DNA from: Butyrivibrio sp.
Lineage (GTDB): Bacteria > Bacillota > Clostridia > Lachnospirales > Lachnospiraceae
NCBI GenBank assembly: GCA_017615275.1
Contig: JAGAAO010000034.1
Span: forward strand, 1 to 64,000
Length of the DNA: 64,000 nt
Reading direction: 5' to 3'
Below, piece by piece: positions 1 to 64,000 of the stretch; the first letter of the stretch is position 1, and the number at the start of each line of letters is the position of its first letter. A model generated the notes under the pieces. The model was not told the origin of the DNA. It did no database searches and worked only from the letters and a program-made list of their open reading frames with translations. Both the position numbers and the translations under genes were made by a program.

Positions 1-5
1 AATGA

Positions 6-78
6 TCCTCCTTAGCTCAGTCGGTAGAGCATTCGGCTGTTAACCGAAGTGTCGTTGGTTCGAGTCCGACAGGGGGAG
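6..78 (+). tRNA. tRNA-Asn (anticodon GTT)
   Basis: The acceptor strands TCCTCCT (6-12) and AGGGGGA (71-77) pair, with discriminator G78. The anticodon loop CTGTTAA gives GTT, which reads Asn codons. The T-arm contains the canonical GGTTCGAGTCC. CCA is not encoded. It is the first of three closely spaced tRNAs that probably share one transcript starting upstream of the window. Confidence 0.97.
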
Positions 79-113
79 CTAGAAGTGAAGACTGTAACTA
101 CGGTCTGTAATAT

Positions 114-185
114 GGCTCCGTGGTCAAGCGGTCAAGACATCGCCCTTTCACGGCGGTAACACGAGTTCGATTCTCGTCGGAGTCA
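114..185 (+). tRNA. tRNA-Glu (anticodon TTC)
   Basis: The acceptor GGCTCCG (114-120) pairs with CGGAGTC (178-184), discriminator A185. The anticodon loop CTTTCAC gives TTC (Glu). The T-loop TTCGATT is canonical. CCA is not encoded. It is the second gene of the tRNA cluster. Confidence 0.97.
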
Positions 186-219
186 CTATCGACAATGTGT
201 CGGAAATTTAATAGTGTAT

Positions 220-290
220 GGTGACATAGCCAAGCGGTAAGGCATAGGTCTGCAACACCTTGAGCGGCGGTTCAAATCCGCCTGTCACCT
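220..290 (+). tRNA. tRNA-Cys (anticodon GCA)
   Basis: The acceptor GGTGACA (220-226) pairs with TGTCACC (283-289), discriminator T290 (U73 is the known cysteine identity base). The anticodon loop CTGCAAC gives GCA. CCA is not encoded. It is the last tRNA before the terminator at 294-331. Confidence 0.97.
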
Positions 291-293
291 CTG

Positions 294-331
294 ATCTGTA
301 AGTATTTAATGATACTTACAGATTTTTTTTG
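294..331 (+). terminator. Rho-independent terminator of the tRNA cluster
   Basis: A perfect 12-bp stem (294-305 with 312-323) with a 6-nt loop is followed at once by a run of eight T. Confidence 0.95.
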
Positions 332-401
332 CGCTTTTTTGCGTGCTAATGCGCTCTTGTTGATAATCAGCAAAAATATATTGATAAACGATAAAAATAT
401 A

Positions 402-430
402 TTGACATTCGTGGTGAATGAGATTATTAT
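402..430 (+). promoter_or_regulatory. Sigma-A-type promoter of the 500-3160 gene cluster
   Basis: TTGACA (402-407), a 17-bp spacer and TATTAT (425-430). A 13-bp direct repeat, AAAAATATATTGA, occurs at 372-384 and 393-405, exactly two helical turns (21 bp) apart, and its second copy runs into the -35 box. This looks like a pair of regulator sites. Confidence 0.8.
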
Positions 431-440
431 ACTAATAAAT

Positions 441-459
441 TTATTATTCAGAATAATAA
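441..459. promoter_or_regulatory. Palindromic operator candidate
   Basis: TTATTATTC-a-GAATAATAA is a perfect 9+9 inverted repeat just downstream of the predicted transcription start. It could be an operator for the small HTH protein encoded at 1491-1700 or a leader hairpin. No T-run follows. Confidence 0.45.
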
Positions 460-499
460 TCGGGAGGGGAGATATAAGTTAAAGGATGGAGAAAGAGAA

Positions 500-982
500 A
501 TGGAAAGAGAAAAAACATTACATGTGATACCTTCGTGGGTAGTAACTATTGTAATGATGCTTATGTGTTTATTTTATTTGTTTATGCTATTTATAGAGTT
601 TATGACCTGGCATATTGATTCCCCTTTTAAGGCGGAAATGGCGTGGGAAGCTTCTATGGGATCGGAGATGAGCTTTTGGAGTATGATCCAGGCAGCATTT
701 ATAAGCTATTCAATTATAGGTCTGGCACACATTTTTTCTGTTAAGGAAGTTTGGAAGAAATTTATGAATGTGTCACTTGGTATAATTCATATGCTGTTAT
801 TATTATTGCTTGCACATTATGCTTATCTTAATCTTTATGGAGAATATATTTCATTATTTGGTCCGACACCGCGGAGAATATGTGGAGTGGTGGTTATATA
901 TATAGTGTTTGCCAGTAGCATAGTAACAATGCTTATTCTTATCAAGAACAGGATTGTTTATCGTTTAGACCGTAGATCATAA
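500..982 (+). CDS. Small polytopic membrane protein, DUF4173-like C-terminal module
   Basis: 160 residues with about four hydrophobic segments (roughly residues 10-35, 63-80, 90-112 and 125-150) and a charged C-terminus. The stretch containing SFWSMIQ, and later YISLFGPTPRRI, matches the last 130 residues of the 480-residue protein encoded at 1718-3160 (SFWSLIR, YIALFGITPKRI). The gene is therefore a stand-alone paralogue of that protein's C-terminal half. The tandem signature resembles the DUF4153/DUF4173 membrane family, whose function is unknown. The start ATG follows a purine-rich AAAGGATGGAGAAAGAGAA stretch. It is first in a run of four genes that probably share the promoter at 402-430. 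Confidence 0.75.
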   Translation: MEREKTLHVIPSWVVTIVMMLMCLFYLFMLFIEFMTWHIDSPFKAEMAWEASMGSEMSFWSMIQAAFISYSIIGLAHIFSVKEVWKKFMNVSLGIIHMLLLLLLAHYAYLNLYGEYISLFGPTPRRICGVVVIYIVFASSIVTMLILIKNRIVYRLDRRS

Positions 983-1000
983 GTTGGAGGATTATATAAT

Positions 1001-1480
1001 ATGGATTTCAATAAAAAGAAAGCATATGAAGAGAATGTAAGTATAAAAATTACTAAAGCTTTTATTTTAATACTTGCTGTAGCGGCTGTAGGAATGTGTA
1101 TACTTGGTCCGAAGCTGGTTGGGATGATAATGACCAAAGATTCGCCGATGATTGTCGGAAACGCAAGATTTTTGATATTGCTCATCGGAGGATATATATG
1201 TGCAACAATTCTTTTCGTATTTTTGTTTACATTATATGCGATGGTAAAGCGTATTCAGGAAGGAAAAGTTTTTGTTGCGGAGAATGTCAGCTCGCTTAGC
1301 AAATTAAGTAATCTGGTTCTGGTAGCTTGTATTGTTTCTTTTGTGATCGGAATCACCTGTACTTACATGATTTTTATAATCACTGCGACCACTGCTTTTG
1401 TGACACCTATTATCAGAGTCATCAAGAATGCCTTTGGTAAAGCTGTCGAGATGCAGGATGAGCTTGATTATACAGTGTAA
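1001..1480 (+). CDS. DUF2975-like integral membrane protein
   Basis: 159 residues with four predicted membrane segments (roughly 20-45, 60-82, 100-122 and 125-145). Membrane proteins of this size directly followed by a 65-70 residue YozG-type HTH gene form a common Firmicute pair annotated as DUF2975 plus HTH. That arrangement is seen here, with only 10 nt to the next gene. A ribosome binding site GGAGG lies before the ATG. Function is unknown. The pairing suggests the membrane protein senses a signal or modulates the small regulator. The DUF assignment is by layout and hydrophobicity, not search. Confidence 0.75.
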   Translation: MDFNKKKAYEENVSIKITKAFILILAVAAVGMCILGPKLVGMIMTKDSPMIVGNARFLILLIGGYICATILFVFLFTLYAMVKRIQEGKVFVAENVSSLSKLSNLVLVACIVSFVIGITCTYMIFIITATTAFVTPIIRVIKNAFGKAVEMQDELDYTV

Positions 1481-1490
1481 GGAGGTTGCC

Positions 1491-1700
1491 ATGATCAGAG
1501 TGAATTTAGATGTTGTTATGGCGATGCGTAAGATGGGCTCAGGAGAACTTGCCGAAAAAATTGAACTTACGCCTGCCAATCTTTCAATACTTAAGAATAA
1601 TAAAGCAAAAGCAATCAGATTTTCTACACTGGATGCTTTGTGTAAAGAACTTAACTGCCAGCCTGGAGATGTCTTGGAGTATGTTCCCGACGAGCAGTGA
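1491..1700 (+). CDS. Small XRE/Cro-type HTH regulator (YozG-like)
   Basis: 69 residues, almost entirely a helix-turn-helix domain. The recognisable pattern is GELAEKIELTPANLSILKN, then FSTLDALCKELNCQPGDVLEY, typical of the YozG/Cro-C1 subgroup. The start at 1491 is chosen because AGGAGG sits 6 nt upstream. An upstream in-frame ATG lies inside the preceding gene and has no such signal. It lies between two membrane-protein genes (10-nt gap upstream; a ribosome binding site before the next gene) and is probably co-transcribed. It may act on the palindrome at 441-459. Confidence 0.88.
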   Translation: MIRVNLDVVMAMRKMGSGELAEKIELTPANLSILKNNKAKAIRFSTLDALCKELNCQPGDVLEYVPDEQ

Positions 1701-1717
1701 AATCCGGAGGTTATATT

Positions 1718-3160
1718 ATGGATTCGAATTTAAATACTTATGTTAATAACGTAAATATGCAGAATGCGCAAGTACAGGTCAGACCTGTCGAAGTGATTGA
1801 ACATAAAAAAGTGTACAGAATAGCTGCATGGATAAGCTATTTGATTGGATTCTTTTATTTAAAACATGTAATTATTTCGACATTTAAGTTTGAGGCAGAT
1901 TCAAAGCCTTATATGTTATGGACTTATTTTGTATTTGGAGTTGTTTTTGTAATCGCAACAGAAATATTCTCGCATTTTGCGGGAATGGAATATAAAAAGC
2001 TGAAAGAAGCCAAGAAATCTGTAGTTGAACCGATTGTATTTATCGCATGTATTGCTTTGCAGTCTGTAGCGATCATGATATGGGGATTTCATAAAGAATG
2101 GGAAGTATATCAGTTCCTTTTATGGCATTTCATGATCATATACTATGTTTTGGCGAGAACAGGATGTCTCGCAGCCGGACGAAGCGGACTGCTCTTTTTC
2201 CTCGACGGTATTCAGGGTACGGTAACAGTTCCCTGGTCATATATCTTTTTCAGAACAGAGACTATCTTAAGAAAAGGATGTATGTTTGAACCTAAGCCGG
2301 CTAAGGTTAAAGGTGCAGTAAAGGAGCGCAAAAAGCTTTCTTTAACAACGATTGTGACAGTGGGCATAAGCGTATGTATAGCACTTATAGTTTGCGGTTA
2401 TGCTGTTGTTCAGCTTGCCGCATCATCGGATACATTTAGTAATCTCGGAAGTGCCGTGGTGGAAGTAATTGATAATTTCTTTGAGTCATTATTCAAAGTA
2501 TTTGATGAAGATTTCTTTTACGAAGTGGAAAGTAATATAGGGACATTTTTATTCTCGATTCCAATAAGCTGCTGGCTCTTTGGACTTGTGGGCGGATGTA
2601 TCAGGAAAAAGAAACCTATGTGCTCAGATAAAGAATTTGAAGACTGTACTAAAGATCTTCACTTGTTGCCTTCTTATTCCGCATATATAGTTATCGGAAG
2701 TGTTTGCGTGGTGTATGCTTTGTTCTGCGGAACAGCGGTTTATGATTTTATATTTCACAAAGGATTTTTTGCAGCGACAGCTCACGAGGCATCGGTTCGT
2801 TCGGTGGAAAGTTTCTGGAGTCTGATAAGAGTGGTTGTTATGAACTTTACAGTCGTTGCTGCCTCTTGTCTTTTCTCCAAAAAGGCACTTTGGGAGGAAA
2901 AAGGAACCAGAATACTCGGAACTGTATTGGTAGCGTTTGCACTTATTTTTGCGATTCTTGCTGCCTGCAATCTGTGCGGAGTATATATCGCATTATTCGG
3001 AATCACTCCCAAAAGGATATTGTCTTCGCTTGTGGTATTCAACGCGATCGCATGGTGCATATTGATGCTCATAAGATTTTATAAGAAGATTCCCGCAGCA
3101 CAGATTGGAATTCTTATTGGTGCAATTTCATTTTCTGTTGTAGTATGTTTTAAATTTTAA
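1718..3160 (+). CDS. Large polytopic membrane protein, DUF4153/DUF4173-like
   Basis: 480 residues from the ATG at 1718, preceded by CCGGAGG. An in-frame GTG at 1697 overlaps the previous stop but lacks this spacing. About ten hydrophobic segments are separated by short charged loops. The segment ARTGCLAAGRSGLLFFLDG and the C-terminal YIALFGITPKRI are the features that recall DUF4153/DUF4173 proteins. The N-terminus (about 30 residues, Asn/Gln-rich) is cytoplasmic. Last gene of the cluster, followed by a strong hairpin. Function is unknown. Co-expression with a small HTH regulator suggests a role in envelope sensing or homeostasis. Confidence 0.75.
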   Translation: MDSNLNTYVNNVNMQNAQVQVRPVEVIEHKKVYRIAAWISYLIGFFYLKHVIISTFKFEADSKPYMLWTYFVFGVVFVIATEIFSHFAGMEYKKLKEAKKSVVEPIVFIACIALQSVAIMIWGFHKEWEVYQFLLWHFMIIYYVLARTGCLAAGRSGLLFFLDGIQGTVTVPWSYIFFRTETILRKGCMFEPKPAKVKGAVKERKKLSLTTIVTVGISVCIALIVCGYAVVQLAASSDTFSNLGSAVVEVIDNFFESLFKVFDEDFFYEVESNIGTFLFSIPISCWLFGLVGGCIRKKKPMCSDKEFEDCTKDLHLLPSYSAYIVIGSVCVVYALFCGTAVYDFIFHKGFFAATAHEASVRSVESFWSLIRVVVMNFTVVAASCLFSKKALWEEKGTRILGTVLVAFALIFAILAACNLCGVYIALFGITPKRILSSLVVFNAIAWCILMLIRFYKKIPAAQIGILIGAISFSVVVCFKF

Positions 3161-3175
3161 TAGATTGATCGAAAC

Positions 3176-3220
3176 AAAAGTCTCGCCTTTTTACAAATAG
3201 TAGCAAGGAGAGACTTTTTA
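3176..3220 (+). terminator. Terminator after the membrane-protein cluster
   Basis: AAAAGTCTC (3176-3184) pairs with GAGACTTTT (3210-3218), extended inside by CCTT/AAGG. It ends in a T-run on the plus strand. Confidence 0.8.
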
Positions 3221-3366
3221 CATATTATATGAAAACGTAGGAAATATCTGGTGTCAACGTAATGGCTACATGGAAATTTCGGGAAGTGCCTTGAAGATTT
3301 TTGGCGGATAAGTGATACTTTGATTACACTTGCAGGTGAAATTTTCGAAAGGAGCAATTGGATAAC

Positions 3367-4302
3367 ATGGTCGAATTTGGGGAGCAGTTAAGAAACGCCA
3401 GAGAAAAGAAAGGAATGACGCAGCAGACGCTTGCAGAGCAGTTATATGTGACGAGACAGACTGTTTCGCATTGGGAGCGCGGAGCGAGATTTCCCGATCT
3501 TCTTACTACAAAGAAAATATCTGAAACTCTGGATGTTAGCCTGGACGACCTTTTATCCGGAGAAGATATGAATAAAGTTGTAGAAAAGATACCTGTAATT
3601 GAAGATAAAGCGGTCAATAACATAATGATTGTTTTTTATACGATCGTGATTTTTTCTTTTTTATTATCAATTGTCAATAAAATTTCCATGACACCATGGA
3701 AGACAGCAATGGAGTGGGTTGCCGAAAGTGGTAATTATACTTTAGTATTGCAGGCTGTTTTCACGATACTGCGTATGGGAATTGGAGCGGCAGTTTTTAT
3801 TTATGGTTTGATTCATGCTTATAAGGGAACGCTTTCTCCCAAAAGAATGGGACTGGTCATAGTGGGATATTTCGCCACGATCATTCTGTATTCTTTGATG
3901 AATATTTCAATGTCATTGATGTCAAAGCTTTCAGATAATAGTTTTGTGAGTTACGGAACCGATTATATATATGAGATTTTCTATTGGATTATTCCGGCAG
4001 TCATTGGAATCGTATCGGCGTGTCTGTTTTTTGTTCAGAAAAGAAATGGAGTAATATGGCCTGTTTTTCTCGTATTAATCTCTGTGTGCGAGATATATCA
4101 GTCAGTGGAGAAGAATATAGGAATGTTAAAGAGAGTGCAGCAGTTTAGCATGAGTAATTCAAGGGATAATGCGATTTATAACCCGATGACTTTCGTATTG
4201 TATATGATTCCAACAGTGCTGATAAACGGGTTGATAATTTATCAGGTTATAACACTGTATAGGAAAAGAAAGATAGCAACTGACCTGTCGGGTAATGAAT
4301 AA
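3367..4302 (+). CDS. HTH-XRE regulator fused to a membrane domain
   Basis: 311 residues from the ATG at 3367. A TTG at 3358 is only 3 nt from the GGAG at 3351-3354 and is less likely. Residues 3-60 form an XRE helix-turn-helix (MTQQTLAEQLYVTRQTVSHWERG), in the subgroup that continues with DLLSGED. A polytopic membrane region follows from about residue 85, with six segments. DNA-binding domains tethered to membrane helices are common in Firmicutes and are thought to respond to envelope state. It stands alone between a terminator and a convergent hairpin. Its target is not evident; the promoter regions at 400-460 and 4363 are candidates. Confidence 0.85.
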   Translation: MVEFGEQLRNAREKKGMTQQTLAEQLYVTRQTVSHWERGARFPDLLTTKKISETLDVSLDDLLSGEDMNKVVEKIPVIEDKAVNNIMIVFYTIVIFSFLLSIVNKISMTPWKTAMEWVAESGNYTLVLQAVFTILRMGIGAAVFIYGLIHAYKGTLSPKRMGLVIVGYFATIILYSLMNISMSLMSKLSDNSFVSYGTDYIYEIFYWIIPAVIGIVSACLFFVQKRNGVIWPVFLVLISVCEIYQSVEKNIGMLKRVQQFSMSNSRDNAIYNPMTFVLYMIPTVLINGLIIYQVITLYRKRKIATDLSGNE

Positions 4303-4328
4303 ATAACAGAATACATATTTTAAATTGT

Positions 4329-4360
4329 AAGAGCCACTCGCGGTCTGTGAGTGGTTCTTA
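4329..4360 (+). terminator. Hairpin after the HTH-membrane gene
   Basis: AAGAGCCACTC pairs with GAGTGGTTCTT around the loop GCGGTCTGT. The downstream tract is only moderately T-rich, so this is a weak terminator or attenuator. Confidence 0.55.
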
Positions 4361-4362
4361 TA

Positions 4363-4371
4363 TGTTATAAT
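4363..4371 (+). promoter_or_regulatory. Extended -10 promoter of the S1-domain gene
   Basis: TGTTATAAT (TG-n-TATAAT) lies 33 nt before the start codon. No convincing -35 box is visible. The same TGtTATAAT form occurs before the gene at 31736. Confidence 0.6.
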
Positions 4372-4403
4372 CATAGAGACTAATTTATTTTGGAGGTCGA
4401 GTT

Positions 4404-5312
4404 ATGGCAGAAGAGACAATGAAAGATTATACCAGGGAGATTGAGAACTCCTTCAGAAAGATAAAGGAAGGAGATATTATAGACGGCACGGTTATCGGCG
4501 TGACTGATTCTGAAGTTATTCTTGATATAAAGTATTACACACAGGGAATCATCAAAGCTGAGGAACTTAGCGACGATCCTAAGTTTTCAATCCATAAAGA
4601 TATAAATGTCGGGGATGAAGTATCCGCTACGGTTATATCAACAGATGACGGCGAGGGAAATATTCTTTTATCCAAGAGAAAAGCAAATGAGGTTCTTGCA
4701 TGGGATAAACTGAAGGCGCTCCTTGAGTCGGAAGAATATGTTGATGTTAAGATTTCTGACGCGGTAAAAGGCGGAGCGGTTGCTTTCCTTGAGGGAATAA
4801 GAGGATTTATCCCAGCATCCAAGCTTGACCTCTCATATGTTGAAGAAGCTAACATAAAAGATTATGTGGGAAAAACTGTAAAAGCAAAAGTTATAACCGC
4901 TGATGAAGAGAACGGAAAACTTGTCCTTTCGGCGAAAGATTATCTCAAAGAACAGGCTGACCTCAAGAGAAAAGAAATGATCTCAAATGTGGAAGTTGGG
5001 CTTGTTACAGAGGGAACAGTTGAGAGCATCCAGAACTACGGAGCATTCGTGGATCTTGGAAAGGGAATGAGCGGACTTGTACATATCTCGCAGATCTGCA
5101 ATAACAGGATCGCACATCCTTCTGCAGTTCTTAAAGTCGGACAAAAGGTGAAAGTAAAAGTTATCTCAATTAAGGACGGAAAACTCAGTCTTAGCATGAA
5201 AGCACTTGAAGAAGTGGCAGCTACCGAGATTACTGAGGAAAAGATCGAATATACGAGTGACGGTGATGCAACAACATCACTTGCAGCACTTCTTAAGAAC
5301 GCAGGATTCTGA
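4404..5312 (+). CDS. S1 RNA-binding domain protein (RpsA-like)
   Basis: 302 residues with three S1 (OB-fold) repeats at about 19-92, 106-176 and 195-266, each ending in the typical LLSKR / LVLSAKD / LSLSMKA strand. The third repeat is the best match (GTVESIQNYGAFVDLGKG, GLVHIS). E. coli S1 has six repeats. Short three- or four-repeat forms are normal in Firmicutes, where the protein binds mRNA but is often not a firm ribosome component. GGAGG precedes the ATG. A 32-nt gap separates it from the sirtuin gene, without a terminator, so read-through is likely. Confidence 0.88.
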   Translation: MAEETMKDYTREIENSFRKIKEGDIIDGTVIGVTDSEVILDIKYYTQGIIKAEELSDDPKFSIHKDINVGDEVSATVISTDDGEGNILLSKRKANEVLAWDKLKALLESEEYVDVKISDAVKGGAVAFLEGIRGFIPASKLDLSYVEEANIKDYVGKTVKAKVITADEENGKLVLSAKDYLKEQADLKRKEMISNVEVGLVTEGTVESIQNYGAFVDLGKGMSGLVHISQICNNRIAHPSAVLKVGQKVKVKVISIKDGKLSLSMKALEEVAATEITEEKIEYTSDGDATTSLAALLKNAGF

Positions 5313-5344
5313 TTTCGTGCGTATATAAGATGAAAGGAGATAAT

Positions 5345-6061
5345 ATGGACGAGGCGGTAAAAGAATTAAAAAAATTGATTGACGGTTCGGATAATATTGT
5401 CTTTTTCGGAGGTGCGGGAGTATCGACCGAGAGCGGTGTGCCCGATTTTCGAAGCGAAGACGGTCTCTATCATCAGAAATACAAATATCCTCCTGAGCAG
5501 ATCTTAAGCCATACATTCTATATGAGAATGCCGGAGGAGTTTTTCAGGTTCTATAAGGATAAGCTTCTGATCACGGGTGTAAAGCCGAACAAAGCGCACC
5601 TTAAGCTCGCGGAGCTTGAAAAACAGGGTAAATTGAAAGCAGTTATTACCCAGAATATAGATGGCCTTCATCAGGCCGCGGGCAGCAAAGAAGTTTTGGA
5701 GCTGCATGGAAGCGTGCACAGGAATTACTGCGAAGAATGCGGTAAATTCTATGATTTCGATTTCATGGCACAGGCTGAGGGAGTTCCGAAATGCAGCTGC
5801 GGCGGAAGAATCAAGCCCGATGTGGTTCTGTACGAAGAAGGACTTGATATGGGAGTAATGCAGAGAGCAGTTGATTATATCAGCCACGCAGATGTTCTAA
5901 TAATAGGCGGAACATCGCTTGCGGTATATCCTGCAGCCGGACTTATCGATTATTACAGAGGAAATAAGCTTATTTTGATCAACAAATCGGCAACACCTAG
6001 AGACAGGCAGGCTGATCTTGTTGTACAGGGCCCTATAGGGGAGATTTTGGATCAGATTTAA
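5345..6061 (+). CDS. cobB: NAD-dependent protein deacylase (sirtuin)
   Basis: 238 residues, a normal length for a bacterial sirtuin. It would remove acyl groups from lysines using NAD+, giving nicotinamide and O-acyl-ADP-ribose. Visible motifs are GAG at 23-25 with the PDFRS that follows (NAD binding), QNID at 103-106, the catalytic His121 in LHGS, and the zinc ligands C129, C132, C150 and C152. The Ala/Arg pocket typical of desuccinylases is not obvious. The start at 5345 has AAAGGAG 5 nt upstream. An ATG at 5330 would place that signal inside the gene. The stop overlaps the start of the next gene (TAATG). Confidence 0.95.
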   Translation: MDEAVKELKKLIDGSDNIVFFGGAGVSTESGVPDFRSEDGLYHQKYKYPPEQILSHTFYMRMPEEFFRFYKDKLLITGVKPNKAHLKLAELEKQGKLKAVITQNIDGLHQAAGSKEVLELHGSVHRNYCEECGKFYDFDFMAQAEGVPKCSCGGRIKPDVVLYEEGLDMGVMQRAVDYISHADVLIIGGTSLAVYPAAGLIDYYRGNKLILINKSATPRDRQADLVVQGPIGEILDQI

Positions 6062-6234
6062 TGGATATTCAGGTAGGCAATATAATAAAACTAAAAAAAC
6101 AACATCCTTGTGGTAGCTACGAGTGGGAAGTTCTGCGCATCGGAGCGGACTTTCGTATCAAGTGCACAGGCTGCGGTCATCAGATAATGATATCCAGGAA
6201 AAATGTGGAGAAAAGCATCAAGGGAATACGATAA
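6061..6234 (+). CDS. DUF951 small zinc-ribbon-like protein
   Basis: 57 residues reading MDIQVGNIIKLKKQHPCGS, then WEVLRIGADFRIKCTGCGH, close to the DUF951 family pattern (xVGDIVxLKKxHPCG, FRxKCxGCGH). Cys17, Cys35 and Cys38, with a nearby His, could hold a metal. The start ATG overlaps the cobB stop by one base, which suggests translational coupling. DUF951 genes commonly lie just before rpsF in Firmicutes, as here. Function is unknown; the small basic fold suggests nucleic-acid binding. Confidence 0.9.
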   Translation: MDIQVGNIIKLKKQHPCGSYEWEVLRIGADFRIKCTGCGHQIMISRKNVEKSIKGIR

Positions 6235-6272
6235 AATGCTTGCATTTGGGATAAAGATATGATAGCATATTA

Positions 6273-6318
6273 CTCTGTGATAAATTCCTTGCTACTTGAC
6301 TGATACAAGTAGCCAGAG
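6273..6318 (+). promoter_or_regulatory. Two-stem leader before rpsF, possible S6:S18 autoregulatory site
   Basis: GCTACTTG (6291-6298) pairs with CAAGTAGC (6306-6313). CTCTG (6273-6277) pairs with the adjacent CAGAG (6314-6318), leaving an asymmetric 13-nt loop on the 5' side. S6:S18 leader motifs are known before rpsF in many bacteria, but their characteristic CCG bulge is not clearly present (CC only), so the assignment is tentative. Confidence 0.35.
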
Positions 6319-6341
6319 ACCAAAAGGAGGTAACTAATAGC

Positions 6342-6629
6342 ATGAACAAATACGAATTAGCCGTTGTTGTTAGTGCAAAGATCGAAGACGATGCCAGAAC
6401 AGCAGTCATCGAGAAGGTAAAGAAGACTATCGAGAAGCATGGTGGTCAGATTACTAACATTGATGATTGGGGAAAGAAGAAGCTTGCTTACGAGATCGAG
6501 AAGATGACAGAAGGCTTCTACTATTTCATCCAGTTCGATGGCGAAGCAACAACTCCCGCAGAGATTGAAGCTCGCATGCGTATTATGGACGGCGTCATCA
6601 GATATTTATGCGTTAAGAACGAGGCTTAA
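6342..6629 (+). CDS. rpsF: 30S ribosomal protein S6
   Basis: 95 residues, the standard S6 size. The N-terminal MNKYELAVVVSAKIEDD and the GGQITNIDDWGKKKLAYEI core are typical. S6 binds the central domain of 16S rRNA as a heterodimer with S18, encoded two genes downstream. AAAGGAGG lies before the ATG. It is followed by ssb after 18 nt and rpsR, the conserved rpsF-ssb-rpsR operon. Confidence 0.98.
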   Translation: MNKYELAVVVSAKIEDDARTAVIEKVKKTIEKHGGQITNIDDWGKKKLAYEIEKMTEGFYYFIQFDGEATTPAEIEARMRIMDGVIRYLCVKNEA

Positions 6630-6647
6630 ATAGAAGAGGACGAAAAT

Positions 6648-7103
6648 ATGAACAAAGTTATACTTATGGGACGTTTAACAAGAGACCCCGACGTAAGATA
6701 TTCACAGGGTCAGGAAGCTATGGCAGTAGCAAGATATACACTTGCTGTAGACAGAAGATTTGCAAGAAGAGATCAACAGGATGCTCAGACAGCAGATTTC
6801 ATCGGTATTGTAGCTTTTGGCAAGGCAGGAGAGTTTGCTGAGAAATATTTTAAGAAGGGTACCAAGGTTATCGTAACAGGACGTATCCAGACAGGTAGTT
6901 ATACCAATAAGGATGGCGTTAAGGTATACACAACAGATGTTGTTGCAGAGGATCAGGAATTCGCTGAATCCAAGAATGCATCATCCTCTAACGGAGGATC
7001 ATTTGGAGGCGTTGCTCCATCAAGTGAGCCCGCACCTTCTGCAGCCGGCGACGGCTTCATGAATATTCCCGACGGAATTGACGAGGAGCTGCCGTTCAAT
7101 TAA
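6648..7103 (+). CDS. ssb: Single-stranded DNA-binding protein
   Basis: 151 residues. An N-terminal OB-fold (MNKVILMGRLTRDPDVRYS at the start, VIVTGRIQTGSYTNKDG near residue 85) is followed by a flexible Ser/Gly/Ala/Pro-rich linker (about 112-140) and an acidic tail ending DGIDEELPFN. That tail replaces the usual DDDIPF and has one extra residue after PF. The tail recruits repair and replication proteins. It lies in the rpsF-ssb-rpsR operon and acts on single strands during replication and recombination. Confidence 0.97.
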   Translation: MNKVILMGRLTRDPDVRYSQGQEAMAVARYTLAVDRRFARRDQQDAQTADFIGIVAFGKAGEFAEKYFKKGTKVIVTGRIQTGSYTNKDGVKVYTTDVVAEDQEFAESKNASSSNGGSFGGVAPSSEPAPSAAGDGFMNIPDGIDEELPFN

Positions 7104-7122
7104 TTGAAGGAGGAATATTATA

Positions 7123-7386
7123 ATGGCTTTCACAAAGTCTGATAAATCCGAAGCTCCTATGAGGAGAAAGGGCGGAATGCACAGAAGAAAGAAAGTTTGT
7201 GTATTTTGCGGAAAAGATAACGTAATTGATTATAAGGATACAGCTAAGCTTAAGAAGTTCGTTTCTGAGAGCGGCAAGATCCTTCCCAGAAGAATTACAG
7301 GAAACTGCGCTAAGCACCAGAGAGAGCTTACATCAGCAATCAAGAGAGCAAGACACCTTGCACTTATGCCTTACGTAGCTGAGTAA
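7123..7386 (+). CDS. rpsR: 30S ribosomal protein S18
   Basis: 87 residues, rich in Lys/Arg. The pattern [19 protein letters not shown] carries a CxxC pair, marking a zinc-binding-type S18. The C-terminal [20 protein letters not shown] is the conserved rRNA-binding helix. Partner of S6. AAGGAGG precedes the ATG, and a strong terminator follows. Confidence 0.98.
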
Positions 7387-7408
7387 TCGCAGTAAATAAT
7401 GATATTTT

Positions 7409-7448
7409 AAAGACACTTTTTAGAGAAATCTAAGAAGTGTCTTTTTTT
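7409..7448 (+). terminator. Rho-independent terminator of rpsF-ssb-rpsR
   Basis: AAAGACACTT pairs with AAGTGTCTTT, with an inner TAGA/TCTA, followed by seven T. Confidence 0.95.
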
Positions 7449-7499
7449 ATCCTCTGAAACAAGCTATAGTTGTAGTAATAGTTTGGCGGAGGAGCGGAT

Positions 7500-8090
7500 A
7501 TGGACGAGAGACTAAAGAAACAACTTGATTTTGCATTGGAAGTTGATAAAGAAAAGAATATTTTAAGGCAGACACACCTTTCGGGGCATGGCAGGAATGA
7601 GAATGACGCGGAACATGCCTGGCATATGGCGCTGATGGCATATCTTTTGAAGGAGTATGCAAATGAACCTGTGGATATTTCAAAAGTCATGCTTATGTGT
7701 CTGATTCATGATGTTGTGGAAATAGATGCAGGGGATACTTATGCCTATGATGCTGAAGGTCTCAAAACTCAGAAAGAACGTGAGGATAAGGCGAAGGAAA
7801 GAATCTTTTCTCTTTTGCCGGACGATCAGAAGGCGGAGCTGATAGCTCTTTTTGATGAGTTTGAAGCATTTGAGACGCCGGAGTCAAAGTATGCGCATGC
7901 TATGGATAATCTTCAGCCTCTGATCCTAAACAACAGTAATGGTGGTGAGGACTGGAGAAAACGAGGTATTACTGCCGAGCAGGTCTATGGTAGGCAGGGC
8001 AAGACAAAACTTGGTTCTGAAAAATTGTATCGTGAAGTTGTAGATAAACTGATTCAAGAGAACATAAGTAAAGGGAACATAAAGGACTGA
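7500..8090 (+). CDS. HD-domain hydrolase (YfbR-like phosphohydrolase)
   Basis: 196 residues. The metal-binding set is visible: H39 in AEHAWH, H70-D71 in LIHDVVEIDAGD, and a later Asp in HAMDNLQPL. The IHDVVEIDAGD string is characteristic of the YfbR/5'-deoxynucleotidase-like HD group (HD_3), which hydrolyses nucleotide monophosphates. GGAGGAGCGGAT precedes the ATG. It has its own short transcript between two hairpins. The exact substrate cannot be read from sequence. Confidence 0.88.
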   Translation: MDERLKKQLDFALEVDKEKNILRQTHLSGHGRNENDAEHAWHMALMAYLLKEYANEPVDISKVMLMCLIHDVVEIDAGDTYAYDAEGLKTQKEREDKAKERIFSLLPDDQKAELIALFDEFEAFETPESKYAHAMDNLQPLILNNSNGGEDWRKRGITAEQVYGRQGKTKLGSEKLYREVVDKLIQENISKGNIKD

Positions 8091-8108
8091 CATTGAGAAT
8101 AACTAAAA

Positions 8109-8156
8109 TAGATTTAACCGAAATTGATTTCGGTGAAATTCATTTCGGTTAATCTA
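8109..8156. repeat. Nested hairpin of three ACCGAAAT/ATTTCGGT half-sites
   Basis: An outer stem, TAGATTTAACCGAAAT (8109-8124) with ATTTCGGTTAATCTA (8142-8156), has one bulge. Within it ACCGAAAT can pair instead with the nearer ATTTCGGT (8127-8134). The two folds are mutually exclusive. It lies between convergent genes. There is no T-run, so it may be a bidirectional terminator or a processing or binding site. Confidence 0.6.
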
Positions 8157-8190
8157 AGTCAAATATCGTTGATGACGATAAGAAAAACGC

Positions 8191-9174
8191 TTATTTGTTG
8201 TACTCTCGTAGTCCGTAATAGTAGTATTTCCTGATCTTTTCTTTTAGTGATGCCGGTTTGAGGACCAGAGCATCACGTCCGAAGCGGATAAAGTAGTCTT
8301 CGAGCTGCTGTTCCGGCCAGTCGAAGTAGTAGAGATTACCTTCGATTTTTGAGACTATAGGTCTGTTTTTGGTTATTACTTTGAATTTTTTAACTCCATA
8401 TTCGTTTATGCGAACTACTGCCTGTACGTTTGAAGATACTGAATGAGGGCTTCGGGTGGCTTTTTCCCGGAGCTCTTTTTGTATGCTCGGATCCACAGAA
8501 AATGTATCCGGAGTCACAAATACATTACGAAGTCTTGATATCCTGAATGTTCTTGGCTTTCCGGACTTTCTTTCGTTGCAGAGGAGGTAATTGCACTGTT
8601 CTTCCTTTGAGGGGGCGATGATATAGGGCTCGACAGAAAAGACCAGTTTAGGAGAAGATGAGGTCGATGTAAAAGTAATAATTCTATGAGATTTCAAGGC
8701 TTTTTGGATGTCTTCATAAGTGTCTTTAAATATTATGGCTTCTCTTTCGTTTCTCGGGATGGAGAGATAGGAATTGAACATATCCTTGAGATATCGGGAA
8801 AGGGAAGTATCCGTGAGCAGATTATTTTCGATTATCTTCAGTACTTCATATGATGAACCGCTGACGGTAAGCGTTAACGCAGAGTTCTTGCCGTCGCGGA
8901 GATTGTCGCTCTTTATGTAGTTATTTATTATCTTGTCGGCAAGAATGGCAGCGTCTTTGCTATTGATCGATGCTTCTTCAAGATCTTGTTGGATGTTTGC
9001 ACGAAGGTCGGCGCTGTCGTGTCTGTAGCGCTCGAAATAGTTGACGATGAGCGTCTTTAGGAATGCATTAAGGTTTACGGATTCATCCTTCTTGATGAAT
9101 TCGAAGAGCTCTGCATCGTTTATCAGTCTTGTTTTTGTATCTTCGGAGAGATAGATTTTATACTTCTCAGTCAT
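8191..9174 (-). CDS. WYL-domain transcriptional regulator next to an RNA-repair operon
   Basis: 327 residues. The start at 9174 has AAGAGG 6 nt upstream; a longer in-frame reading has no such signal. The C-terminal half is a WYL-type domain: NYLLCNERKSGKPRTFRISRL is the ligand-loop and core region (NYL in place of WYL), followed by a WCX-like C-terminal segment. The N-terminal half is helical, without an obvious classical HTH, and may carry a ribbon-helix-helix-like element near the start (KIYLSEDTKTRLIND). WYL domains bind nucleic acids or nucleotides and often regulate stress and defence genes. It diverges from the TROVE-rtcB operon and is the likely regulator of it. Confidence 0.85.
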   Translation of the reverse strand: MTEKYKIYLSEDTKTRLINDAELFEFIKKDESVNLNAFLKTLIVNYFERYRHDSADLRANIQQDLEEASINSKDAAILADKIINNYIKSDNLRDGKNSALTLTVSGSSYEVLKIIENNLLTDTSLSRYLKDMFNSYLSIPRNEREAIIFKDTYEDIQKALKSHRIITFTSTSSSPKLVFSVEPYIIAPSKEEQCNYLLCNERKSGKPRTFRISRLRNVFVTPDTFSVDPSIQKELREKATRSPHSVSSNVQAVVRINEYGVKKFKVITKNRPIVSKIEGNLYYFDWPEQQLEDYFIRFGRDALVLKPASLKEKIRKYYYYGLREYNK

Positions 9175-9278
9175 AGCATACCTCTTAAATGGAGTTGATA
9201 ATTTATAAAAAATACACGTAAATAATGGATATATTCGATTATATTGGGGTTGCGATATGAAGTCAAATTGCATCTTTT

Positions 9279-9303
9279 TATCTCCAAAAGATAGCGTTAT
9301 CAT
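9279..9303 (+). promoter_or_regulatory. Putative promoter/operator of the TROVE-rtcB operon
   Basis: TATCAT (9298-9303) is a -10 candidate with only a poor -35 (TTTTTA, 9275-9280), as expected of an activated promoter. It is overlapped by TATCTccaaaAGATA (9279-9293) and the near-palindrome GATAGCGTTATC (9290-9301), candidate sites for the divergent WYL protein. Transcription would start near 9310, just before the leader fold. Confidence 0.4.
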
Positions 9304-9317
9304 TAAAGCACATCAGA

Positions 9318-9412
9318 AAGGTGCATACAGCAAATACAAGAATCCACGACTGTCAATCGTGCCCTGCCTGCGCAGGGTGAGTGAGCCGGACACATTAATC
9401 CGGTTGCACCTT
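9318..9412 (+). ncRNA. tRNA-like leader RNA upstream of TROVE-rtcB
   Basis: A four-helix fold of 95 nt can be drawn. The closing stem AAGGTGCA (9318-9325) pairs with TGCACCTT (9405-9412), followed by TA, as at tRNA positions 8-9. A 17-nt unpaired D-region follows. The anticodon-like arm CACGA/TCGTG (9345-9349, 9357-9361) has the 7-nt loop CTGTCAA, that is U33, GUC and A37. A 6-bp variable-arm-like hairpin CCCTGC/GCAGGG (9362-9377) and a 5-bp T-arm-like hairpin CCGGA/TCCGG (9386-9403, 8-nt loop) complete it. The D-stem and T-loop consensus are absent, so it is not a normal tRNA gene. In some bacteria Y RNAs with tRNA-like modules accompany Ro60-like proteins and RtcB. Whether this is such an RNA, a decoy or a sensor is inference. 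Confidence 0.55.
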
Positions 9413-9431
9413 GTTTAAGGAGATGATGAAG

Positions 9432-10901
9432 ATGTTAGAATTTTTAAAGAAAGAAGCAAATAAAACATATACAGAGAACGGCGCAGTTACTTACGTATCA
9501 ACCAAGTCAGAGTGCCTTGATCTCTTTGCAACTATCGGTGCGCTCAGAAACGCATCCGATGAAGATATAATAACAAGATTTACACGTGCTTATGCTGAGG
9601 ATGCAGATCTTGCCATGAAGACATTGTTCTTTGCAAGAGATATCAGAGGCGGCCTCGGTGAGAGAAGAGTGTTTAAGGTTATTCTTAAATACCTTGCAGC
9701 ATCAGAACCTGAGTCTGTTAAAAAGAATATCGCGAATGTGGCAGAGTACGGCAGATATGACGATCTTTTGGCGCTACTCGATACACCTGTAGAAAAAGAA
9801 GTGATCGCATATTTTGAAAAGACACTCATGGCTGACATGGAGGCTCTTGAAGCTGATAATGAAAATGCCAATGTATCTCTTTTGGCTAAATGGCTTCCTT
9901 CTGTAAATACAAGCAATAAAGAAGCTGTCAGAAATGCAAGAAAAATAGCCAAAGTGATGAGAATGACTGATGCACAGTACCGCAAGGTTTTGTCAGCTCT
10001 CAGAGCACAGATCAAGATTATTGAGAATAACCTTCGCGTAAGGGATTATTCTTTTGACTACGAAAAACAACCTTCTAAAGCGCTCTACAAATACAGACAG
10101 GCTTTCATCAGAAATGACAGGGATAGATATCACTCATTTATAACTAAGGCGGAATCAGATCCTTCTGTTATGCACACAGGCACACTTGCGCCTTACGACG
10201 TGATCGCTCCTGTAATCAGAAGAGCGGAGTTTACAGGGAGCGAGAGACGCGCTATGAACGCAACATGGAATGCACTTGAGAACTATGCGGGTGCGGAGAA
10301 TTCTCTTGTTGTAGTTGACGGTTCGGGCTCTATGTACTGGGGCGCAAATACGCTTCCTGCAGCAGTTGCTCAGTCACTTGGTATTTACTTTGCAGAAAGA
10401 AATACCGGTGCGTTCAAAGGCCACTTTATCACTTTCTCTACCAACCCAAGACTCATCGAGATCAAGGGCAGGGATATTGTGGAAAAAGTGCGCTATAGCA
10501 TGAGTTTTAACGAATGCAGCAACACCGATATAGCTAAGACTTTTGATCTGATACTCAGAACTGCAGTCGTAAACAAGCTTAAACAGGCAGATATGCCGGA
10601 GAAGCTTTTTATAATATCTGATATGGAGTTTGATAGCTGTGCCGGTAATTACGGTGTTACAAACTTCGAACATGCCAAGGCTGAGTACGCCAAATACGGC
10701 TACAAGTTTCCTCAGGTAGTTTTCTGGAATGTGAACAGCCGCAACACACAGCAGCCGGTAAAAATGAACGATCAGGGAGTGGCGCTTGTATCAGGCTGCA
10801 GCCCGCAGGTCTTTTCAATGCTAAAAGACGGTAATTTGGAACCATATAAATTTATGTTGAGCGTACTTTCGGCTTCGCGTTATGAAAAGATTGCCGCGTA
10901 A
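9432..10901 (+). CDS. TROVE/DUF2828-type RNA-binding protein with vWA domain (Ro60-like)
   Basis: 489 residues from the ATG at 9432, which has AAGGAG 9 nt upstream. The N-terminal 270 residues are an alpha-helical-repeat region (DIRGGLGERRVFKVILKYL, SLLAKWLPSVNTSNKEA, YRKVLSALRAQIKIIENNL), matching the TROVE/DUF2828 pattern that forms the RNA-binding ring of Ro60. Residues about 290-470 are a von Willebrand A domain with the metal site DGSGS at 296-300. Ro60 proteins bind misfolded RNAs and Y RNAs. Placement directly before rtcB (36-nt gap) and behind a tRNA-like leader supports a role in RNA quality control or repair. Whether TROVE or DUF2828 is the better family label needs a profile search. 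Confidence 0.88.
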   Translation: MLEFLKKEANKTYTENGAVTYVSTKSECLDLFATIGALRNASDEDIITRFTRAYAEDADLAMKTLFFARDIRGGLGERRVFKVILKYLAASEPESVKKNIANVAEYGRYDDLLALLDTPVEKEVIAYFEKTLMADMEALEADNENANVSLLAKWLPSVNTSNKEAVRNARKIAKVMRMTDAQYRKVLSALRAQIKIIENNLRVRDYSFDYEKQPSKALYKYRQAFIRNDRDRYHSFITKAESDPSVMHTGTLAPYDVIAPVIRRAEFTGSERRAMNATWNALENYAGAENSLVVVDGSGSMYWGANTLPAAVAQSLGIYFAERNTGAFKGHFITFSTNPRLIEIKGRDIVEKVRYSMSFNECSNTDIAKTFDLILRTAVVNKLKQADMPEKLFIISDMEFDSCAGNYGVTNFEHAKAEYAKYGYKFPQVVFWNVNSRNTQQPVKMNDQGVALVSGCSPQVFSMLKDGNLEPYKFMLSVLSASRYEKIAA

Positions 10902-10937
10902 GTTCATCTTTTGAAGGCAATTATGAAAGGAAAAATA

Positions 10938-12155
10938 ATGAACACAATTGAGATAAAAGGAAAAGTAAATACAGCTCTTTGCTACGCCAAGGTTGTTGAG
11001 GACGAGGCAATAGAGCAGATCAGAAGAATGTGCGACTATCCTATGACTTCAGGGTCTAAGATAAGGATCATGCCTGACGTTCATGCGGGTAAGGGATGCA
11101 CGATCGGAACTACAATGACAATCACCGACAAAGCGGTTCCCAACGTGGTCGGAGTGGATATCGGATGCGGTATGTATACTGTAAATCTCGGTAAACAGGA
11201 GCTTGACCTTGAGAAGCTTGATATGGCAGCATTTTCTATACCTTGCGGACGTGAGGTGTGGGAGGGAAGAGTTGAGAGATTCGATCTTACAGAGCTTCGT
11301 TGCTACCGCCAGCTCAAGGAGGCAAAACGTCTTGAGAGATCTTTGGGGACGCTTGGCGGCGGTAATCACTTCATTGAGGTGGATAGGGCAGCTGATGGAA
11401 CTCAATACCTTATCATTCATTCCGGGTCAAGAAACCTTGGAAAGCAGGTAGCTGAGCTTTATCAGGCTCTTGCTGTCGATCTGAATAAAGGTATTGGGGA
11501 GTATCTTGAGGCAAGGGAGGAGCTCATAAAGACATACAAAGAGCAGGGAAGACGCGCTGAGATTCAGGCTGCGCTTAAAGAGCTTTATAATAAGAAGTTT
11601 CATGAGGGAGCTTTGACAATGCCTGAGGATCTGTGCTATTTGTCGGGCAGCTATCTTGAGGACTACCTTCACGACGTGGAGATATGCCAGAGATTTGCCA
11701 AGAGAAATCGTGAGAAGATGGCGGAGATTCTTTTGGACAAGACAGGCCTTGCAGCCGGTGAGTCTTTTCACACAATTCACAATTACATTGATACAGACGA
11801 GATGATCCTTAGGAAGGGCTCTATTGCGGCCCATAAGGGGGAGAAGGTGCTTATTCCTATCAATATGAGGGACGGATCTGTCCTTGCTATAGGCAAAGGC
11901 AATCCTGAGTGGAACTATTCGGCCCCGCATGGTGCAGGAAGACTTATGTCCAGAACTGCAGCCAAAAATAATCTTTCAATGGAGGAGTATAAGGAGTCTA
12001 TGAAAGGCATCTACACATCGTCTGTCTGCGAGGCCACCATCGATGAGGCGCCAATGGCATACAAGTCACTGGAGGATATCATCGATGTGATAAAAGAGTC
12101 CGTGGATGTAATCGAGGTGATGAAGCCAATCTACAATTTCAAAGCATCAAATTGA
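10938..12155 (+). CDS. rtcB: RNA-splicing ligase RtcB
   Basis: 405 residues, the shorter RtcB class. RtcB seals RNA 2',3'-cyclic phosphate (or 3'-phosphate) ends to 5'-OH ends using GTP and Mn2+. Visible residues: D74 and C77 in GVDIGCGM (metal), H144 in GGGNHF and H161 in HSGSRNLG (metal), and H331 in SAPHGAGRLMSR, the histidine that is guanylylated. The start at 10938 has GAAAGGA 7 nt upstream; an upstream ATG overlapping the spacer is less likely. It pairs with the TROVE-vWA gene as in the rsr-rtcB repair operons of other bacteria. No RtcA or archease gene is adjacent. Confidence 0.97.
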   Translation: MNTIEIKGKVNTALCYAKVVEDEAIEQIRRMCDYPMTSGSKIRIMPDVHAGKGCTIGTTMTITDKAVPNVVGVDIGCGMYTVNLGKQELDLEKLDMAAFSIPCGREVWEGRVERFDLTELRCYRQLKEAKRLERSLGTLGGGNHFIEVDRAADGTQYLIIHSGSRNLGKQVAELYQALAVDLNKGIGEYLEAREELIKTYKEQGRRAEIQAALKELYNKKFHEGALTMPEDLCYLSGSYLEDYLHDVEICQRFAKRNREKMAEILLDKTGLAAGESFHTIHNYIDTDEMILRKGSIAAHKGEKVLIPINMRDGSVLAIGKGNPEWNYSAPHGAGRLMSRTAAKNNLSMEEYKESMKGIYTSSVCEATIDEAPMAYKSLEDIIDVIKESVDVIEVMKPIYNFKASN

Positions 12156-12254
12156 TACGGATTTAAGGGTTAAGTATTTGGGATTATCTGCCGATATAAT
12201 AGGAGAAAGCTGTTATTATGTTTGATTGGTTGTCACAAGGAGGTGACGAATGCT

Positions 12255-13133
12255 ATGGCAGGAATTAATGGAGTATCCGATTACAAACAGGCAGGAAATA
12301 CCTACAATTCGGTGAAATCAGCCGGTAAGGCAGACTCTGTAGCAAAAGCAGATAAGGCCTCGGGACAAAAAGGGGCAAATGCTACCAAAGTTGAGACAAA
12401 GGCATGGTCTCCTATCGATACCAAGAGTTCACTGGTGCCGAGAAATACTGAGTATGGAAGCACAATAGGTGATGTTGAGCTTTCCGACAAGGCGAAAGAC
12501 TATTTGGACAAGCTCAAGTCGAAGTTCCATGGTATGGAGTTCATTGTTGTCAGTAAGGACATGAAGGCTCAGGTTCAGCAGAATGCAGCTGCTTACGGTA
12601 ATGCCAATAAGATGGTTGTTCTGATCGATGAAGAAAAGCTTGAGCGCATGGCTACAGACGAAACATTCCGCAAGAAATATGAAGGAATCATTGCTTCTTC
12701 GCAGAGCAAGATGATGCAGGCGAAGATGGGACTTTCCGGAAGCGGAGCGAGCGTTAAGAATTTCGGTATGTCGGTGGATTCTAACGGTAATGAGAGCTTT
12801 TTTGCCACGGTAAGTAACTCTCAGGATCTTCAGAAGAAGAGAATTGAGAAAAAAGCTGCCGAGAAGAAAGAGCAGAAGATAAAAGACAAGAAGAAAGCCG
12901 AGAAAAAAGCTCAGGAAGAGCGCATTAATAAGGCAAAAGAAAAGAAGGCAGAAAAAGCACAGGACAATAAAGATGTAGAAGATCCGAACGAGGAAGAGTT
13001 TGAGATTATAGAAGCGAATTCTCTTGAAGACCTTCTTTCTAAGGTCCAGACGTATTCTTATAACGGTGCGGTTTCAAGGGTTATGACGGACTCGGAGAAG
13101 ATGGTCGGAGCACAAATAGACTTTAAAGGTTAA
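12255..13133 (+). CDS. Lys/Ala-rich coiled-coil protein, DUF6033-like
   Basis: 292 residues. The ATG at 12255 is preceded by AAGGAGGTGACG. The N-terminal 75 residues are low-complexity (Ser/Ala/Lys). A compact middle region (about 80-195) contains ELSDKAKDYLDKLKSKF and FIVVSKDMKAQVQQNAAAYG. Next comes a 70-residue Lys/Glu coiled coil, then an acidic EEEFEIIEANSLEDLL and a C-terminal tail. No signal peptide. The pattern resembles the DUF6033 proteins common in Lachnospiraceae, whose role is unknown. It has its own TATAAT (12195-12200) and terminator, so it is probably not part of the rtcB operon. Confidence 0.75.
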   Translation: MAGINGVSDYKQAGNTYNSVKSAGKADSVAKADKASGQKGANATKVETKAWSPIDTKSSLVPRNTEYGSTIGDVELSDKAKDYLDKLKSKFHGMEFIVVSKDMKAQVQQNAAAYGNANKMVVLIDEEKLERMATDETFRKKYEGIIASSQSKMMQAKMGLSGSGASVKNFGMSVDSNGNESFFATVSNSQDLQKKRIEKKAAEKKEQKIKDKKKAEKKAQEERINKAKEKKAEKAQDNKDVEDPNEEEFEIIEANSLEDLLSKVQTYSYNGAVSRVMTDSEKMVGAQIDFKG

Positions 13134-13170
13134 ATTTTTTTCATAAAACTGAATACAATCACTTTGAATA

Positions 13171-13205
13171 AATAAGCACATCTCCTTGGAGGTGTGCTTA
13201 TTTTG
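13171..13205 (+). terminator. Rho-independent terminator
   Basis: AATAAGCACA pairs with TGTGCTTATT, with an inner CTCC/GGAG, and is followed by a T-run. Confidence 0.92.
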
Positions 13206-13216
13206 CTAACTGCGAC

Positions 13217-13244
13217 TTTACAATTATAAAATATATGTTACAAT
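13217..13244 (+). promoter_or_regulatory. Promoter of the xylanase gene, with leader hairpin
   Basis: TTTACA (13217-13222), a 16-bp spacer and an extended TGtTACAAT (-10 at 13239-13244). The transcript would begin near 13251 and carry the hairpin AAGACCG (13260-13266)/CGGTCTT (13287-13293), a possible operator or stability element. No known riboswitch consensus was recognised in it. Confidence 0.65.
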
Positions 13245-13322
13245 ACAATTAATGTTTTTAAGACCGAAACGGGGATGAAAAAAGAACGGTCTTGATCACA
13301 AGTAGTAATGGAGGAGGTAGAA

Positions 13323-15422
13323 ATGAAGAAAGTATTGAAAATGGCGCTGCTTTCCGCTGCACTTTGCGCACAGCTCATCTTCCCTTCACTTAAAGTAGAA
13401 GCTGCAACAACTATCTACGACAATAAGACGGGATCACAAGATGGATATGATTACGAGCTGTGGAAAGACAATGGAAATACCAGCATGACACTGAATGAGG
13501 GTGGAACATTCAGCTGCCAATGGAGTAACATTGGAAACGCACTTTTTAGAAAAGGAAAGAAGTTTGACAGCACAAAGACATATCAGCAGATAGGTAATAT
13601 CACTTTTGATTATGGTTGTGACTACAAGCCGAACGGAAACTCCTATCTTTGCGTATATGGATGGACCAAAGACCCTATGATCGAGTATTACATCGTAGAC
13701 AGTTGGGGCTCATGGCGTCCACCGGGAGGATCTCCCAAGGGACAGATTCAGGTAGATGGCGGAACATATGATGTTTATGAGACAACACGAGTAAATCAGC
13801 CATCTATTGAAGGAAACACAACATTTAAGCAGTACTTCAGCGTTCGTACAGAGAAGAGAACAAGTGGTACTATTAACGTTACAGAGCATTTCAAAGCATG
13901 GGAAAAAATGGGAATGAAATGCGGTAAGCTCTACGAGGCTGCTTTAAACGTAGAAGGTTATCAGAGCAGCGGTTCTGCCAATGTTTATAAGAACGTTATG
14001 ACTATCGGAGGATCCTCCTCAAATAACAACGGTGGAAATAACAACCAGAACAACAATCAGAACAAAGAACAGAGCAATAATAACCAGAATAATAACAATC
14101 AGAACAAAGAACAGAGCAATAATAACCAGAATAGCAACCAGAACAACAACCAGAATAATAACAACGGTTGGAACTGGGGTGGCTGGAATTGGGGCGGTTG
14201 GAACTGGGGAAACAACAACCAGAGTAGCAACCAGAATAATAACCAGAACAAGAATCAGAGCAGTAACAGTTCAAGCAGCTCACAGAGCGGTTCAACCGTT
14301 CAGTGTGAGTCTATGAACAAGAGCGGACAGTATACAAGTAACATTTCATCTCCTTTTAAAGGAACAGCTTTGTATGCTAACAATGATAAGATCAGCTTTA
14401 CGCATGAGTTTTCGGGCAGTACAGATGATTTTACTCTTCGCGGATGTTCAAATAACAGCAATATGGCAAAAGTCGATCTCAAGATCGGAGGCCAGTATAA
14501 GGGCACATTCTATTACGGAGGATCATATCCGGCAGAATATACTATTAAGAATGTAAGCCACGGAACAGGAAAACAGAATGTAGAGTTGGTTTTGACCGCT
14601 GATAACGGACAGTGGGATGCATATGTTGATTACCTTAAGATCGGTAGCGGAAGCGGAAATTCCGGCAATAATGGTAACAAAAACAACGAAAACAGCAATG
14701 CAGCCAACAACAACGCTGCAAGCAACAACAATACTGCAAATAACAATGCAGCCAACAACAATACTGCAAATAACAATGCAGCTAATAATAATGCAGGCCA
14801 GAATGTAGGCAATCAGAAGCTCATTGCACTTACCTTTGATGACGGCCCTACAAGCACAACAAACCAGGTTCTTGATGTGCTCGAGAAGTACAATGTAAAG
14901 GCTACATTCTTCCTTATCGGACAGAATGTAAATCAGAATACTGTTAATACAATGAAGAGACAGGTGAATATGGGATGTGAGCTTGCGAGCCATTCCTATA
15001 CACATGAAGATATGTCCAGAATGAGTGCAGGACAGGTTAAAGACCAGCAGCAGAAGACAGCTCAGGCTATCAAAAATGCGGTTGGCTATGATGTAAAGTT
15101 CTTTAGACCACCTTATATCTCAGTTAGTAACACAATGTATGAGAACATTGACGTTCCTTTCATTCAGGGAACAATGCATAATGACTGGGTAGACAGCACA
15201 TCTGCTTCTCAGCGTGTTCAGTCAGTATTAAGCGGTGCAAAAGACGGACAGATTATCCTTCTTCATGATTTCCAGGGAAATTCCAAGACAGTTGAGGCTC
15301 TTCCTCAGATCATTGAAGGTCTTCAGAAGCAGGGTTACACTTTCGTTACAGTAAGTGAGCTCTTCGAGAAGAAGGGGGTAAATCCCAATGTAGAGTACAA
15401 ACTCTGGTCAAGCACATATTGA
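13323..15422 (+). CDS. Secreted GH11 xylanase with CBM36-like and CE4 (NodB) acetylesterase domains
   Basis: 699 residues. The ATG at 13323 is preceded by GGAGGAGG. A signal peptide of about 27 residues ends near KVEAA. Residues about 30-226 are a GH11 endo-1,4-beta-xylanase, with catalytic Glu in [11 protein letters not shown] and [11 protein letters not shown]. An Asn/Gln-rich linker (226-320) includes three NWGGW-type repeats. Residues 322-440 resemble CBM36 (AYVDYLKIG end). A second Asn/Ala linker (440-496) precedes a NodB deacetylase (497-690) with TFDDGP, the HSYTH metal motif, RPPY and LLHD. Together they would cut xylan and strip acetyl groups from it. A similar GH11-NodB layout is known from Pseudobutyrivibrio xylanase XynT (from memory). 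It is a single-gene transcript with its own promoter and terminator. Confidence 0.95.
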
Positions 15423-15442
15423 TATAATAATGAAAATATATG

Positions 15443-15476
15443 CACTTCTCGGAAGAAATTCCGAGAAGTGTTTTTG
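15443..15476 (+). terminator. Rho-independent terminator of the xylanase gene
   Basis: A perfect 12-bp stem CACTTCTCGGAA/TTCCGAGAAGTG around GAAA, followed by TTTTT. Confidence 0.97.
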
Positions 15477-15543
15477 TATAGTAAAAAAAACAAATTGTTG
15501 TCAAATAAATTATGGATTTTTATACATTTTACTTGCATATTGA

Positions 15544-16434
15544 AAAGAAGCTTGTGAAAAGACAAGTCAGGTATTTTTCCCAAATGCTGCAAGAGATATT
15601 TTTATGGCTGTAATGCTCCATTTTTTGCGTTACGCCGAAAATAGTAACGATACTCGATTTTTAAACAACGATGCACTCATTGATTTTGTTAAGTCGAGAG
15701 ACTCATCGCAGCTTAGGAGTATGCTGGGATCGTATTCTGATATGAGATCTATGACCAGCTATATCTCATCTGATGAATCGGCGCAGACACAAGGCGTTTT
15801 ATCTGAGATGCAGCAGATCGTCAGAGAGATTTTTGTCGGTAATTTCTGCAAAAAAGGAACGTTGAGCCTTAGAAATCTGGTAAAAGAAAAAGGCGGAAGA
15901 AAGATTTTTATTGAATACGATCTGAGTTACGGAGAAATGTTGACACCGATTTACAGCCTTATGTTTGATATGGCTATAAAAGAAGCACTTGGAAGAAACC
16001 GAAGTGAAGGAAATGTATATTTTATTACCGATGAGTTTCGTTTATTACCTAACCTTCAGCATATTGATGATGCGGTGAATTTTGGCCGAAGCTTGGGAAT
16101 AAGATTCATGATAGGTATTCAGAATGTGGAGCAGATATATGATATCTACGGACAGGAAAGAACACACAGTATTTTGTCAGGATTTTTGACCTCGCTGAAT
16201 TTCAGAGTAAACGATCCGAAATCGAGAGGATTTATCAAGGAGCTGTTCGGACGAAACAGAAAAATCGAGGTATATGCTACAACGGTGCAGAGTAAGGGCA
16301 TGATCGAAGAACGGCGAGATGGTTACGTTGTAGAAGATTGGGATGTTACAAATCTAAATATCGGACAGGCGATAATAGGATTCCCGGAATATGAGCCGTT
16401 TGTATTCCAATTTGATTTGTGGGATGCACAATAG
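15544..16434 (+). pseudogene. C-terminal remnant of a TraD/VirD4-like coupling ATPase
   Basis: The open frame starts after a stop at 15541 and reads EKTSQVFFPNAARDIFMAVM before the first ATG (15604). Coding sequence therefore extends upstream of any usable start, and no ribosome binding site is visible. What remains is the C-terminal half of a T4SS coupling-protein-type ATPase: a Walker B-like VYFITDEF, the GIQNVEQI sensor motif, and a C-terminal NIGQAIIGFPEYEPF. The Walker A half is missing, and upstream DNA belongs to the xylanase terminator. It is best read as a 5'-truncated relic of a conjugative element. A short expressed protein from 15604 cannot be excluded but would lack ATP binding. 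Confidence 0.75.
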
Positions 16435-16481
16435 AACGGCGCAGATTTTTAATCGGAAATATGGTATACTGTTATACAAAC

Positions 16482-16517
16482 AAAGGCGTTTCGAGTGTAA
16501 TATTCGTGCGCCTTTTT
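16482..16517 (+). terminator. Terminator after the ATPase remnant
   Basis: AAAGGCG (16482-16488) pairs with CGCCTTT (16509-16515), followed by a T-run. Confidence 0.75.
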
Positions 16518-16570
16518 TGTGTAGAGCAGTTAGCGAGGTTTTTTCGAGCTTACTGCGAACCATACAGATT

Positions 16571-16846
16571 CACTTGGCGACAAAGAATGTGAAAATGTAT
16601 CAGATGGTGTTCGTGTTTTTCATACTTATCGGAGCCACCATGGATCTGAGCCTTGCGTGGGATCTTTCCGATACGTTTAACGGAATGATGGCGATTCCAA
16701 ACCTTATCGGTGTTATCGCTCTCAGCGGAACCGTTATGAAAATAACCAGGAATTATGTTGACAGAAAGATAAAGGGAAAGAAGATAACTCCTATGCTTTC
16801 AGCAATTGATGAAATACAGGAGCAGCATGTGAAAGAAGTTTCATGA
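16571..16846 (+). pseudogene. C-terminal remnant of a sodium:alanine (AGCS) symporter
   Basis: The frame from about 16571 (HLATKNVKMYQ) to the stop gives the last two membrane segments of an AGCS-family amino-acid carrier. Signatures are DLSLAWDLSDTFNGMMAIPN, then LIGVIALSGTVMKITRNYVD and a basic tail. A full family member has about 450 residues, and only the last 90 remain. Residues before 16571 in the same frame come from the preceding terminator region and are not AGCS-like. Together with the neighbouring ATPase fragment it marks a deletion or recombination scar. Confidence 0.8.
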
Positions 16847-16909
16847 TGACTGCCGAGTAATAGAATTTTCTTTTATCTCGTGTGAGGCTATGAGCCGGAA
16901 AGGAATATT

Positions 16910-19486
16910 ATGGCTGCGTTTGATAGAGTTTGTTCCGGAATACCACAGATGGATAAGGTTTTTGACAACATACGTCTGGGAGACAATGTCGTGTGGCGTG
17001 TCGATAACCTTGATGAGTTCAAGCTTTTTGTAAAGCCATATGTCAGGCAGGCAATCGAGGATAAAAGAAATCTGATATACATAAGGTTCGCAGCCCACGA
17101 GCCTTTACTTGAAGCGCAGGAAGGGCTCAAGATCATAAATGTGGAACTCAATCACAGATTTGAGAATTTCACAGTGGAAATACATGAGATCATAAGCAGG
17201 GAAGGTCGCGATGCTTTCTATGTTTTTGATTGCCTTTCCGAGCTTCAGACGGCTTGGGCGACAGATCTTATGATGGGCAATTTCTTTCAGGTGACGTGTC
17301 CGTATCTTTTTATACTGGACACGGTTGCCTTTTTCCCGCTCATAAGAGGTAAACATTCATTTCATGCAATAGCCAAGATAAGGGATACCACGCAGCTTTT
17401 TCTCGATGTATATTCCGATGAAAAAAATGTGTATGTAAGACCGGACAAGATTTGGAACAGATATTCTGAGACTATGTTCCTTCCGCAGCTCTATAATCCC
17501 GAAACGGGGGATTTTAAGCCGATTCTTGACGGAGTAATGGCGAGCAGATTTTATCAGGTGCTTGGCAAGGGCGGATCTATGACTGATTCTGACAACATGG
17601 ACAGTTGGGACAGATTTTTTAATATGACAGAAATGATGCACAAAGCGGGGCAGGACGTGATCGAGAACTGTAACCGCATGTGCAATATTATGATGACTCG
17701 TGATGAGAAACTTCGCGGGATGATAAAAGAGCTTTTTAAACCCGAAGATTACTTCGAGGTAAAAGAAAGAATGATAGGTACGGGCATGATCGGTGGAAAG
17801 GCATGCGGCATGCTCCTTGCCAGAAAGATAATAGAACACAGAAGACCTGAGATATATGAGTTCGTTGAACCTCACGATTCTTTTTATATTGGTTCTGATG
17901 TGTTCTATTCTTTTATTGTTGAAAACCAATTCTGGGATCTGAGGATAAGGCAGCGCACGCAGGAAGAGTTTTTCTCGGTTGCGGATGAGTTTGCACAGCG
18001 TCTTCTTGAAGGAAAGTTTTCGAGAAATATGGAGGAGCAGTTTGTAAAATTGCTTGAATACTACGGGCAGGATCCCATAATCGTAAGGTCAAGTTCTATA
18101 CTTGAAGACGGCTTCGGTAACGCTTTTGCGGGCAAGTATGAGTCGGTCTTTTGTTCCAACAGCGGAAGTATGGAACAGAGAGTGGAAGAGCTTGAGAATG
18201 CGATACGTACAGTCTATGCCAGCACAATGAGTAAGTCGGCGCTTGATTACAGGAGTAGACGAGGACTTCAGAAAAGGGACGAGCAGATGTCGCTTCTCGT
18301 GCAGAGAGTTTCGGGATCTTACTATGGTGAGTTCTACATGCCGTGCGCAGCGGGCGTCGGATATTCGTACAGTCCGTACAAGTTTATGGAGTCAATAGAT
18401 CAGTCGGCGGGAATGTTGAGGCTTGTTATGGGGCTCGGAACTTCCGCGGTGGACAGGACGGAAGGCTCATATCCAAGGCTGGTGAGCCTTGATAAACCCA
18501 CGGCTACAACTTCAAGAAATTCGGTGGAGAAACATCAGTATTCACAGAGAAAGCTTGAGCTTATGAATCGCGCAACCGGAAGGCTTGAGAGGGTTGGGCT
18601 TGATGATGTGGAGAAGTATATGCCAGCTTTTTTGAAGCGTCTTTTGCTGGAGCATGATACCGATACGGAGCGGATGTTCAGAGACAGAGGCGAAGACAGG
18701 GATATTGAGTTTATTTCGTGTGTTGGCATAGTTTGGAAAGAGAAGCTCATGGAGCAGATGAAGGAGATTCTAAGTGCCTTACAGAATGAATACGATCATC
18801 CCGTGGACATTGAATTTACGATAAATTTCTCCGAGAGCGGAGATTATGTGATTAATATTTTGCAGTGCAGGCCGCTTCAGGTATATCGCGATATGGAAGA
18901 ACTCAGTATTCCCGAGAATATTGATGAAGATAAGATCCTTTTTGACTGCCGAAGGTCGGCTATGGGGCTTTCGAGGGCGGAAAAACTGGATTTCATCGTA
19001 TATGTGGATCCCGATGAATATTACGGAATGCCTTATCAGGACAAAAATAAGATCGCGACTGTGATTGGTAAGGTAAATTGGGAGATGAGGGATAAAGGAA
19101 AGCATATGCTGCTTATGGTTCCGGGAAGAGTGGGCACATCTTCGCCCGAGCTCGGAGTTCCGACGGCTTTTTCCGATATAAGTGAATTTGATGCGGTATG
19201 TGAGATTGCCGATTCCAAGGTCGGATACAATCCGGAATTGTCGTACGGAAGCCACTTTTTCCAAGATCTCGTCGAATCGGGTATACTTTATAATGCTATA
19301 TTTGAAAACGAAAAGACAAAGAAGTATGATATAGGTGTCATAAAATCTTTTGCCAATGACTTATCAAATATTGTCCCTGAATGTGATGAACAGTCAAATG
19401 TAGTAGCGGTTTACGATGTGTCCGATAAGGATGTTTATATTTATCACGATATGAAGAATGAGCGTACTTTATGCGTGATAACGTAG
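16910..19486 (+). CDS. KaiC-like domain fused to a PEP-synthase-type ATP-grasp domain
   Basis: 858 residues, ATG after GGAAAGGAATATT. Residues 1-230 resemble a RecA/KaiC-like fold that has lost a clear Walker A (GIPQMDKVFDNIRLGDNVVWRV, later LFILDTVAFFPLIRG). Residues about 285-690 resemble the PEP/pyruvate-binding ATP-grasp domain of PEP synthase/PPDK (MIGGKACGMLLARKI; DPIIVRSSSILEDGFGNAFA; later NILQCRPLQ). The phosphohistidine and PEP-binding domains of true PPDK are absent, so a full PEP synthase reaction is unlikely. Function is unknown. The C-terminal 170 residues have no recognisable motif. It lies alone before the phosphoketolase gene, which has its own promoter. Confidence 0.85.
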   Translation: MAAFDRVCSGIPQMDKVFDNIRLGDNVVWRVDNLDEFKLFVKPYVRQAIEDKRNLIYIRFAAHEPLLEAQEGLKIINVELNHRFENFTVEIHEIISREGRDAFYVFDCLSELQTAWATDLMMGNFFQVTCPYLFILDTVAFFPLIRGKHSFHAIAKIRDTTQLFLDVYSDEKNVYVRPDKIWNRYSETMFLPQLYNPETGDFKPILDGVMASRFYQVLGKGGSMTDSDNMDSWDRFFNMTEMMHKAGQDVIENCNRMCNIMMTRDEKLRGMIKELFKPEDYFEVKERMIGTGMIGGKACGMLLARKIIEHRRPEIYEFVEPHDSFYIGSDVFYSFIVENQFWDLRIRQRTQEEFFSVADEFAQRLLEGKFSRNMEEQFVKLLEYYGQDPIIVRSSSILEDGFGNAFAGKYESVFCSNSGSMEQRVEELENAIRTVYASTMSKSALDYRSRRGLQKRDEQMSLLVQRVSGSYYGEFYMPCAAGVGYSYSPYKFMESIDQSAGMLRLVMGLGTSAVDRTEGSYPRLVSLDKPTATTSRNSVEKHQYSQRKLELMNRATGRLERVGLDDVEKYMPAFLKRLLLEHDTDTERMFRDRGEDRDIEFISCVGIVWKEKLMEQMKEILSALQNEYDHPVDIEFTINFSESGDYVINILQCRPLQVYRDMEELSIPENIDEDKILFDCRRSAMGLSRAEKLDFIVYVDPDEYYGMPYQDKNKIATVIGKVNWEMRDKGKHMLLMVPGRVGTSSPELGVPTAFSDISEFDAVCEIADSKVGYNPELSYGSHFFQDLVESGILYNAIFENEKTKKYDIGVIKSFANDLSNIVPECDEQSNVVAVYDVSDKDVYIYHDMKNERTLCVIT

Positions 19487-19508
19487 AGAATAGGGGTGAT
19501 AGCATTAA

Positions 19509-19537
19509 TTGATAAAAATTTAGCAAGAATCTATATA
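19509..19537 (+). promoter_or_regulatory. Promoter of the phosphoketolase gene
   Basis: TTGATA (19509-19514), a 17-bp spacer and TATATA (19532-19537). A second TTGACA at 19544-19549 lacks a matching -10. Confidence 0.7.
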
Positions 19538-19597
19538 GTAAATTTGACATAAATATTTTATCTTACAGAGGATGCAAATTAGTAAGAGGAGGAAATT

Positions 19598-21964
19598 ATG
19601 GACCATAGCAAAATTACAGATGAGTATTTAGCGAAAATGGACGCCTACTGGCGTGCAACAAACTATCTCGCTGCAGCACAGTTATACCTTCTTGAGAATC
19701 CACTTCTTCGTGAGCCTCTTAAGAAGGAACATATTAAGAAAAAAATCGTAGGACACTGGGGAACAGTTCCCGGACAGAACTTTATTTATGTACATCTCAA
19801 TCGTGTCATCAATAAGTTTGATCAGGACATGATCCTTATTTCAGGTCCCGGCCACGGCGGAAACTTCTTCGTAGCCAATACATATCTTGAGGGATCATAC
19901 AGTGAAGTATATCCTAACGTAAGCCGCGATATGGCAGGTTTACAGAAACTTTGCAAGCAGTTCTCATTCCCCGGCGGTATCTCAAGCCACGTTGCTCCTG
20001 AGACACCCGGTTCTATCCATGAGGGTGGTGAGCTTGGCTATTCAATCGCACATGCATTTGGTGCCGTATTTGATAATCCGGAACTTATCGCAGCATGCGT
20101 AGTAGGTGACGGTGAGGCTGAGACAGGACCTCTTGCAACATCTTGGCAGTCAAATAAATTCCTTAATCCCGTATCTGATGGAGCAGTTCTTCCTATCCTT
20201 CATCTTAACGGCTTTAAGATTTCAAATCCTACAATTCTTGCTCGTCTTTCACATGAAGAGCTTGAGGCATTCTTCAAGGGTAACGGCTGGAAGCCTTACT
20301 TCGTAGAAGGTTCAGATCCTAAGGAGATGCACCGCAAGATGGCTGAGACTCTCGACGTTGTTGTTGAAGAGATCAAGGCTATTCAGAAGAAAGCAAGAGA
20401 GACAGGAGATACAACAAGACCTGTATGGCCTATGATCGTTCTTCGTACACCTAAGGGATGGACAGGTCCCAAGGTTGTTGACGGAAACAAGATCGAGGGC
20501 TCATTCCAGGCACACCAGGTTCCTGTAATGATGGACAAGCCTGAGCACATGGATATCCTTAAGAATTGGCTTGAGAGCTATCATGCAGAGGAACTCTTTG
20601 ATGAGAACGGACGCCTTATACCTGAACTTGAGGAGCTCGCTCCTAAGGGTGACAGACGTATCGGTGCTAACCCTCACGCTAACGGTGGTAAGCTTCTTCA
20701 CGATCTCAGACTTCCTGATTTCCGTGATTACGCTATCGACGTTCCTGCTCCCGGTTCTGTTGAGAAACAGGATATGATCGAGCTTGGCGGATATATCAGA
20801 GACGTATTCAAGCTTAACGATGAGCAGAAGAACTTCCGTATCTTCGGACCCGATGAGACAATGTCTAACCGTCTCAACAAGGTATTCGAGGTAACAAACC
20901 GTGATTGGAACAATCCTATCGACAAGGATACAGACCAGTTCCTTGCTTCAGACGGACGTGTAATGGATTCAATGCTTTCAGAGCATATGTGTGAAGGATG
21001 GCTTGAAGGATACCTCCTTACAGGTAGACACGGCTTCTTCGCAAGTTACGAAGCATTCATCCGTATTATAGATTCAATGGCTGCTCAGCATGCTAAGTGG
21101 CTTAAGGTTTGCAGTGGTCTTTCATGGAGACAGCCTATTGCATCTCTTAACCTTCTTCTTACATCAAATGTATGGCAGCAGGATCACAACGGATTCACAC
21201 ACCAGGATCCCGGATTCCTTGATCACATTTCAAACAAGAAGGCAGACGTTGTAAGACTTTATCTTCCACCCGATGCTAACTGCTTGCTCTCAACAATGGA
21301 TCACTGCTTGAAGAGCAAGAACTATGTAAATGCGATCGTTGCAAGTAAGCATCCCAGACCACAGTGGCTCACAATGGAGCAGGCTGTTAAGCACTGCACA
21401 CAGGGTATCGGTATTTGGGATTGGGCTTCTACTGATACAGGAGAAGATCCTGATATCGTACTTGCATGCTGCGGTGATACACCTACACTTGAGGCACTTG
21501 CTGCAGTTGACATTCTCCACAAGGAGATGCCTGAAATTAAGGTTCGTTTCGTAAACGTAGTGGATCTTATGAAGATGGAGCCTAAGAATAAGCATCCTCA
21601 CGGACTTTCAGACGTTGAGTATGATACTATCTTTACAAAGGATAAGCCTATCGTATTTGCTTTCCACGGCTATCCTACACTTATTCATGAGCTTACATAT
21701 ACAAGAACAAACAGAAATATTCATGTATATGGTTACCATGAAGAAGGTACTATCACAACTCCTTTCGATATGAGAGTTCAGAACAAGATTGACCGTTTCG
21801 ACCTTGTTATCGCTATGCTTAATAACATGCCTCAGATCGGCAACAAGGGAGCATTCCTCATCCAGAAGATGAAGGATAAGCTCGTTGAGCACAAGACTTA
21901 CATCCATGATGTAGGTGTTGATATGCCTGAAGTTGCTGAGTGGAAGTGGACAGGCGTTAAGTAA
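19598..21964 (+). CDS. xfp: Xylulose-5-phosphate/fructose-6-phosphate phosphoketolase
   Basis: 788 residues, a normal length. This thiamine-diphosphate enzyme cleaves xylulose 5-P or fructose 6-P with phosphate to acetyl-P plus glyceraldehyde 3-P or erythrose 4-P. Visible family motifs: [18 protein letters not shown] near residue 50, [18 protein letters not shown], the ThDP motif start [21 protein letters not shown] and [12 protein letters not shown], and later [19 protein letters not shown] and KHPRPQWL. The mRNA has GAGGAGG before the ATG. Codon usage is strongly biased, as expected for a highly expressed enzyme. It gives this xylan user a route from xylose to acetyl-P. Confidence 0.97.
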
Positions 21965-21994
21965 TCGATTCTTCTTTATAATAATTCATATATC

Positions 21995-22034
21995 AGGGGC
22001 ATCTGCGATGTATTGTCGCAGGTGCCTTTATTCT
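21995..22034 (+). terminator. Terminator of xfp
   Basis: A 14-bp stem, AGGGGCATCTGCGA with TCGCAGGTGCCTTT (some G-T pairs), ends in a T-rich tract. Confidence 0.85.
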
Positions 22035-22042
22035 GCTATAAT
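22035..22042 (+). promoter_or_regulatory. Extended -10 promoter of gdpP-rplI-dnaB
   Basis: TGcTATAAT (-10 at 22037-22042). A weak -35, TTGTCG (22013-22018), lies inside the preceding terminator stem. Confidence 0.6.
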
Positions 22043-22087
22043 AAAAATCGGAATGTCCAAAAGAAACGGGGAAGAGGACAATAATAT

Positions 22088-24142
22088 ATGGCTACGAAGT
22101 ACAGAGTTCGCTTAAAAGGCAAATTAAAGACATATCTTAAGGTTATGACATATATAGGCATTATGCTGGTTCTTGTTAATGTCGCGGTATTCACCATTGA
22201 TGCAACAGCAGGTCTGATTCTTCTTGCTTTTACAGGCTTTTATTTTGTTGCGGTCATGTATCTTAATTTCTACAACAAACCCATCATAATGAATGAACTT
22301 GTCAGCTTTGCAACAGAGTATGGGCAGATTCAGAAAAGGCTTTTGAAAGAGCTTGATCTTGCGCATGCAGTGCTTGATGATTCGGGAAATATCATATGGT
22401 ACAACACAGCATTTGAAAAAGAGCTCCATCTCGGAAAGAGATTTAAGAAGAGCTTTTCTTCTCTTTTCCCGACCATATCAACAGACAAGTTCCCTACAGG
22501 AACCGAAGAAGTAGCCTATAAGGCTGACTATGAAGACAGCAATTATACGGTCAAGCTTAAGAGGATTTCCCTGCATGAGATGGCTGTAAACAGCGATATC
22601 ATTGAAGCGGAAGGGTACGACGGAAGTCTTATAGCTGTTTATCTTTATAATGAGACGGCTCTCAGACTTGCGATTCAGGAAGTGGATAACCAGTCACTGG
22701 CAGCAGGACTTATTTATATTGATAACTACGAAGAGGCTATGGACAGCGTAGAAGAGGTTAGAAGATCTCTTTTGACCGCTCTTATAGACAGAAAGATCAA
22801 TAAATACATTGCATCCAGCAACGGAATTGCCAAGAAAATAGAAAAAGATAAGTACTTTGTCGTTATGCCCAAGAAGTCGTGTGAGACACTTATCAGTCAG
22901 AAATTTGACATTCTTGAGGACGTTAAGACTGTAAATATCGGAAATGAGATGGCTGTAACACTGAGTATAGGAATTGGTCTCGATGGTCTGTCATATGCGC
23001 AGAACTATGAGTTTGCGCGTAATGCGATCGATCTTGCACTTGGTCGAGGCGGTGATCAGGCGGTAGTTAAGAGCACAAAGAGTACAACTTACTACGGCGG
23101 AAAGAGTCACACTATCGAGAAGAGCACACGAGTTAAGGCGAGAGTTAAGGCTCACGCTTTGCGAGAGATCATTTCGGGAAAAGATACGGTTATCGTTATG
23201 GGTCACAGATTGGGTGACGTCGATAGTTTTGGTGCATCTGTCGGTATTTACAGGATTGCCAAGACTTTGGAGAGGAAGTGCCACATTGTTCTTAATGATG
23301 TCACAACCTCGATGCAGCCTCTTGTGGGACTGTTTAAGAGCAATCCCGATTATGAGGACGATATGATCATAAGCAATCAGCAGGCAATCGACATTGCGGG
23401 AAACAATACCGTTTTGGTTGTTGTTGATGTTAATAAGCCGAGTATTACAGAGTGTCCGGAGCTTCTTAGATTCTGTAAGACGGTTGTTGTTCTCGACCAT
23501 CACAGAGCGGGAACGGAAGTTATTGAGAATGCGACACTTTTGTATGTGGAGCCGTATGCGTCGTCTGCATGTGAGATGGTTTCCGAGATACTTCAGTACA
23601 TCGGAGACAATGTCAAGATTCACAATGAAGAGGCGGACAGCCTGTATTCAGGAATGGTTGTCGATACCAATAACTTTATGAATAAGACAGGTGTCAGAAC
23701 CTTTGAAGCGGCTGCTTTCCTTAGAAGAAACGGCGCAGATGTAACCAGAGTAAGAAAACTCTTCAGAGAAGGCGCTGATGAATATAAGGCTAAGGCTGAT
23801 GCAGTCGGACAGGCAGAAATATATCATGATAAGTATGCTATCTCTGTTTTGAAGGGTGAAAATATACCGAGTCCTACAATTGCTTGCGCACAGGCGGCAA
23901 ACGATCTCCTTAACATAAAAGGAGTCAGAGCCAGCTTTGTTTGTACGGACTATCAGAATCAGATATATATCAGCGCAAGATCTGTTGACGAAGTTAATGT
24001 TCAGGTCATCATGGAGAGACTTGGCGGTGGCGGACATATGAGTTCCGCGGGCTGTCAGATTGAGGGAATCCATGTTGAAGAGGCCGTGGATATCGTCAAG
24101 AAGACAATTGACAAAATGACAGAAGAAGGAGAATTGGGATAA
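22088..24142 (+). CDS. gdpP: GdpP-type cyclic-di-AMP phosphodiesterase
   Basis: 684 residues. Two N-terminal membrane helices (about 15-57) are followed by a PAS domain (about 75-160), a degenerate GGDEF domain (about 175-320), a DHH domain (about 345-500) and DHHA1 (about 590-675). Key strings: GHRLGDVDSFGASVG, VVVLDHHRAG and GMVVDTNNFMNKTGVRTFEAA, which carry the metal ligands, and GGGGHMSSAGCQ in DHHA1. The enzyme hydrolyses c-di-AMP to pApA at the membrane and controls potassium and wall homeostasis in Firmicutes. Its TAA directly abuts the rplI start (TAA-ATG), the conserved gdpP-rplI-dnaB order. Confidence 0.95.
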   Translation: MATKYRVRLKGKLKTYLKVMTYIGIMLVLVNVAVFTIDATAGLILLAFTGFYFVAVMYLNFYNKPIIMNELVSFATEYGQIQKRLLKELDLAHAVLDDSGNIIWYNTAFEKELHLGKRFKKSFSSLFPTISTDKFPTGTEEVAYKADYEDSNYTVKLKRISLHEMAVNSDIIEAEGYDGSLIAVYLYNETALRLAIQEVDNQSLAAGLIYIDNYEEAMDSVEEVRRSLLTALIDRKINKYIASSNGIAKKIEKDKYFVVMPKKSCETLISQKFDILEDVKTVNIGNEMAVTLSIGIGLDGLSYAQNYEFARNAIDLALGRGGDQAVVKSTKSTTYYGGKSHTIEKSTRVKARVKAHALREIISGKDTVIVMGHRLGDVDSFGASVGIYRIAKTLERKCHIVLNDVTTSMQPLVGLFKSNPDYEDDMIISNQQAIDIAGNNTVLVVVDVNKPSITECPELLRFCKTVVVLDHHRAGTEVIENATLLYVEPYASSACEMVSEILQYIGDNVKIHNEEADSLYSGMVVDTNNFMNKTGVRTFEAAAFLRRNGADVTRVRKLFREGADEYKAKADAVGQAEIYHDKYAISVLKGENIPSPTIACAQAANDLLNIKGVRASFVCTDYQNQIYISARSVDEVNVQVIMERLGGGGHMSSAGCQIEGIHVEEAVDIVKKTIDKMTEEGELG

Positions 24143-24589
24143 ATGCAGGTAATATTACTTGAAGATGTAAAGAGCTTGGGAAAAAAAGGCGAAATCGTCA
24201 AAGTAAGTGACGGATATGCCAAGAATTTTGTTATTCCCAAGAAGCTTGGAGTAGAGGCTACACAGAAGAACCTCAACGAGCTTAAGAATCAGCAGAAAAG
24301 AGATTCAATTTTGGCGCAGCAGCGTCTTGATGAAGCCAAGGCATATGGCGAGAAGATAAGCAAAGAGACTGTACAGCTCACAATGAAAGCGGGAGAGGGC
24401 GGACGAGTATTCGGATCTGTTTCTTCCAAGGAGATTGTTACAGCGGCAAAAGCTCAGTTTGGATTTGATATCGATAAAAAGAAACTTCAGATGCCTGAAC
24501 CTATTAAGTCATTCGGAACCTATGAGATTCCGGTAAAACTTCATCCTCAGGTTACAAGCATATTAAAAGTGAGCGTAAAGGAACAGTAA
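24143..24589 (+). CDS. rplI: 50S ribosomal protein L9
   Basis: 148 residues. The N-terminal MQVILLEDVKSLGKKGEIVKV and SDGYAKNFVIPKKLGVEAT are the conserved L9 RNA-binding domain. A long connecting helix (about 40-75) and a C-terminal domain (GRVFGSVSSKEI, IKSFGTYEIPVKLHP) follow. It binds 23S rRNA near L1. No gap separates it from gdpP, and 3 nt separate it from dnaB. Confidence 0.98.
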   Translation: MQVILLEDVKSLGKKGEIVKVSDGYAKNFVIPKKLGVEATQKNLNELKNQQKRDSILAQQRLDEAKAYGEKISKETVQLTMKAGEGGRVFGSVSSKEIVTAAKAQFGFDIDKKKLQMPEPIKSFGTYEIPVKLHPQVTSILKVSVKEQ

Positions 24590-24592
24590 AAA

Positions 24593-25939
24593 ATGGCAGA
24601 GGAGACTCTATTAAAGCGTGTCGCTCCCAACAGCCTTGAAGCGGAACAGTCTGTTGTCGGCGCGATGTTAATGGATAAAGAGGCAATAGAAGTTGCATCC
24701 GAGATAGTTAATCCCGATGACTTCTATAACAGGCAGCTCGGAACGGTTTTTGAGACAATGGTAGAACTCAACCGTGAAGGAAGTGCTGTCGATTTTGTCA
24801 CGCTCCAAAACAGGCTCAGAGAAAAGAATGTTCCGCCTCAGGTAAGCAGCGCCGAATATATCGGTGAACTAGTATCGGCAGTTCCCACATCAGCGAATGT
24901 AAAGTATTATGCGCAGATAGTTGCCGATAAATCCACATTAAGAAAACTCATTCGCGTAAGCGAAGAAACTATAAATACATGCTATGCAAACAGTGAAAAT
25001 ATGGAAGGCATCTTAAATGATGTTGAAAAGAGTGTTTTTCAGATCACACAGAAGAGAAATACGGGTGAATTTGTTGCGATCGATCAGATCGTTATGAATG
25101 CCCTTAACCGCATAGAGATGGCGAGTAAGATGAAGGGAAACGTTACAGGTCTTTCCACCGGTTTCCTTGATCTTGACTACAGTACGGCGGGATTCCAGCC
25201 TTCAGACCTTATTTTGATCGCGGCGAGACCTTCAATGGGAAAGACTGCGTTCGTACTTAATATTGCCGAGCACATGGCGTTTCATGACAATAAGTGTGTT
25301 GCCATATTCTCGCTGGAAATGTCCAAGGAACAGCTGGTTAACCGTCTTCTTGCAATGGAGTCTCACGTTGATTCACAGCATATCAGAACAGGTAATATGT
25401 CTGATATGGATTGGGAGAACCTCATTGAAAGTGCGGATGTTGTCGGCTCTTCCAAACTTATTATAGACGATACTCCCGGTATCTCGATTCAGGAGCTTCG
25501 TTCTAAATGCAGAAAATATAAGATGGAGCATGATCTTCAGATAATTATGATCGACTACCTTCAGCTTATGACAGGTGGTTCGGGTAAAGGTTCGGAATCA
25601 AGACAGCAGGAGATCTCTGATATTTCAAGATCGCTTAAGGCTCTCGCCAGAGAGCTTAATGTGCCTGTTGTTGCACTTTCACAGCTTTCCCGTGCGGTTG
25701 AGCAAAGGCCCGATCACAGACCTATGCTTTCGGATCTTCGTGAGTCCGGAGCGATCGAGCAGGACGCGGATATGGTAATGTTCATCTACAGAGATGATTA
25801 CTATAACAAGGATACGGAGAAGAAGGGCGTTGCGGATATTATTATTGCCAAGCAGAGAAACGGCCCGATCGGAACGGTTGATCTCTTGTGGTTGCCGCAG
25901 TTTACGAAGTTCGCGAACCTGGAGAAGGGTAGAGAGTAG
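24593..25939 (+). CDS. dnaB: Replicative DNA helicase
   Basis: 448 residues, typical DnaB/DnaC(Bsu) length. The N-terminal domain (about 10-115) starts at PNSLEAEQSVVGAMLMDKEA. The RecA-like domain has Walker A in ARPSMGKTAFVLN (about 205-217), FSLEMSKEQL, the Walker B-like IIMIDYLQLM, and SDLRESGAIEQDAD near the end. It unwinds DNA at the fork as a hexamer. Its loader candidates are encoded in this window on the minus strand (46189-48430). Third gene of gdpP-rplI-dnaB. Confidence 0.98.
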   Translation: MAEETLLKRVAPNSLEAEQSVVGAMLMDKEAIEVASEIVNPDDFYNRQLGTVFETMVELNREGSAVDFVTLQNRLREKNVPPQVSSAEYIGELVSAVPTSANVKYYAQIVADKSTLRKLIRVSEETINTCYANSENMEGILNDVEKSVFQITQKRNTGEFVAIDQIVMNALNRIEMASKMKGNVTGLSTGFLDLDYSTAGFQPSDLILIAARPSMGKTAFVLNIAEHMAFHDNKCVAIFSLEMSKEQLVNRLLAMESHVDSQHIRTGNMSDMDWENLIESADVVGSSKLIIDDTPGISIQELRSKCRKYKMEHDLQIIMIDYLQLMTGGSGKGSESRQQEISDISRSLKALARELNVPVVALSQLSRAVEQRPDHRPMLSDLRESGAIEQDADMVMFIYRDDYYNKDTEKKGVADIIIAKQRNGPIGTVDLLWLPQFTKFANLEKGRE

Positions 25940-25943
25940 AGGG

Positions 25944-26024
25944 GCGCCAAATAAAGTACAGGGCTAAGCCAAGCATGCACTCGGAAATGCTGTGCATTTC
26001 CTCGTTCATTTGGCTGCGCCAAAT
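25944..26024. repeat. Palindromic element flanked by 11-bp direct repeats
   Basis: GCGCCAAATAA is repeated at 25944-25954 and 26016-26026. Between them are the hairpin GGAAATGC-tgt-GCATTTCC (25983-26001) and, overlapping the right repeat, ATTTGGC-tgc-GCCAAAT (26008-26024). The element contains AAAGTACAGGGC (25953-25964), also found at 47279-47290. An 18-bp segment (25958-25975) recurs inverted at 26086-26103. It looks like a REP/MITE-like dispersed repeat. Confidence 0.6.
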
Positions 26025-26033
26025 AAGAAAATA

Positions 26034-26080
26034 AAAAAGAGCATTTATCCAAGTGAACTTGGAAAATGCTCTTTTATTAT
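26034..26080. terminator. Bidirectional terminator between dnaB and ferredoxin
   Basis: GAGCATTT and AAATGCTC pair, with an inner CCAAG/CTTGG. There are T-rich tracts on the 3' side of both strands, so it can serve the convergent dnaB and ferredoxin transcripts. Confidence 0.88.
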
Positions 26081-26093
26081 TTTCTTGCTTGGC

Positions 26094-26264
26094 TTAGCCC
26101 TGTGAAATCGCAGAAACAGGACACTGAGCAGCACAAGAACCGCAGTCGATGCATGTGTTTGCGTCGATAACGAACTGTGCATCACCCTGTGAAATTGCAG
26201 AAACAGGACACTGAGCAGCGCATGAGCCGCAGCTGATGCAGCCATCACTAATAACGTATGCCAT
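26094..26264 (-). CDS. 2[4Fe-4S] ferredoxin
   Basis: 56 residues, clostridial-type. Two CxxCxxCxxxCP motifs (ISCGSCAAQCPVSAISQG and IDCGSCAAQCPVSAISQG) bind two 4Fe-4S clusters. The two halves are almost identical at protein level and strongly so at DNA level, a preserved internal duplication. The start at 26264 has GGAG 9-10 nt upstream. It accepts electrons from PFOR, whose gene is divergently transcribed next door. The last codons and stop overlap the 18-bp inverted repeat shared with the palindromic element at 25944-26024. Confidence 0.95.
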   Translation of the reverse strand: MAYVISDGCISCGSCAAQCPVSAISQGDAQFVIDANTCIDCGSCAAQCPVSAISQG

Positions 26265-26318
26265 AATATAATCTCCTTCCATCTAATAAATGCATTTATA
26301 ATGGTGTAACAAAAACAG

Positions 26319-26340
26319 ATTGGTACTTGCCATTACCAAT
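26319..26340. promoter_or_regulatory. Inverted repeat between ferredoxin and PFOR genes
   Basis: ATTGGTA-N8-TACCAAT is a perfect 7+7 inverted repeat in the shared upstream region of two redox genes and may be an operator. It does not match the Rex consensus. Confidence 0.4.
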
Positions 26341-26464
26341 CCTTGATTACGTTAATATCATATAATAAGAATGATGTTTAAGCAATATAGTAAACGAAAA
26401 GTTTTATCAGCTAATAACGGTAAACGAAAACAAATTAACTGACTATACCGATAAAGATTCAAAA

Positions 26465-26478
26465 TGTAAGCGCTTTCG
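26465..26478. promoter_or_regulatory. Possible catabolite-responsive (cre) site
   Basis: TGTAAGCGCTTTCG fits the CcpA cre consensus TGWAARCGYTWNCA except for the last base. It lies 28 bp before the -35 box of the PFOR promoter, a position compatible with CcpA activation. Confidence 0.5.
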
Positions 26479-26505
26479 TAAAAATGCATCAAAGCCTTGT
26501 GTTGA

Positions 26506-26533
26506 TTGACACCTATATGGTTTTAGTGATACT
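26506..26533 (+). promoter_or_regulatory. Promoter of the PFOR gene
   Basis: TTGACA (26506-26511), a 16-bp spacer and GATACT (26528-26533). It leaves a leader of about 145 nt before the start codon, in which no known riboswitch was recognised. The rest of 26265-26505 shows only the two sites listed separately. Confidence 0.65.
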
Positions 26534-26685
26534 ATTGGAGTTGGCAGAATACGAGTGAAAATAGATCCGTCGCACTGTTTTCGGGGGTGAAAGCTTGTTG
26601 ACGGAATTTTTACGCTATTTATTTTTTTTAACACAATTTAATAAATGTGCCAAAATAATCCAAAATGAAGGTAGGAGGAAACAAA

Positions 26686-29600
26686 ATGGCAAGAAACATG
26701 AAAACCATGGATGGCAACGAAGCTGCAGCATATGCATCATATGCCTTTACCGAAGTTGCTGCCATGTACCCTATCACACCATCATCTGTTATGCCTGAGC
26801 ATGTAGATGAATGGGCAACAGCCGGAAAAAAGAATATTTTCGGACGTACAGTTCAGATTACAGAAATGCAGTCTGAGGCAGGCGCAGCAGGTGCTGTGCA
26901 TGGATCACTGGTAGTAGGTGCTCTTACATCTACATATACCGCTTCACAGGGACTTCTCCTTATGATCCCTGATATTTACAAAGTAGCCGGAGAGAGACTT
27001 CCGGGCGTATTCAACGTATCGGCACGTTGCGTTGCTTCACACGCGCTCAATATTTTCGGCGATCATTCTGACGTTTACGCATGTCGTCAGACAGGCGCAG
27101 CTATGCTGTGTGACTCAAGCGTACAGGAAGTTATGGACTTAACACCTGTTGCTTATTGTGCAGCTATTGAGGGAAGAATTCCCTTTATCAATTTCTTTGA
27201 CGGATTCCGTACATCACACGAAATTCAGAAAATCGAGGTTTGGGACTACAAGGACCTTGATGAGATGGTTAATCACGAGGCAATCGACGCATTCAAGGCA
27301 GGCGCTTTGAATCCAAATCATCCTTGCCAGATGGGTTCAGCTCAGAATCCTGACATTTTCTTCCAGACAAGAGAAGCTTGTAACACAGGCTATAATGAAC
27401 TTCCTGACATCGTTCAGAAGTACATGGATAAAGTAAATGCTAAGATCGGTACAGATTATAAGCTCTTCAACTATTACGGCGATCCTAACGCTGAAGTAGT
27501 TATCGTAGCTATGGGTTCTGTAAACGATACTATCGAAGAGACAATCGATTATCTTGAGCAGCAGGGCAAGAAGGTCGGTGTTGTAAAGGTTAGACTTTAC
27601 AGACCTTTCTCAGCAAAGGCACTTGTTGCTGCAATTCCTGATTCTGTTAAGAAAATTCAGGTTCTCGACAGAACAAAAGAGCCCGGATCATATCGTGAGC
27701 CTCTTGCTCTTGATGTTATCGCAGCTCTTAAGGGAACTAAGTTTGAGAGCGTTCCTGTATTCTGCGGACGTTACGGACTTGGATCAAAGGATACAACTCC
27801 TGCACAGATCGTTGCAGTATTCGAGAATACAGAGAAGGAAGAGTTCACCATCGGTATCGAGGATGATGTAACTAATCTTTCACTTAAAGTTGGTGCTCCC
27901 CTTGTTACAACACCTAAGGGAACAACAAACTGTAAGTTCTGGGGACTTGGTGCTGACGGTACTGTTGGTGCTAACAAGAACTCCATCAAGATCATCGGTG
28001 ACAACACTGACATGTATGCACAGGCATACTTTGATTATGACTCAAAGAAGTCAGGCGGTGTTACAATGTCTCACCTTAGATTTGGTAAGACTCCTATCAA
28101 GTCTACATACCTTATCAAGAAGGCAGATTTCGTAGCATGCCATAATCCTTCATACATCCGCAAGTTCAACATGGTTCAGGAAATTGTGGACGGAGGATCA
28201 TTCCTTCTTAACTGCCCTTGGACAGTAGATCAGCTTGAGGCTGAGATTCCCGGACAGGTTAAGAAATTCATGTACGATCACAAGATCAACTTCTATATCA
28301 TGAACGGATCTAAGATCGGTGTAGAAGTAGGAATGGGACCTACAAGAATTAACACAATTCTTCAGTCAGCATTCTTCAACATCACTAAGATCATTCCTGA
28401 AGAGGACGCTATCAAGTTCATGAAAGATGCAGCTCAGAAGACATACGGCCGTAAGGGTGAGGATGTCGTTAAGAAGAACTGGGCAGCTATCGATGCAGGT
28501 GCTGATCCGAAGAACCTTATCAAGGTTGAGATTCCTGAGTCTTGGAAAGATGCCAAGGACGAAGGTCTTGACTTCAAGAAGGCTGAGGGAAGCAGAAAGG
28601 ATGTTATCGACTTCGTTAATAACATTCAGACTAAGGTTAACGCTCAGGAAGGTAACAACCTTAAGGTTTCAGATTGTCTTCCTTACGTTGACGGTTCTAC
28701 ACCTTCAGGATCTGCTGCATACGAGAAGCGTGGTATCGCAGTAAATGTTCCTAAGTGGGATGCTACAAAGTGCGTTGAGTGTGGATTCTGTTCACTTGTA
28801 TGTCCTCACGCAGCAATTCGTACAGTTGCTCTTACAGACGACGAAGTTGCTAAGGCACCCGAAGGACTTCAGACAAAAGATGTTAACGGAGTACCCGGAT
28901 ATAAGTTCTCAATCGTTATTTCTGCTCTTGACTGTACAGGATGCGGATCTTGCGCAAATGTATGTCTTGGAAACAAGGCCGGCGAGACACTTAAGATGGG
29001 CGCTATCGCAGAGAATAAAGATGAGCAGAAGTATTTCGACTATGCTGTAACTCTTCCTGAGAAGACAGAAGTAGTTGAGAAGCTCAAAGCTACAACAATC
29101 AGAGGATCTCAGTTCAAGCAGCCTCTCCTTGAGTTCTCCGGAGCTTGCGCAGGTTGTGGTGAGACACCTTATGTTAAACTTGTTACTCAGCTCTTTGGTG
29201 ACAGAATGTATGTTGCAAACGCAACAGGATGTACATCAATCTGGGGTAACTCTTCACCTTCAACACCTTATACTGTAAATGCAGAAGGCCACGGACCTGC
29301 ATGGGATAACTCATTGTTCGAGGATAACGCAGAGTTTGGTATGGGTATGGTACTTGCTCAGAACGCTCTTCGTGATGCTATCAAAGAACAGGTTGAGACA
29401 GTAGTAGCCGATGGCGGTTCAGCTAAGGCTGCAGCTCAGAAGTGGCTTGATACATTCAGCAACGGTGCTGAGAATACAGAAGCTACAAAGGAACTTATCG
29501 CAGCCCTTGAGGGAGATAACTCTGATGCAGCTAAGTACATCAAGAAGAACAAAGACTTCGCAGCTAAGAAGTCACAGTGGATCTTCGGTGGTGACGGATG

Positions 29601-30216
29601 GGCATTCGATATCGGATTCGGTGGTCTCGATCACGTACTTGCTTCCGGTAAGGATGTAAACGTTCTCGTTGTTAACACTGAGGTTTACTCAAATACAGGC
29701 GGACAGTCATCTAAGGCTACACCTACAGGTGCTGTTGCACAGTTTGCAGCAGGCGGAAAAGAGATCAAGCAGAAGGATCTTGCTTCTATCGCTATGAGCT
29801 ATGGATATGTATATGTTGCTCAGATTGCTATGGGTGCTGATATGAATCAGACAATCAAGGCAATCTCAGAGGCTGAGGCTTATCCCGGACCTTCACTTAT
29901 CATCGCATATGCTCCTTGTATCAACCAGGGTCTTAAGGCCGGCATGAACAAGGTTATGGATGAAGAGAAGAAGGCTGTTGCTACAGGATATTGGGATATG
30001 TTCAGATTCAATCCTCAGGCAGATAAGAAGTTCACTCTTGATAGCAAGCCTGCTACAGAGGACTTCCAGAGCTTCCTTGACGGAGAGGTTAGATACCTTT
30101 CACTTAAGCTTAAGAATCCTGAGAGAGCAGCAGAGCTCAATGCAAAAGCTGCTGAGCATGCTAAGGAGCATAGAGCTTATCTTGAGAAACTTGTTTCTCT
30201 TTACGGAGATGAGTAA
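26686..30216 (+). CDS. nifJ: Pyruvate:ferredoxin (flavodoxin) oxidoreductase
   Basis: 1176 residues, the single-chain homodimeric form. It converts pyruvate plus CoA to acetyl-CoA, CO2 and reduced ferredoxin using thiamine diphosphate. Domains in order: pyrimidine-binding (AAYASYAFTEVAAMYPITPS at the start), transketolase C-like, the gamma domain, two 4Fe-4S motifs (KCVECGFCSLVCPHAA and DCTGCGSCANVCLGNK), and a TPP domain with the proximal-cluster cysteines (GACAGCGETPY) and ATGCTSIWGNSSPSTPY. The start at 26686 follows AGGAGG; an in-frame ATG at 26665 lies before it. Strong codon bias indicates high expression. It is central to pyruvate fermentation here. Confidence 0.98.
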   Translation: MARNMKTMDGNEAAAYASYAFTEVAAMYPITPSSVMPEHVDEWATAGKKNIFGRTVQITEMQSEAGAAGAVHGSLVVGALTSTYTASQGLLLMIPDIYKVAGERLPGVFNVSARCVASHALNIFGDHSDVYACRQTGAAMLCDSSVQEVMDLTPVAYCAAIEGRIPFINFFDGFRTSHEIQKIEVWDYKDLDEMVNHEAIDAFKAGALNPNHPCQMGSAQNPDIFFQTREACNTGYNELPDIVQKYMDKVNAKIGTDYKLFNYYGDPNAEVVIVAMGSVNDTIEETIDYLEQQGKKVGVVKVRLYRPFSAKALVAAIPDSVKKIQVLDRTKEPGSYREPLALDVIAALKGTKFESVPVFCGRYGLGSKDTTPAQIVAVFENTEKEEFTIGIEDDVTNLSLKVGAPLVTTPKGTTNCKFWGLGADGTVGANKNSIKIIGDNTDMYAQAYFDYDSKKSGGVTMSHLRFGKTPIKSTYLIKKADFVACHNPSYIRKFNMVQEIVDGGSFLLNCPWTVDQLEAEIPGQVKKFMYDHKINFYIMNGSKIGVEVGMGPTRINTILQSAFFNITKIIPEEDAIKFMKDAAQKTYGRKGEDVVKKNWAAIDAGADPKNLIKVEIPESWKDAKDEGLDFKKAEGSRKDVIDFVNNIQTKVNAQEGNNLKVSDCLPYVDGSTPSGSAAYEKRGIAVNVPKWDATKCVECGFCSLVCPHAAIRTVALTDDEVAKAPEGLQTKDVNGVPGYKFSIVISALDCTGCGSCANVCLGNKAGETLKMGAIAENKDEQKYFDYAVTLPEKTEVVEKLKATTIRGSQFKQPLLEFSGACAGCGETPYVKLVTQLFGDRMYVANATGCTSIWGNSSPSTPYTVNAEGHGPAWDNSLFEDNAEFGMGMVLAQNALRDAIKEQVETVVADGGSAKAAAQKWLDTFSNGAENTEATKELIAALEGDNSDAAKYIKKNKDFAAKKSQWIFGGDGWAFDIGFGGLDHVLASGKDVNVLVVNTEVYSNTGGQSSKATPTGAVAQFAAGGKEIKQKDLASIAMSYGYVYVAQIAMGADMNQTIKAISEAEAYPGPSLIIAYAPCINQGLKAGMNKVMDEEKKAVATGYWDMFRFNPQADKKFTLDSKPATEDFQSFLDGEVRYLSLKLKNPERAAELNAKAAEHAKEHRAYLEKLVSLYGDE

Positions 30217-30234
30217 TTCATAAGATAAAAATAA

Positions 30235-30266
30235 GGGCTATCGCTTATGCGATAGCCCATTTTTTA
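30235..30266. terminator. Terminator between nifJ and mecA
   Basis: The stem GGGCTATCGC/GCGATAGCCC around TTAT is followed by ATTTTTTATTT. Being symmetric and between convergent genes, it may act in both directions. Confidence 0.93.
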
Positions 30267-30270
30267 TTTA

Positions 30271-31068
30271 TCAGATTCCTGAAAGTGTCTGAACCGCGTT
30301 GCCTTTTATGACAACCGTGTAGTGCTCCGATAAAAACTGTTCATCAGCTGTACTGCCGAATTCGTTGGTACCATACTCTGTAAGCAATGAACAGATGTTT
30401 TTGAAGAGGTTATCATCAAGTGAGCCTTGACGAAGAACAAGGAAGAACTTGCCCTTTACCTCATTTTTGTACAATGTGTTCTCACCATTAAATTTTTTGC
30501 TAGCAATAACTGAGAATTCACTTACTTCATGCAAGGAATCAAATGAAAAAATCTTGATACCTCGTCTGCTTTGCTGACCTTTCTTCCTGACACCTGAAGT
30601 TTTTTCCTTAAGCTTCTTGGCATCTGATGAAGTACTTCCTGCAGTATAATCCTGATATTCATTCAGATTACTGTGCTGCAGTCTCTTGAAGAGTGATGAA
30701 ACATCTTCATCATCGTCTTCGTCGTATTCGGATTCATCGTAATCTTCGTATTCTTCATCCTCATCCTCAACTTCGTGAACCGAAGGAGCGAAATTGGAGA
30801 AGCGTGTGTCCAATTCTTCAGGATCGTCTACCTTAGTGATTACAAGAACAATACATTCGGAGTTGATAGGAATTGCCTCGATCATAAGAGGAGTGTCCTC
30901 TGCATCAAATCCGTATTCTAAATTTGCTTGCTGCATCATATCCTGGAAAAGTTCTTTTGCCTTGTCGGTGCCGTACGCAAGCTCTGTTATCTTAAGGTCG
31001 CGTTTCGCAAGGTCATCTCTGGTAAGTGTGCATCTTATCTGGTGATCGTTGACTTTCTCTATCTTCAT
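30271..31068 (-). CDS. mecA: Adaptor protein MecA
   Basis: 265 residues. The N-terminal MKIEKVNDHQIRCTLTRDDL and the ELFQDMMQQANLEYGF region match MecA, which hands unfolded or regulatory proteins to ClpC. A highly acidic linker (about 95-125, repeated Asp/Glu/Tyr) joins it to the C-terminal ClpC-binding domain (SLHEVSEFSVIASKKFNG; LLTEYGTNE). AGGAGG sits upstream of the ATG. It is monocistronic, with its own promoter at 31101-31129. Confidence 0.92.
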   Translation of the reverse strand: MKIEKVNDHQIRCTLTRDDLAKRDLKITELAYGTDKAKELFQDMMQQANLEYGFDAEDTPLMIEAIPINSECIVLVITKVDDPEELDTRFSNFAPSVHEVEDEDEEYEDYDESEYDEDDDEDVSSLFKRLQHSNLNEYQDYTAGSTSSDAKKLKEKTSGVRKKGQQSRRGIKIFSFDSLHEVSEFSVIASKKFNGENTLYKNEVKGKFFLVLRQGSLDDNLFKNICSLLTEYGTNEFGSTADEQFLSEHYTVVIKGNAVQTLSGI

Positions 31069-31100
31069 GATGCGTTACCTCCTGACTTTGGAATACATAG

Positions 31101-31129
31101 ATACTAATTTATTGAGTTTTTTATGTCAA
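31101..31129 (-). promoter_or_regulatory. Promoter of mecA
   Basis: Read on the minus strand: TTGACA (31129-31124), a 17-bp spacer and TAGTAT (31106-31101). Confidence 0.75.
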
Positions 31130-31172
31130 TAGATGTATCGACATATTTTAGAAATAAATTTGCATCTACATA

Positions 31173-31209
31173 AAATCTTAAGAAATTTCGGCGGTATTTC
31201 TTAAGATTT
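31173..31209. repeat. Perfect 14-bp AT-rich hairpin
   Basis: AAATCTTAAGAAAT and ATTTCTTAAGATTT flank a 9-nt loop upstream of mecA. No T-run follows on either strand. It may be an operator or the end of an unrecognised transcript. Apart from the features listed separately, 31130-31735 shows no gene. Confidence 0.5.
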
Positions 31210-31288
31210 ATCTGTTATGATAGTTTTCATGAGATGCCTTTCGAGGATATAAATCCGGGAAGGGGGCGATCTGGGAATTATTTATCTA

Positions 31289-31381
31289 CTATTCTATTGT
31301 TCTGCGTTTCTTCGCAGAATGTCTTACAGATAGTTTCGAAAATAAATCCACTAAAAATACCATCAAACAGAAAATGAGCAT
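31289..31381 (-). CDS. Candidate 30-residue hydrophobic/basic peptide
   Basis: It reads MLIFCLMVFLVDLFSKLSVR, followed by a basic tail ending RRTIE. A short hydrophobic N-terminus with a Lys/Arg-rich C-terminus recalls type I toxin peptides. A perfect extended -10 (TGgTATAAT on the minus strand, near 31410-31418) and a palindrome GATATTGT-tt-ACAATATC (31391-31408) precede it. There is no Shine-Dalgarno sequence, so coding is uncertain. Confidence 0.2.
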   Translation of the reverse strand: MLIFCLMVFLVDLFSKLSVRHSAKKRRTIE

Positions 31382-31572
31382 AAACAAAAAGATATTGTTT
31401 ACAATATCATTATACCATATAAATACGCTTTATTTGGGCGTATAAAAAAGGGTTTGCGAAATGGTGTCTCATACAGATTAAAATATGTCAAAAAAAAATT
31501 CGGGGCAAAAAAAGGCGTTAGTAAGGAATTATCACATCGGGAATACCTTTTGGCTCTGCCTTGGATTAATAT

Positions 31573-31673
31573 TGTCCCCAAACAGCAATAAAAACATCAA
31601 ATGAAATTTTTATTAAGAGGCTCCCCGCCACAACATATACAATAAATGATGATTTATATTGCTTTTGGGGACA
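31573..31673. repeat. 101-bp element with 17-bp inverted termini
   Basis: TGTCCCCAAA-c-AGCAATA (31573-31590) pairs with TATTGCTTTTGGGGACA (31657-31673), with one bulged C. It could be a MITE-like insertion or a structured RNA. There is no clear target-site duplication. It ends 7 bp before the -35 of the next gene. Confidence 0.5.
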
Positions 31674-31679
31674 TTCATA

Positions 31680-31708
31680 ATGACGTATTGTTAATTGTCT
31701 GTTATAAT
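31680..31708 (+). promoter_or_regulatory. Promoter of the first GH18 gene
   Basis: ATGACG (31680-31685), a 17-bp spacer and an extended TGtTATAAT (-10 at 31703-31708). The gene starts 28 nt further on. Confidence 0.7.
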
Positions 31709-31735
31709 AGAGGGCGATTGTAAAGGAGTAAGACT

Positions 31736-33529
31736 ATGACTAAGAGAAGGACTAAAAGAAGGCCTGACAGCAGATCTAAGAGAAGAAGACCTAAAAGAAG
31801 GGCTAAGAGATTTAATCCGGCGATTCTTATAATCGCCCTTATTTTTATTATAGGCGGATATTTGGGTTTTCAGATGGTCAGAGATGGCAGTATAGAAAAC
31901 ATGTTTTTCTATAATAATGATAAGGCCGATCTAAAAAACTTTTTTGATATAAGTGATGATAAAGAAGTTGCAATAGTAATTGGGGATGAAATTTTAGATG
32001 AAAAAGCCAGGCTCATCGATGGAGCTTACTATATGGATTATCCCTCCGTTCAGAAATATATTAATAGTAGATTCTACTATGGAATGGAAGACGAAACAAT
32101 AACTTATACAACACCTACTACAATTATTACAGCCAACGTAGGTGAGACAGGTTGGACGGATTCAGACGGTGGATCAGGCGACGAAGGGTATGTAATAGCT
32201 AAGGTTGAGAATGATAACCTTTATTTGGCGCTTGATTATGTGAAAAAGTACACTAATTTTGCATATACAGCATATAAGGATCCCAACCGTATTGAGCTTT
32301 TTACCAGCTGGGATGAACAGCAGGTTGCCACAGTGGCAAGAAATACCAAGCTCAGAGTAAAAGGTGGACCAAAGAGTGAGGTTCTTGAGGACCTTAAAAA
32401 AGGTCAGAGCGTAGTTGTTCTTGAGGAATTTGAGAGTTGGTACAAGGTTAAGAGTGAAGATGCTTTTATTGGCTTTGTTGAGAAAAAGAAAGTTAAGGAT
32501 AAAAAAGCATTTACTCCTGAACCTGTGACAGATTACGAAGAACCTGAATATACAAAGAATATTAGGGATCACAAGATCAATCTTGCTTTCCATAATATTG
32601 GTGCAGCATCTGCAAATTCTCATCTTGAAAAGGATCTTGAAGGAACACACGGGATTAATGCAATCGCGCCTATGTGGCTCAGACTTGATGATAATAGCGG
32701 AAAAATTGATAGTATAGCTTCATCCGAATATGTAGAGAAGGCACATGCGGCAGGATTGGAAGTATGGCCTATCTTAAATAATCTTAATATGCGAGAAGGT
32801 GTTTTCACATATGAGACTCTTTGTCGCGCGGAGAGTAGAGCTAATCTGATAAATGAAGCAATAGAAGCTGTCAAGGGATGCGGAGCCGACGGTGTAAACG
32901 TTGACTTTGAGGGTATTGATGAAAAAGAAGCGGTACCTCTTGTTGAATTTATTCGAGAGCTATCGATAGCCTGCAGAAAAGAGGGGCTTGTTCTATCTGT
33001 GGATGATCCTGTTCCGCTTAATAATTTGAATACGCATATGAATTTTAAAGAGCAGGGTATTGTTGCTGATTATGTAATAATGATGGGATATGATGAGCGT
33101 ACTAAAGATGCTACCGATGCGGGATCGGTTGCTTCCCTCGGATTTGTGGAAGAAGGACTTAAGAACCTTTCTAAAGAGGTTGATCCTTCGCAGTTGATAA
33201 ATGCGGTACCTTTATATACCAGAATATGGCATACATCTGCTGACGGATCATTTAGCAATGAAGTTGCTTATAGGGAGAACATGCAGAAATTTATCGACAG
33301 CAATAATGTGAAACTTATATGGGATGGCGAAGTAGGACAGAATTATGGCGAATATACCGATTCAAACGGTAATTTCAGCCAAATTTGGGTAGAAGATGCC
33401 AAATCTCTTGAAGCAAAGATAAATGTCATGAAGCAATATGAGATAGGCGGAATTGCCGAATGGTCTATAGGAATAGGAAAAGAAACGGATGATGTTTGGG
33501 ATGTCATTGCAGAATTTATAGAGGGATAA
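31736..33529 (+). CDS. Membrane-anchored GH18 (YaaH/SleL-like) wall hydrolase with SH3b domain
   Basis: 597 residues. A very basic cytoplasmic tail (KRRTKRRPD and following) precedes one membrane helix (about 28-47). A copper-amine-oxidase-like or stalk region (about 60-190), an SH3b domain (about 198-258, NTKLRVKGGPKSEVLEDLKKG) and a GH18 barrel (about 285-595) follow. The catalytic motif DGVNVDFE (residues 385-392) is intact. This subgroup of GH18, like SleL/YaaH, cuts N-acetylglucosamine linkages in peptidoglycan rather than dietary chitin. A close paralogue follows immediately. It has its own promoter; a weak hairpin separates the two. Confidence 0.9.
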   Translation: MTKRRTKRRPDSRSKRRRPKRRAKRFNPAILIIALIFIIGGYLGFQMVRDGSIENMFFYNNDKADLKNFFDISDDKEVAIVIGDEILDEKARLIDGAYYMDYPSVQKYINSRFYYGMEDETITYTTPTTIITANVGETGWTDSDGGSGDEGYVIAKVENDNLYLALDYVKKYTNFAYTAYKDPNRIELFTSWDEQQVATVARNTKLRVKGGPKSEVLEDLKKGQSVVVLEEFESWYKVKSEDAFIGFVEKKKVKDKKAFTPEPVTDYEEPEYTKNIRDHKINLAFHNIGAASANSHLEKDLEGTHGINAIAPMWLRLDDNSGKIDSIASSEYVEKAHAAGLEVWPILNNLNMREGVFTYETLCRAESRANLINEAIEAVKGCGADGVNVDFEGIDEKEAVPLVEFIRELSIACRKEGLVLSVDDPVPLNNLNTHMNFKEQGIVADYVIMMGYDERTKDATDAGSVASLGFVEEGLKNLSKEVDPSQLINAVPLYTRIWHTSADGSFSNEVAYRENMQKFIDSNNVKLIWDGEVGQNYGEYTDSNGNFSQIWVEDAKSLEAKINVMKQYEIGGIAEWSIGIGKETDDVWDVIAEFIEG

Positions 33530-33534
33530 ATATG

Positions 33535-33563
33535 TGGAAATACTGATTTTATCAGTATTTCCA
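33535..33563 (+). terminator. Hairpin between the tandem GH18 genes
   Basis: A 13-bp perfect stem TGGAAATACTGAT/ATCAGTATTTCCA with a TTT loop. Little T-run follows, so partial termination is likely. Confidence 0.6.
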
Positions 33564-33610
33564 TAGTTAATATTCTGGTATGATGGGGGTGCTTTTAGAG
33601 GAGCTAGATA

Positions 33611-35419
33611 TTGACAAAAAAAAGGAAAAAAAGAAGATCCGGCCCCAGTTCAAAAAGGCGAAGAGCCAGATCGAGGAGATCCGGCAGAAGAAGAGCAAGG
33701 AGGGGGTTCAATCCGATAATTCTTGTAATTGCCTTTGTAATTATTTTTGGAGCGGTTTTCGTAGTTAATTGCGGCGATGAAATAAAGTCGCTTGTTTACA
33801 TGCTGACAAGCAGTAAGCAAAAAGCAGATCTTAATAAATATTTCGATATAAAGGGAAAAGATGATGTGGCGATCGTACTCGGTGATGAGTACATAGAGAA
33901 AAGAGCAAAGCTTTGGGACGGAAAATACTACGCAGATATAGAAGTTGTTCGCAATAACCTTAATTCTAAGTTCTATTACAGTAAGGAAGACGGAACATTA
34001 AAATATACAACACCTGATAATATTATTACTGCAAATATAGGTGAGAATTCGTGGGTTGATGCCAAAGGAGGATCGGGTGAAGAGGAGTTCGTTATTGCTA
34101 AAGAGGCAGACGACACTCTTTATGTTGCACTTGATTATGTCAAAAAATACAGCAATTTCTCATATGAAGGATTTAAAGAGCCCAATCATTTGCAGTTAAC
34201 AGCAAGGTGGGATGAACAGGCTGTTGCTGTTATTTCACGAGACACCAATCTTAGAGTAAAAGGCGGTTATAAGAGTGATATTCTCAGAGAACTCAGTAAA
34301 GACGAGGAAGTCGTAATTCTTGAAGAATTTGATAACTGGGTAAGAGTTAAGAGCTCAGATTCGCTCATTGGTTTTGTTGAGAAAAAGAGACTTAGGAATA
34401 AAAGAACCATAAAGCCCGAGCCGGTTGCTGATTATCAGGAACCTGAGTACACAAGGATCAAGAAAGATCAGTTGATTAATCTGGGATTTCATTGTATCGG
34501 AACCGAAGCCGGAAATGATACGCTTACAAATTATCTTGTGGAAACAAAAGGACTTAATGTAATAGCGCCTCAATGGCTCTATATAAAAGATAAAGACGGA
34601 ACTGTCGGAAGTATCGGTTCAGTTGATTATGTTAAGGAAGTGCATGCAGCCGGAAAGGATGTATGGGTTGTTTTTGATGACATCAGAAACCGAGACGGAT
34701 ATAACCTTATGGATCTTCTTCCTTATGCAGATAAAAGATCTAAGATAATAAAAGAAGCGGTGGCACAGGTTACTCTTTTGGGAGCAGACGGCTTGAACCT
34801 TGATTTTGAGAGCATCAATTCCGAAGAAGAATCACAGCCGTTTATTGAGTTTGTAAGAGAATTGTCGATTGCTTGCAGAGCGCAGGGAATTGTTTTTTCC
34901 GTGGATAATTATTATCCCATTTATAATAAGTATATGTGCATAAAGGAACAGGGCGAGGTTGTAGATTACATCATATTGATGGGATATGATGAGCATGTGG
35001 ACAGCAGTCCTGAGCCGGGACCGGTTTCCTCAATAGGTTTTGTTGAGCAGGGAATCGATCTGGTACTTGCCGAAGTTGATTCGTCGAAAGTAATAAATGC
35101 AGTGCCTTTTTATTGCAGGGCATGGGTAAAAGAAAAAACCAAGTATAAAAGCTATGTTAAGCATATGAATGATGTCTCCGAATATATTTCTGCCAATGGA
35201 ATGGAAGTTTCGTGGGATGAAGAAACGGGACAATATTACGGAGAAGGAAAAACAAAGGACGGCAAAGCCTATAAGATCTGGGTAGAAAACGCCGATTCTC
35301 TTTCGAAAAAAATAGAAGTAATGAAAGCTAGAAATCTTGCGGGAATCGCAGAATGGTCGATAGGACAGGAAACAAGCGATGTCTGGGATGTAATCGCAAG
35401 TTATACAGAGGGACAGTAA
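33611..35419 (+). CDS. Second membrane-anchored GH18 wall hydrolase with SH3b domain
   Basis: 602 residues, collinear with the protein encoded just upstream: basic tail, membrane helix (about 33-53), stalk, SH3b (about 205-265) and GH18. The catalytic DGLNLDFE (393-400) is intact. TTG is the likely start, with AGAGGAG 7 nt upstream and no nearby in-frame ATG. The pair arose by tandem duplication and has diverged widely outside the motifs. The ATG/TTG difference and the hairpin between them suggest unequal expression. Its stop is followed within 2 nt by the next gene. Confidence 0.9.
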   Translation: MTKKRKKRRSGPSSKRRRARSRRSGRRRARRGFNPIILVIAFVIIFGAVFVVNCGDEIKSLVYMLTSSKQKADLNKYFDIKGKDDVAIVLGDEYIEKRAKLWDGKYYADIEVVRNNLNSKFYYSKEDGTLKYTTPDNIITANIGENSWVDAKGGSGEEEFVIAKEADDTLYVALDYVKKYSNFSYEGFKEPNHLQLTARWDEQAVAVISRDTNLRVKGGYKSDILRELSKDEEVVILEEFDNWVRVKSSDSLIGFVEKKRLRNKRTIKPEPVADYQEPEYTRIKKDQLINLGFHCIGTEAGNDTLTNYLVETKGLNVIAPQWLYIKDKDGTVGSIGSVDYVKEVHAAGKDVWVVFDDIRNRDGYNLMDLLPYADKRSKIIKEAVAQVTLLGADGLNLDFESINSEEESQPFIEFVRELSIACRAQGIVFSVDNYYPIYNKYMCIKEQGEVVDYIILMGYDEHVDSSPEPGPVSSIGFVEQGIDLVLAEVDSSKVINAVPFYCRAWVKEKTKYKSYVKHMNDVSEYISANGMEVSWDEETGQYYGEGKTKDGKAYKIWVENADSLSKKIEVMKARNLAGIAEWSIGQETSDVWDVIASYTEGQ

Positions 35420-35420
35420 A

Positions 35421-36479
35421 TTGGAAACTGAGCTGGTAGTAATAGATGAGGAAAATATTAATACCGAGGCTGAGAAAGCAATCAATCATGCGGGAGAGAT
35501 AATAAAGCGAGGCGGACTCGTTGCATTTCCGACAGAGACGGTATACGGTCTTGGAGGAGATGCGCTTAATCCCGAATCTTCCAGGAAAATATATGCAGCA
35601 AAGGGAAGACCTTCGGACAATCCTCTTATAGTTCATATTGCAGATACAGAAGATCTTAAATTGATAACAGAGGATGTTTCGGAGACGGCTGTTAAGCTTG
35701 CCAAAGCTTTTTGGCCCGGCCCTCTTACCATGATAATGAATAAGAGTGACAAGGTTCCTTTGGAGACTACAGGTGGACTTGGCACAGTTGCCATAAGAAT
35801 GCCGAATAATAAGATCGCACTTGAACTTATAAAAGCCTCAGGCGGATACATTGCAGCACCGAGTGCCAATACTTCGGGACGTCCCAGTCCTACGGTTGCA
35901 AGATACTGCGTAGAGGATCTAAGTGGTAAGATAGATATGATAATAGACGGCGGTCAGGTAGGAATAGGACTTGAGTCCACGATCGTCGATCTTACATCCG
36001 ATGTTCCAATGATATTAAGACCCGGATATATTACTGCAGATATGATAGAGAAGGTTATTGGCAAAGTCAGTATAGATAAAACTATCATAGACAGTTCTTC
36101 AACGCTTAAGCCCAAGGCGCCCGGAATGAAGTACAAACATTACGCGCCAAAAGGCGTTCTTACAATAGTAAGCGGTCCGCAGGACAAAGTGGTTGAATTT
36201 ATCAATGCAGAAACCGAAAAAGCCAAGGCTGAAGGTAAGAAATGCGGAGTAATAGGAACCGATTCGACAATAACATTGTATAAAGCAGATACGATAAAGA
36301 ATCTCGGAAAAAGAGATGATGAAAACGCAATTGCTCATGAACTTTTCAAAGCGCTGAGGGAATTTGACGATGAAGGCATAGATGTCATGTTTTCAGAATC
36401 ATTTGATGACAGCGGAATCGGAATGGCAATTATGAACAGGTTATTAAAGGCTGCGGGACATAATGTTATAGTCTTATAA
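35421..36479 (+). CDS. ywlC: Threonylcarbamoyl-AMP synthase (Sua5/YwlC)
   Basis: 352 residues, the long Sua5 form. The N-terminal YrdC domain (about 15-215) contains GGLVAFPTETVYGLGGDAL, KGRPSDNPLIVHI and SANTSGRPSPT. A linker and the C-terminal Sua5 domain (about 240-350) follow. It makes threonylcarbamoyl-AMP from Thr, bicarbonate and ATP for the t6A37 modification of ANN-reading tRNAs. It starts with TTG 1 nt after the GH18 stop, with GAGGG within the previous gene, so translation is probably coupled. Confidence 0.95.
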   Translation: METELVVIDEENINTEAEKAINHAGEIIKRGGLVAFPTETVYGLGGDALNPESSRKIYAAKGRPSDNPLIVHIADTEDLKLITEDVSETAVKLAKAFWPGPLTMIMNKSDKVPLETTGGLGTVAIRMPNNKIALELIKASGGYIAAPSANTSGRPSPTVARYCVEDLSGKIDMIIDGGQVGIGLESTIVDLTSDVPMILRPGYITADMIEKVIGKVSIDKTIIDSSSTLKPKAPGMKYKHYAPKGVLTIVSGPQDKVVEFINAETEKAKAEGKKCGVIGTDSTITLYKADTIKNLGKRDDENAIAHELFKALREFDDEGIDVMFSESFDDSGIGMAIMNRLLKAAGHNVIVL

Positions 36480-36515
36480 AGGATTTGTATTATAATATGA
36501 AAAGAGGAAACAGGC

Positions 36516-36944
36516 ATGATAGCGATTGGATGTGACCATGGTGGATTTATTCTGAAAGAAGCAGTAAAAGAACATTTGCAGAAGAGGGGATTTGAAGTAA
36601 AGGATTTTGGCACAAACAGCAAAGAATCCTGTGATTACCCTGATTTCGGCAGAGCTGCGGCGCAGGCGGTAGCAGCCGGAGAATGTGAAAAGGGTATAGT
36701 TATCTGTACTACCGGAATCGGTATTTCAATTGTGGCTAACAAAGTCAAAGGAATAAGATGCGCTCTTTGTTCCGAGACTACATCAGCCAGACTTACCAGA
36801 GAACACAATGATGCAAATATGCTTGCTATGGGAGCGGGACTCATTGGAGAGATCGCTGCCCTTGAGATAGTTGACACGTTTCTTGATACAGAGTTTTCAG
36901 GTCTTGAGAAACACAGTCGCAGAATATCAAAAATTGAAGAATAA
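36516..36944 (+). CDS. rpiB: Ribose-5-phosphate isomerase B
   Basis: 142 residues. MIAIGCDHGGFILKEAVKEHL and the active-site strand GIVICTTGIGISIVANKVKGIRCA (cysteine base in ICTTG), plus EHNDANMLAMGAG, mark the RpiB/LacAB family. It interconverts ribose 5-P and ribulose 5-P. AGAGGAAACAGGC precedes the ATG. It sits in the Firmicute ywlC-rpiB-upp-comEB order. Confidence 0.96.
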   Translation: MIAIGCDHGGFILKEAVKEHLQKRGFEVKDFGTNSKESCDYPDFGRAAAQAVAAGECEKGIVICTTGIGISIVANKVKGIRCALCSETTSARLTREHNDANMLAMGAGLIGEIAALEIVDTFLDTEFSGLEKHSRRISKIEE

Positions 36945-36971
36945 TATAAATGTTTCGCTAAGGAGGAAAGT

Positions 36972-37601
36972 ATGGGTAAAGTTGTTATAATGGATCACCC
37001 TTTGATCCGACACAAGATTGGGTATATCAGGCGAATTGACACGGGGACTAAGGACTTTAGACAGACGATCAGTGAGATAGCAATGCTCATATGTTACGAA
37101 GCCACAAGGGGACTTCAGCTCCATGATGTTGAGATAGAAACACCCATTTGCAAAACAACCGTCAAGGAACTTAAGGGCAGAAAACTCTGCGTAGTTCCTA
37201 TTTTGAGAGCAGGTCTCGGAATGGTTGACGGTATGCTTGCACTTATACCTGCGGCAAAAGTCGGACATATTGGTCTTTACAGAGACCCTGAGACGCTTAA
37301 GCCGGTCGAATATTACTGTAAGATGCCTGCAGATGTTTCTGAAAGAGAGATATTTGTGGTTGATCCTATGCTTGCTACGGGAGGATCTTCGGTAGCGGCA
37401 ATAAATATGCTTAAAGAAAAAGGATGCAAACATATTCATTTTATGTGCATAATCGCTGCACCCGAGGGACTTAAAGCAATGCAGGAAGCACATCCTGACG
37501 TTGATATCTATGTGGGAGCTTTGGATGAGAAGCTTAATGAGCACGGATATATCGTTCCCGGACTCGGAGATGCCGGTGACAGGATCTTCGGAACCAAGTA
37601 A
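36972..37601 (+). CDS. upp: Uracil phosphoribosyltransferase
   Basis: 209 residues, normal length. The PRPP-binding loop [12 protein letters not shown], the early [14 protein letters not shown] and the C-terminal [13 protein letters not shown] are diagnostic. It salvages uracil to UMP with PRPP. TAAGGAGGAAAGT precedes the ATG. Ten nt separate it from the dCMP deaminase gene. Confidence 0.98.
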
Positions 37602-37610
37602 GGAGCGGAC

Positions 37611-38093
37611 ATGAAAAGAGAAGACTATATATCATGGGATGAGTATTTCATGGGAGTTGCCAAGCTTGCGGCGATGAGATCGAAAGATCCGAATACACAG
37701 GTGGGCAGCTGCATAGTCAGTGAGGATAACAATATCCTTTCCATGGGATACAACGGTTTCCCAAAGGGATGTTCCGATGAGGATTTCCCCTGGGAACGCG
37801 ACGGGGAAGACGAGTTGTCTACGAAGTATCCCTTTGTTACACACAGCGAGCTCAATGCTATTTTGAATTACAGAGGCGGGAGTTTGGTTGGTTCCAAACT
37901 TTATGTATCTCTTTTTCCTTGCAATGAATGTGCCAAGGCAATTATTCAGGCAGGGATCAAAACGGTCGTTTATGATAGTGACAAGTATGATTCCTCTGCA
38001 TCAACAAGAGCATCCAAGAAGATGTTTGATGCAGCCGGCGTAAGATATTACAAATACGAACGCAGTGGAAGAAATATTAAGATTACCATATAA
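37611..38093 (+). CDS. comEB: dCMP deaminase (ComEB-like)
   Basis: 160 residues. Zinc deaminase motifs: HSELNAI (His ligand and catalytic Glu) and PCNECAKAI (two Cys ligands). A second metal site is suggested by PNTQVGSCIVSEDN and the early Cys. It deaminates dCMP to dUMP for thymidylate synthesis. The neighbouring upp makes this a pyrimidine-salvage block. Confidence 0.95.
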   Translation: MKREDYISWDEYFMGVAKLAAMRSKDPNTQVGSCIVSEDNNILSMGYNGFPKGCSDEDFPWERDGEDELSTKYPFVTHSELNAILNYRGGSLVGSKLYVSLFPCNECAKAIIQAGIKTVVYDSDKYDSSASTRASKKMFDAAGVRYYKYERSGRNIKITI

Positions 38094-38105
38094 TTAAACC
38101 GGAAT

Positions 38106-39302
38106 ATGAAAAAAACAGGGGTTAGGGGTAAGGTAACTAAACAGTTAGGTATGCTCTTTTCTCTTACGGCATCGCTAATGGCAGTGATCGTGCTGGCGCT
38201 TTCGATGTCGATCTTTTCGTATGCAACTGAAACTACCAAAAAGCAGCTTCAAGATGCGAAGGAAAAAAAATCCCGGTCGCAGAATGAATTAAACAGTACC
38301 AAAGAAAACATTGCGGAGATGAATGAAGAAAAGTCATCTTTGCAAGGACAGCTCGATACGCTCAACACGCAGCTCAGTGAAGTCAGCAATAATCTTGAGC
38401 AGATCGAAGAACAGATAGGAAGTAAAGAAAACGAGATAGAAAACACATTGGCAGAACTTGAAGCTGCCAGACAGACAGAAGAACAGCAATACGAATCCAT
38501 GAAAAAGCGTGTTCAGTATATTTATGAGCAACAGAACTTCATGTTGATAGACATGCTATTTAATTTCGGAAGTTTTGCCGATTTCCTTAATCAGAATCAG
38601 TACATAGAAAAGCTTTCCGAATATGATAGAAAAAAGTTTTTGGAATATATTCAGACCAGAGAATATATCGAGGAAAAAGAGGCAACGCTTGAGGTTGAGA
38701 AGGTACAGCTTGATGAGTATCATACCAAACAACAGGCTGAACAGAGCAGAGTGTCGGGACTTGTAAGCCAGACCTCGGGAACCATCAAGCAGTATGCCAA
38801 TGACATCTCCGATGCGCAGTCAAAGGCAGAAGAACTTGAAGCGCAGATAAAAGCTCAGGATGAAGATATAAAGAAGCTCGAGGAAAAACTTGCCGAGGAG
38901 ATGAGATTGTCAAAATTGGCGGCATCATCTGCATGGCGAGATATTTCGGAAGTGTCTTTTGCAGAGGGAGACAGATATCTGCTTGCAAATCTTATATACT
39001 GCGAGGCCGGTGCGGAACCCTACGAGGGTAAAGTCGCCGTAGGCGCCGTTGTAATAAACAGGGTGCTGAGTTCGGTGTATCCGGATACTGTAGTGGGAGT
39101 TATTTATCAGAACAGGCAGTTTTCACCTGTTGCGAGCGGAAGACTTGCTCTTGCACTTGCTGAGGGCAAAGCTACAGAATCATGCTTTCAGGCAGCCGAT
39201 GAAGCCATGAAAGGCTATTCTAACGTAGGAAATTGTGTATACTTCAGAACTCCTATCCCGGGATTGTCGGGAAGGAATATAGGCGGACATGTATTCTATT
39301 GA
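38106..39302 (+). CDS. Secreted coiled-coil protein with SleB/CwlJ cell-wall hydrolase domain
   Basis: 398 residues. A basic N-terminus and a hydrophobic segment (about 14-42) serve as signal peptide or anchor. A long PcsB-like coiled coil (about 45-275) is followed by a Hydrolase_2 (SleB/CwlJ) domain (about 290-398) starting FAEGDRYLLANLIYCEAG, with the conserved early Glu, and ending GRNIGGHVFY. This resembles PcsB-type proteins whose coiled coil responds to FtsEX, but with a SleB rather than CHAP domain. Its stop overlaps the stop region of the convergent DUF402 gene by 7 nt. Confidence 0.9.
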   Translation: MKKTGVRGKVTKQLGMLFSLTASLMAVIVLALSMSIFSYATETTKKQLQDAKEKKSRSQNELNSTKENIAEMNEEKSSLQGQLDTLNTQLSEVSNNLEQIEEQIGSKENEIENTLAELEAARQTEEQQYESMKKRVQYIYEQQNFMLIDMLFNFGSFADFLNQNQYIEKLSEYDRKKFLEYIQTREYIEEKEATLEVEKVQLDEYHTKQQAEQSRVSGLVSQTSGTIKQYANDISDAQSKAEELEAQIKAQDEDIKKLEEKLAEEMRLSKLAASSAWRDISEVSFAEGDRYLLANLIYCEAGAEPYEGKVAVGAVVINRVLSSVYPDTVVGVIYQNRQFSPVASGRLALALAEGKATESCFQAADEAMKGYSNVGNCVYFRTPIPGLSGRNIGGHVFY

Positions 39303-39787
39303 TTTTGCTCGTCAATGAGCTTTTCAATGGGAGCGGTCAGAGAAGTAATACCGTTTTCGTAGATTTCGTTGAGGAGTCTGTTCAAGGAGAGCAGGCTCTT
39401 TTTGAGCAAAGACTCGTCGATAAGTCTTTTTTCATAAGCTTCGGATAACTCGTCGAGATCTACAACCTTCATAAAGCCATCGGGATAAATCTTGACATCA
39501 GCAAGAAGGTCGATGACGGTAAGAATGTTTGATTGCGGATCGCGGTCGTAGGTGACTATGTCAAAATACCAACACAAAAGAGAGTTGTCAGCTTTTATAA
39601 ATTTGCTGATCTTATAGCCCTCTTTGAGGTAGTAGCAGGAATATCCCCTGCTGAGGTCGCACCTCGACTTGAGAGCTTTCCACTCGGTTACGATAACTGA
39701 GTCGTCGAGTTTAAGAATGACATCGTCTTTAAGCTCGATACACTCATCAGGTATGAAACGTTTTCGATATAGAACAGGATAAGCCAT
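39296..39787 (-). CDS. DUF402 protein (YgaC/FomD-like)
   Basis: 163 residues. The ATG at 39787 has AAAGGAAA upstream; the in-frame ATG 15 nt before it has no such signal. The KFIKADNSLLCWYFDIVTYDR and LTVIDLLADVKIYPDG strings match the DUF402 barrel, with Asp residues that bind divalent metal in nucleoside-diphosphate hydrolases of this family (Ntdp, FomD). A nucleotide diphosphatase role is plausible but not shown. It converges on and overlaps the SleB-like gene by 7 nt. Confidence 0.88.
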   Translation of the reverse strand: MAYPVLYRKRFIPDECIELKDDVILKLDDSVIVTEWKALKSRCDLSRGYSCYYLKEGYKISKFIKADNSLLCWYFDIVTYDRDPQSNILTVIDLLADVKIYPDGFMKVVDLDELSEAYEKRLIDESLLKKSLLSLNRLLNEIYENGITSLTAPIEKLIDEQNQ

Positions 39788-39854
39788 ATTTTTCCTTTCC
39801 ATATTGATGTTTATATTATGAAAATATTACTATTATTAAATTTGAAAGTCAATT

Positions 39855-42464
39855 ATGCGTGACAATACTATCAAAAAAACAATCATAAAAATTGCATACT
39901 TTATTGTAGTGTTCGTTATAGCTCTTTTTGTTGTGGGTAAATTATCCAACAAGGACAACGCAGATATGACTGCAAAGATGCCACCGGCAACTTTGCCCAT
40001 AATATCTGTATCAAGTAACGGCGTTGCAGTAAATCCGCTTCACGGCTATCTTTCTGAAGTCGATCCCAGTTACATCAGAGGAACGGTATGGCCTATCAGT
40101 GTCGACAGAAAAATGTCTTTTTCCATTAACACTTACGGACAGAATGTATGGAACATAGGCTATGAAGTGAGAAGCATAGACGGCAAGAATCTTGTTGAGA
40201 ATGCAGAACTTTCTGACTATAAAGAGAAAGACGGAGTTTTGAATTGTAATATTCAGCTCAAAGATCTTATCGTTCAGGGCAGGGAGTACATGCTTGTCAT
40301 TAAGATGGATACAGACAACGGAGTTGCCAGATATTACACCAGGGTTGTATGGACCACTGATGAAAACAGATATTATATCGACGAAGAAATCGATTTTATC
40401 CAGAAGTTTTCGGGTGCTACATTTATCAAAGATGCCGCAAAAGAAAACCACAAGAAATATTGTGAGTATAAAGGCGATAAGAAGGACACTGTTTCTTTCG
40501 ATAAGGTAGATATTAAGAGCAATTTTGAGTCATTTTCGTGGTATGGTCTTAAGATCGCAAATCATACGGCGCCACAGGTCTATGTCACTGATATTCACGG
40601 ATCGACGGGATGCTTTAAATTGCAGTACAGAGTGACTATAAATGACGACGAGCTCGGCGGAGATTATAACGTTACCGAATGCTACAGAGTAAAGTACAAT
40701 CAGAAAAAGATGCAGCTCTTAAATTATGAGCGTACAATGAATTACATTTTTGATCCGAATGAATATAAGATTGAAAAGAATGTGATCTCACTTGGAATAT
40801 GTGATCCGTCATTTGAATTAAAAGAAAATAATGACGGAAGCTCTTTTGCATTTGTAAATGAGGGAAGGCTGTTTTCATACAATAACAATGACAAGAAGCT
40901 CGCATATATCTTTGGATTCTATGATGATTACAATGACGACGCCAGATCCAGATGGGATAACAGTTTTATCAAAGTGCTGAATATCAACGAAGGCGGCGAT
41001 GTGCGATTTGCGGTTTCGGGATATATGAATAGAGGAATTCACGAAGGAAAAGTCGGAATAGTTGTATATGATTACAATGCGGCTTTGAATTCTGTTGAAG
41101 AACAGGCATTTATCGGATGTAATCAATCTGCTGAGATCCTGAACGGCTATGTGGATACGCTTGCATATGCGAACGGCAGCGATATCTTTTATACAATGAT
41201 GGATCAGAACATTTATGAGGTCAATCTGTCGGATAAGACAGCGAAGGCAGTTGCCGATATCGGATCGGGTTCATACAAGGTTTCGGAATCGAAGGAGATC
41301 ATAGCTTGGCAAAGTGACGACCATAAGCAGGTTGATATCCTGAATTTGAGCACCGGCGCTAAGACCAAGGTTCCTGCAGAAAACGGAGACGATATAGTGG
41401 CGCTTTGTTTCGCGGGAGAAGATATTGTAACCGGATTGGTTCATGAAGCAGATGTTGCGAAAGATACTATGGGTAATGAAATTTATCCCATATATAAGAT
41501 AGTTATCCGAGATAAGAACGGTGAAAACATGCGTGAGTATGATAAGAGCTCGGAGGGAATATATGAAACGGATGCAGAATCAACCAATGAAAATATCTTC
41601 CTGACGCGTGTTGTCAAAAATGCGAATGGTGCATTTGAGAGCACAACCGGCGATATTTTGCAGAATTCACTTGAGAAGATTGAGGGAAAGAACACTGTAA
41701 CACAAGAAACAAGGACATTGTCAGGCGGTGAGGCTAACGGAAAATCCGATTCCAAAGAAAGCCTAAGCATGAAAGTCGTTCATATAAATACGGACGGTGA
41801 CATAGGAACTAAGCTTAGGGTTCTTTCACCCAATCAGGTATTGTTTGAGGATAAAAGAGACGTCGAAGTTGAATCTGAAAGAGACGTTGAGAAAAATTCT
41901 TTTTACTATGTATATGACATTGCAGGTAAAGTAAAGATATTTGCCGATCCTGCAAAGGCAGTTATAGATGCCCACGGGAAAGCCGGTGTTGTTATGGGAG
42001 ATAAGAATAATTATATCTGGTATGCAGGTGTTTATAATTATTATCAGCTCCAGACAATAATAAAGATGGCGGATTCGTATGAGGGCAAAGGCACAAAGAG
42101 TTCTGTTACGACATGTCTCGATCTTATTTTGAAGTATAACGGAGTAGACAGAGATGTAGACTCACTTCTTAAGGGCGGACAGAGCGTTGCGGACGTTTTG
42201 AGCACTTCAATGCCGACTGCGGATGTGCTTGATATGGACGGTTGTTCGCTTGATTCGGTTAAGTACTACATTGTAAAAGACATACCTGTCATGGCACTTT
42301 TGAATAATGATGAAGCTTTGTTGATACTTGGATTTGATGAAAAGAATTATATTCTTATGGATCCGAATACAGGAAAGGCTTATAAAAAAGGCAAAAGTGA
42401 AGCGGCAGATATGTTTGAGGAAAATGGAAATCATTTTATCACTTATATACCGGAGGAAAAATAA
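39855..42464 (+). CDS. Large membrane-anchored extracytoplasmic protein with beta-propeller-like region and C39-like fold
   Basis: 869 residues. One N-terminal helix (about 9-28) anchors it, and the rest is probably outside. The region 60-350 has no recognised domain. Residues 350-590 show short beta-repeats like a propeller (RLFSYNNNDKKLAYIFGFYDD; NIYEVNLSDKTAKAVADIG). The C-terminal 130 residues resemble the C39-like peptidase fold (VTTCLDLILKYNG; IPVMALLNNDEALLILGFD; ILMDPNTGKAY). The expected catalytic Cys and His positions appear to hold Ser and Glu, so it is probably inactive. Function is unknown. A ribosome binding site is not obvious. Confidence 0.75.
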   Translation: MRDNTIKKTIIKIAYFIVVFVIALFVVGKLSNKDNADMTAKMPPATLPIISVSSNGVAVNPLHGYLSEVDPSYIRGTVWPISVDRKMSFSINTYGQNVWNIGYEVRSIDGKNLVENAELSDYKEKDGVLNCNIQLKDLIVQGREYMLVIKMDTDNGVARYYTRVVWTTDENRYYIDEEIDFIQKFSGATFIKDAAKENHKKYCEYKGDKKDTVSFDKVDIKSNFESFSWYGLKIANHTAPQVYVTDIHGSTGCFKLQYRVTINDDELGGDYNVTECYRVKYNQKKMQLLNYERTMNYIFDPNEYKIEKNVISLGICDPSFELKENNDGSSFAFVNEGRLFSYNNNDKKLAYIFGFYDDYNDDARSRWDNSFIKVLNINEGGDVRFAVSGYMNRGIHEGKVGIVVYDYNAALNSVEEQAFIGCNQSAEILNGYVDTLAYANGSDIFYTMMDQNIYEVNLSDKTAKAVADIGSGSYKVSESKEIIAWQSDDHKQVDILNLSTGAKTKVPAENGDDIVALCFAGEDIVTGLVHEADVAKDTMGNEIYPIYKIVIRDKNGENMREYDKSSEGIYETDAESTNENIFLTRVVKNANGAFESTTGDILQNSLEKIEGKNTVTQETRTLSGGEANGKSDSKESLSMKVVHINTDGDIGTKLRVLSPNQVLFEDKRDVEVESERDVEKNSFYYVYDIAGKVKIFADPAKAVIDAHGKAGVVMGDKNNYIWYAGVYNYYQLQTIIKMADSYEGKGTKSSVTTCLDLILKYNGVDRDVDSLLKGGQSVADVLSTSMPTADVLDMDGCSLDSVKYYIVKDIPVMALLNNDEALLILGFDEKNYILMDPNTGKAYKKGKSEAADMFEENGNHFITYIPEEK

Positions 42465-42589
42465 ATGAAGAGATTTTAGTTCACACACATCAAAAGTTAA
42501 TAATTTAATTACTAGGAAAGGAATATAATAAGACGGAAAAGATAAGGTAATCTATTAAGTATTACTATCTGGTTTTTTTATTTATCAAC

Positions 42590-43480
42590 ATGAAGAAGAT
42601 TGCCAACAGACTTAAGTACTATTTATTATTAGCAACATTTGTATGCATTACCCTGATCACAATTAACAACGAATCACTGGAAGGTAATGCAAACGAAGAA
42701 GTAATCGAGGAAGGAACTCAGTCCACAGAATACTCGGGAGACGCCTCGATAGAAGTAAACGGTAATAAACCTACATTTACCGAAGACGAAATTGTCGATG
42801 ATTCATATGAAGAGTATGGAGATTTAGACGAACTCGGAAGATGCACCGTAGCATACGCCTGCGTTGGAAAAGACTTGATGCCGACCGAGAAGAGAGGTTC
42901 GATCGAGGCAGTAAAACCTACAGGCTGGGAGCAGAAGAAATATCCGGGAATAATTGATTCAAATCCGCCTTATTTATATAACAGGTGTCATCTCATAGGC
43001 TATCAGCTTACGGGGGAAAATGACAATAAAAAGAATCTGGTGACTGGAACCAGATATATGAACATGGATGGAATGCTCAGATATGAAAACAGTGTCACAT
43101 CATATGTAAAAGAGACGGGAAACCATGTCATGTACCGGGTAACGCCGGATTTTAAAGGGGATAATCTTGTATGTAACGGAGTCAATATAGAAGCACTGTC
43201 TGTAGAGGACGGTGGCGAAGGAATCTGTTTTAATGTGTATTGCTACAATGTCCAACCGGGAGTAAAGATTCATTACAGCGACGGCACAAGTGAGCTTGAC
43301 CGCGATTATCAGGCTAATCTTGATTGGACGTACATAGCAAACAAATACAGCAAGAAATTCCACGATCCTGAGTGTGAACTTGTAGCAGATATGAAAACAA
43401 ATAATCTGAAGTTCCTAAGCGGAACAAGAGAAGAGGTTATAGCGCAAGGATATGAGCCTTGCACAGAATGTAATCCATAA
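42590..43480 (+). CDS. Secreted DNA/RNA non-specific endonuclease (EndA/NucA-like)
   Basis: 296 residues. A signal anchor (about 9-28) is followed by an acidic linker and the nuclease domain (about 85-230). The active-site segment YNRCHLIGYQLTGEN, with KNLVTGTRYMN following, is the Firmicute variant of DRGH (His is the general base, Asn binds Mg). The last 50 residues (KYSKKFHDPECELVADM, then EPCTECNP) form a separate Cys/His module common at the end of such nucleases. Likely roles are DNA scavenging or uptake. No Shine-Dalgarno precedes the ATG, so translation may be weak. Confidence 0.9.
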   Translation: MKKIANRLKYYLLLATFVCITLITINNESLEGNANEEVIEEGTQSTEYSGDASIEVNGNKPTFTEDEIVDDSYEEYGDLDELGRCTVAYACVGKDLMPTEKRGSIEAVKPTGWEQKKYPGIIDSNPPYLYNRCHLIGYQLTGENDNKKNLVTGTRYMNMDGMLRYENSVTSYVKETGNHVMYRVTPDFKGDNLVCNGVNIEALSVEDGGEGICFNVYCYNVQPGVKIHYSDGTSELDRDYQANLDWTYIANKYSKKFHDPECELVADMKTNNLKFLSGTREEVIAQGYEPCTECNP

Positions 43481-43484
43481 AAAG

Positions 43485-43533
43485 CAAAAACGGTAGCTTA
43501 CAGTGGTTATCCACAGTAAGTTACCGCTTTTTT
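43485..43533 (+). terminator. Strong terminator after the nuclease gene
   Basis: AACGGTAgCTTACaGTGG pairs with CCACaGTAAGtTACCG and is followed by a T-run. The loop happens to contain TTATCCACA, a DnaA-box match. Confidence 0.92.
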
Positions 43534-43551
43534 CTTAAGTAGAGTATTTTA

Positions 43552-44187
43552 TTAGAATCCTAAATTGTCGTCTACAAGGATAACGTGGATTCTGTCTTTG
43601 TGCTTTGAAAAGCGTGTTACAAGGAACTGGCAGCAGATTGTGTCGGGAGATTTGCAGTTCATGCAAGATCCTGTCTGAGCACAAGGAGTGCTGAGTCCGA
43701 AGCGCTGTGCGTTAATAGGCGCAGCGACATTTCTTGCTCTTTTAAGAGCGCTGTCAACATCATTGCAGACCTTATTCATTCCTACAATAAATATAACTTT
43801 TTTGGGACCCTGTGCGATAGCAGATACGCGGTTTGCGTTGCCGTCTATGTTTACAAGGATTCCGTCTTCGGTCATTGCATTTGCGCTTGAGATAAAGACA
43901 TCTGCATCATAAGCTGCGAGCATAGCTGCGCGCTTATCTTCGTAGGCATCTCTGTCGATGAAGTTGTAGTTGCCTTCTTTTAAAGCATCTACCAGACCGA
44001 TCTCATGAGCACTCATGGCTCCGCCCATGGTTACGCTTGAACCTGTGGGAATGAGGCAGAGTGCAAGTTTCAGAGCTTCTTCTTTAGAAGTTGCAAAGTA
44101 ACCGCTCATGTTTCTTGATCCGAGCCCGCTTATCACTTTCTGCGCAAGCAGTGTATTTCTCTTTGTTATATTTTCATTGATTGCCAT
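43552..44187 (-). CDS. LUD-domain protein (lactate-utilization LutC/YkgG-like)
   Basis: 211 residues, ATG at 44187 with AAGGAGG upstream. The domain shows ALCLIPTGSSVTMGGAMSAHE, the DGILVNIDGNANRVSAIAQG core and a Cys-rich SCMNCKSPDTICC tail. Such stand-alone LUD proteins are common in Clostridia. Relatives take part in lactate oxidation with LutA/LutB, neither of which is adjacent here. The cysteine cluster suggests an iron-sulfur or redox role. Function is otherwise unknown. Confidence 0.88.
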   Translation of the reverse strand: MAINENITKRNTLLAQKVISGLGSRNMSGYFATSKEEALKLALCLIPTGSSVTMGGAMSAHEIGLVDALKEGNYNFIDRDAYEDKRAAMLAAYDADVFISSANAMTEDGILVNIDGNANRVSAIAQGPKKVIFIVGMNKVCNDVDSALKRARNVAAPINAQRFGLSTPCAQTGSCMNCKSPDTICCQFLVTRFSKHKDRIHVILVDDNLGF

Positions 44188-44275
44188 AGAAACCTCCTTA
44201 AAGAGCATAAAGATGTGTATATCATTGATTATATGATAAAATAATGAAAATCAAAACGTATGCGAGGATATTAAT

Positions 44276-44929
44276 TTGGAAGATGTGGTTAAAGCGGTCA
44301 TTTTTGACCTGGACGGAACTTTGACGGATACAGAAAAATACTATCAGACGGCGTGGCCCAAAGCATTGAAACATTTTGGATATCCCATGGAAAAAGAGAA
44401 GGCACTTGAACTTCGTTCTTTGGGAAGACCTTTTGCACCTCTTAAATTTAAAGAATGGTACGGCGATGACTTTGATTATATGAAAGTGAGAGAGTATAGG
44501 AAAGGTCTTGTTGAAGAAATGATAAAAGAGACGGGAATACCTTTAAAGCCCGGTGCAAAAGAGATACTTACCTGGCTCAGGGAAAAAGGAATACTTACAT
44601 GCATTGCCACAGCAAATGATTATGAGAGAACAGAGCGTTACCTTAAGAAGATAGAGCTCTTTGGATATTTTGATAAGATAATCTGTGCAAATATGGTGGA
44701 AAAAGGAAAACCGGCACCTGATATATACGCTTATGCCTGCAGACAGCTTGGATTATCTCCTGAAAAAACATTTGCAGTGGAAGATTCACCAAACGGTGTA
44801 ATGAGTGCATACCGTGCAGGGTGCAATGTGATCATGATTCCGGATTTGACGCAGCCGGATGAGGAATTGCAGAAGATGCTTTATAAGAAAATTGATTCTC
44901 TGATCAATATAAAAGAACTGTTTAATTGA
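44276..44929 (+). CDS. HAD-superfamily hydrolase (beta-phosphoglucomutase-like)
   Basis: 217 residues from a TTG start with GAGGA upstream. Motif I is FDLDGTLTD (Asp nucleophile and acid), a helical cap follows (about 16-80), motif II is CIATAND, motif III the Lys in VEKGKPAPD, and motif IV EDSPNGVMSA. The pattern fits the beta-PGM/phosphatase subgroup acting on small sugar phosphates. The substrate cannot be told. It diverges from the LUD gene and converges with prs. Confidence 0.9.
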   Translation: MEDVVKAVIFDLDGTLTDTEKYYQTAWPKALKHFGYPMEKEKALELRSLGRPFAPLKFKEWYGDDFDYMKVREYRKGLVEEMIKETGIPLKPGAKEILTWLREKGILTCIATANDYERTERYLKKIELFGYFDKIICANMVEKGKPAPDIYAYACRQLGLSPEKTFAVEDSPNGVMSAYRAGCNVIMIPDLTQPDEELQKMLYKKIDSLINIKELFN

Positions 44930-44960
44930 ATGGAATCCCATTCAACTAAACAGTTCTTTG
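44912..44960. terminator. Bidirectional terminator overlapping the HAD gene end
   Basis: AAAGAACTGTTTAaTTGAATGG pairs with CCATTCAAcTAAACAGTTCTTT around AATC. The 5' arm includes the last codons of the HAD gene. It serves convergent HAD and prs transcripts. Confidence 0.88.
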
Positions 44961-44974
44961 TTCTGATATACTAA

Positions 44975-46189
44975 TCAGATTTTTTTCTCTGCTTCAAGTG
45001 AAGCTCTGAGTTCGCCGCTGTTGTATCTTTCGATGATGTTGTTGATTCTTTCAACAGGATTCAAAAGATCACTGATAGAAGCGTCGTGGTTGAGTGTATC
45101 AATAAGGTAAGCAATATACTTGCTCATATCACAGCTTATATACCATTCACGTGAGAGAAGTTCAGGTGTCTGGTAGATAAGGTTTGTTGTGAATACTCTG
45201 TCTATAATGCCGTTCTTGTAAGCTTCATCGAATACATCAAGTCCGCCTGTGAAGAGACCGAATGTTGAGAAAGCATAGATTCTTGCGGCTTTGCGCTCTT
45301 TAAGAGCTCTTGCAACGTCGAGCATGCTCTCACCTGATGAGATCATGTCGTCAACGATAATAACTGATTTTCCTTCCACGCTTGTTCCAAGGAACTCGTG
45401 AGAAACGATAGGATTTCTTCCGTCTACAACCTGTGTGTAGTCGCGACGTTTATAGAACATTCCGACATCAAGACCAAGCACACTTGCAAGGTAGATAGCA
45501 CGGCTCATTCCACCCTCGTCAGGGCTTATTACCATCATATTGTCTGAATCGATCTTGAGATCCCAGACATTTCTGAGTAATGCTTTTATAAACTGATATG
45601 TTGTTCTGACGGTCTCGAAACCGTTAAGAGGAATTGCGTTCTGAACTCTGGGGTCGTGGGCATCAAATGTGATAATGTTGTCTACGCCCATATTTACGAG
45701 CTCCTGAAGTGCGATAGCACAGTCCAAAGACTCTCTGGAGCTTCTCTTATGCTGTCTTGACTCGTAGAGGAAAGGCATGATAACTGTAATTCTTCTTGCT
45801 TTTCCGCCAACTGCAGCGATTATACGTTTAAGATCCTGATAGTGATCATCAGGAGACATATGATTTTCTCTGCCAAACATTGAGTAGGTCTGTGAATAGT
45901 TACAAACATCTACAAGGAGATAAAGGTCATCACCACGAACCGATGTCTTGATAACACCCTTTGCTTCACCTGTTCCGAATCTGGGTACTTCCGCCTCCAG
46001 TATGTAAGACGGTCTCTCATAACCGGTAAAGGCCAAGCTGCCTTTGTGTTCATTTTCTCTTTCGGCTCTCCATTTTACGAGATAGTAATCAACTTTTTCA
46101 GCCAGAAGCTTAACTCCCTTTAATGGAATGATTCCTAAGGAACCAACGGGAATTGTTTCCAGATTACGTTTCTCTTCTTTTTTAGGCAT
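44975..46189 (-). CDS. prs: Ribose-phosphate pyrophosphokinase
   Basis: 404 residues, longer than the usual 315 and typical of a Lachnospiraceae form with an N-terminal extension. It makes PRPP from ribose 5-P and ATP. The PRPP-binding loop is VIIVDDMISSGESM, a variant of the usual DDxIxTGGT. YESRQHKRSSRESLDCAI corresponds to the flexible catalytic loop, and ITFDAHDPRVQNA to the conserved metal His-Asp segment. Its start overlaps the stop of the helicase-loader gene (TAATG), so it is the last gene of a minus-strand operon. Confidence 0.95.
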   Translation of the reverse strand: MPKKEEKRNLETIPVGSLGIIPLKGVKLLAEKVDYYLVKWRAERENEHKGSLAFTGYERPSYILEAEVPRFGTGEAKGVIKTSVRGDDLYLLVDVCNYSQTYSMFGRENHMSPDDHYQDLKRIIAAVGGKARRITVIMPFLYESRQHKRSSRESLDCAIALQELVNMGVDNIITFDAHDPRVQNAIPLNGFETVRTTYQFIKALLRNVWDLKIDSDNMMVISPDEGGMSRAIYLASVLGLDVGMFYKRRDYTQVVDGRNPIVSHEFLGTSVEGKSVIIVDDMISSGESMLDVARALKERKAARIYAFSTFGLFTGGLDVFDEAYKNGIIDRVFTTNLIYQTPELLSREWYISCDMSKYIAYLIDTLNHDASISDLLNPVERINNIIERYNSGELRASLEAEKKI

Positions 46190-47172
46190 TACTGAAAATC
46201 CTCACTTTCTTTTATGGCAATCTTTTTGATTTTCCTGATGTCAGGTCCTGAGAGTTTGAGCAATTTGTAATTGCTGGCAACTCTTGAAAAGATACGGTCA
46301 GAATATGTAGCCTGTATATCTTCCAGAGACAGATTAGTATTAATGATCGTTGATTTCTTGCGAAGGTCGCGCTCATTTATGCATGAAAAAAGCTCTGAAG
46401 ATACAAAACTGTTAGTGCGTTCCGTACCAAGGTCATCTATTATAAGAAGTTCACAGTTATAAATGTCATCATATATACCGCGAAGTTCTTGCTTGTTTTT
46501 GTAGTCAAATGAATTTTCTGCAAGAAGTTCAAACAAGGCAGATGAACTAAAATATATTACAGAATGACCTTTTTTCAGCAATTCGTTGGCGACACATGTA
46601 GACAGGAATGATTTGCCAACACCAACTGTACCATAAATGAATAGATTTTGGTAGTCGGAGTTGAAAGAGTTTACAAAAAGTTCAGCCGTTTTTAAAGCTC
46701 CTCTGAACCTTTGCAGGTCATCGCCCTGATAATATTTTTCATCAACAAGTTTGAAATTGGCTCGCTTAGCCATTTCTTTGAGATTAGATCTGTCGTAGAG
46801 TTTCTCGATTATTTTCTGCTTGAAGCAGCGGCATTTCTCGTTTCCGATATATCCCGTATCTTTACAGTAAGGGCAGGAGTAGCCCATTTCAAGATAGTCG
46901 TCCGAAAAACCCGACTCTGTAAGAAGCAGCTTTTTTTGACGGGCGAGCTCTGCAAGTTCGTGTCTTAGCACGGAACGGTCAAGTCTTTCACCCGAAAGAA
47001 GTCTTTTGCCGAAATCGACGCTGATAGTAGAGACTTTATCCTCGAGTTCCCTGTACCCGGGGACACTTTCATAAACTGAGAGTTTTCGTTCCTCCAGTTC
47101 TTGCCTGTGAAGAGAGCGCATCTCCTCATATGAGTGCATTATTTCGTCGTATTGAGCGTTGGTTAATGCCAT
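46189..47172 (-). CDS. DnaC/DnaI-like helicase loader ATPase
   Basis: 327 residues from the ATG at 47172 (AAAGG 8 nt upstream). An N-terminal helical region is followed by a zinc site (CPYCKDTGYIGNEKCRC, about 109-125) and an AAA+ domain with Walker A GTVGVGKS, Walker B LLIIDDLGTE, sensor I INTNLS and a final arginine region. This layout matches DnaI/DnaC loaders that place the DnaB hexamer on DNA. The DnaD-like gene lies just upstream in the same direction. Confidence 0.92.
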   Translation of the reverse strand: MALTNAQYDEIMHSYEEMRSLHRQELEERKLSVYESVPGYRELEDKVSTISVDFGKRLLSGERLDRSVLRHELAELARQKKLLLTESGFSDDYLEMGYSCPYCKDTGYIGNEKCRCFKQKIIEKLYDRSNLKEMAKRANFKLVDEKYYQGDDLQRFRGALKTAELFVNSFNSDYQNLFIYGTVGVGKSFLSTCVANELLKKGHSVIYFSSSALFELLAENSFDYKNKQELRGIYDDIYNCELLIIDDLGTERTNSFVSSELFSCINERDLRKKSTIINTNLSLEDIQATYSDRIFSRVASNYKLLKLSGPDIRKIKKIAIKESEDFQ

Positions 47173-47235
47173 TTTTTCATACCTTTCAAAAAAGTCAGCA
47201 ATGTGCCAATTTAAAAGCTCCACCTACATACTTTT

Positions 47236-47290
47236 GCCCTGTACGTGCTTTAGGGAAGGCATGTGCCGCCACCAAACCAAAGTACAGGGC
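47236..47290. repeat. Second copy of the AAAGTACAGGGC palindromic repeat
   Basis: GCCCTGTAC (47236-47244) and GTACAGGGC (47282-47290) form an inverted repeat. AAAGTACAGGGC (47279-47290) is identical to 25953-25964. It fills most of the gap between the loader and the DnaD-like gene. Confidence 0.55.
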
Positions 47291-47332
47291 CCGAGTATTC
47301 CTCGTATCTGATTCCCCAATCAAATATGAGCG

Positions 47333-48430
47333 TCAGTTGTCCAGAAGTTTTTGCTCAAGCTCGGCAAAATCATATGTATTTTGCTGAAACTGATTAAAGC
47401 GGTTCTGGACTCCGCCGGGACGAATATATGATTCGTCTGAGCGAATTTTACTAATGGATGACACGGAAGCCTTCGATCTCTTCTTGCGGAGATCTGCGGT
47501 GAAATCAGCATCAAGTCTGGCAATGTCTGCTCTGGAAGAGACTTTGTTTACATGCCAGCTACGAAGAATGGAGTCACAATACTTGAGACGATTCTTCTGT
47601 GTCGCCATAACAGTACGGTCGCAGGCTTCCATGATAATATCCATTGAAAAACCCAACTCCCCACGCCACGATTTAATGAAGTTGCCTTCTTTTTCCGTGG
47701 GACTATTTTCCATACCGAGTGCTTTCATGATCTCGATGAGTTCGGGATCACGCTTGAAATTCTCCACGCGAGCCTGTTTTGGCGTCTTGATGCCTTGCTG
47801 AGCCCAGTTTAATGCCACTTTCTCGACATATCTGAAATCAGCCTTATGATTATCGACGCAATATTGCATCAGATAGTCCAAAAGATCATCGGAAAACTTA
47901 AGTTCATCTTTTATATAGTACAGAGTCATGAGATCTGTAGATGTCAAAGGTCGTTTAAAATACTGTTCAGCCGGGAACACAATGTTCGCATCGGATGATT
48001 GCTTGAAAGCTCTGAGCTGAGCGGCAGAGTAGTTGGGCTTTGCCGGAACAGCGTGTTCGGGCTCTTCCTTATTAGAAGAGGGAACGGCTTTAAGCACAGA
48101 TTCATTCTTGCGTGAACCTGAAGGTCTATGTGTAGTTAAATCCTCCATGTGGATTCCTATAAGGGTATCGGCACCGTCGTATTCAAGAGTGATAAGTGCT
48201 TTCTTCTCCCAGTACTTGAGTGCACGTATAACGTCCTTCTCAGTATGGTTGAATTTATCTGCCAGTGCAGAAACACTTGTTGGCAGATTAGCCTTCATCA
48301 TACGCAGAAGATAAAGATATATCTTTATCTGAGCGTCATTTGCATCCTGCATATATTCATCAATAAATACATTTGAAACTGTGGTAGAATCCTCCCCTAC
48401 ATTATGACTGATAGTTACTCTCCCCATCAT
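47333..48430 (-). CDS. DnaD-domain replication initiation protein
   Basis: 365 residues; the ATG at 48430 has AGGTGAG upstream. An N-terminal winged-helix domain (about 20-95; LRMMKANLPTSVSALADKFNHTEKDV) is followed by a linker and one or two DnaD C-terminal domains (about 140-215, FKRPLTSTDLMTLYYIKDEL, and about 225-300). A C-terminal basic tail rich in Arg/Ser and Gln/Asn follows. DnaD/DnaB(Bsu)-family proteins remodel DNA and help the loader at the origin and restart sites. Operon with the loader and prs. A DnaA-box cluster lies upstream. Confidence 0.88.
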   Translation of the reverse strand: MMGRVTISHNVGEDSTTVSNVFIDEYMQDANDAQIKIYLYLLRMMKANLPTSVSALADKFNHTEKDVIRALKYWEKKALITLEYDGADTLIGIHMEDLTTHRPSGSRKNESVLKAVPSSNKEEPEHAVPAKPNYSAAQLRAFKQSSDANIVFPAEQYFKRPLTSTDLMTLYYIKDELKFSDDLLDYLMQYCVDNHKADFRYVEKVALNWAQQGIKTPKQARVENFKRDPELIEIMKALGMENSPTEKEGNFIKSWRGELGFSMDIIMEACDRTVMATQKNRLKYCDSILRSWHVNKVSSRADIARLDADFTADLRKKRSKASVSSISKIRSDESYIRPGGVQNRFNQFQQNTYDFAELEQKLLDN

Positions 48431-48472
48431 TTGTTTACTCACCTGCTTTATACTTTTTCATCACATGAAGGA

Positions 48473-48481
48473 TTATAGCAT
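48473..48481 (-). promoter_or_regulatory. Extended -10 promoter of the DnaD-loader-prs operon
   Basis: Minus-strand TGcTATAAT, 43 nt before the ATG at 48430. No clear -35 box was found. Confidence 0.55.
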
Positions 48482-48557
48482 GGTAATTTTTTTAAGGATA
48501 TGGGAAAAGTGACGAAGAAAAGCGCAGTGGTGCATGTTTCCGAGATTTCGTTAAGAA

Positions 48558-48715
48558 TGTGGACATTGTGGATAACGTGGATTATTTATACGAAAACCCC
48601 AGAAAAACAGCCAAACTTTCAAAAGACAGACAAAAAATGTCTTGTTGAAAAGTTTGGCTGTTATCCACGATGTTACATTTTGATAAACGAAATTAAAAAG
48701 TGGAAATGTGGAAAA
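48558..48715. promoter_or_regulatory. Cluster of DnaA-box-like sites
   Basis: TTATCCACA occurs perfectly at 48567-48575 (minus strand). Matches of 8/9 are at 48661-48669 (plus, TTATCCACG) and 48707-48715 (minus, TTTTCCACA). Matches of 7/9 lie near 48558-48566 and 48576-48584. The cluster fills the space between murC and the DnaD operon promoter. dnaA is not in the window, so this need not be the origin. Confidence 0.5.
48603..48662 (-). terminator. Terminator of murC
   Basis: On the minus strand AACAGCCAAACTTTTCAA pairs with TTGAAAGTTTGGCTGTT and is followed by a T-rich tract. An inner AAGACA/TGTCT extends the stem. Confidence 0.85.
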
Positions 48716-48718
48716 GTG

Positions 48719-50113
48719 TTACTTACCTAATAGCTCAGTGCCGATTTTTACTACATCTCCCGCTCCCATTGTTATCAACAAATCTCCTTTAGTGCAATTT
48801 TGCAAAAGAAATTTCTCAACCTCGGAAAAACCTTCAAAAGTGGGAAAATACGTGCATTCATGCCCAAGCTCAATAATCTTGTCGCATAAAGTACGTGAAC
48901 TTATGCCTAAAGTGTCGGTTTCTCTTGCTGCATAGATGTCTACGAGTACAACCCTGTCCGCAAGTGAAAGTGCCTCTGCAAATTCATCGAGAAGAGCTTT
49001 GGTTCTTGTATATGTGTGAGGTTGGAATACACACCATATTTTATTATGAGGATAATTCTGCGCTGCAGTTAATGTTGCCTTGATCTCTGTGGGATGATGA
49101 GCGTAATCATCTATGATGGTAACACCGTGAATCTCACCCTTATGCTCAAAACGGCGGCTTGTGCCTCCGAATAACGAAAGAGCTCTTGAAGCCAATTCGC
49201 AGTCAATTCCGAGAACGTTACTTACGGCAATAGCAGCGAGTGCATTGTATACGTTGTGAAGTCCGGGAACCGCAAGTTTTACATCGACGGTCTTGCCACC
49301 CGGCATATGAGCTGTAAAGGAAGGGTTTCCCTGCTCATCATAATTAATATTAGAAGGAAAATAATCATATTCCTCTTTTGAACCATATGTAATGATCTCG
49401 CATCCAAGGCCGTCTGTAATTGCAGAACGGTTTTCGATGTCACCGTTTATTACAAGGGTGCCGTCATCGGGAAGAAGATGTGCAAATTTGGTAAAAGAGT
49501 TCCTGATATCGTTAAGATCCTTGAAGAAATCCAAGTGATCCGCATCTATATTGGAAATAACACTGATCTTAGGGAAGAAGCTGAGGAAACTGTTTGTGTA
49601 CTCGCAAGCTTCCGTAACAAAGAAATCAGAGTTTCCGACACGTATATTTCCGCCGATATCACTGAACACGCCTCCTATTGAAAGGGTGGGATCTGTATCT
49701 GCTTCAAGAAGAACCTTGGAAAGCATTGAAGTGGTCGTAGTCTTTCCGTGAGTTCCGCTTATAGCGATCGGAATCTTATATTCCTTCATTATCTGACCGA
49801 GAAGTTCGGCTCTTGTAAGCATTGGAATGTTGGCAGATTTTGCTGCTACGAATTCCGGATTGTCCGGATGGATCGCTGCGGTATAAACCACAACATCAAT
49901 TGGACTTGCGTCAGTGATATTCTGTGCACACTGACCATACATGATGTTTACGCCAAGATCGGAAAGCGCCTTGGTCATAGCAGATTCTTTTGAATCAGAA
50001 CCTGAAACCTTGAACCCTTTTTCTATCAGAATGTGGGCAAGGCCACTCATGGAAATCCCCCCTATTCCCATAAAATAAACGTGTGACGGATTGCTAAAAT
50101 CAATCGTATACAT
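48719..50113 (-). CDS. murC: UDP-N-acetylmuramate--L-alanine ligase
   Basis: 464 residues; the ATG at 50113 has GAGGG 7 nt upstream. The N-terminal VYFMGIGGISMSGLAHIL dinucleotide-type fold binds UDP-MurNAc. The central ATPase has GTHGKTTTT (P-loop) and SNIDADHLDFF. The C-terminal domain has GTSRRFEHKG, IDDYAHHPTEI and VFQPHTYTRT. It adds the first alanine of the peptidoglycan stem in the cytoplasm. It stands alone rather than in a mur/dcw cluster and diverges from glgC. Confidence 0.97.
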   Translation of the reverse strand: MYTIDFSNPSHVYFMGIGGISMSGLAHILIEKGFKVSGSDSKESAMTKALSDLGVNIMYGQCAQNITDASPIDVVVYTAAIHPDNPEFVAAKSANIPMLTRAELLGQIMKEYKIPIAISGTHGKTTTTSMLSKVLLEADTDPTLSIGGVFSDIGGNIRVGNSDFFVTEACEYTNSFLSFFPKISVISNIDADHLDFFKDLNDIRNSFTKFAHLLPDDGTLVINGDIENRSAITDGLGCEIITYGSKEEYDYFPSNINYDEQGNPSFTAHMPGGKTVDVKLAVPGLHNVYNALAAIAVSNVLGIDCELASRALSLFGGTSRRFEHKGEIHGVTIIDDYAHHPTEIKATLTAAQNYPHNKIWCVFQPHTYTRTKALLDEFAEALSLADRVVLVDIYAARETDTLGISSRTLCDKIIELGHECTYFPTFEGFSEVEKFLLQNCTKGDLLITMGAGDVVKIGTELLGK

Positions 50114-50253
50114 AATAACCCTCATTTCATATAAAAACCTGTTTTAATGCAATCTATTCTAACACTTATTTACGCAAAGTCAAAAAAATAAGGAAATGAT
50201 GTTAGATAATATTCTTTATTTAGCACAATTTTGTTTTTTAAATAATATGTTTA

Positions 50254-50274
50254 TGTTATACTTCTATATAGAAG
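50254..50274 (+). promoter_or_regulatory. glgC promoter with adjacent 14-bp palindrome
   Basis: An extended -10, TGttTATACT-like (TATACT 50257-50262), runs into the perfect palindrome CTTCTATATAGAAG (50261-50274), which would cover the transcription start and could be an operator. The leader from about 50275 to 50359 contains GCCGGGGCGCAAAG, a fragment like part of the GEMM (c-di-GMP-I) core, but the other half of that consensus was not found. Confidence 0.45.
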
Positions 50275-50359
50275 CTACATTTTTTTTCTGTAATACGGGC
50301 AGTGAGTTTGGTGCATCAATAGCCGGGGCGCAAAGTTCCGGATCGCAACGAGGTGGAAC

Positions 50360-51628
50360 ATGATAAAAAAAGAGATGATCGCCATGCTGCTGGCGGGGGG
50401 CCAGGGAAGCAGATTAGGAGTGTTGACAGCAAAGATGGCAAAGCCGGCTGTCTCTTTTGGCGGAAAGTACAGGATTATTGATTTTCCGCTCAGCAATTGT
50501 ATTAATTCAGGTGTGGACACTGTGGGCGTTCTTACACAGTATCGTCCGCTCAGACTTAATTCTCACATTGGAATAGGTATACCGTGGGATCTTGATCGTA
50601 ATTTCGGAGGAGTTACAGTGTTACCTCCTTATGAAAAGAGCTCAAACAGTGAGTGGTATACCGGTACTGCCAATGCTATTTACCAAAACTTTGAGTATAT
50701 GGAAAATTACAATCCGGATTATGTATTGATACTTTCGGGTGATCATATATATAAGATGGATTATGAGACCATGCTTGACTTCCATAAATCAAGCGGAGCA
50801 GACGTTACCATTGCCGTAATGCCGGTTCCCATTGAAGAAGCCAGCAGATTCGGTATCATGATCACGGATGAGAATAAGAAGATCGTTGACTTTGAAGAGA
50901 AGCCGGAACGTCCGAGGAGTAATCTGGCGTCCATGGGAATATATATTTTCTCATGGGAAGTTTTAAAAGACTCTCTTATGAACAACAAAGATCAATCGGG
51001 TCTTGATTTCGGTAAGCATATTATTCCTTATTGTAAGGAGCAGGGACATTCTCTTTATGCTTACGAGTTTGACGGTTACTGGAAGGATGTGGGAACTCTT
51101 ACATCTTACTGGCAGGCAAACATGGAGCTTATCGACATTGTTCCCGAGTTCAATCTCTACGAGGAATATTGGAAGATCTATACTGCGAGTGGGGTACAGC
51201 CGCCGCAGTACTTAGGACCTGAAAGCGCTGTGGAGAGGAGCATAATCGGTGAGGGCTGCGAGATATACGGAAAAGTTTACAGCTCGGTAATCAGCCCGGG
51301 AGTCAAGATCGGAAAAGGAACTGTGGTAAGCAATTCCATAATAATGAATGAAACAGTCATAGGTGATAACTGCAATATAGATAAAGGAATCATCGCCGAG
51401 AAGGTTACCATAGGAAACAATGTAAAGATAGGTGCCTTTGAGGAAAAAGAGAATGACACGAAGCCCAATATTTATTGCGAAGGCCTTTGCACTATCGGAG
51501 AGAAATCGGTTATTCCCGACAATGTAACGATCGGAAAGAATACGGTTATCTCGGGAGTGACCGCTGAAAAAGACTATTTTGACGGAGTGCTTGATAGCGG
51601 CAAGACACTGGATAAGGCAGGTGATTAA
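50360..51628 (+). CDS. glgC: Glucose-1-phosphate adenylyltransferase
   Basis: 422 residues. The nucleotidyltransferase domain starts [34 protein letters not shown], which holds the pyrophosphorylase signature and the allosteric Lys region. [12 protein letters not shown] and [10 protein letters not shown] (metal Asp) follow, then a left-handed beta-helix (about 290-390) of hexapeptide repeats. It makes ADP-glucose for glycogen. GAGGTGG precedes the ATG. glgD follows with a 1-nt gap, the usual GlgC-GlgD pair of Firmicutes. Confidence 0.97.
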
Positions 51629-51629
51629 T

Positions 51630-52748
51630 ATGAGGGCGGTTGGAATAATCTTAGCGGGCGGCAGCAGTAGCAGGATGGAAGAATTGTCCCAGAAGAGAGC
51701 GGTTTGTGCGATGCCTGTGGCGGGCTTTTACAGAAGTATAGACTTTGCCCTGAGCAACATGACGAACTCGCATATTCAGACGGTTGCCGTATTTACTCAG
51801 TACAATGCCGGAAGTCTCAATTCACACTTAAGTTCATCCAAGTGGTGGGACTTCGGTAGAAAGCAGGGGGGCTTGTATGTGTTCACACCTGCGGTAAAAG
51901 CATCCGGAAACTTGTGGTACAGGGGAACGGCGGACGCAATCGCGCAGAACCTTGATTTCTTAAGGAGTTGCCACGAACCGTATGTTGTAATTACTTCGGG
52001 AGACTGCGTCTACAAGATGGACTATGCCAAACTTCTTGAATATCACATTCAGAAGCAGGCTGACATAACGGTTGTTTGTAAGGATATGCCGGCAAATGTG
52101 GACACCGAGAGATTCGGAACCATTCGAATGAATGAGGAGAGTCGAATAGAAGAACTTGAAGAAAAACCTGTAGTTTCGAAATCCAACACGATTTCCTGCG
52201 GAATATATGTTATTCGAAGGCGACAGCTCATTGAGCTTATCGAAAAAGCTGATAAAGAAGGCAGATATGATTTTGTGCGTGACATACTTGTAAGATACAA
52301 GGATATGAAGCGCATATACGGATACAAGATAAAAGAATACTGGAACAACATTGCTTCCGTCGAAGATTACTTCCGGACGAATATGGACTTCCTGAAACCG
52401 GAAGTAAGACAGTATTTCTTTAGAGAATATCCGGGAATCTACACGAAGGTCGTGGATCTTCCTCCCGCCAAGTACAATGTGGGGGTAAATGTGAAGAACA
52501 GCCTTATTTCCAGCGGATGTATCATAAACGGTACAATAGAAGATTCGATAATATTCAAAGGTGCCTTTATAGGAAACAACTGTTATATTAAGAATTCTAT
52601 CATCTTAAATGATGTTTACATCGGCGACAATACACATATTGAGAACTGCATCGTGGAAAGCCACGGCACGATTCAGGCAAACTCATACTACAAGGAAGAT
52701 GAAGGCATCAAGATAGTGATAGAAAACAATGAAAGATATATGATCTAA
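51630..52748 (+). CDS. glgD: ADP-glucose pyrophosphorylase regulatory subunit GlgD
   Basis: 372 residues from the ATG at 51630, with AGGTGATTA upstream within the glgC end. It is a GlgC paralogue: AVGIILAGGSSSRMEELSQKRAVCAMPVAG, SIDFALSNMTNS, WYRGTADAIAQN, SGDCVYKMDY and a shorter beta-helix. The catalytic region is altered (for example SQKRAVCAMPVAG in place of [13 protein letters not shown]), as expected of the non-catalytic GlgD that tunes GlgC. GlgC and GlgD form a heterotetramer. Confidence 0.96.
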   Translation: MRAVGIILAGGSSSRMEELSQKRAVCAMPVAGFYRSIDFALSNMTNSHIQTVAVFTQYNAGSLNSHLSSSKWWDFGRKQGGLYVFTPAVKASGNLWYRGTADAIAQNLDFLRSCHEPYVVITSGDCVYKMDYAKLLEYHIQKQADITVVCKDMPANVDTERFGTIRMNEESRIEELEEKPVVSKSNTISCGIYVIRRRQLIELIEKADKEGRYDFVRDILVRYKDMKRIYGYKIKEYWNNIASVEDYFRTNMDFLKPEVRQYFFREYPGIYTKVVDLPPAKYNVGVNVKNSLISSGCIINGTIEDSIIFKGAFIGNNCYIKNSIILNDVYIGDNTHIENCIVESHGTIQANSYYKEDEGIKIVIENNERYMI

Positions 52749-52799
52749 AATTTTTTAACCGGAGACTTCAATATTATTTGACCAAGAGGGGGCTATATG

Positions 52800-53078
52800 A
52801 TGAAGATAACAGACGTAAGAGTAAGAAAAGTTACTAAGCAAGGAAAAATGCGTGCAATCGTATCGGTTACTTTTGAGAATGAATTTGTTGTTCATGATAT
52901 TAAGGTAATTGAGGGTGAAAGAGGATTGTTTATTGCGATGCCCAGCAAAAAGTCCACAGATGGCGAGTATCGCGACATTGCTCATCCCATAAATTCTGAT
53001 ATGAGAAAGGTTCTTCAGGATACTATCCTGGAAGCTTACGACAAAGCTGCCGCAGAGGAACCTGAAGGAGAAGCTTGA
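52800..53078 (+). CDS. spoVG: Septation regulator SpoVG
   Basis: 92 residues from the second of two adjacent ATGs (52797 and 52800). The second gives a 7-nt spacing from [42 protein letters not shown] and [22 protein letters not shown] match SpoVG almost position by position. SpoVG is a nucleic-acid-binding regulator. It is conserved in non-sporulating Lachnospiraceae too, so its presence does not prove sporulation. Confidence 0.97.
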
Positions 53079-53105
53079 TTTCGTAGGATAAAACAAGATA
53101 GTAAC

Positions 53106-53152
53106 AGGAGGCTGAAACATTTGGAAATCCGAATGGGGCAGCCTCTTATTTT
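53106..53152 (+). terminator. Terminator of spoVG
   Basis: GAGGCTG (53108-53114) pairs with CAGCCTC (53139-53145), with an inner TTGGA/TCCGAA, then a T-rich tract. Confidence 0.85.
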
Positions 53153-53292
53153 TATATCACAGGATAGTAAATTTCTTACTGATAAAAAACGTTCCGCTAT
53201 GGATGAGTTTATTTAACTCCAAAATGGTGCTGAAAAATTCCGCGCAGTGATTTATAATATAAGACCGACTCGAAAAATTAAGGGGAAAGACA

Positions 53293-54609
53293 ATGAATAC
53301 ACGCGTGACAAGAAATGTTTTGGTTTCAATATTGGCAGTTGCTTTGATTACAGGTTGTGGGAAAAAGCAAGATAAGATTGCTTTTGTTAATGAAGATATG
53401 ACCGAGAGTGAGAGATTACAAGCGGAAGAAGTATATTCAGAGAAGTTGGATCTTTATTATTATGATCTTAAGAATGCATCGGAGTCTGATACAAATAGAA
53501 ATATTGAATATAATAATAGTTCTATGGTGGAATATGTAAAGGAAAAAGATAATAACGGAAAATTTCTTGATGATGTCGGGTATGGTTTTATTGATATTAA
53601 TGGTGATGGGATCAAAGAGCTTATAATAGGTGATAATTCAGATAATTGGAAATTTGATAATATGATCTTTTCAATCTGTATCCTCAAAAATAATCTGCCG
53701 AGATGTATTACAGGTATTAATTATGACACCAAAGAAGGTGAGGATTCGGATATCCCGGAAGTATTTAGCTATCTATGTGATGGAAATAAGATTATAAGTG
53801 AAAAGCATTCCCGTGGAGGAGAAAATTATTCGTATGAGCTTTACCAAGAGAAAATCTCTGAGAACGAGAACGGTTCGTATAAGGATATTGTTGGTGGTGT
53901 CAAAGTAATAAAGCTTGCAAGAGGTGACAAAAGATATAAGAGTATCGATGAAAACGGTAATGAAACCGATATTTCGGAGAATGAAGCAAATAAAATAATT
54001 GAAGAGTATAAATCAAGTATAGTTCAGCCAATGCTCACCCCTTTTTCTGAGTATACTCCGAGAACAGAGGAAGGACGTATTTTACAAGAGAAAGCGCAAG
54101 ATGAGGGGATGGTATTGGGAAAAGGTTTCTCGTCATGGCAAGAAGGGTATAAAACATGCTTGGATGAGGTTGATGGGGATAGTTATGCCTTGATATATCT
54201 TGACGATGATGATGTTCCGGAGCTTTTTATTGATGCGTTTGGAGATCATGCTATGATTTACTCTTATTATGAAGGTAAAGTGGTTGAACTTTCGACAGCG
54301 AATTTCTCATATGTTGAAAAAAGCGGGCTGCTTTGTAGTGATGGTGGACTCCAAGGATTATATCATGACAATGTTTACTCGCTTTCGAAAGGGAGATGGA
54401 ATCAGATATTTGAAGGAATGTATTATGACCGCGAATGTAATGGAGAACCTGTAGGAGATAACAAATACCGGTATTTCATAGGTGATAAAGAAGTTGATGA
54501 GGATACATATCGTGCAAAGTTAGATGAAGTATATGGTCATGACGAAAAAATATATATTGATCCGGAGGATGAGTTTTCTTATGAGGAGCTTATGGAGAAA
54601 CTTAAATAG
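53293..54609 (+). CDS. Lipoprotein with paired EF-hand-like/FG-GAP-like segments
   Basis: 438 residues. The lipobox LITGC ends a 22-residue signal sequence, so the protein is probably lipid-anchored at Cys22. Two similar halves each carry an acidic loop: FIDINGDGIKELIIGD (about 98-113) and YLDDDDVPELFIDAFGD (about 301-318). This is a pattern seen in calcium-binding or beta-propeller-like surface proteins. The rest is rich in Asp/Glu/Lys and Tyr. No enzyme motif was recognised, and function is unknown. It lies alone, with its own terminator. Confidence 0.7.
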   Translation: MNTRVTRNVLVSILAVALITGCGKKQDKIAFVNEDMTESERLQAEEVYSEKLDLYYYDLKNASESDTNRNIEYNNSSMVEYVKEKDNNGKFLDDVGYGFIDINGDGIKELIIGDNSDNWKFDNMIFSICILKNNLPRCITGINYDTKEGEDSDIPEVFSYLCDGNKIISEKHSRGGENYSYELYQEKISENENGSYKDIVGGVKVIKLARGDKRYKSIDENGNETDISENEANKIIEEYKSSIVQPMLTPFSEYTPRTEEGRILQEKAQDEGMVLGKGFSSWQEGYKTCLDEVDGDSYALIYLDDDDVPELFIDAFGDHAMIYSYYEGKVVELSTANFSYVEKSGLLCSDGGLQGLYHDNVYSLSKGRWNQIFEGMYYDRECNGEPVGDNKYRYFIGDKEVDEDTYRAKLDEVYGHDEKIYIDPEDEFSYEELMEKLK

Positions 54610-54611
54610 AC

Positions 54612-54643
54612 AAGAGGGCTGTGATGAGCAGCCCTCTTTTTTG
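54612..54643 (+). terminator. Terminator after the lipoprotein gene
   Basis: AGAGGGCTG pairs with CAGCCCTCT, followed by six T. It also faces the convergent gene. Confidence 0.93.
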
Positions 54644-54653
54644 AAAAATATCT

Positions 54654-56246
54654 TTAATCGTTTTGGTTGCTTATTTTTTCAATAAAAGCATCAAATAATT
54701 TTAGGCGTAAAGTGAAATTGTTGTCATCATCGATTTCGTAATCTCTATATTTTGCACGATAATATTGGTCTTTGTATTTTATACCTGTAACGTATGGCAT
54801 TTCGTCATCGTCTAGAGCAAATATGAGTTTTAGATCATTTTGTTCATCGATTTCTTTGGAAACAGTAACTTCACAAGTGGCAATATATTTGCCGTCCTCT
54901 GTTGTTGCGGTAATTGTAGCAGTACCGTAGTCGGTGCCTACAATTTCAATACAATCATCTTCTTGTACTACGAATGCTACTGAAGGATCGCTACAGGTAA
55001 GGTTTAATTTGTGATCTTTAATATCCTCGGATGAATAGATAATATGAGGATGTACAGTTTCACTTGTTCCAATAGTATATGAGGATGTTGTAAACGCGAT
55101 TCCTTCGCCTGACGGTACTTCGGAAAGAACCTTGGTATTATCTGCAGCCGCTCCGGGCTCGGCTACTGTTGTAGGTTGTTCAAAAAATGGTATGGATAAA
55201 GTGAAATTTTTATCATCACCGATTTCGTAGTGCGTAGTAAAGCCGCTATAATCTTTTCCTCTATATTTCACGCCGACAATGCGAGGTTTTTCATTTTCTT
55301 TTTGTGCAAATTTGATTTTTAGATCATTTTGTTCGTCTGTTTCTTCGGAAACAATAATTTCACAAGTGGCAGTATATTTACCGTCCTCTGTTGTTGCGGT
55401 AATTGTGGCAGTTCCGTATTTTTCGCCTACAACTTCAATATAATCATCTTCGTGTGATAAGAATACAATAGAAGGATCGCTGCAGGTGACTTTTAGGTTA
55501 TGGTCTATTGCGGATTCAGGTGTAAAGATAATACGAGGGTATACAGTTTCGTATGTCCCTATAGTATAAGAGGATTTGCTAAACGAGATTCCTTCTACAG
55601 GTGGTATTTCACTTTTGGGTACTATTTGTATAGGGTTAGAGTTAATTCCACGCTCTTTTTGAGAAACAATATCATCATAGTAAAAATATTCGTTATATGG
55701 ATGCACGATAAACATATTGTCGCTGATAGTTGTGTGGGTACTTCTGATAAAAGATTCGCATTCAATATGCCCATCGTTTATGCGGACTTCGCTGTTATCG
55801 TTATCATATAGAATAGTAGATGTATGTAAATCTCCTCCGTTCATAGTGAAGCAATCACCGTCTTGTGCGCTACTAAAACCGGAAATATCGATTTTTCCAT
55901 CGTTTATTATACAGTTTCCTTTAAGAGTAAGATCGGAGATTATTGAGCCGCTATCTATGATTATTGTTCCGGAGTTTTTGCAATTTATTCCGGGATTATC
56001 AGATTCATTTTCAAGCGCCAATGTACCGGTACCTTTGATTGTGAGTTTACAATTACTTACAGATATTTCGGAAAGAGTTTTGTCGGTATCTATTTCTAAT
56101 ACAGTGTCTAAGTCGTTTATTTCCAAATTTTGTCCGTCTTCCAGTTCACTGAGCTTGATGGTATTAGGTTCAGCTGCTGTTACCGGTTGTTTGAAAATAA
56201 GTAGGGATGAAATAAAGAAGCAAATAGAATAAAAACTTTTTTTCAT
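54654..56246 (-). CDS. Secreted protein with pectate-lyase-like repeat region and two Big2-type domains
   Basis: 530 residues; the ATG at 56246 has AGGAGGTGCGAC upstream. A signal peptide (about 1-25) ends at VTAAE. Residues 30-190 are short beta-repeats (LEINDLDTVLEIDT, LTIKGTGTLALENES, SGTIIIDSGS) like a right-handed helix. Two tandem copies of an Ig-like (Big2) domain plus a 65-residue trailer follow (about 220-365 and 385-525); each has SYTIGT, CSDPS, YGTATITATTEDGKY and EQNDLK. It is probably an adhesin or surface structural protein. There is no visible wall-sorting motif. Function is unknown. Confidence 0.75.
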   Translation of the reverse strand: MKKSFYSICFFISSLLIFKQPVTAAEPNTIKLSELEDGQNLEINDLDTVLEIDTDKTLSEISVSNCKLTIKGTGTLALENESDNPGINCKNSGTIIIDSGSIISDLTLKGNCIINDGKIDISGFSSAQDGDCFTMNGGDLHTSTILYDNDNSEVRINDGHIECESFIRSTHTTISDNMFIVHPYNEYFYYDDIVSQKERGINSNPIQIVPKSEIPPVEGISFSKSSYTIGTYETVYPRIIFTPESAIDHNLKVTCSDPSIVFLSHEDDYIEVVGEKYGTATITATTEDGKYTATCEIIVSEETDEQNDLKIKFAQKENEKPRIVGVKYRGKDYSGFTTHYEIGDDKNFTLSIPFFEQPTTVAEPGAAADNTKVLSEVPSGEGIAFTTSSYTIGTSETVHPHIIYSSEDIKDHKLNLTCSDPSVAFVVQEDDCIEIVGTDYGTATITATTEDGKYIATCEVTVSKEIDEQNDLKLIFALDDDEMPYVTGIKYKDQYYRAKYRDYEIDDDNNFTLRLKLFDAFIEKISNQND

Positions 56247-56450
56247 GTCGCACCTCCTGATGTAAGAAATATGTAGACGTCTAGGAAAATGATAGCATAA
56301 ATGCACGATGAATCAAAGGTTTTCAAACAATCTATAGTAAAAAATATGAAAAACAGTAGAAGTTTTTCACAGAAGAAAGATACTTGTAGAATTTTTTATA
56401 AAGAGTATTAGAGAGCGCGGAGTAAATATTTACTTGAGCATTGGAGGGGC

Positions 56451-56564
56451 ATGAATGGTGATGTTATCAATAATGTAACAGAATTTAAAAAAACAGCTGA
56501 CAAACAAGCGATAAAGACATATAATAATGATAACATAATTGTAACAACTATAACGTTTCAATGA
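56451..56564 (+). CDS. Small ORF of 37 residues upstream of the L,D-transpeptidase
   Basis: GGAGGGG lies just before the ATG. The frame reads MNGDVINNVTEFKKTADKQ and ends TTITFQ. The stop overlaps the next small ORF as ATGA. Family not recognised. It may instead be the 5' part of one frameshifted gene with the next ORF. The remainder of 56247-56450 shows no gene. Confidence 0.35.
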   Translation: MNGDVINNVTEFKKTADKQAIKTYNNDNIIVTTITFQ

Positions 56565-56641
56565 ATGAGACTTTTGATGAGAAATTTGATGTAAGTGATA
56601 TTAGTGGGGAGAATAAATATGTTTTGGGGAAAGAGAGTTAA
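56561..56641 (+). CDS. Small ORF of 26 residues coupled to its neighbours
   Basis: It reads MNETFDEKFDVSDISGENKY, then VLGKES. It starts within the ATGA of the previous ORF and stops as TAATG with the next gene. Such overlaps are usual between genes translated in series. The composition is acidic and coding-like. Joined in one frame with the previous ORF it would be a 60-residue protein. Confidence 0.35.
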   Translation: MNETFDEKFDVSDISGENKYVLGKES

Positions 56642-58311
56642 TGAAAGAGAGGATAAAACGATTCGGGCGCGCTGTGCAATTTATGAGCTCGGGTTTGGTC
56701 GAGCGTGTTGCAGTCCCGATGAAGGACAAAATACCGAGGGGGAACAGAAAACTTAATGAGCGTGAAGCAGAAGTAACCGCTCGCATGAATGCGCGTAAGG
56801 CAAAACTTATCGGACGAGTAGCGGCTTTGAATGTTGTAAGTCTTTTGGCAATATATATGCTTATTGGTCTGGCGTATTATTTTGGAGACGGTTTTCGCTG
56901 CCGCACCAAAATAAACGGTGTTTCATGTAAAGGAAAAAGTGTAGAAGAGGTAAATTCCGAACTATGCGGAAAGATTGAATATAAAGGTATAGAAATTAAG
57001 GATCTGAACGGATCGGATCTTTTTGTAAACGCTGAAGATATTGGATTTAAAGTTGATTATACGGATGCTATTAATGAAGTAGTTTCAAAGCAGAATGCAT
57101 TCGCATGGGGAAAGTATGCCATAAAGGGAATGGAGGTATCGATCGATCCCGCGATCAGTTATGATAAGGACAGTCTTGATCAGATAATTGCGTGCTGGGA
57201 TATTTTTGCACCTGATGAAAGTCAGGACGTGACTATTGTCAAAACGGAAGAAGGATATGAGATACAGAACACTCTGCTTAGCAGACCTGAGAAGGATAAT
57301 ATCGTGAATGCGGTCGGTGATGCGACTTCTAAGATGGCAGGCGAGATAGATCTTTCAACCGAAGAATATGCGGATTGTTATAGTCCGGCAACGCTTACTC
57401 CCGAGCAGCAGGAGGTTGTCGATCTGTGCACCAAGCTTCAGAAAATATATAACTGTGGCATCACATATCAGTTCGGAAGTAAGACGATTCCGCTTAAAGG
57501 TGAAGTTGCCGATGGATTTATCTTAACTTGCGATCAGCTTGCGATTGAAGATTACGATAACCCCGGAATGGGAAGATATATTGCAGGTAACATTGAGGTA
57601 ACTGCGGATGAGGGCGGCACTGTTCGCAACATACAGGGCTTTGCCGTATCCGAATCAGGTGATCCGCTTATTTCCGAAGCAAGGCTTTATGATTTCTTTT
57701 ACCAGATGGCAAAAGATACAAACACAGCCGATCTGCTCAGAAGATATCAGAACGGTGAAGATGTTGAGATCATGGTCAGAAAAGACCGTACAGGAATTAC
57801 GCAGATATTCGATACTAATGCTGAGTACGAGAAACTGAAGCAGAGTTTTATGGAAGGTACATTCGATCAGGAAGAAGTGAGAGATCTCACGGATAAAAAG
57901 AAAGTTGATTTCTTTAATGCCAAGAGCGAACTAAAGGGAACATATATTGAGCTTGATATAAGCAATCAGCATCTTTATTACTATAAAGACGGAAAGGTAT
58001 ACATAGATACTGAGATTGTATCCGGTACTATGGTTGGAGGTCACGGAACTCCTGCAGGTCTTTTCCATGTATATGATAAGCAGAGAAATAAGGTACTAAA
58101 AGGAGAGGACTATGCGTGTCCCGTTAAGTATTGGATGCGTCTTACAGATACCGGTGTAGGTATTCATGACGCGTGGTGGCAGCCTGCTTTTGGCGGCGAT
58201 ATATATAAGGAAGACGGTTCGCACGGATGTATCAACTGTCCTCCGTATATAGCGGAAGAACTCTACGAAGTTGTGAGCGAAAAGACGCCGGTAATTGTTT
58301 ATTACAGGTAA
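56641..58311 (+). CDS. L,D-transpeptidase (YkuD) with peptidoglycan-binding domain
   Basis: 556 residues. A basic cytoplasmic region (1-58) and one membrane helix (about 60-82) precede two putative peptidoglycan-binding (PG_binding_4-like) regions, about 95-290 and 300-400. A C-terminal YkuD domain (about 435-556) follows. The catalytic motif IHDAWWQPAFGGDIYKEDG runs into SHGCINC, with the nucleophile Cys530 and the upstream His. It forms 3-3 cross-links in the wall. An ATG overlaps the stop of a tiny upstream ORF. It is followed by the NrtR-like gene after 69 nt. Confidence 0.92.
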   Translation: MKERIKRFGRAVQFMSSGLVERVAVPMKDKIPRGNRKLNEREAEVTARMNARKAKLIGRVAALNVVSLLAIYMLIGLAYYFGDGFRCRTKINGVSCKGKSVEEVNSELCGKIEYKGIEIKDLNGSDLFVNAEDIGFKVDYTDAINEVVSKQNAFAWGKYAIKGMEVSIDPAISYDKDSLDQIIACWDIFAPDESQDVTIVKTEEGYEIQNTLLSRPEKDNIVNAVGDATSKMAGEIDLSTEEYADCYSPATLTPEQQEVVDLCTKLQKIYNCGITYQFGSKTIPLKGEVADGFILTCDQLAIEDYDNPGMGRYIAGNIEVTADEGGTVRNIQGFAVSESGDPLISEARLYDFFYQMAKDTNTADLLRRYQNGEDVEIMVRKDRTGITQIFDTNAEYEKLKQSFMEGTFDQEEVRDLTDKKKVDFFNAKSELKGTYIELDISNQHLYYYKDGKVYIDTEIVSGTMVGGHGTPAGLFHVYDKQRNKVLKGEDYACPVKYWMRLTDTGVGIHDAWWQPAFGGDIYKEDGSHGCINCPPYIAEELYEVVSEKTPVIVYYR

Positions 58312-58380
58312 TAAGTGTTATACTGAACTTCAAGTGACTGCGTACAAATTTGAAGACAATGTTGCATGAAGGTAGAGAAA

Positions 58381-59187
58381 ATGGCAGAGCATACGACAAG
58401 TAACAGTATTACTGAAAAAGAGTTTTTGGAAAGCTATTCAGATGCCGCATATGAAAAGCCTTCGGTTACGACCGATATTCTTGTGCTGGGAGTAGACCGA
58501 AGCATCACCAATTTAAAGGTGTTGCTGATAAAAAGAAAAGAGCATCCTTACCTTGGTTATTATGCTCTTCCGGGTGGATTTATTCGCAAGGATGAAACGG
58601 CATACAGGGCTGCGGCAAGGAAACTCTATGATGAGACCGGGCTTAAGGATGTGTATCTGAATCAGATCTATACGTTTACAAATCCTGAAAGGGATCCCAG
58701 AACCTGGGTTATGAGCATTGCGTATCTTGCTCTTGTCGGTGATGTTGATAATATAGAGACAAGGGGCGAATGGTTCAACCTGTGCATAGATGATGAGCGC
58801 ATGAGTCTTTTTAATGAAGAAAGCGGAGTAGAGATCATATATCCGATAAGCGTTCAGAATTTTCAAAACGGCAGGATCGAGTATGCGAACCTTGTGGCAT
58901 CGGATGATGTGAGCGGAGAGAAGCTTGCGTTTGATCATGTTGAGATAATAATTGAGTCGGTATTGAAGCTTCGAACCTTTTTTGAGAATTCGGATATGGC
59001 TTTCAATATGGTACCGGAGACATTTACATTGCCGGATCTTCAGGCGCTGTATGAACTTATTCTTGGAAAAAAACTGTATAAGACAAATTTCAGAGCTATG
59101 ATAGCACCGAAGGTCGAGATGACAGGAGAAAAGATCAAGTCATGCACAAGTAATAAAATGTCCGCCGAATACAGATATATAGGATAA
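58381..59187 (+). CDS. NrtR-type regulator: NUDIX-like domain plus winged helix
   Basis: 268 residues; the ATG at 58381 has AAGGTAGAG upstream. The N-terminal NUDIX-like domain (about 30-165) has a degenerate box, GGFIRKDETAYRAAARKLYDETGL. The REUxEE core reads RKLYDE, so the first catalytic Glu is Lys and hydrolysis is doubtful. The C-terminal FTLPDLQALYELILG and NFRAMI region is the winged helix typical of NrtR regulators, which bind ADP-ribose and control NAD-related genes. It lies just upstream of the SPFH and NAD-kinase-like genes and probably regulates them through sites at 59263-59317. Confidence 0.88.
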   Translation: MAEHTTSNSITEKEFLESYSDAAYEKPSVTTDILVLGVDRSITNLKVLLIKRKEHPYLGYYALPGGFIRKDETAYRAAARKLYDETGLKDVYLNQIYTFTNPERDPRTWVMSIAYLALVGDVDNIETRGEWFNLCIDDERMSLFNEESGVEIIYPISVQNFQNGRIEYANLVASDDVSGEKLAFDHVEIIIESVLKLRTFFENSDMAFNMVPETFTLPDLQALYELILGKKLYKTNFRAMIAPKVEMTGEKIKSCTSNKMSAEYRYIG

Positions 59188-59203
59188 CAGATGAAATAAA
59201 AAC

Positions 59204-59250
59204 AAAAACCTTGGAAAACTGATAAAAAAGTTTTTTGAGGTTTTTCTTTT
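59204..59250 (+). terminator. Terminator after the NrtR-type gene
   Basis: AAAAACC pairs with GGTTTTT, with an inner AAAACT/AGTTTT, then TTCTTTTT. It separates the regulator from the SPFH promoter. Confidence 0.85.
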
Positions 59251-59255
59251 TACTG

Positions 59256-59317
59256 TTGACAAAGTAGTAAAATGCCACTAATATAAAATCACAAAATAAA
59301 AGTAGTCAATCACTACT
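59256..59317 (+). promoter_or_regulatory. SPFH-operon promoter with paired operator sites
   Basis: TTGACA (59256-59261), a 17-bp spacer and TAATAT (59279-59284). AGTAGT-N8-ACTA (59263-59280) covers the spacer, and AGTAGT-N5-ACTACT (59301-59317) lies just past the start. Their first half-sites are 38 bp apart. The layout is typical of repression and fits the adjacent NrtR-type regulator. Confidence 0.6.
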
Positions 59318-59349
59318 AATTTAAAACTCGATGTAAGGAGGAGTTTATT

Positions 59350-60480
59350 ATGAAATTTGTAAAATTCAGCCCCAATGATTATGTAATGGTAGTCAGAAGC
59401 GGAAATGTTGTTAAAGAGGGAATCGGGTTGTCTCTTTTTTATAATGAAATGACGACCAATATCATGGTTGCTCCTTCAACTGCTTTTGACGGATCATTTG
59501 CTTTTGACGATCTGGTTACAAGCGATTATCAGCGAGTATGTGTGCAAGGCGTCACAACGTATATGTTGACGGACTACAAGAAAGCAACGCAGATGCTTGA
59601 TTTTGCATACGACAGCAAGATTCCGATACAGGGTAAGATAGCAGATACAATGGCGCTTCTGGAGAAGAGGATCAACAATATCATCAAAGCGATCGTTATA
59701 CGTGAAGTCAGCAAAAAGGATGTAAGGACAATAATAAGGCTCGCAGATGAAATGGCAGCAAGCGTGGCGGATAAATTGTCACAGGATGAATCTATAGCAA
59801 AGCTTGGCGTAAGCATCGTCGGAGTAAATATACTTGGTATAAATCCAAATGTCGAAACCAGAAAAGCTCTTGAAGCTGCCGCAAGAGAGCAGATCCTCAA
59901 GGAGCAGGATGATGCCATATACATGAGAAGAAATGCGGCTATCGAGCAGGAGAGAGTGATCAAGGAAAATGAGATCAATACAGAGATCAAGGTCGCAGAG
60001 AAGGAACGCGAGAAAGAAGAAAAGCAGCAGGAGATGAGGCAATACCTCGTAAGATGCGACATGAACCTGAAGAAAGAGCAGCAGGAAAAGGATCTTGAAC
60101 TTAAGCAGAGGACGGCTGCGAAGATGCTTCAGATTGAAAATGAAGAGAAGCTTGGAAGAATCGAACTTGAGAATCAGGAGATGCTCGGAAAGATCGAACT
60201 TGAGAAGAAGAATAAAGAATTCACGGTACTTGAAGTTGAAAACGCCAAGCTCAAAGCAGATCAGGAAGCACAGGCTCTTGAAGGAATCGTTAAAGCTTAC
60301 AACAACCTTAATGTGGCACTTGTTGAAGCATGTGCAATGGCTCAGATGGATCCCGGAACTCTCATGGCAAAGGGCTTCATGAACATCGGCGAAAATGCAG
60401 ATAAAATCGGAACATTCAATCTTACACCCGACCTGCTCCAGACCATAGCAACAGGAATCGGACAGGGAATGAAGAAGTAA
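59350..60480 (+). CDS. SPFH/band-7 domain protein without membrane helix
   Basis: 376 residues. The SPFH domain (about 1-180; VQGVTTYMLTDYKKATQMLD, KLGVSIVGVNILGINPN) lacks the usual N-terminal hydrophobic hairpin. A long charged coiled coil rich in Glu/Lys/Gln follows (about 185-315), then a C-terminal region (ATGIGQGMKK end). Flotillin/prohibitin relatives scaffold membranes or form large cages. GTAAGGAGGAG precedes the ATG. It is the first gene behind the operator-bearing promoter; the NAD-kinase-like gene follows after 31 nt. Confidence 0.88.
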   Translation: MKFVKFSPNDYVMVVRSGNVVKEGIGLSLFYNEMTTNIMVAPSTAFDGSFAFDDLVTSDYQRVCVQGVTTYMLTDYKKATQMLDFAYDSKIPIQGKIADTMALLEKRINNIIKAIVIREVSKKDVRTIIRLADEMAASVADKLSQDESIAKLGVSIVGVNILGINPNVETRKALEAAAREQILKEQDDAIYMRRNAAIEQERVIKENEINTEIKVAEKEREKEEKQQEMRQYLVRCDMNLKKEQQEKDLELKQRTAAKMLQIENEEKLGRIELENQEMLGKIELEKKNKEFTVLEVENAKLKADQEAQALEGIVKAYNNLNVALVEACAMAQMDPGTLMAKGFMNIGENADKIGTFNLTPDLLQTIATGIGQGMKK

Positions 60481-60511
60481 AAGAAAGTAAAAGAAGTTAA
60501 CGGAGGCGGAC

Positions 60512-61444
60512 ATGGCAGACAGAGGAATGAACAAAGTAGTCATTATTAAAAGACGCACCAGATTTGAAGAATTAAAGAGAAGATATAATACGGTAGAACA
60601 GGCGAGGTTCTACATAGAGCATCTGGGAGCGGACTTCTCCGATTATGAAAGAGAAGACATGGTCTATAATAAGATCCTTGAACAGATAAGAAGCCTTGTC
60701 CGCCCTGTTGCAAGACTTCAGGAGATAGACAGAGAATATGTTCCCAATATGATATTCGGACAAAACGATATAGTCATAGCAGTGGGCCAGGACGGTCTTG
60801 TTGCGAATGTCATGAAGTATCTCGACGGACAGCCTCTTATAGGAGTGAACCCTGATCCCGAAAGGTGGGACGGGGTACTCCTTCCCTTCGAAGCGGGAGA
60901 TATGGAAAGAGTGCTTCCGAGCGTTATAAGTGGCAACTATTCGGCCAAAGATGTTACAATGGGTAAAGTAGAATCTAAAGATGGCCAGGTTTTATATGCA
61001 GTCAACGATTTCTTTATAGGAGTTGAGAATCATTCATCTGCAAGATACCACATAAATTACAAAGATCGAATTGAGAACCAGTCTTCATCGGGAATTATCG
61101 TATCCACAGGCTTTGGAATGACCGGTTGGCACAAATCCGTAATGGCTGAAGTCAAGGGAATAGCCAAATATTTCAATCTCGGAGATATACCCGAACCTAA
61201 ATATGACTGGGGCGGCAAATATCTTACTTTTCAGGTCAGGGAACCGTACCCAAGCCGCTTTACCGAAGCAGGTATAGTTTATGGGCAGATAAATGAAAAT
61301 GAGAATCTGATACTTACTTCCGATATGAGTGAAAAAGGAGTTGTTTTCTCGGACGGAATCCTTGATGACGCCATTGAATTTAATGCGGGGATGCAGGTTA
61401 AGATAGGCGTTGCGGAACGCATAGGAAGACTTGTTACGCAGTAA
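60512..61444 (+). CDS. NAD-kinase-like protein
   Basis: 310 residues, GGAGGCGGAC before the ATG. The N-terminal fold has IVIAVGQDGLVANVMKYL, a variant of the NAD-kinase GGDG motif that keeps the Asp, and PLIGVNPDPERWDGVLLPF. The C-terminal domain has GIIVSTGFGMTGWHKSV, corresponding to the STPTGSTAY region but changed. Overall this fits the NAD kinase/diacylglycerol-kinase superfamily, but with altered active-site motifs, so the substrate may not be NAD. It lies in an operon with an SPFH protein, behind an NrtR-type regulator. Confidence 0.82.
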   Translation: MADRGMNKVVIIKRRTRFEELKRRYNTVEQARFYIEHLGADFSDYEREDMVYNKILEQIRSLVRPVARLQEIDREYVPNMIFGQNDIVIAVGQDGLVANVMKYLDGQPLIGVNPDPERWDGVLLPFEAGDMERVLPSVISGNYSAKDVTMGKVESKDGQVLYAVNDFFIGVENHSSARYHINYKDRIENQSSSGIIVSTGFGMTGWHKSVMAEVKGIAKYFNLGDIPEPKYDWGGKYLTFQVREPYPSRFTEAGIVYGQINENENLILTSDMSEKGVVFSDGILDDAIEFNAGMQVKIGVAERIGRLVTQ

Positions 61445-61498
61445 TGCAGGCTTATATATATAAATCCGGCACATTGTAATATTGAAGGAGATGTAGTA

Positions 61499-62122
61499 GT
61501 GTTAGGGATAATAAAGAAATTACTTTCAGGAAAAGAAGAGGAAGTTGGCAATATGTACGTTATTGCAGGACTTGGAAATCCCGAGAAGAAGTACTTCGGA
61601 ACAAGACACAATGTGGGATTTGAAACAATAGATGCGTTGTCGGATAAATATAATATAGGACTTACAGAGACAAAGTTTAAGGCAGCATACGGAAAGGGCA
61701 GGATAGGAGATCAGAGAGTTATACTGGTTAAGCCCCTTACATACATGAATTTAAGCGGTGAAGCAATAAGACCGATATGTGATTATTTTAAGGTTGATAC
61801 TAAGTCAGAACTCATCGTTATCTCAGACGATGTTGAACTCGATGTGGGAAACTTGAGAGTAAGACCTAAGGGAAGTGCCGGAGGACACAACGGACTTAAG
61901 AATATAATTGCGCAGCTTGGACACGATGAGTTTAGCAGGGTTCGTGTCGGAGTCGGCAAGAAGCCCAAAGAATATGACATGGTGGATTGGGTTCTCGGAC
62001 ATTTTGAAGGCGAAGATGCCACAGGTATCAAAGACGGAATAGGAAGAGCTGCCGAAGCTGTTTGCGAGATAATGGAGAACGGTGTTGACAGCGCCATGAA
62101 CAAGTTTAACGGAAAAAAATAA
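61499..62122 (+). CDS. pth: Peptidyl-tRNA hydrolase
   Basis: 207 residues from GTG at 61499, with AAGGAG 8 nt upstream. An ATG at 61553 would give the usual 189 residues (MYVIAGLGNPEKKYFGTRHN). The upstream GTG adds an 18-residue lead. GNPEKKYFGTRHNVGFE, KPLTYMNLSGEAI, SDDVELDVGNLRVRPKGSAGGHNG and RVRVGVGKK cover the conserved His, Asn and Asp sites. It releases tRNA from stalled peptidyl-tRNA. mfd starts right after the stop (TAA-ATG), the pth-mfd pair common in Firmicutes. Confidence 0.96.
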   Translation: MLGIIKKLLSGKEEEVGNMYVIAGLGNPEKKYFGTRHNVGFETIDALSDKYNIGLTETKFKAAYGKGRIGDQRVILVKPLTYMNLSGEAIRPICDYFKVDTKSELIVISDDVELDVGNLRVRPKGSAGGHNGLKNIIAQLGHDEFSRVRVGVGKKPKEYDMVDWVLGHFEGEDATGIKDGIGRAAEAVCEIMENGVDSAMNKFNGKK

Positions 62123-64000
62123 ATGAGAGCGATAACAACTCCTTTAACCGAATTGGAACAATTCGAAGAACTGAATAAATATCTTGAAAAGCCCTTTGCC
62201 TGTGCGGAAGTGACGGGATGTGTCGATTCACAGAAACTTCACTTCATAAGCAGTCTTGGGGCTGACTTTAAGTACAGAATAATCGTAACTTACAGTGATC
62301 TTAGGGCAAAAGAAATTTACGAAGACTACAAGTTCTACGATAAGAACGTCACAGTGTATCCTGCAAAAGACCTTATCTTTTACCAGGCAGACGTTCACAG
62401 TAACGAAATAGTCAGGCAGAGAATACGCTGTATGAGAAGGCTTCTCGAGGGAAGACCCGTAACTGTTGTGACGACATTCTCTGCGCTCATGGCACCGCAG
62501 ATCAGACCTGAAGTTATTAAAGAAAATATTCTTTCTCTGGATAAGCATGTTCCGATAGATGAGACTGAGATAGCTAAGCGCCTCGTTACCATGGGGTATG
62601 TCAGAAACTATCAGGTTGAGGGACCGGGCGAGTTCTCGGTTAGGGGAGATATTGTCGACGTTTTTGATCTTACCGAGGACAATCCTTACAGAATAGAGCT
62701 CTGGGGCGATGAGATACAGTCGATAAGAAGCTTTGACATCATGTCGCAGAGATCGCTTGAAAAGCTTGAATCCATAGATATTTATCCCGCTTCTGAGATC
62801 ATTCTCGATGAGAACAGACTCAGAGAGGGAATGGACAGGATAAACGACGATACCGATAAAGTCTACAAGGCACTTCGCGCGGAATTCAAAACAGAAGAAG
62901 CGCACAGGATAAAAAAGCAGACGGAAGAACTTAACGAGCAGCTCTTCGAACTCCACTCAGTAGTCAATCTTGAGAGTTACATCCGTTATTTTTACGATGA
63001 TACCGTGACTATACAGGAGATGTTCCCTAAGGGAAAGAGCTGTATCTTCATAGATGAGCCTCAAAGAGTTCAGGAACATGCAATGGCTGTTGAGACTGAA
63101 TTCAGAGAGAGCATGACACACAGAGCCGAGAAGGGATATGTACTTCCGGGGCAGATGGATCTTTTGTATTCCATAGATAATTGTATTTCAAGAATGGGAA
63201 ACGGCCGAAGAGTGCTTGTTTCCGCTCTTGCCATGCCCAAATCACAGAATCTTTTTGCGCCTGAGAAGAGCTGGGACATAAACGCAAGGAGCGTTGCACC
63301 TTACAATAACAGCTTCGACTCACTCGTAAACGATCTTAAGAACTATGTGAAAAAAGGCTACAGAGTGCTTATACTTTCTGGCTCACGAACAAGGGCAAAG
63401 AGAATCGTTGAGGATTTAAGAGATAATCTGGTTACGGCTTTTTACAGCGAGGATCCCGGAAGAGTGTTAAGACCCGGCGAGATAATGACTTATTACGGAA
63501 GGATACTTAAGGGGTTCGAGTATCCGGGAATTAAGTTCGCGGTGATCGCCGAGAGTGATATCTTTACCGAGCATGCAAGGAAGCGAAGAAAGAAAAAGTC
63601 GAAGTATACAGGAGAGAAAATCTCTAACTTCGCGGATCTTAAGATCGGTGACTACGTGGTTCATGAAGAGCATGGACTTGGCATATACAAGGGTATTGAG
63701 AAAGTTGAGACCGACAACGTTGTCAGAGATTACATTAAGATCGAGTACGGAGACGGCGGTAATCTCTACGTTCTTGCGACGGGACTTGGTGTTATCCAGA
63801 AATATGCGTCGGGCGGCGAAGATGGTCACGGACATAAACCCAAGCTCAATAAACTTGGTACATTGGAGTGGACGCATACAAAGAGTAAGGTTAAAGCTGC
63901 GGTTGAAGAAGTTGCGCAGGATCTCGTCGAGCTCTATGCAAAGAGGCAGGAGACAAAAGGATTTGAGTTCAGTAAGGACACGGTATGGCAGCAGGAGTTT
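62123..64000 (+). CDS. mfd: Transcription-repair coupling factor, 5' part
   Basis: The first 626 codons run open to the window edge; the full family length is about 1150. The N-terminal UvrB-like region (HFISSLGADFKYRIIVTYSD; VYPAKDLIFYQADVHS; MGYVRNYQVEGPGEFSVRGDI; VDVFDLTEDNPYRIELWGDE) is followed by the RNA-polymerase-interaction domain (KIGDYVVHEEHGLGIYKGI) and the start of the helicase (TKGFEFSKDTVWQQEF). Mfd removes stalled RNA polymerase and recruits UvrA. Start ATG at 62123 immediately follows the pth stop. Confidence 0.96.
   Translation, partial: MRAITTPLTELEQFEELNKYLEKPFACAEVTGCVDSQKLHFISSLGADFKYRIIVTYSDLRAKEIYEDYKFYDKNVTVYPAKDLIFYQADVHSNEIVRQRIRCMRRLLEGRPVTVVTTFSALMAPQIRPEVIKENILSLDKHVPIDETEIAKRLVTMGYVRNYQVEGPGEFSVRGDIVDVFDLTEDNPYRIELWGDEIQSIRSFDIMSQRSLEKLESIDIYPASEIILDENRLREGMDRINDDTDKVYKALRAEFKTEEAHRIKKQTEELNEQLFELHSVVNLESYIRYFYDDTVTIQEMFPKGKSCIFIDEPQRVQEHAMAVETEFRESMTHRAEKGYVLPGQMDLLYSIDNCISRMGNGRRVLVSALAMPKSQNLFAPEKSWDINARSVAPYNNSFDSLVNDLKNYVKKGYRVLILSGSRTRAKRIVEDLRDNLVTAFYSEDPGRVLRPGEIMTYYGRILKGFEYPGIKFAVIAESDIFTEHARKRRKKKSKYTGEKISNFADLKIGDYVVHEEHGLGIYKGIEKVETDNVVRDYIKIEYGDGGNLYVLATGLGVIQKYASGGEDGHGHKPKLNKLGTLEWTHTKSKVKAAVEEVAQDLVELYAKRQETKGFEFSKDTVWQQEF

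Follow-up and report, generated by a model that had tools for sequence, protein, structure and literature searches.

Genomic context of the RNA element

The window (the whole stretch of DNA analysed here, 64,000 nucleotides from Butyrivibrio sp.) carries a Ro60-like gene followed by the RNA ligase gene rtcB, with a divergent WYL-domain gene upstream. An RNA element with four stems, which the preliminary description had presented as a tRNA-like leader, lies directly in front of the Ro-like gene. The features are as follows.

8191..9174, - strand: divergent WYL-domain gene (the listed open reading frame runs to 9303; 9174 is the probable start)
9298..9303, + strand: possible -10 box TATCAT, resembling the TATGAT before the arrays of relatives
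9318..9412, + strand: whole RNA element, a leader-type family member (from the fold, the leader alignment and the family scan)
9318..9325, + strand: 5' strand of the 8-bp closing helix, AAGGUGCA, pairing with 9405-9412; family consensus AAGRYRC
9327..9333, + strand: ACAGCAA, the constant family motif, putatively part of a protein-binding site
9345..9361, + strand: anticodon-like arm CACGA-CUGUCAA-UCGUG, with the loop CUGUCAA at 9350-9356
9362..9377, + strand: second, variable-arm-like hairpin CCCUGC-CUGC-GCAGGG (covariation and RNAalifold)
9385..9404, + strand: third hairpin GCCGGA...UCCGGU (covariation and RNAalifold)
9405..9412, + strand: 3' strand of the closing helix, UGCACCUU, followed by a conserved G at 9413
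9417..9422, + strand: Shine-Dalgarno-like AAGGAG, 4 nt past the end of the helix (9412)
9432..10901, + strand: Ro60-like (TROVE-like) gene, DUF2828 and DUF7788 (Pfam; start picked by comparison with relatives)
10938..12155, + strand: rtcB RNA ligase gene

A promoter scan reported no site on the + strand, the candidate -10 box included. Several relatives also have GCATCTTTTTATCTCCAA, perhaps a regulator site, ahead of their arrays; in the window it lies within 9190-9317, in the space separating the WYL gene from the Ro-like gene. Genes for tRNA-Asn, tRNA-Glu and tRNA-Cys occupy positions 6-291 at the start of the window.

Pfam finds DUF2828 and DUF7788 in the Ro-like protein of the window and gives no match to PF05731 (TROVE/Ro60), of which G000 contains none at E 1e-10. 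Comparison of a 24-homologue profile with TROVE proteins in hhalign (91%, E 1e-6, 247 columns) revealed homology to the C-terminal part of TROVE together with the vWA domain. The same profile recovers all three long TROVE proteins in a four-sequence set; among PDB TROVE chains the best match reached only E 0.19. Some mycobacteriophage records name the protein Ro-like, PHROGs classes it as an RNA-binding protein, and PADLOC has no match for it. As with bacterial Y RNAs, the RNA gene of the window thus adjoins the gene for a Ro-type protein.

Fold and conservation of the leader

For 9300-9430 folding predicts a minimum free energy of -38.2 kcal/mol, whereas shuffled sequences average -29.8 (z -2.2, equalled by 5 of 200 shuffles), a moderate advantage that is not decisive by itself. 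Neither ARAGORN nor the Rfam tRNA model (RF00005) detects a tRNA in the copy at 9318-9412. A known Rfam leader was rejected, as the only matches in the window at gathering score are the three tRNAs. In the loci of relatives Rfam gave tRNA matches at the elements and weak, chance-like matches elsewhere; overall, no family other than tRNA and tmRNA reached its cut-off.

A DNA search of 194 relatives, whose weak matches are mostly chance, led to 30 fetched loci, 19 of them with a Ro-like gene, and 15 related leaders were aligned (alignment A2). RNAalifold, run unconstrained on these 15 leaders, returned the same four helices as those described beforehand. The structure is paired in 96.3% of 375 cells (shuffled, 88.4), and slid-structure controls reached at most 41.7%. 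Double changes occur in 8 of the 25 pairs, in 29 cells (shuffled, 9.9; reached by 0 of 500 shuffles), P values here being overstated because the sequences compared are related. One of five measures, the number of further pair types (13), did not rise above shuffles (13.2; 406/500). With compensatory changes preserving its stems across the 15 leaders, a structured RNA at 9318-9412 is in our judgement nearly certain.

Three of the five pairs in the anticodon-like arm covary, and the loop, for which an invariant GUC form would have supported the preliminary description, takes ten forms among the 15 leaders: CUGUCAA, CUGUUAA, CUGUAAA, CUGAAAA, CUUGAAA, CUGAUAA, UUUGGUA, AUUAAAA, AUGGUUA and CGAUCAC. 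The window's own CUGUCAA is absent from the loops of 450 reference tRNAs, in which tRNA-Asp has CUGUCAC or CUGUCUA. The hairpin likened to a T-arm is real and belongs to the covarying set, but has no T-loop consensus.

Remoter leaders keep the closing helix and ACAGCAA, with the two extra hairpins altered or lost. The refuting case named beforehand, relatives with the operon but without the fold at this position, does occur in part: L033 has no leader-type element 5' of its Ro-like gene, that of L034 is truncated, and L041 and L045 have a different element class directly before the gene, the leader-type copy of L041 standing instead before rtcB. In Butyrivibrio sp. MC2021 a large set of hairpins is inserted in the leader (L047, 3772-3980). 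A relaxed leader table of 69 rows contains mis-joined rows and was used for reading by eye only.

A tandem RNA family upstream of Ro-like genes

The preliminary description overlooked that the leader belongs to a tandem, modular family that phages carry too. In relatives, one to four tandem RNAs lie between the WYL and Ro-like genes, the leader last. Each starts with AAGRYRC-NN-ACAGCAA or a near variant and ends with GYRYCUUG or a near variant, giving the family consensus of a closing helix A-AAGRYRC/GYRYCUU-G plus ACAGCAA. The window retains just one copy, the last of the array; the others have presumably been lost from this genome.

The bacterial set comprised 81 loci, the window and the best 80 of 232, near-identical loci being kept unless marked non-redundant. 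Within 1.2 kb upstream in these 81 loci, ACAGCAA occurs 159 times in sense, 131 of these with a perfect 7-bp helix, in 69 loci. In the same loci the antisense control gave 4 occurrences, 1 with a helix, and coding sequence 4 and 0. Twenty permuted motifs averaged 1.85 helix matches, the highest counts being 19 and 8; the permuted motif with 19 overlaps, we think, the real one. A family scan that held the spacing constant and loosened the motif a little found 147 elements in 75 of the 81 loci, 1-6 per locus. Helix pairs 4-6 switch between GC and AU types, and an A precedes 133 and a G follows 146 of the 147 elements; the pair types come from elements selected for pairing, whereas the flanking A and G were not so selected. 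Chance hairpins or a tRNA remnant are ruled out by the strand bias, the compensatory changes and this fixed architecture. Six of the 81 loci were missed by the scan: by eye, L033, L064 and L075 have variant motifs and L039 a leader with substitutions, L101 offers just 276 nt upstream, and in L102 the array is located before rtcB.

Among the best 80 of 232 loci, many of them cut at contig ends, 54 have a WYL hit and 59 an rtcB hit; elements stand before rtcB in four of the 59, as leader-type copies in L041 and L080 and also in L102 and L103, a count that leaves out one false row (L098) and takes two rows of a single locus as one. In the comparisons that follow (best 80 of 232 plus the window), the 63 "leaders" are last elements separated from the gene by fewer than 135 nt, and include other classes in L034, L041 and L045. 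The closing helix is of the AAGG type in 48 of the 63 leaders against 29 of the 84 other elements. Loops of the form YUGUNAM occur in 11 of the 63 and 2 of the 84, a comparison in which U33/A37 counts include T-loops; such UGU loops may be targets of queuosine transglycosylase or of a nuclease of the colicin E5 type. A drop of more than 0.3 in Shine-Dalgarno accessibility is predicted for 17 of the 63 leaders and not for that of the window, and a general Shine-Dalgarno switch was rejected on this ground.

When 291 genomes of the class were scanned with the pattern, it matched at 10 places in 7 genomes, our own included, and the reversed-pattern control in these 291 gave none among the matches listed. 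The gene test covered 40 of the 291 genomes, the 7 positives and 33 of the 284 negatives. In all seven positives the motif is followed by a Ro-like gene of the same orientation, which in G203 lies 1.5 kb from the motif with rtcB in between; one of the 33 tested negatives has a 48-aa Ro-like fragment at a contig end. With a shorter spacing, 4 of 299 genomes of the phylum matched. Two similar matches, with a full helix as judged by eye, precede a Ro-like gene of 42% identity; for the two without the full 7-bp helix, also by eye, no Ro-like gene was present in the fetched locus. Both genome scans associate the motif with the Ro-like gene, a link in which we have high confidence. The proposed association of a tRNA-related RNA with a Ro60-like gene and rtcB is upheld. 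On sequence grounds, the window leader belongs to a modular family of tandem small RNAs, of which it is the copy nearest the gene.

tRNA-like interiors

Enclosed by the constant helix are highly diverse interiors: cloverleaf cores, permuted YrlA-like cores, or an anticodon arm alone. The 115 non-redundant elements contain 82 non-T hairpins with 7-nt loops (shuffle 24, maximum 39), 27 of which have U33 and A37 (shuffle 1.7, maximum 9), and T-loop-like hairpins are present in 46 elements. Loops were compared with 58 reference loops from the 450 tRNAs, a stricter set than that first used. A hairpin loop that exactly reproduces the anticodon loop of a tRNA was found in 15 of 127 bacterial elements (shuffle 0.33, maximum 2; reverse complement 2; best 80 of 232 loci plus the window) and in 26 of 102 phage elements (shuffle 0.47, maximum 3; reverse complement 3; best 80 of 116 loci). 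The matched loops in these best loci are those of Lys-UUU (9), Asn (6), Pro (5), Ser-UGA (4), Cys (4) and Met (3), with fewer for others; the majority, 112 of the 127 bacterial and 76 of the 102 phage elements, have no identical tRNA loop. Certain upstream copies in relatives score as tRNA with ARAGORN and reach the cut-off of the tRNA model. Mimicry of the anticodon arm, suggested beforehand for the window leader, is a property of the family, and the interiors are swappable tRNA mimics, identical to tRNA in their loops in part of the family.

A permuted order of T-arm, acceptor and D-arm was seen in 8 of 21 phage elements having a T-arm (best 80 of 116 loci) against 1 of 43 bacterial ones (best 80 of 232 plus the window); the window copy has no such module.

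Phage members

The Ro-like (DUF2828) protein was matched in 682 phage records. The viral set, the best 80 of 116 scanned viral contigs with protein relatives, yielded 101 elements (88 unique) in 48 loci and 3 in antisense; a few may be chance. An rtcB hit was found in 1 of these 80 loci. Eight of nine named phages have elements (P100, PJN02, VpaE1, Clautastrophe, CP81, EFGrKN, cka8 and 6ec); in the ninth, KVP40, the Ro-like gene is present and no element was found. In Listeria phage P100 an annotated tRNA splicing ligase and an RNA ligase lie downstream of the Ro-like gene (L239, 9768-11051 and 12611-13552) and adjoin a large tRNA cluster. Matches to tmRNA occur near the Ro-like gene in two phage loci (L143, 427-656; L245, 1107-1457).

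Y RNAs of mycobacteriophages have been reported previously, as cited in a portion of PMC12282133. A table there lists the Ro-like protein among the proteins of purified Listeria phage particles, and the accompanying text describes abundant non-coding regions, proposed to be Y RNAs, upstream of the Listeria phage Ro-like gene. The same portion gives region 26,236-26,727 as the most transcribed of phage CKA15. In that region (L249, 2737-3228, minus strand) we found no family element or motif; it resembles a long non-coding RNA. Equating the three Listeria phage elements with the three abundant regions of PMC12282133 was dropped, as the one region given with coordinates in that portion holds none.

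Comparison with known RNAs

The closest known kind is YrlA (RF02553), found beside rsr-rtcBA, which shares the stem joining the 5' and 3' ends, a tRNA-like module, the neighbourhood of a Ro-type gene and rtcB and, with part of the phage members, the permuted core. Its Rfam consensus has a different basal stem and lacks ACAGCAA; and whereas YrlA is described with D, T and acceptor arms, many members here have an anticodon arm, or that alone. The YrlA model matched neither the window nor the bacterial loci searched. In phage loci L243 and L245 it gave matches of 39.3, 47.8, 35.7 and 30.1 bits, below the gathering score of 69 bits; two of the four coincide with scanned elements, of the permuted type. 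Relatives have upstream copies that attain the tRNA cut-off, but family members differ from tRNA in a shortened acceptor held within the closing helix with ACAGCAA, and the copy in the window is not a tRNA. Searches of open-licence papers listed none on this family of RNAs or its motif. The family is real, conserved and modular; it is a variant of bacterial Y RNAs for which no dedicated Rfam entry was found.

Possible function

A constant module adjoining a Ro-type gene points to a Y-type ribonucleoprotein, and of the roles proposed earlier that of an RNA partner of the TROVE protein, as for bacterial Y RNAs, fits best, a damage sensor or decoy being more conjectural; that the leader and its family are Y-type partners of the Ro-like protein we consider probable. 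The closing helix and ACAGCAA would be the site bound by the protein, and the interior an exchangeable cargo imitating tRNA, in many cases down to the loop of one specific tRNA. Cargoes that copy specific anticodon loops suggest enzymes that read anticodons, and with an RNA ligase alongside anticodon nucleases are natural candidates. The Ro-like protein might thus present the RNAs, possibly after processing, as baits or competitors to tRNA-acting enzymes, chiefly anticodon nucleases, while RtcB would re-ligate cleaved tRNAs. Protein bound at the leader, so close to the Shine-Dalgarno-like sequence, might in addition exert feedback control over translation of this mRNA. We put the odds of this combined reading, Y-type partners acting as tRNA-like baits or decoys with a leader possibly also acting in cis, at about 0.5; taken singly, a cis role of the leader seems a little short of even odds, and bait or decoy action is tentative.

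Precedents bear on this reading in both directions. Phage tRNAs counter tRNA-cutting defences, among them tRNA-Lys against the PrrC system (PMC11555353, in part); these are phage RNAs set against such defences, as is proposed here, but they are whole tRNAs, whereas in the present family tRNA parts are mounted on a presumed protein-binding module. Salmonella YrlA is not cleaved by a tRNA nuclease, which counts against our reading, and the authors suggest that it may inhibit the nuclease, proposing it as a competitive inhibitor (PMC7790460, relevant passages); they treat the role of bacterial Y RNAs and Ro proteins beside RtcB as an open question. Also against the reading stand the window loop without a reference match and the many members without an identical loop, the loci L033 and L034, which manage without an intact leader copy, the top non-coding region of CKA15 and KVP40 without an element, the assignment by Pfam to DUF2828 and not PF05731, and the accessibility change confined to a minority of leaders and absent from the window.

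Several of these points recur when the alternatives are weighed. Cis control is suggested by the position of the leader directly before the Shine-Dalgarno sequence, by the AAGG/CCUU bias and by the copies before rtcB, and the leader might accordingly be purely cis-regulatory, through Ro-like autoregulation or a Shine-Dalgarno switch, whatever the upstream RNAs do. We consider this unlikely: its architecture equals that of the upstream copies, the predicted switch is lacking in the window and in most leaders, and L033 and L034 have the leader absent or cut. Somewhat less likely still, the cargoes could be tethers through which RtcB, PNPase or some further enzyme that binds tRNA is brought to the Ro-like ring. 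YrlA has been proposed as a tether for PNPase (PMC8394870, in part), and rtcB accompanies most of the bacterial loci, but a tether has no need to copy particular anticodon loops, and the near absence of rtcB from the viral loci argues against it. That decayed tRNA genes or chance hairpins happen to lie by an RNA-repair operon can practically be dismissed; certain upstream copies do score as tRNA, but a covarying closing helix with ACAGCAA is absent from tRNAs, and the strand bias of 131 to 1 speaks against accident.

The bait or decoy reading can be extended to a modular Ro-type ribonucleoprotein with swappable anticodon-arm cargoes, serving bacteria and phages as an arsenal of decoys for toxins and defence systems that cut tRNA, the leader acting as a self-regulating sensor. 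We regard this extension as doubtful, and lowered its odds slightly because the window loop equals no reference tRNA loop. The family suggests that imitation tRNAs are kept beside tRNA-repair machinery by cells and viruses alike. Since some members, host as well as phage, reproduce specific anticodon loops, the decoy idea is directly testable, and AAGRYRC-NN-ACAGCAA provides a sequence handle for putative RNA partners of DUF2828 proteins.
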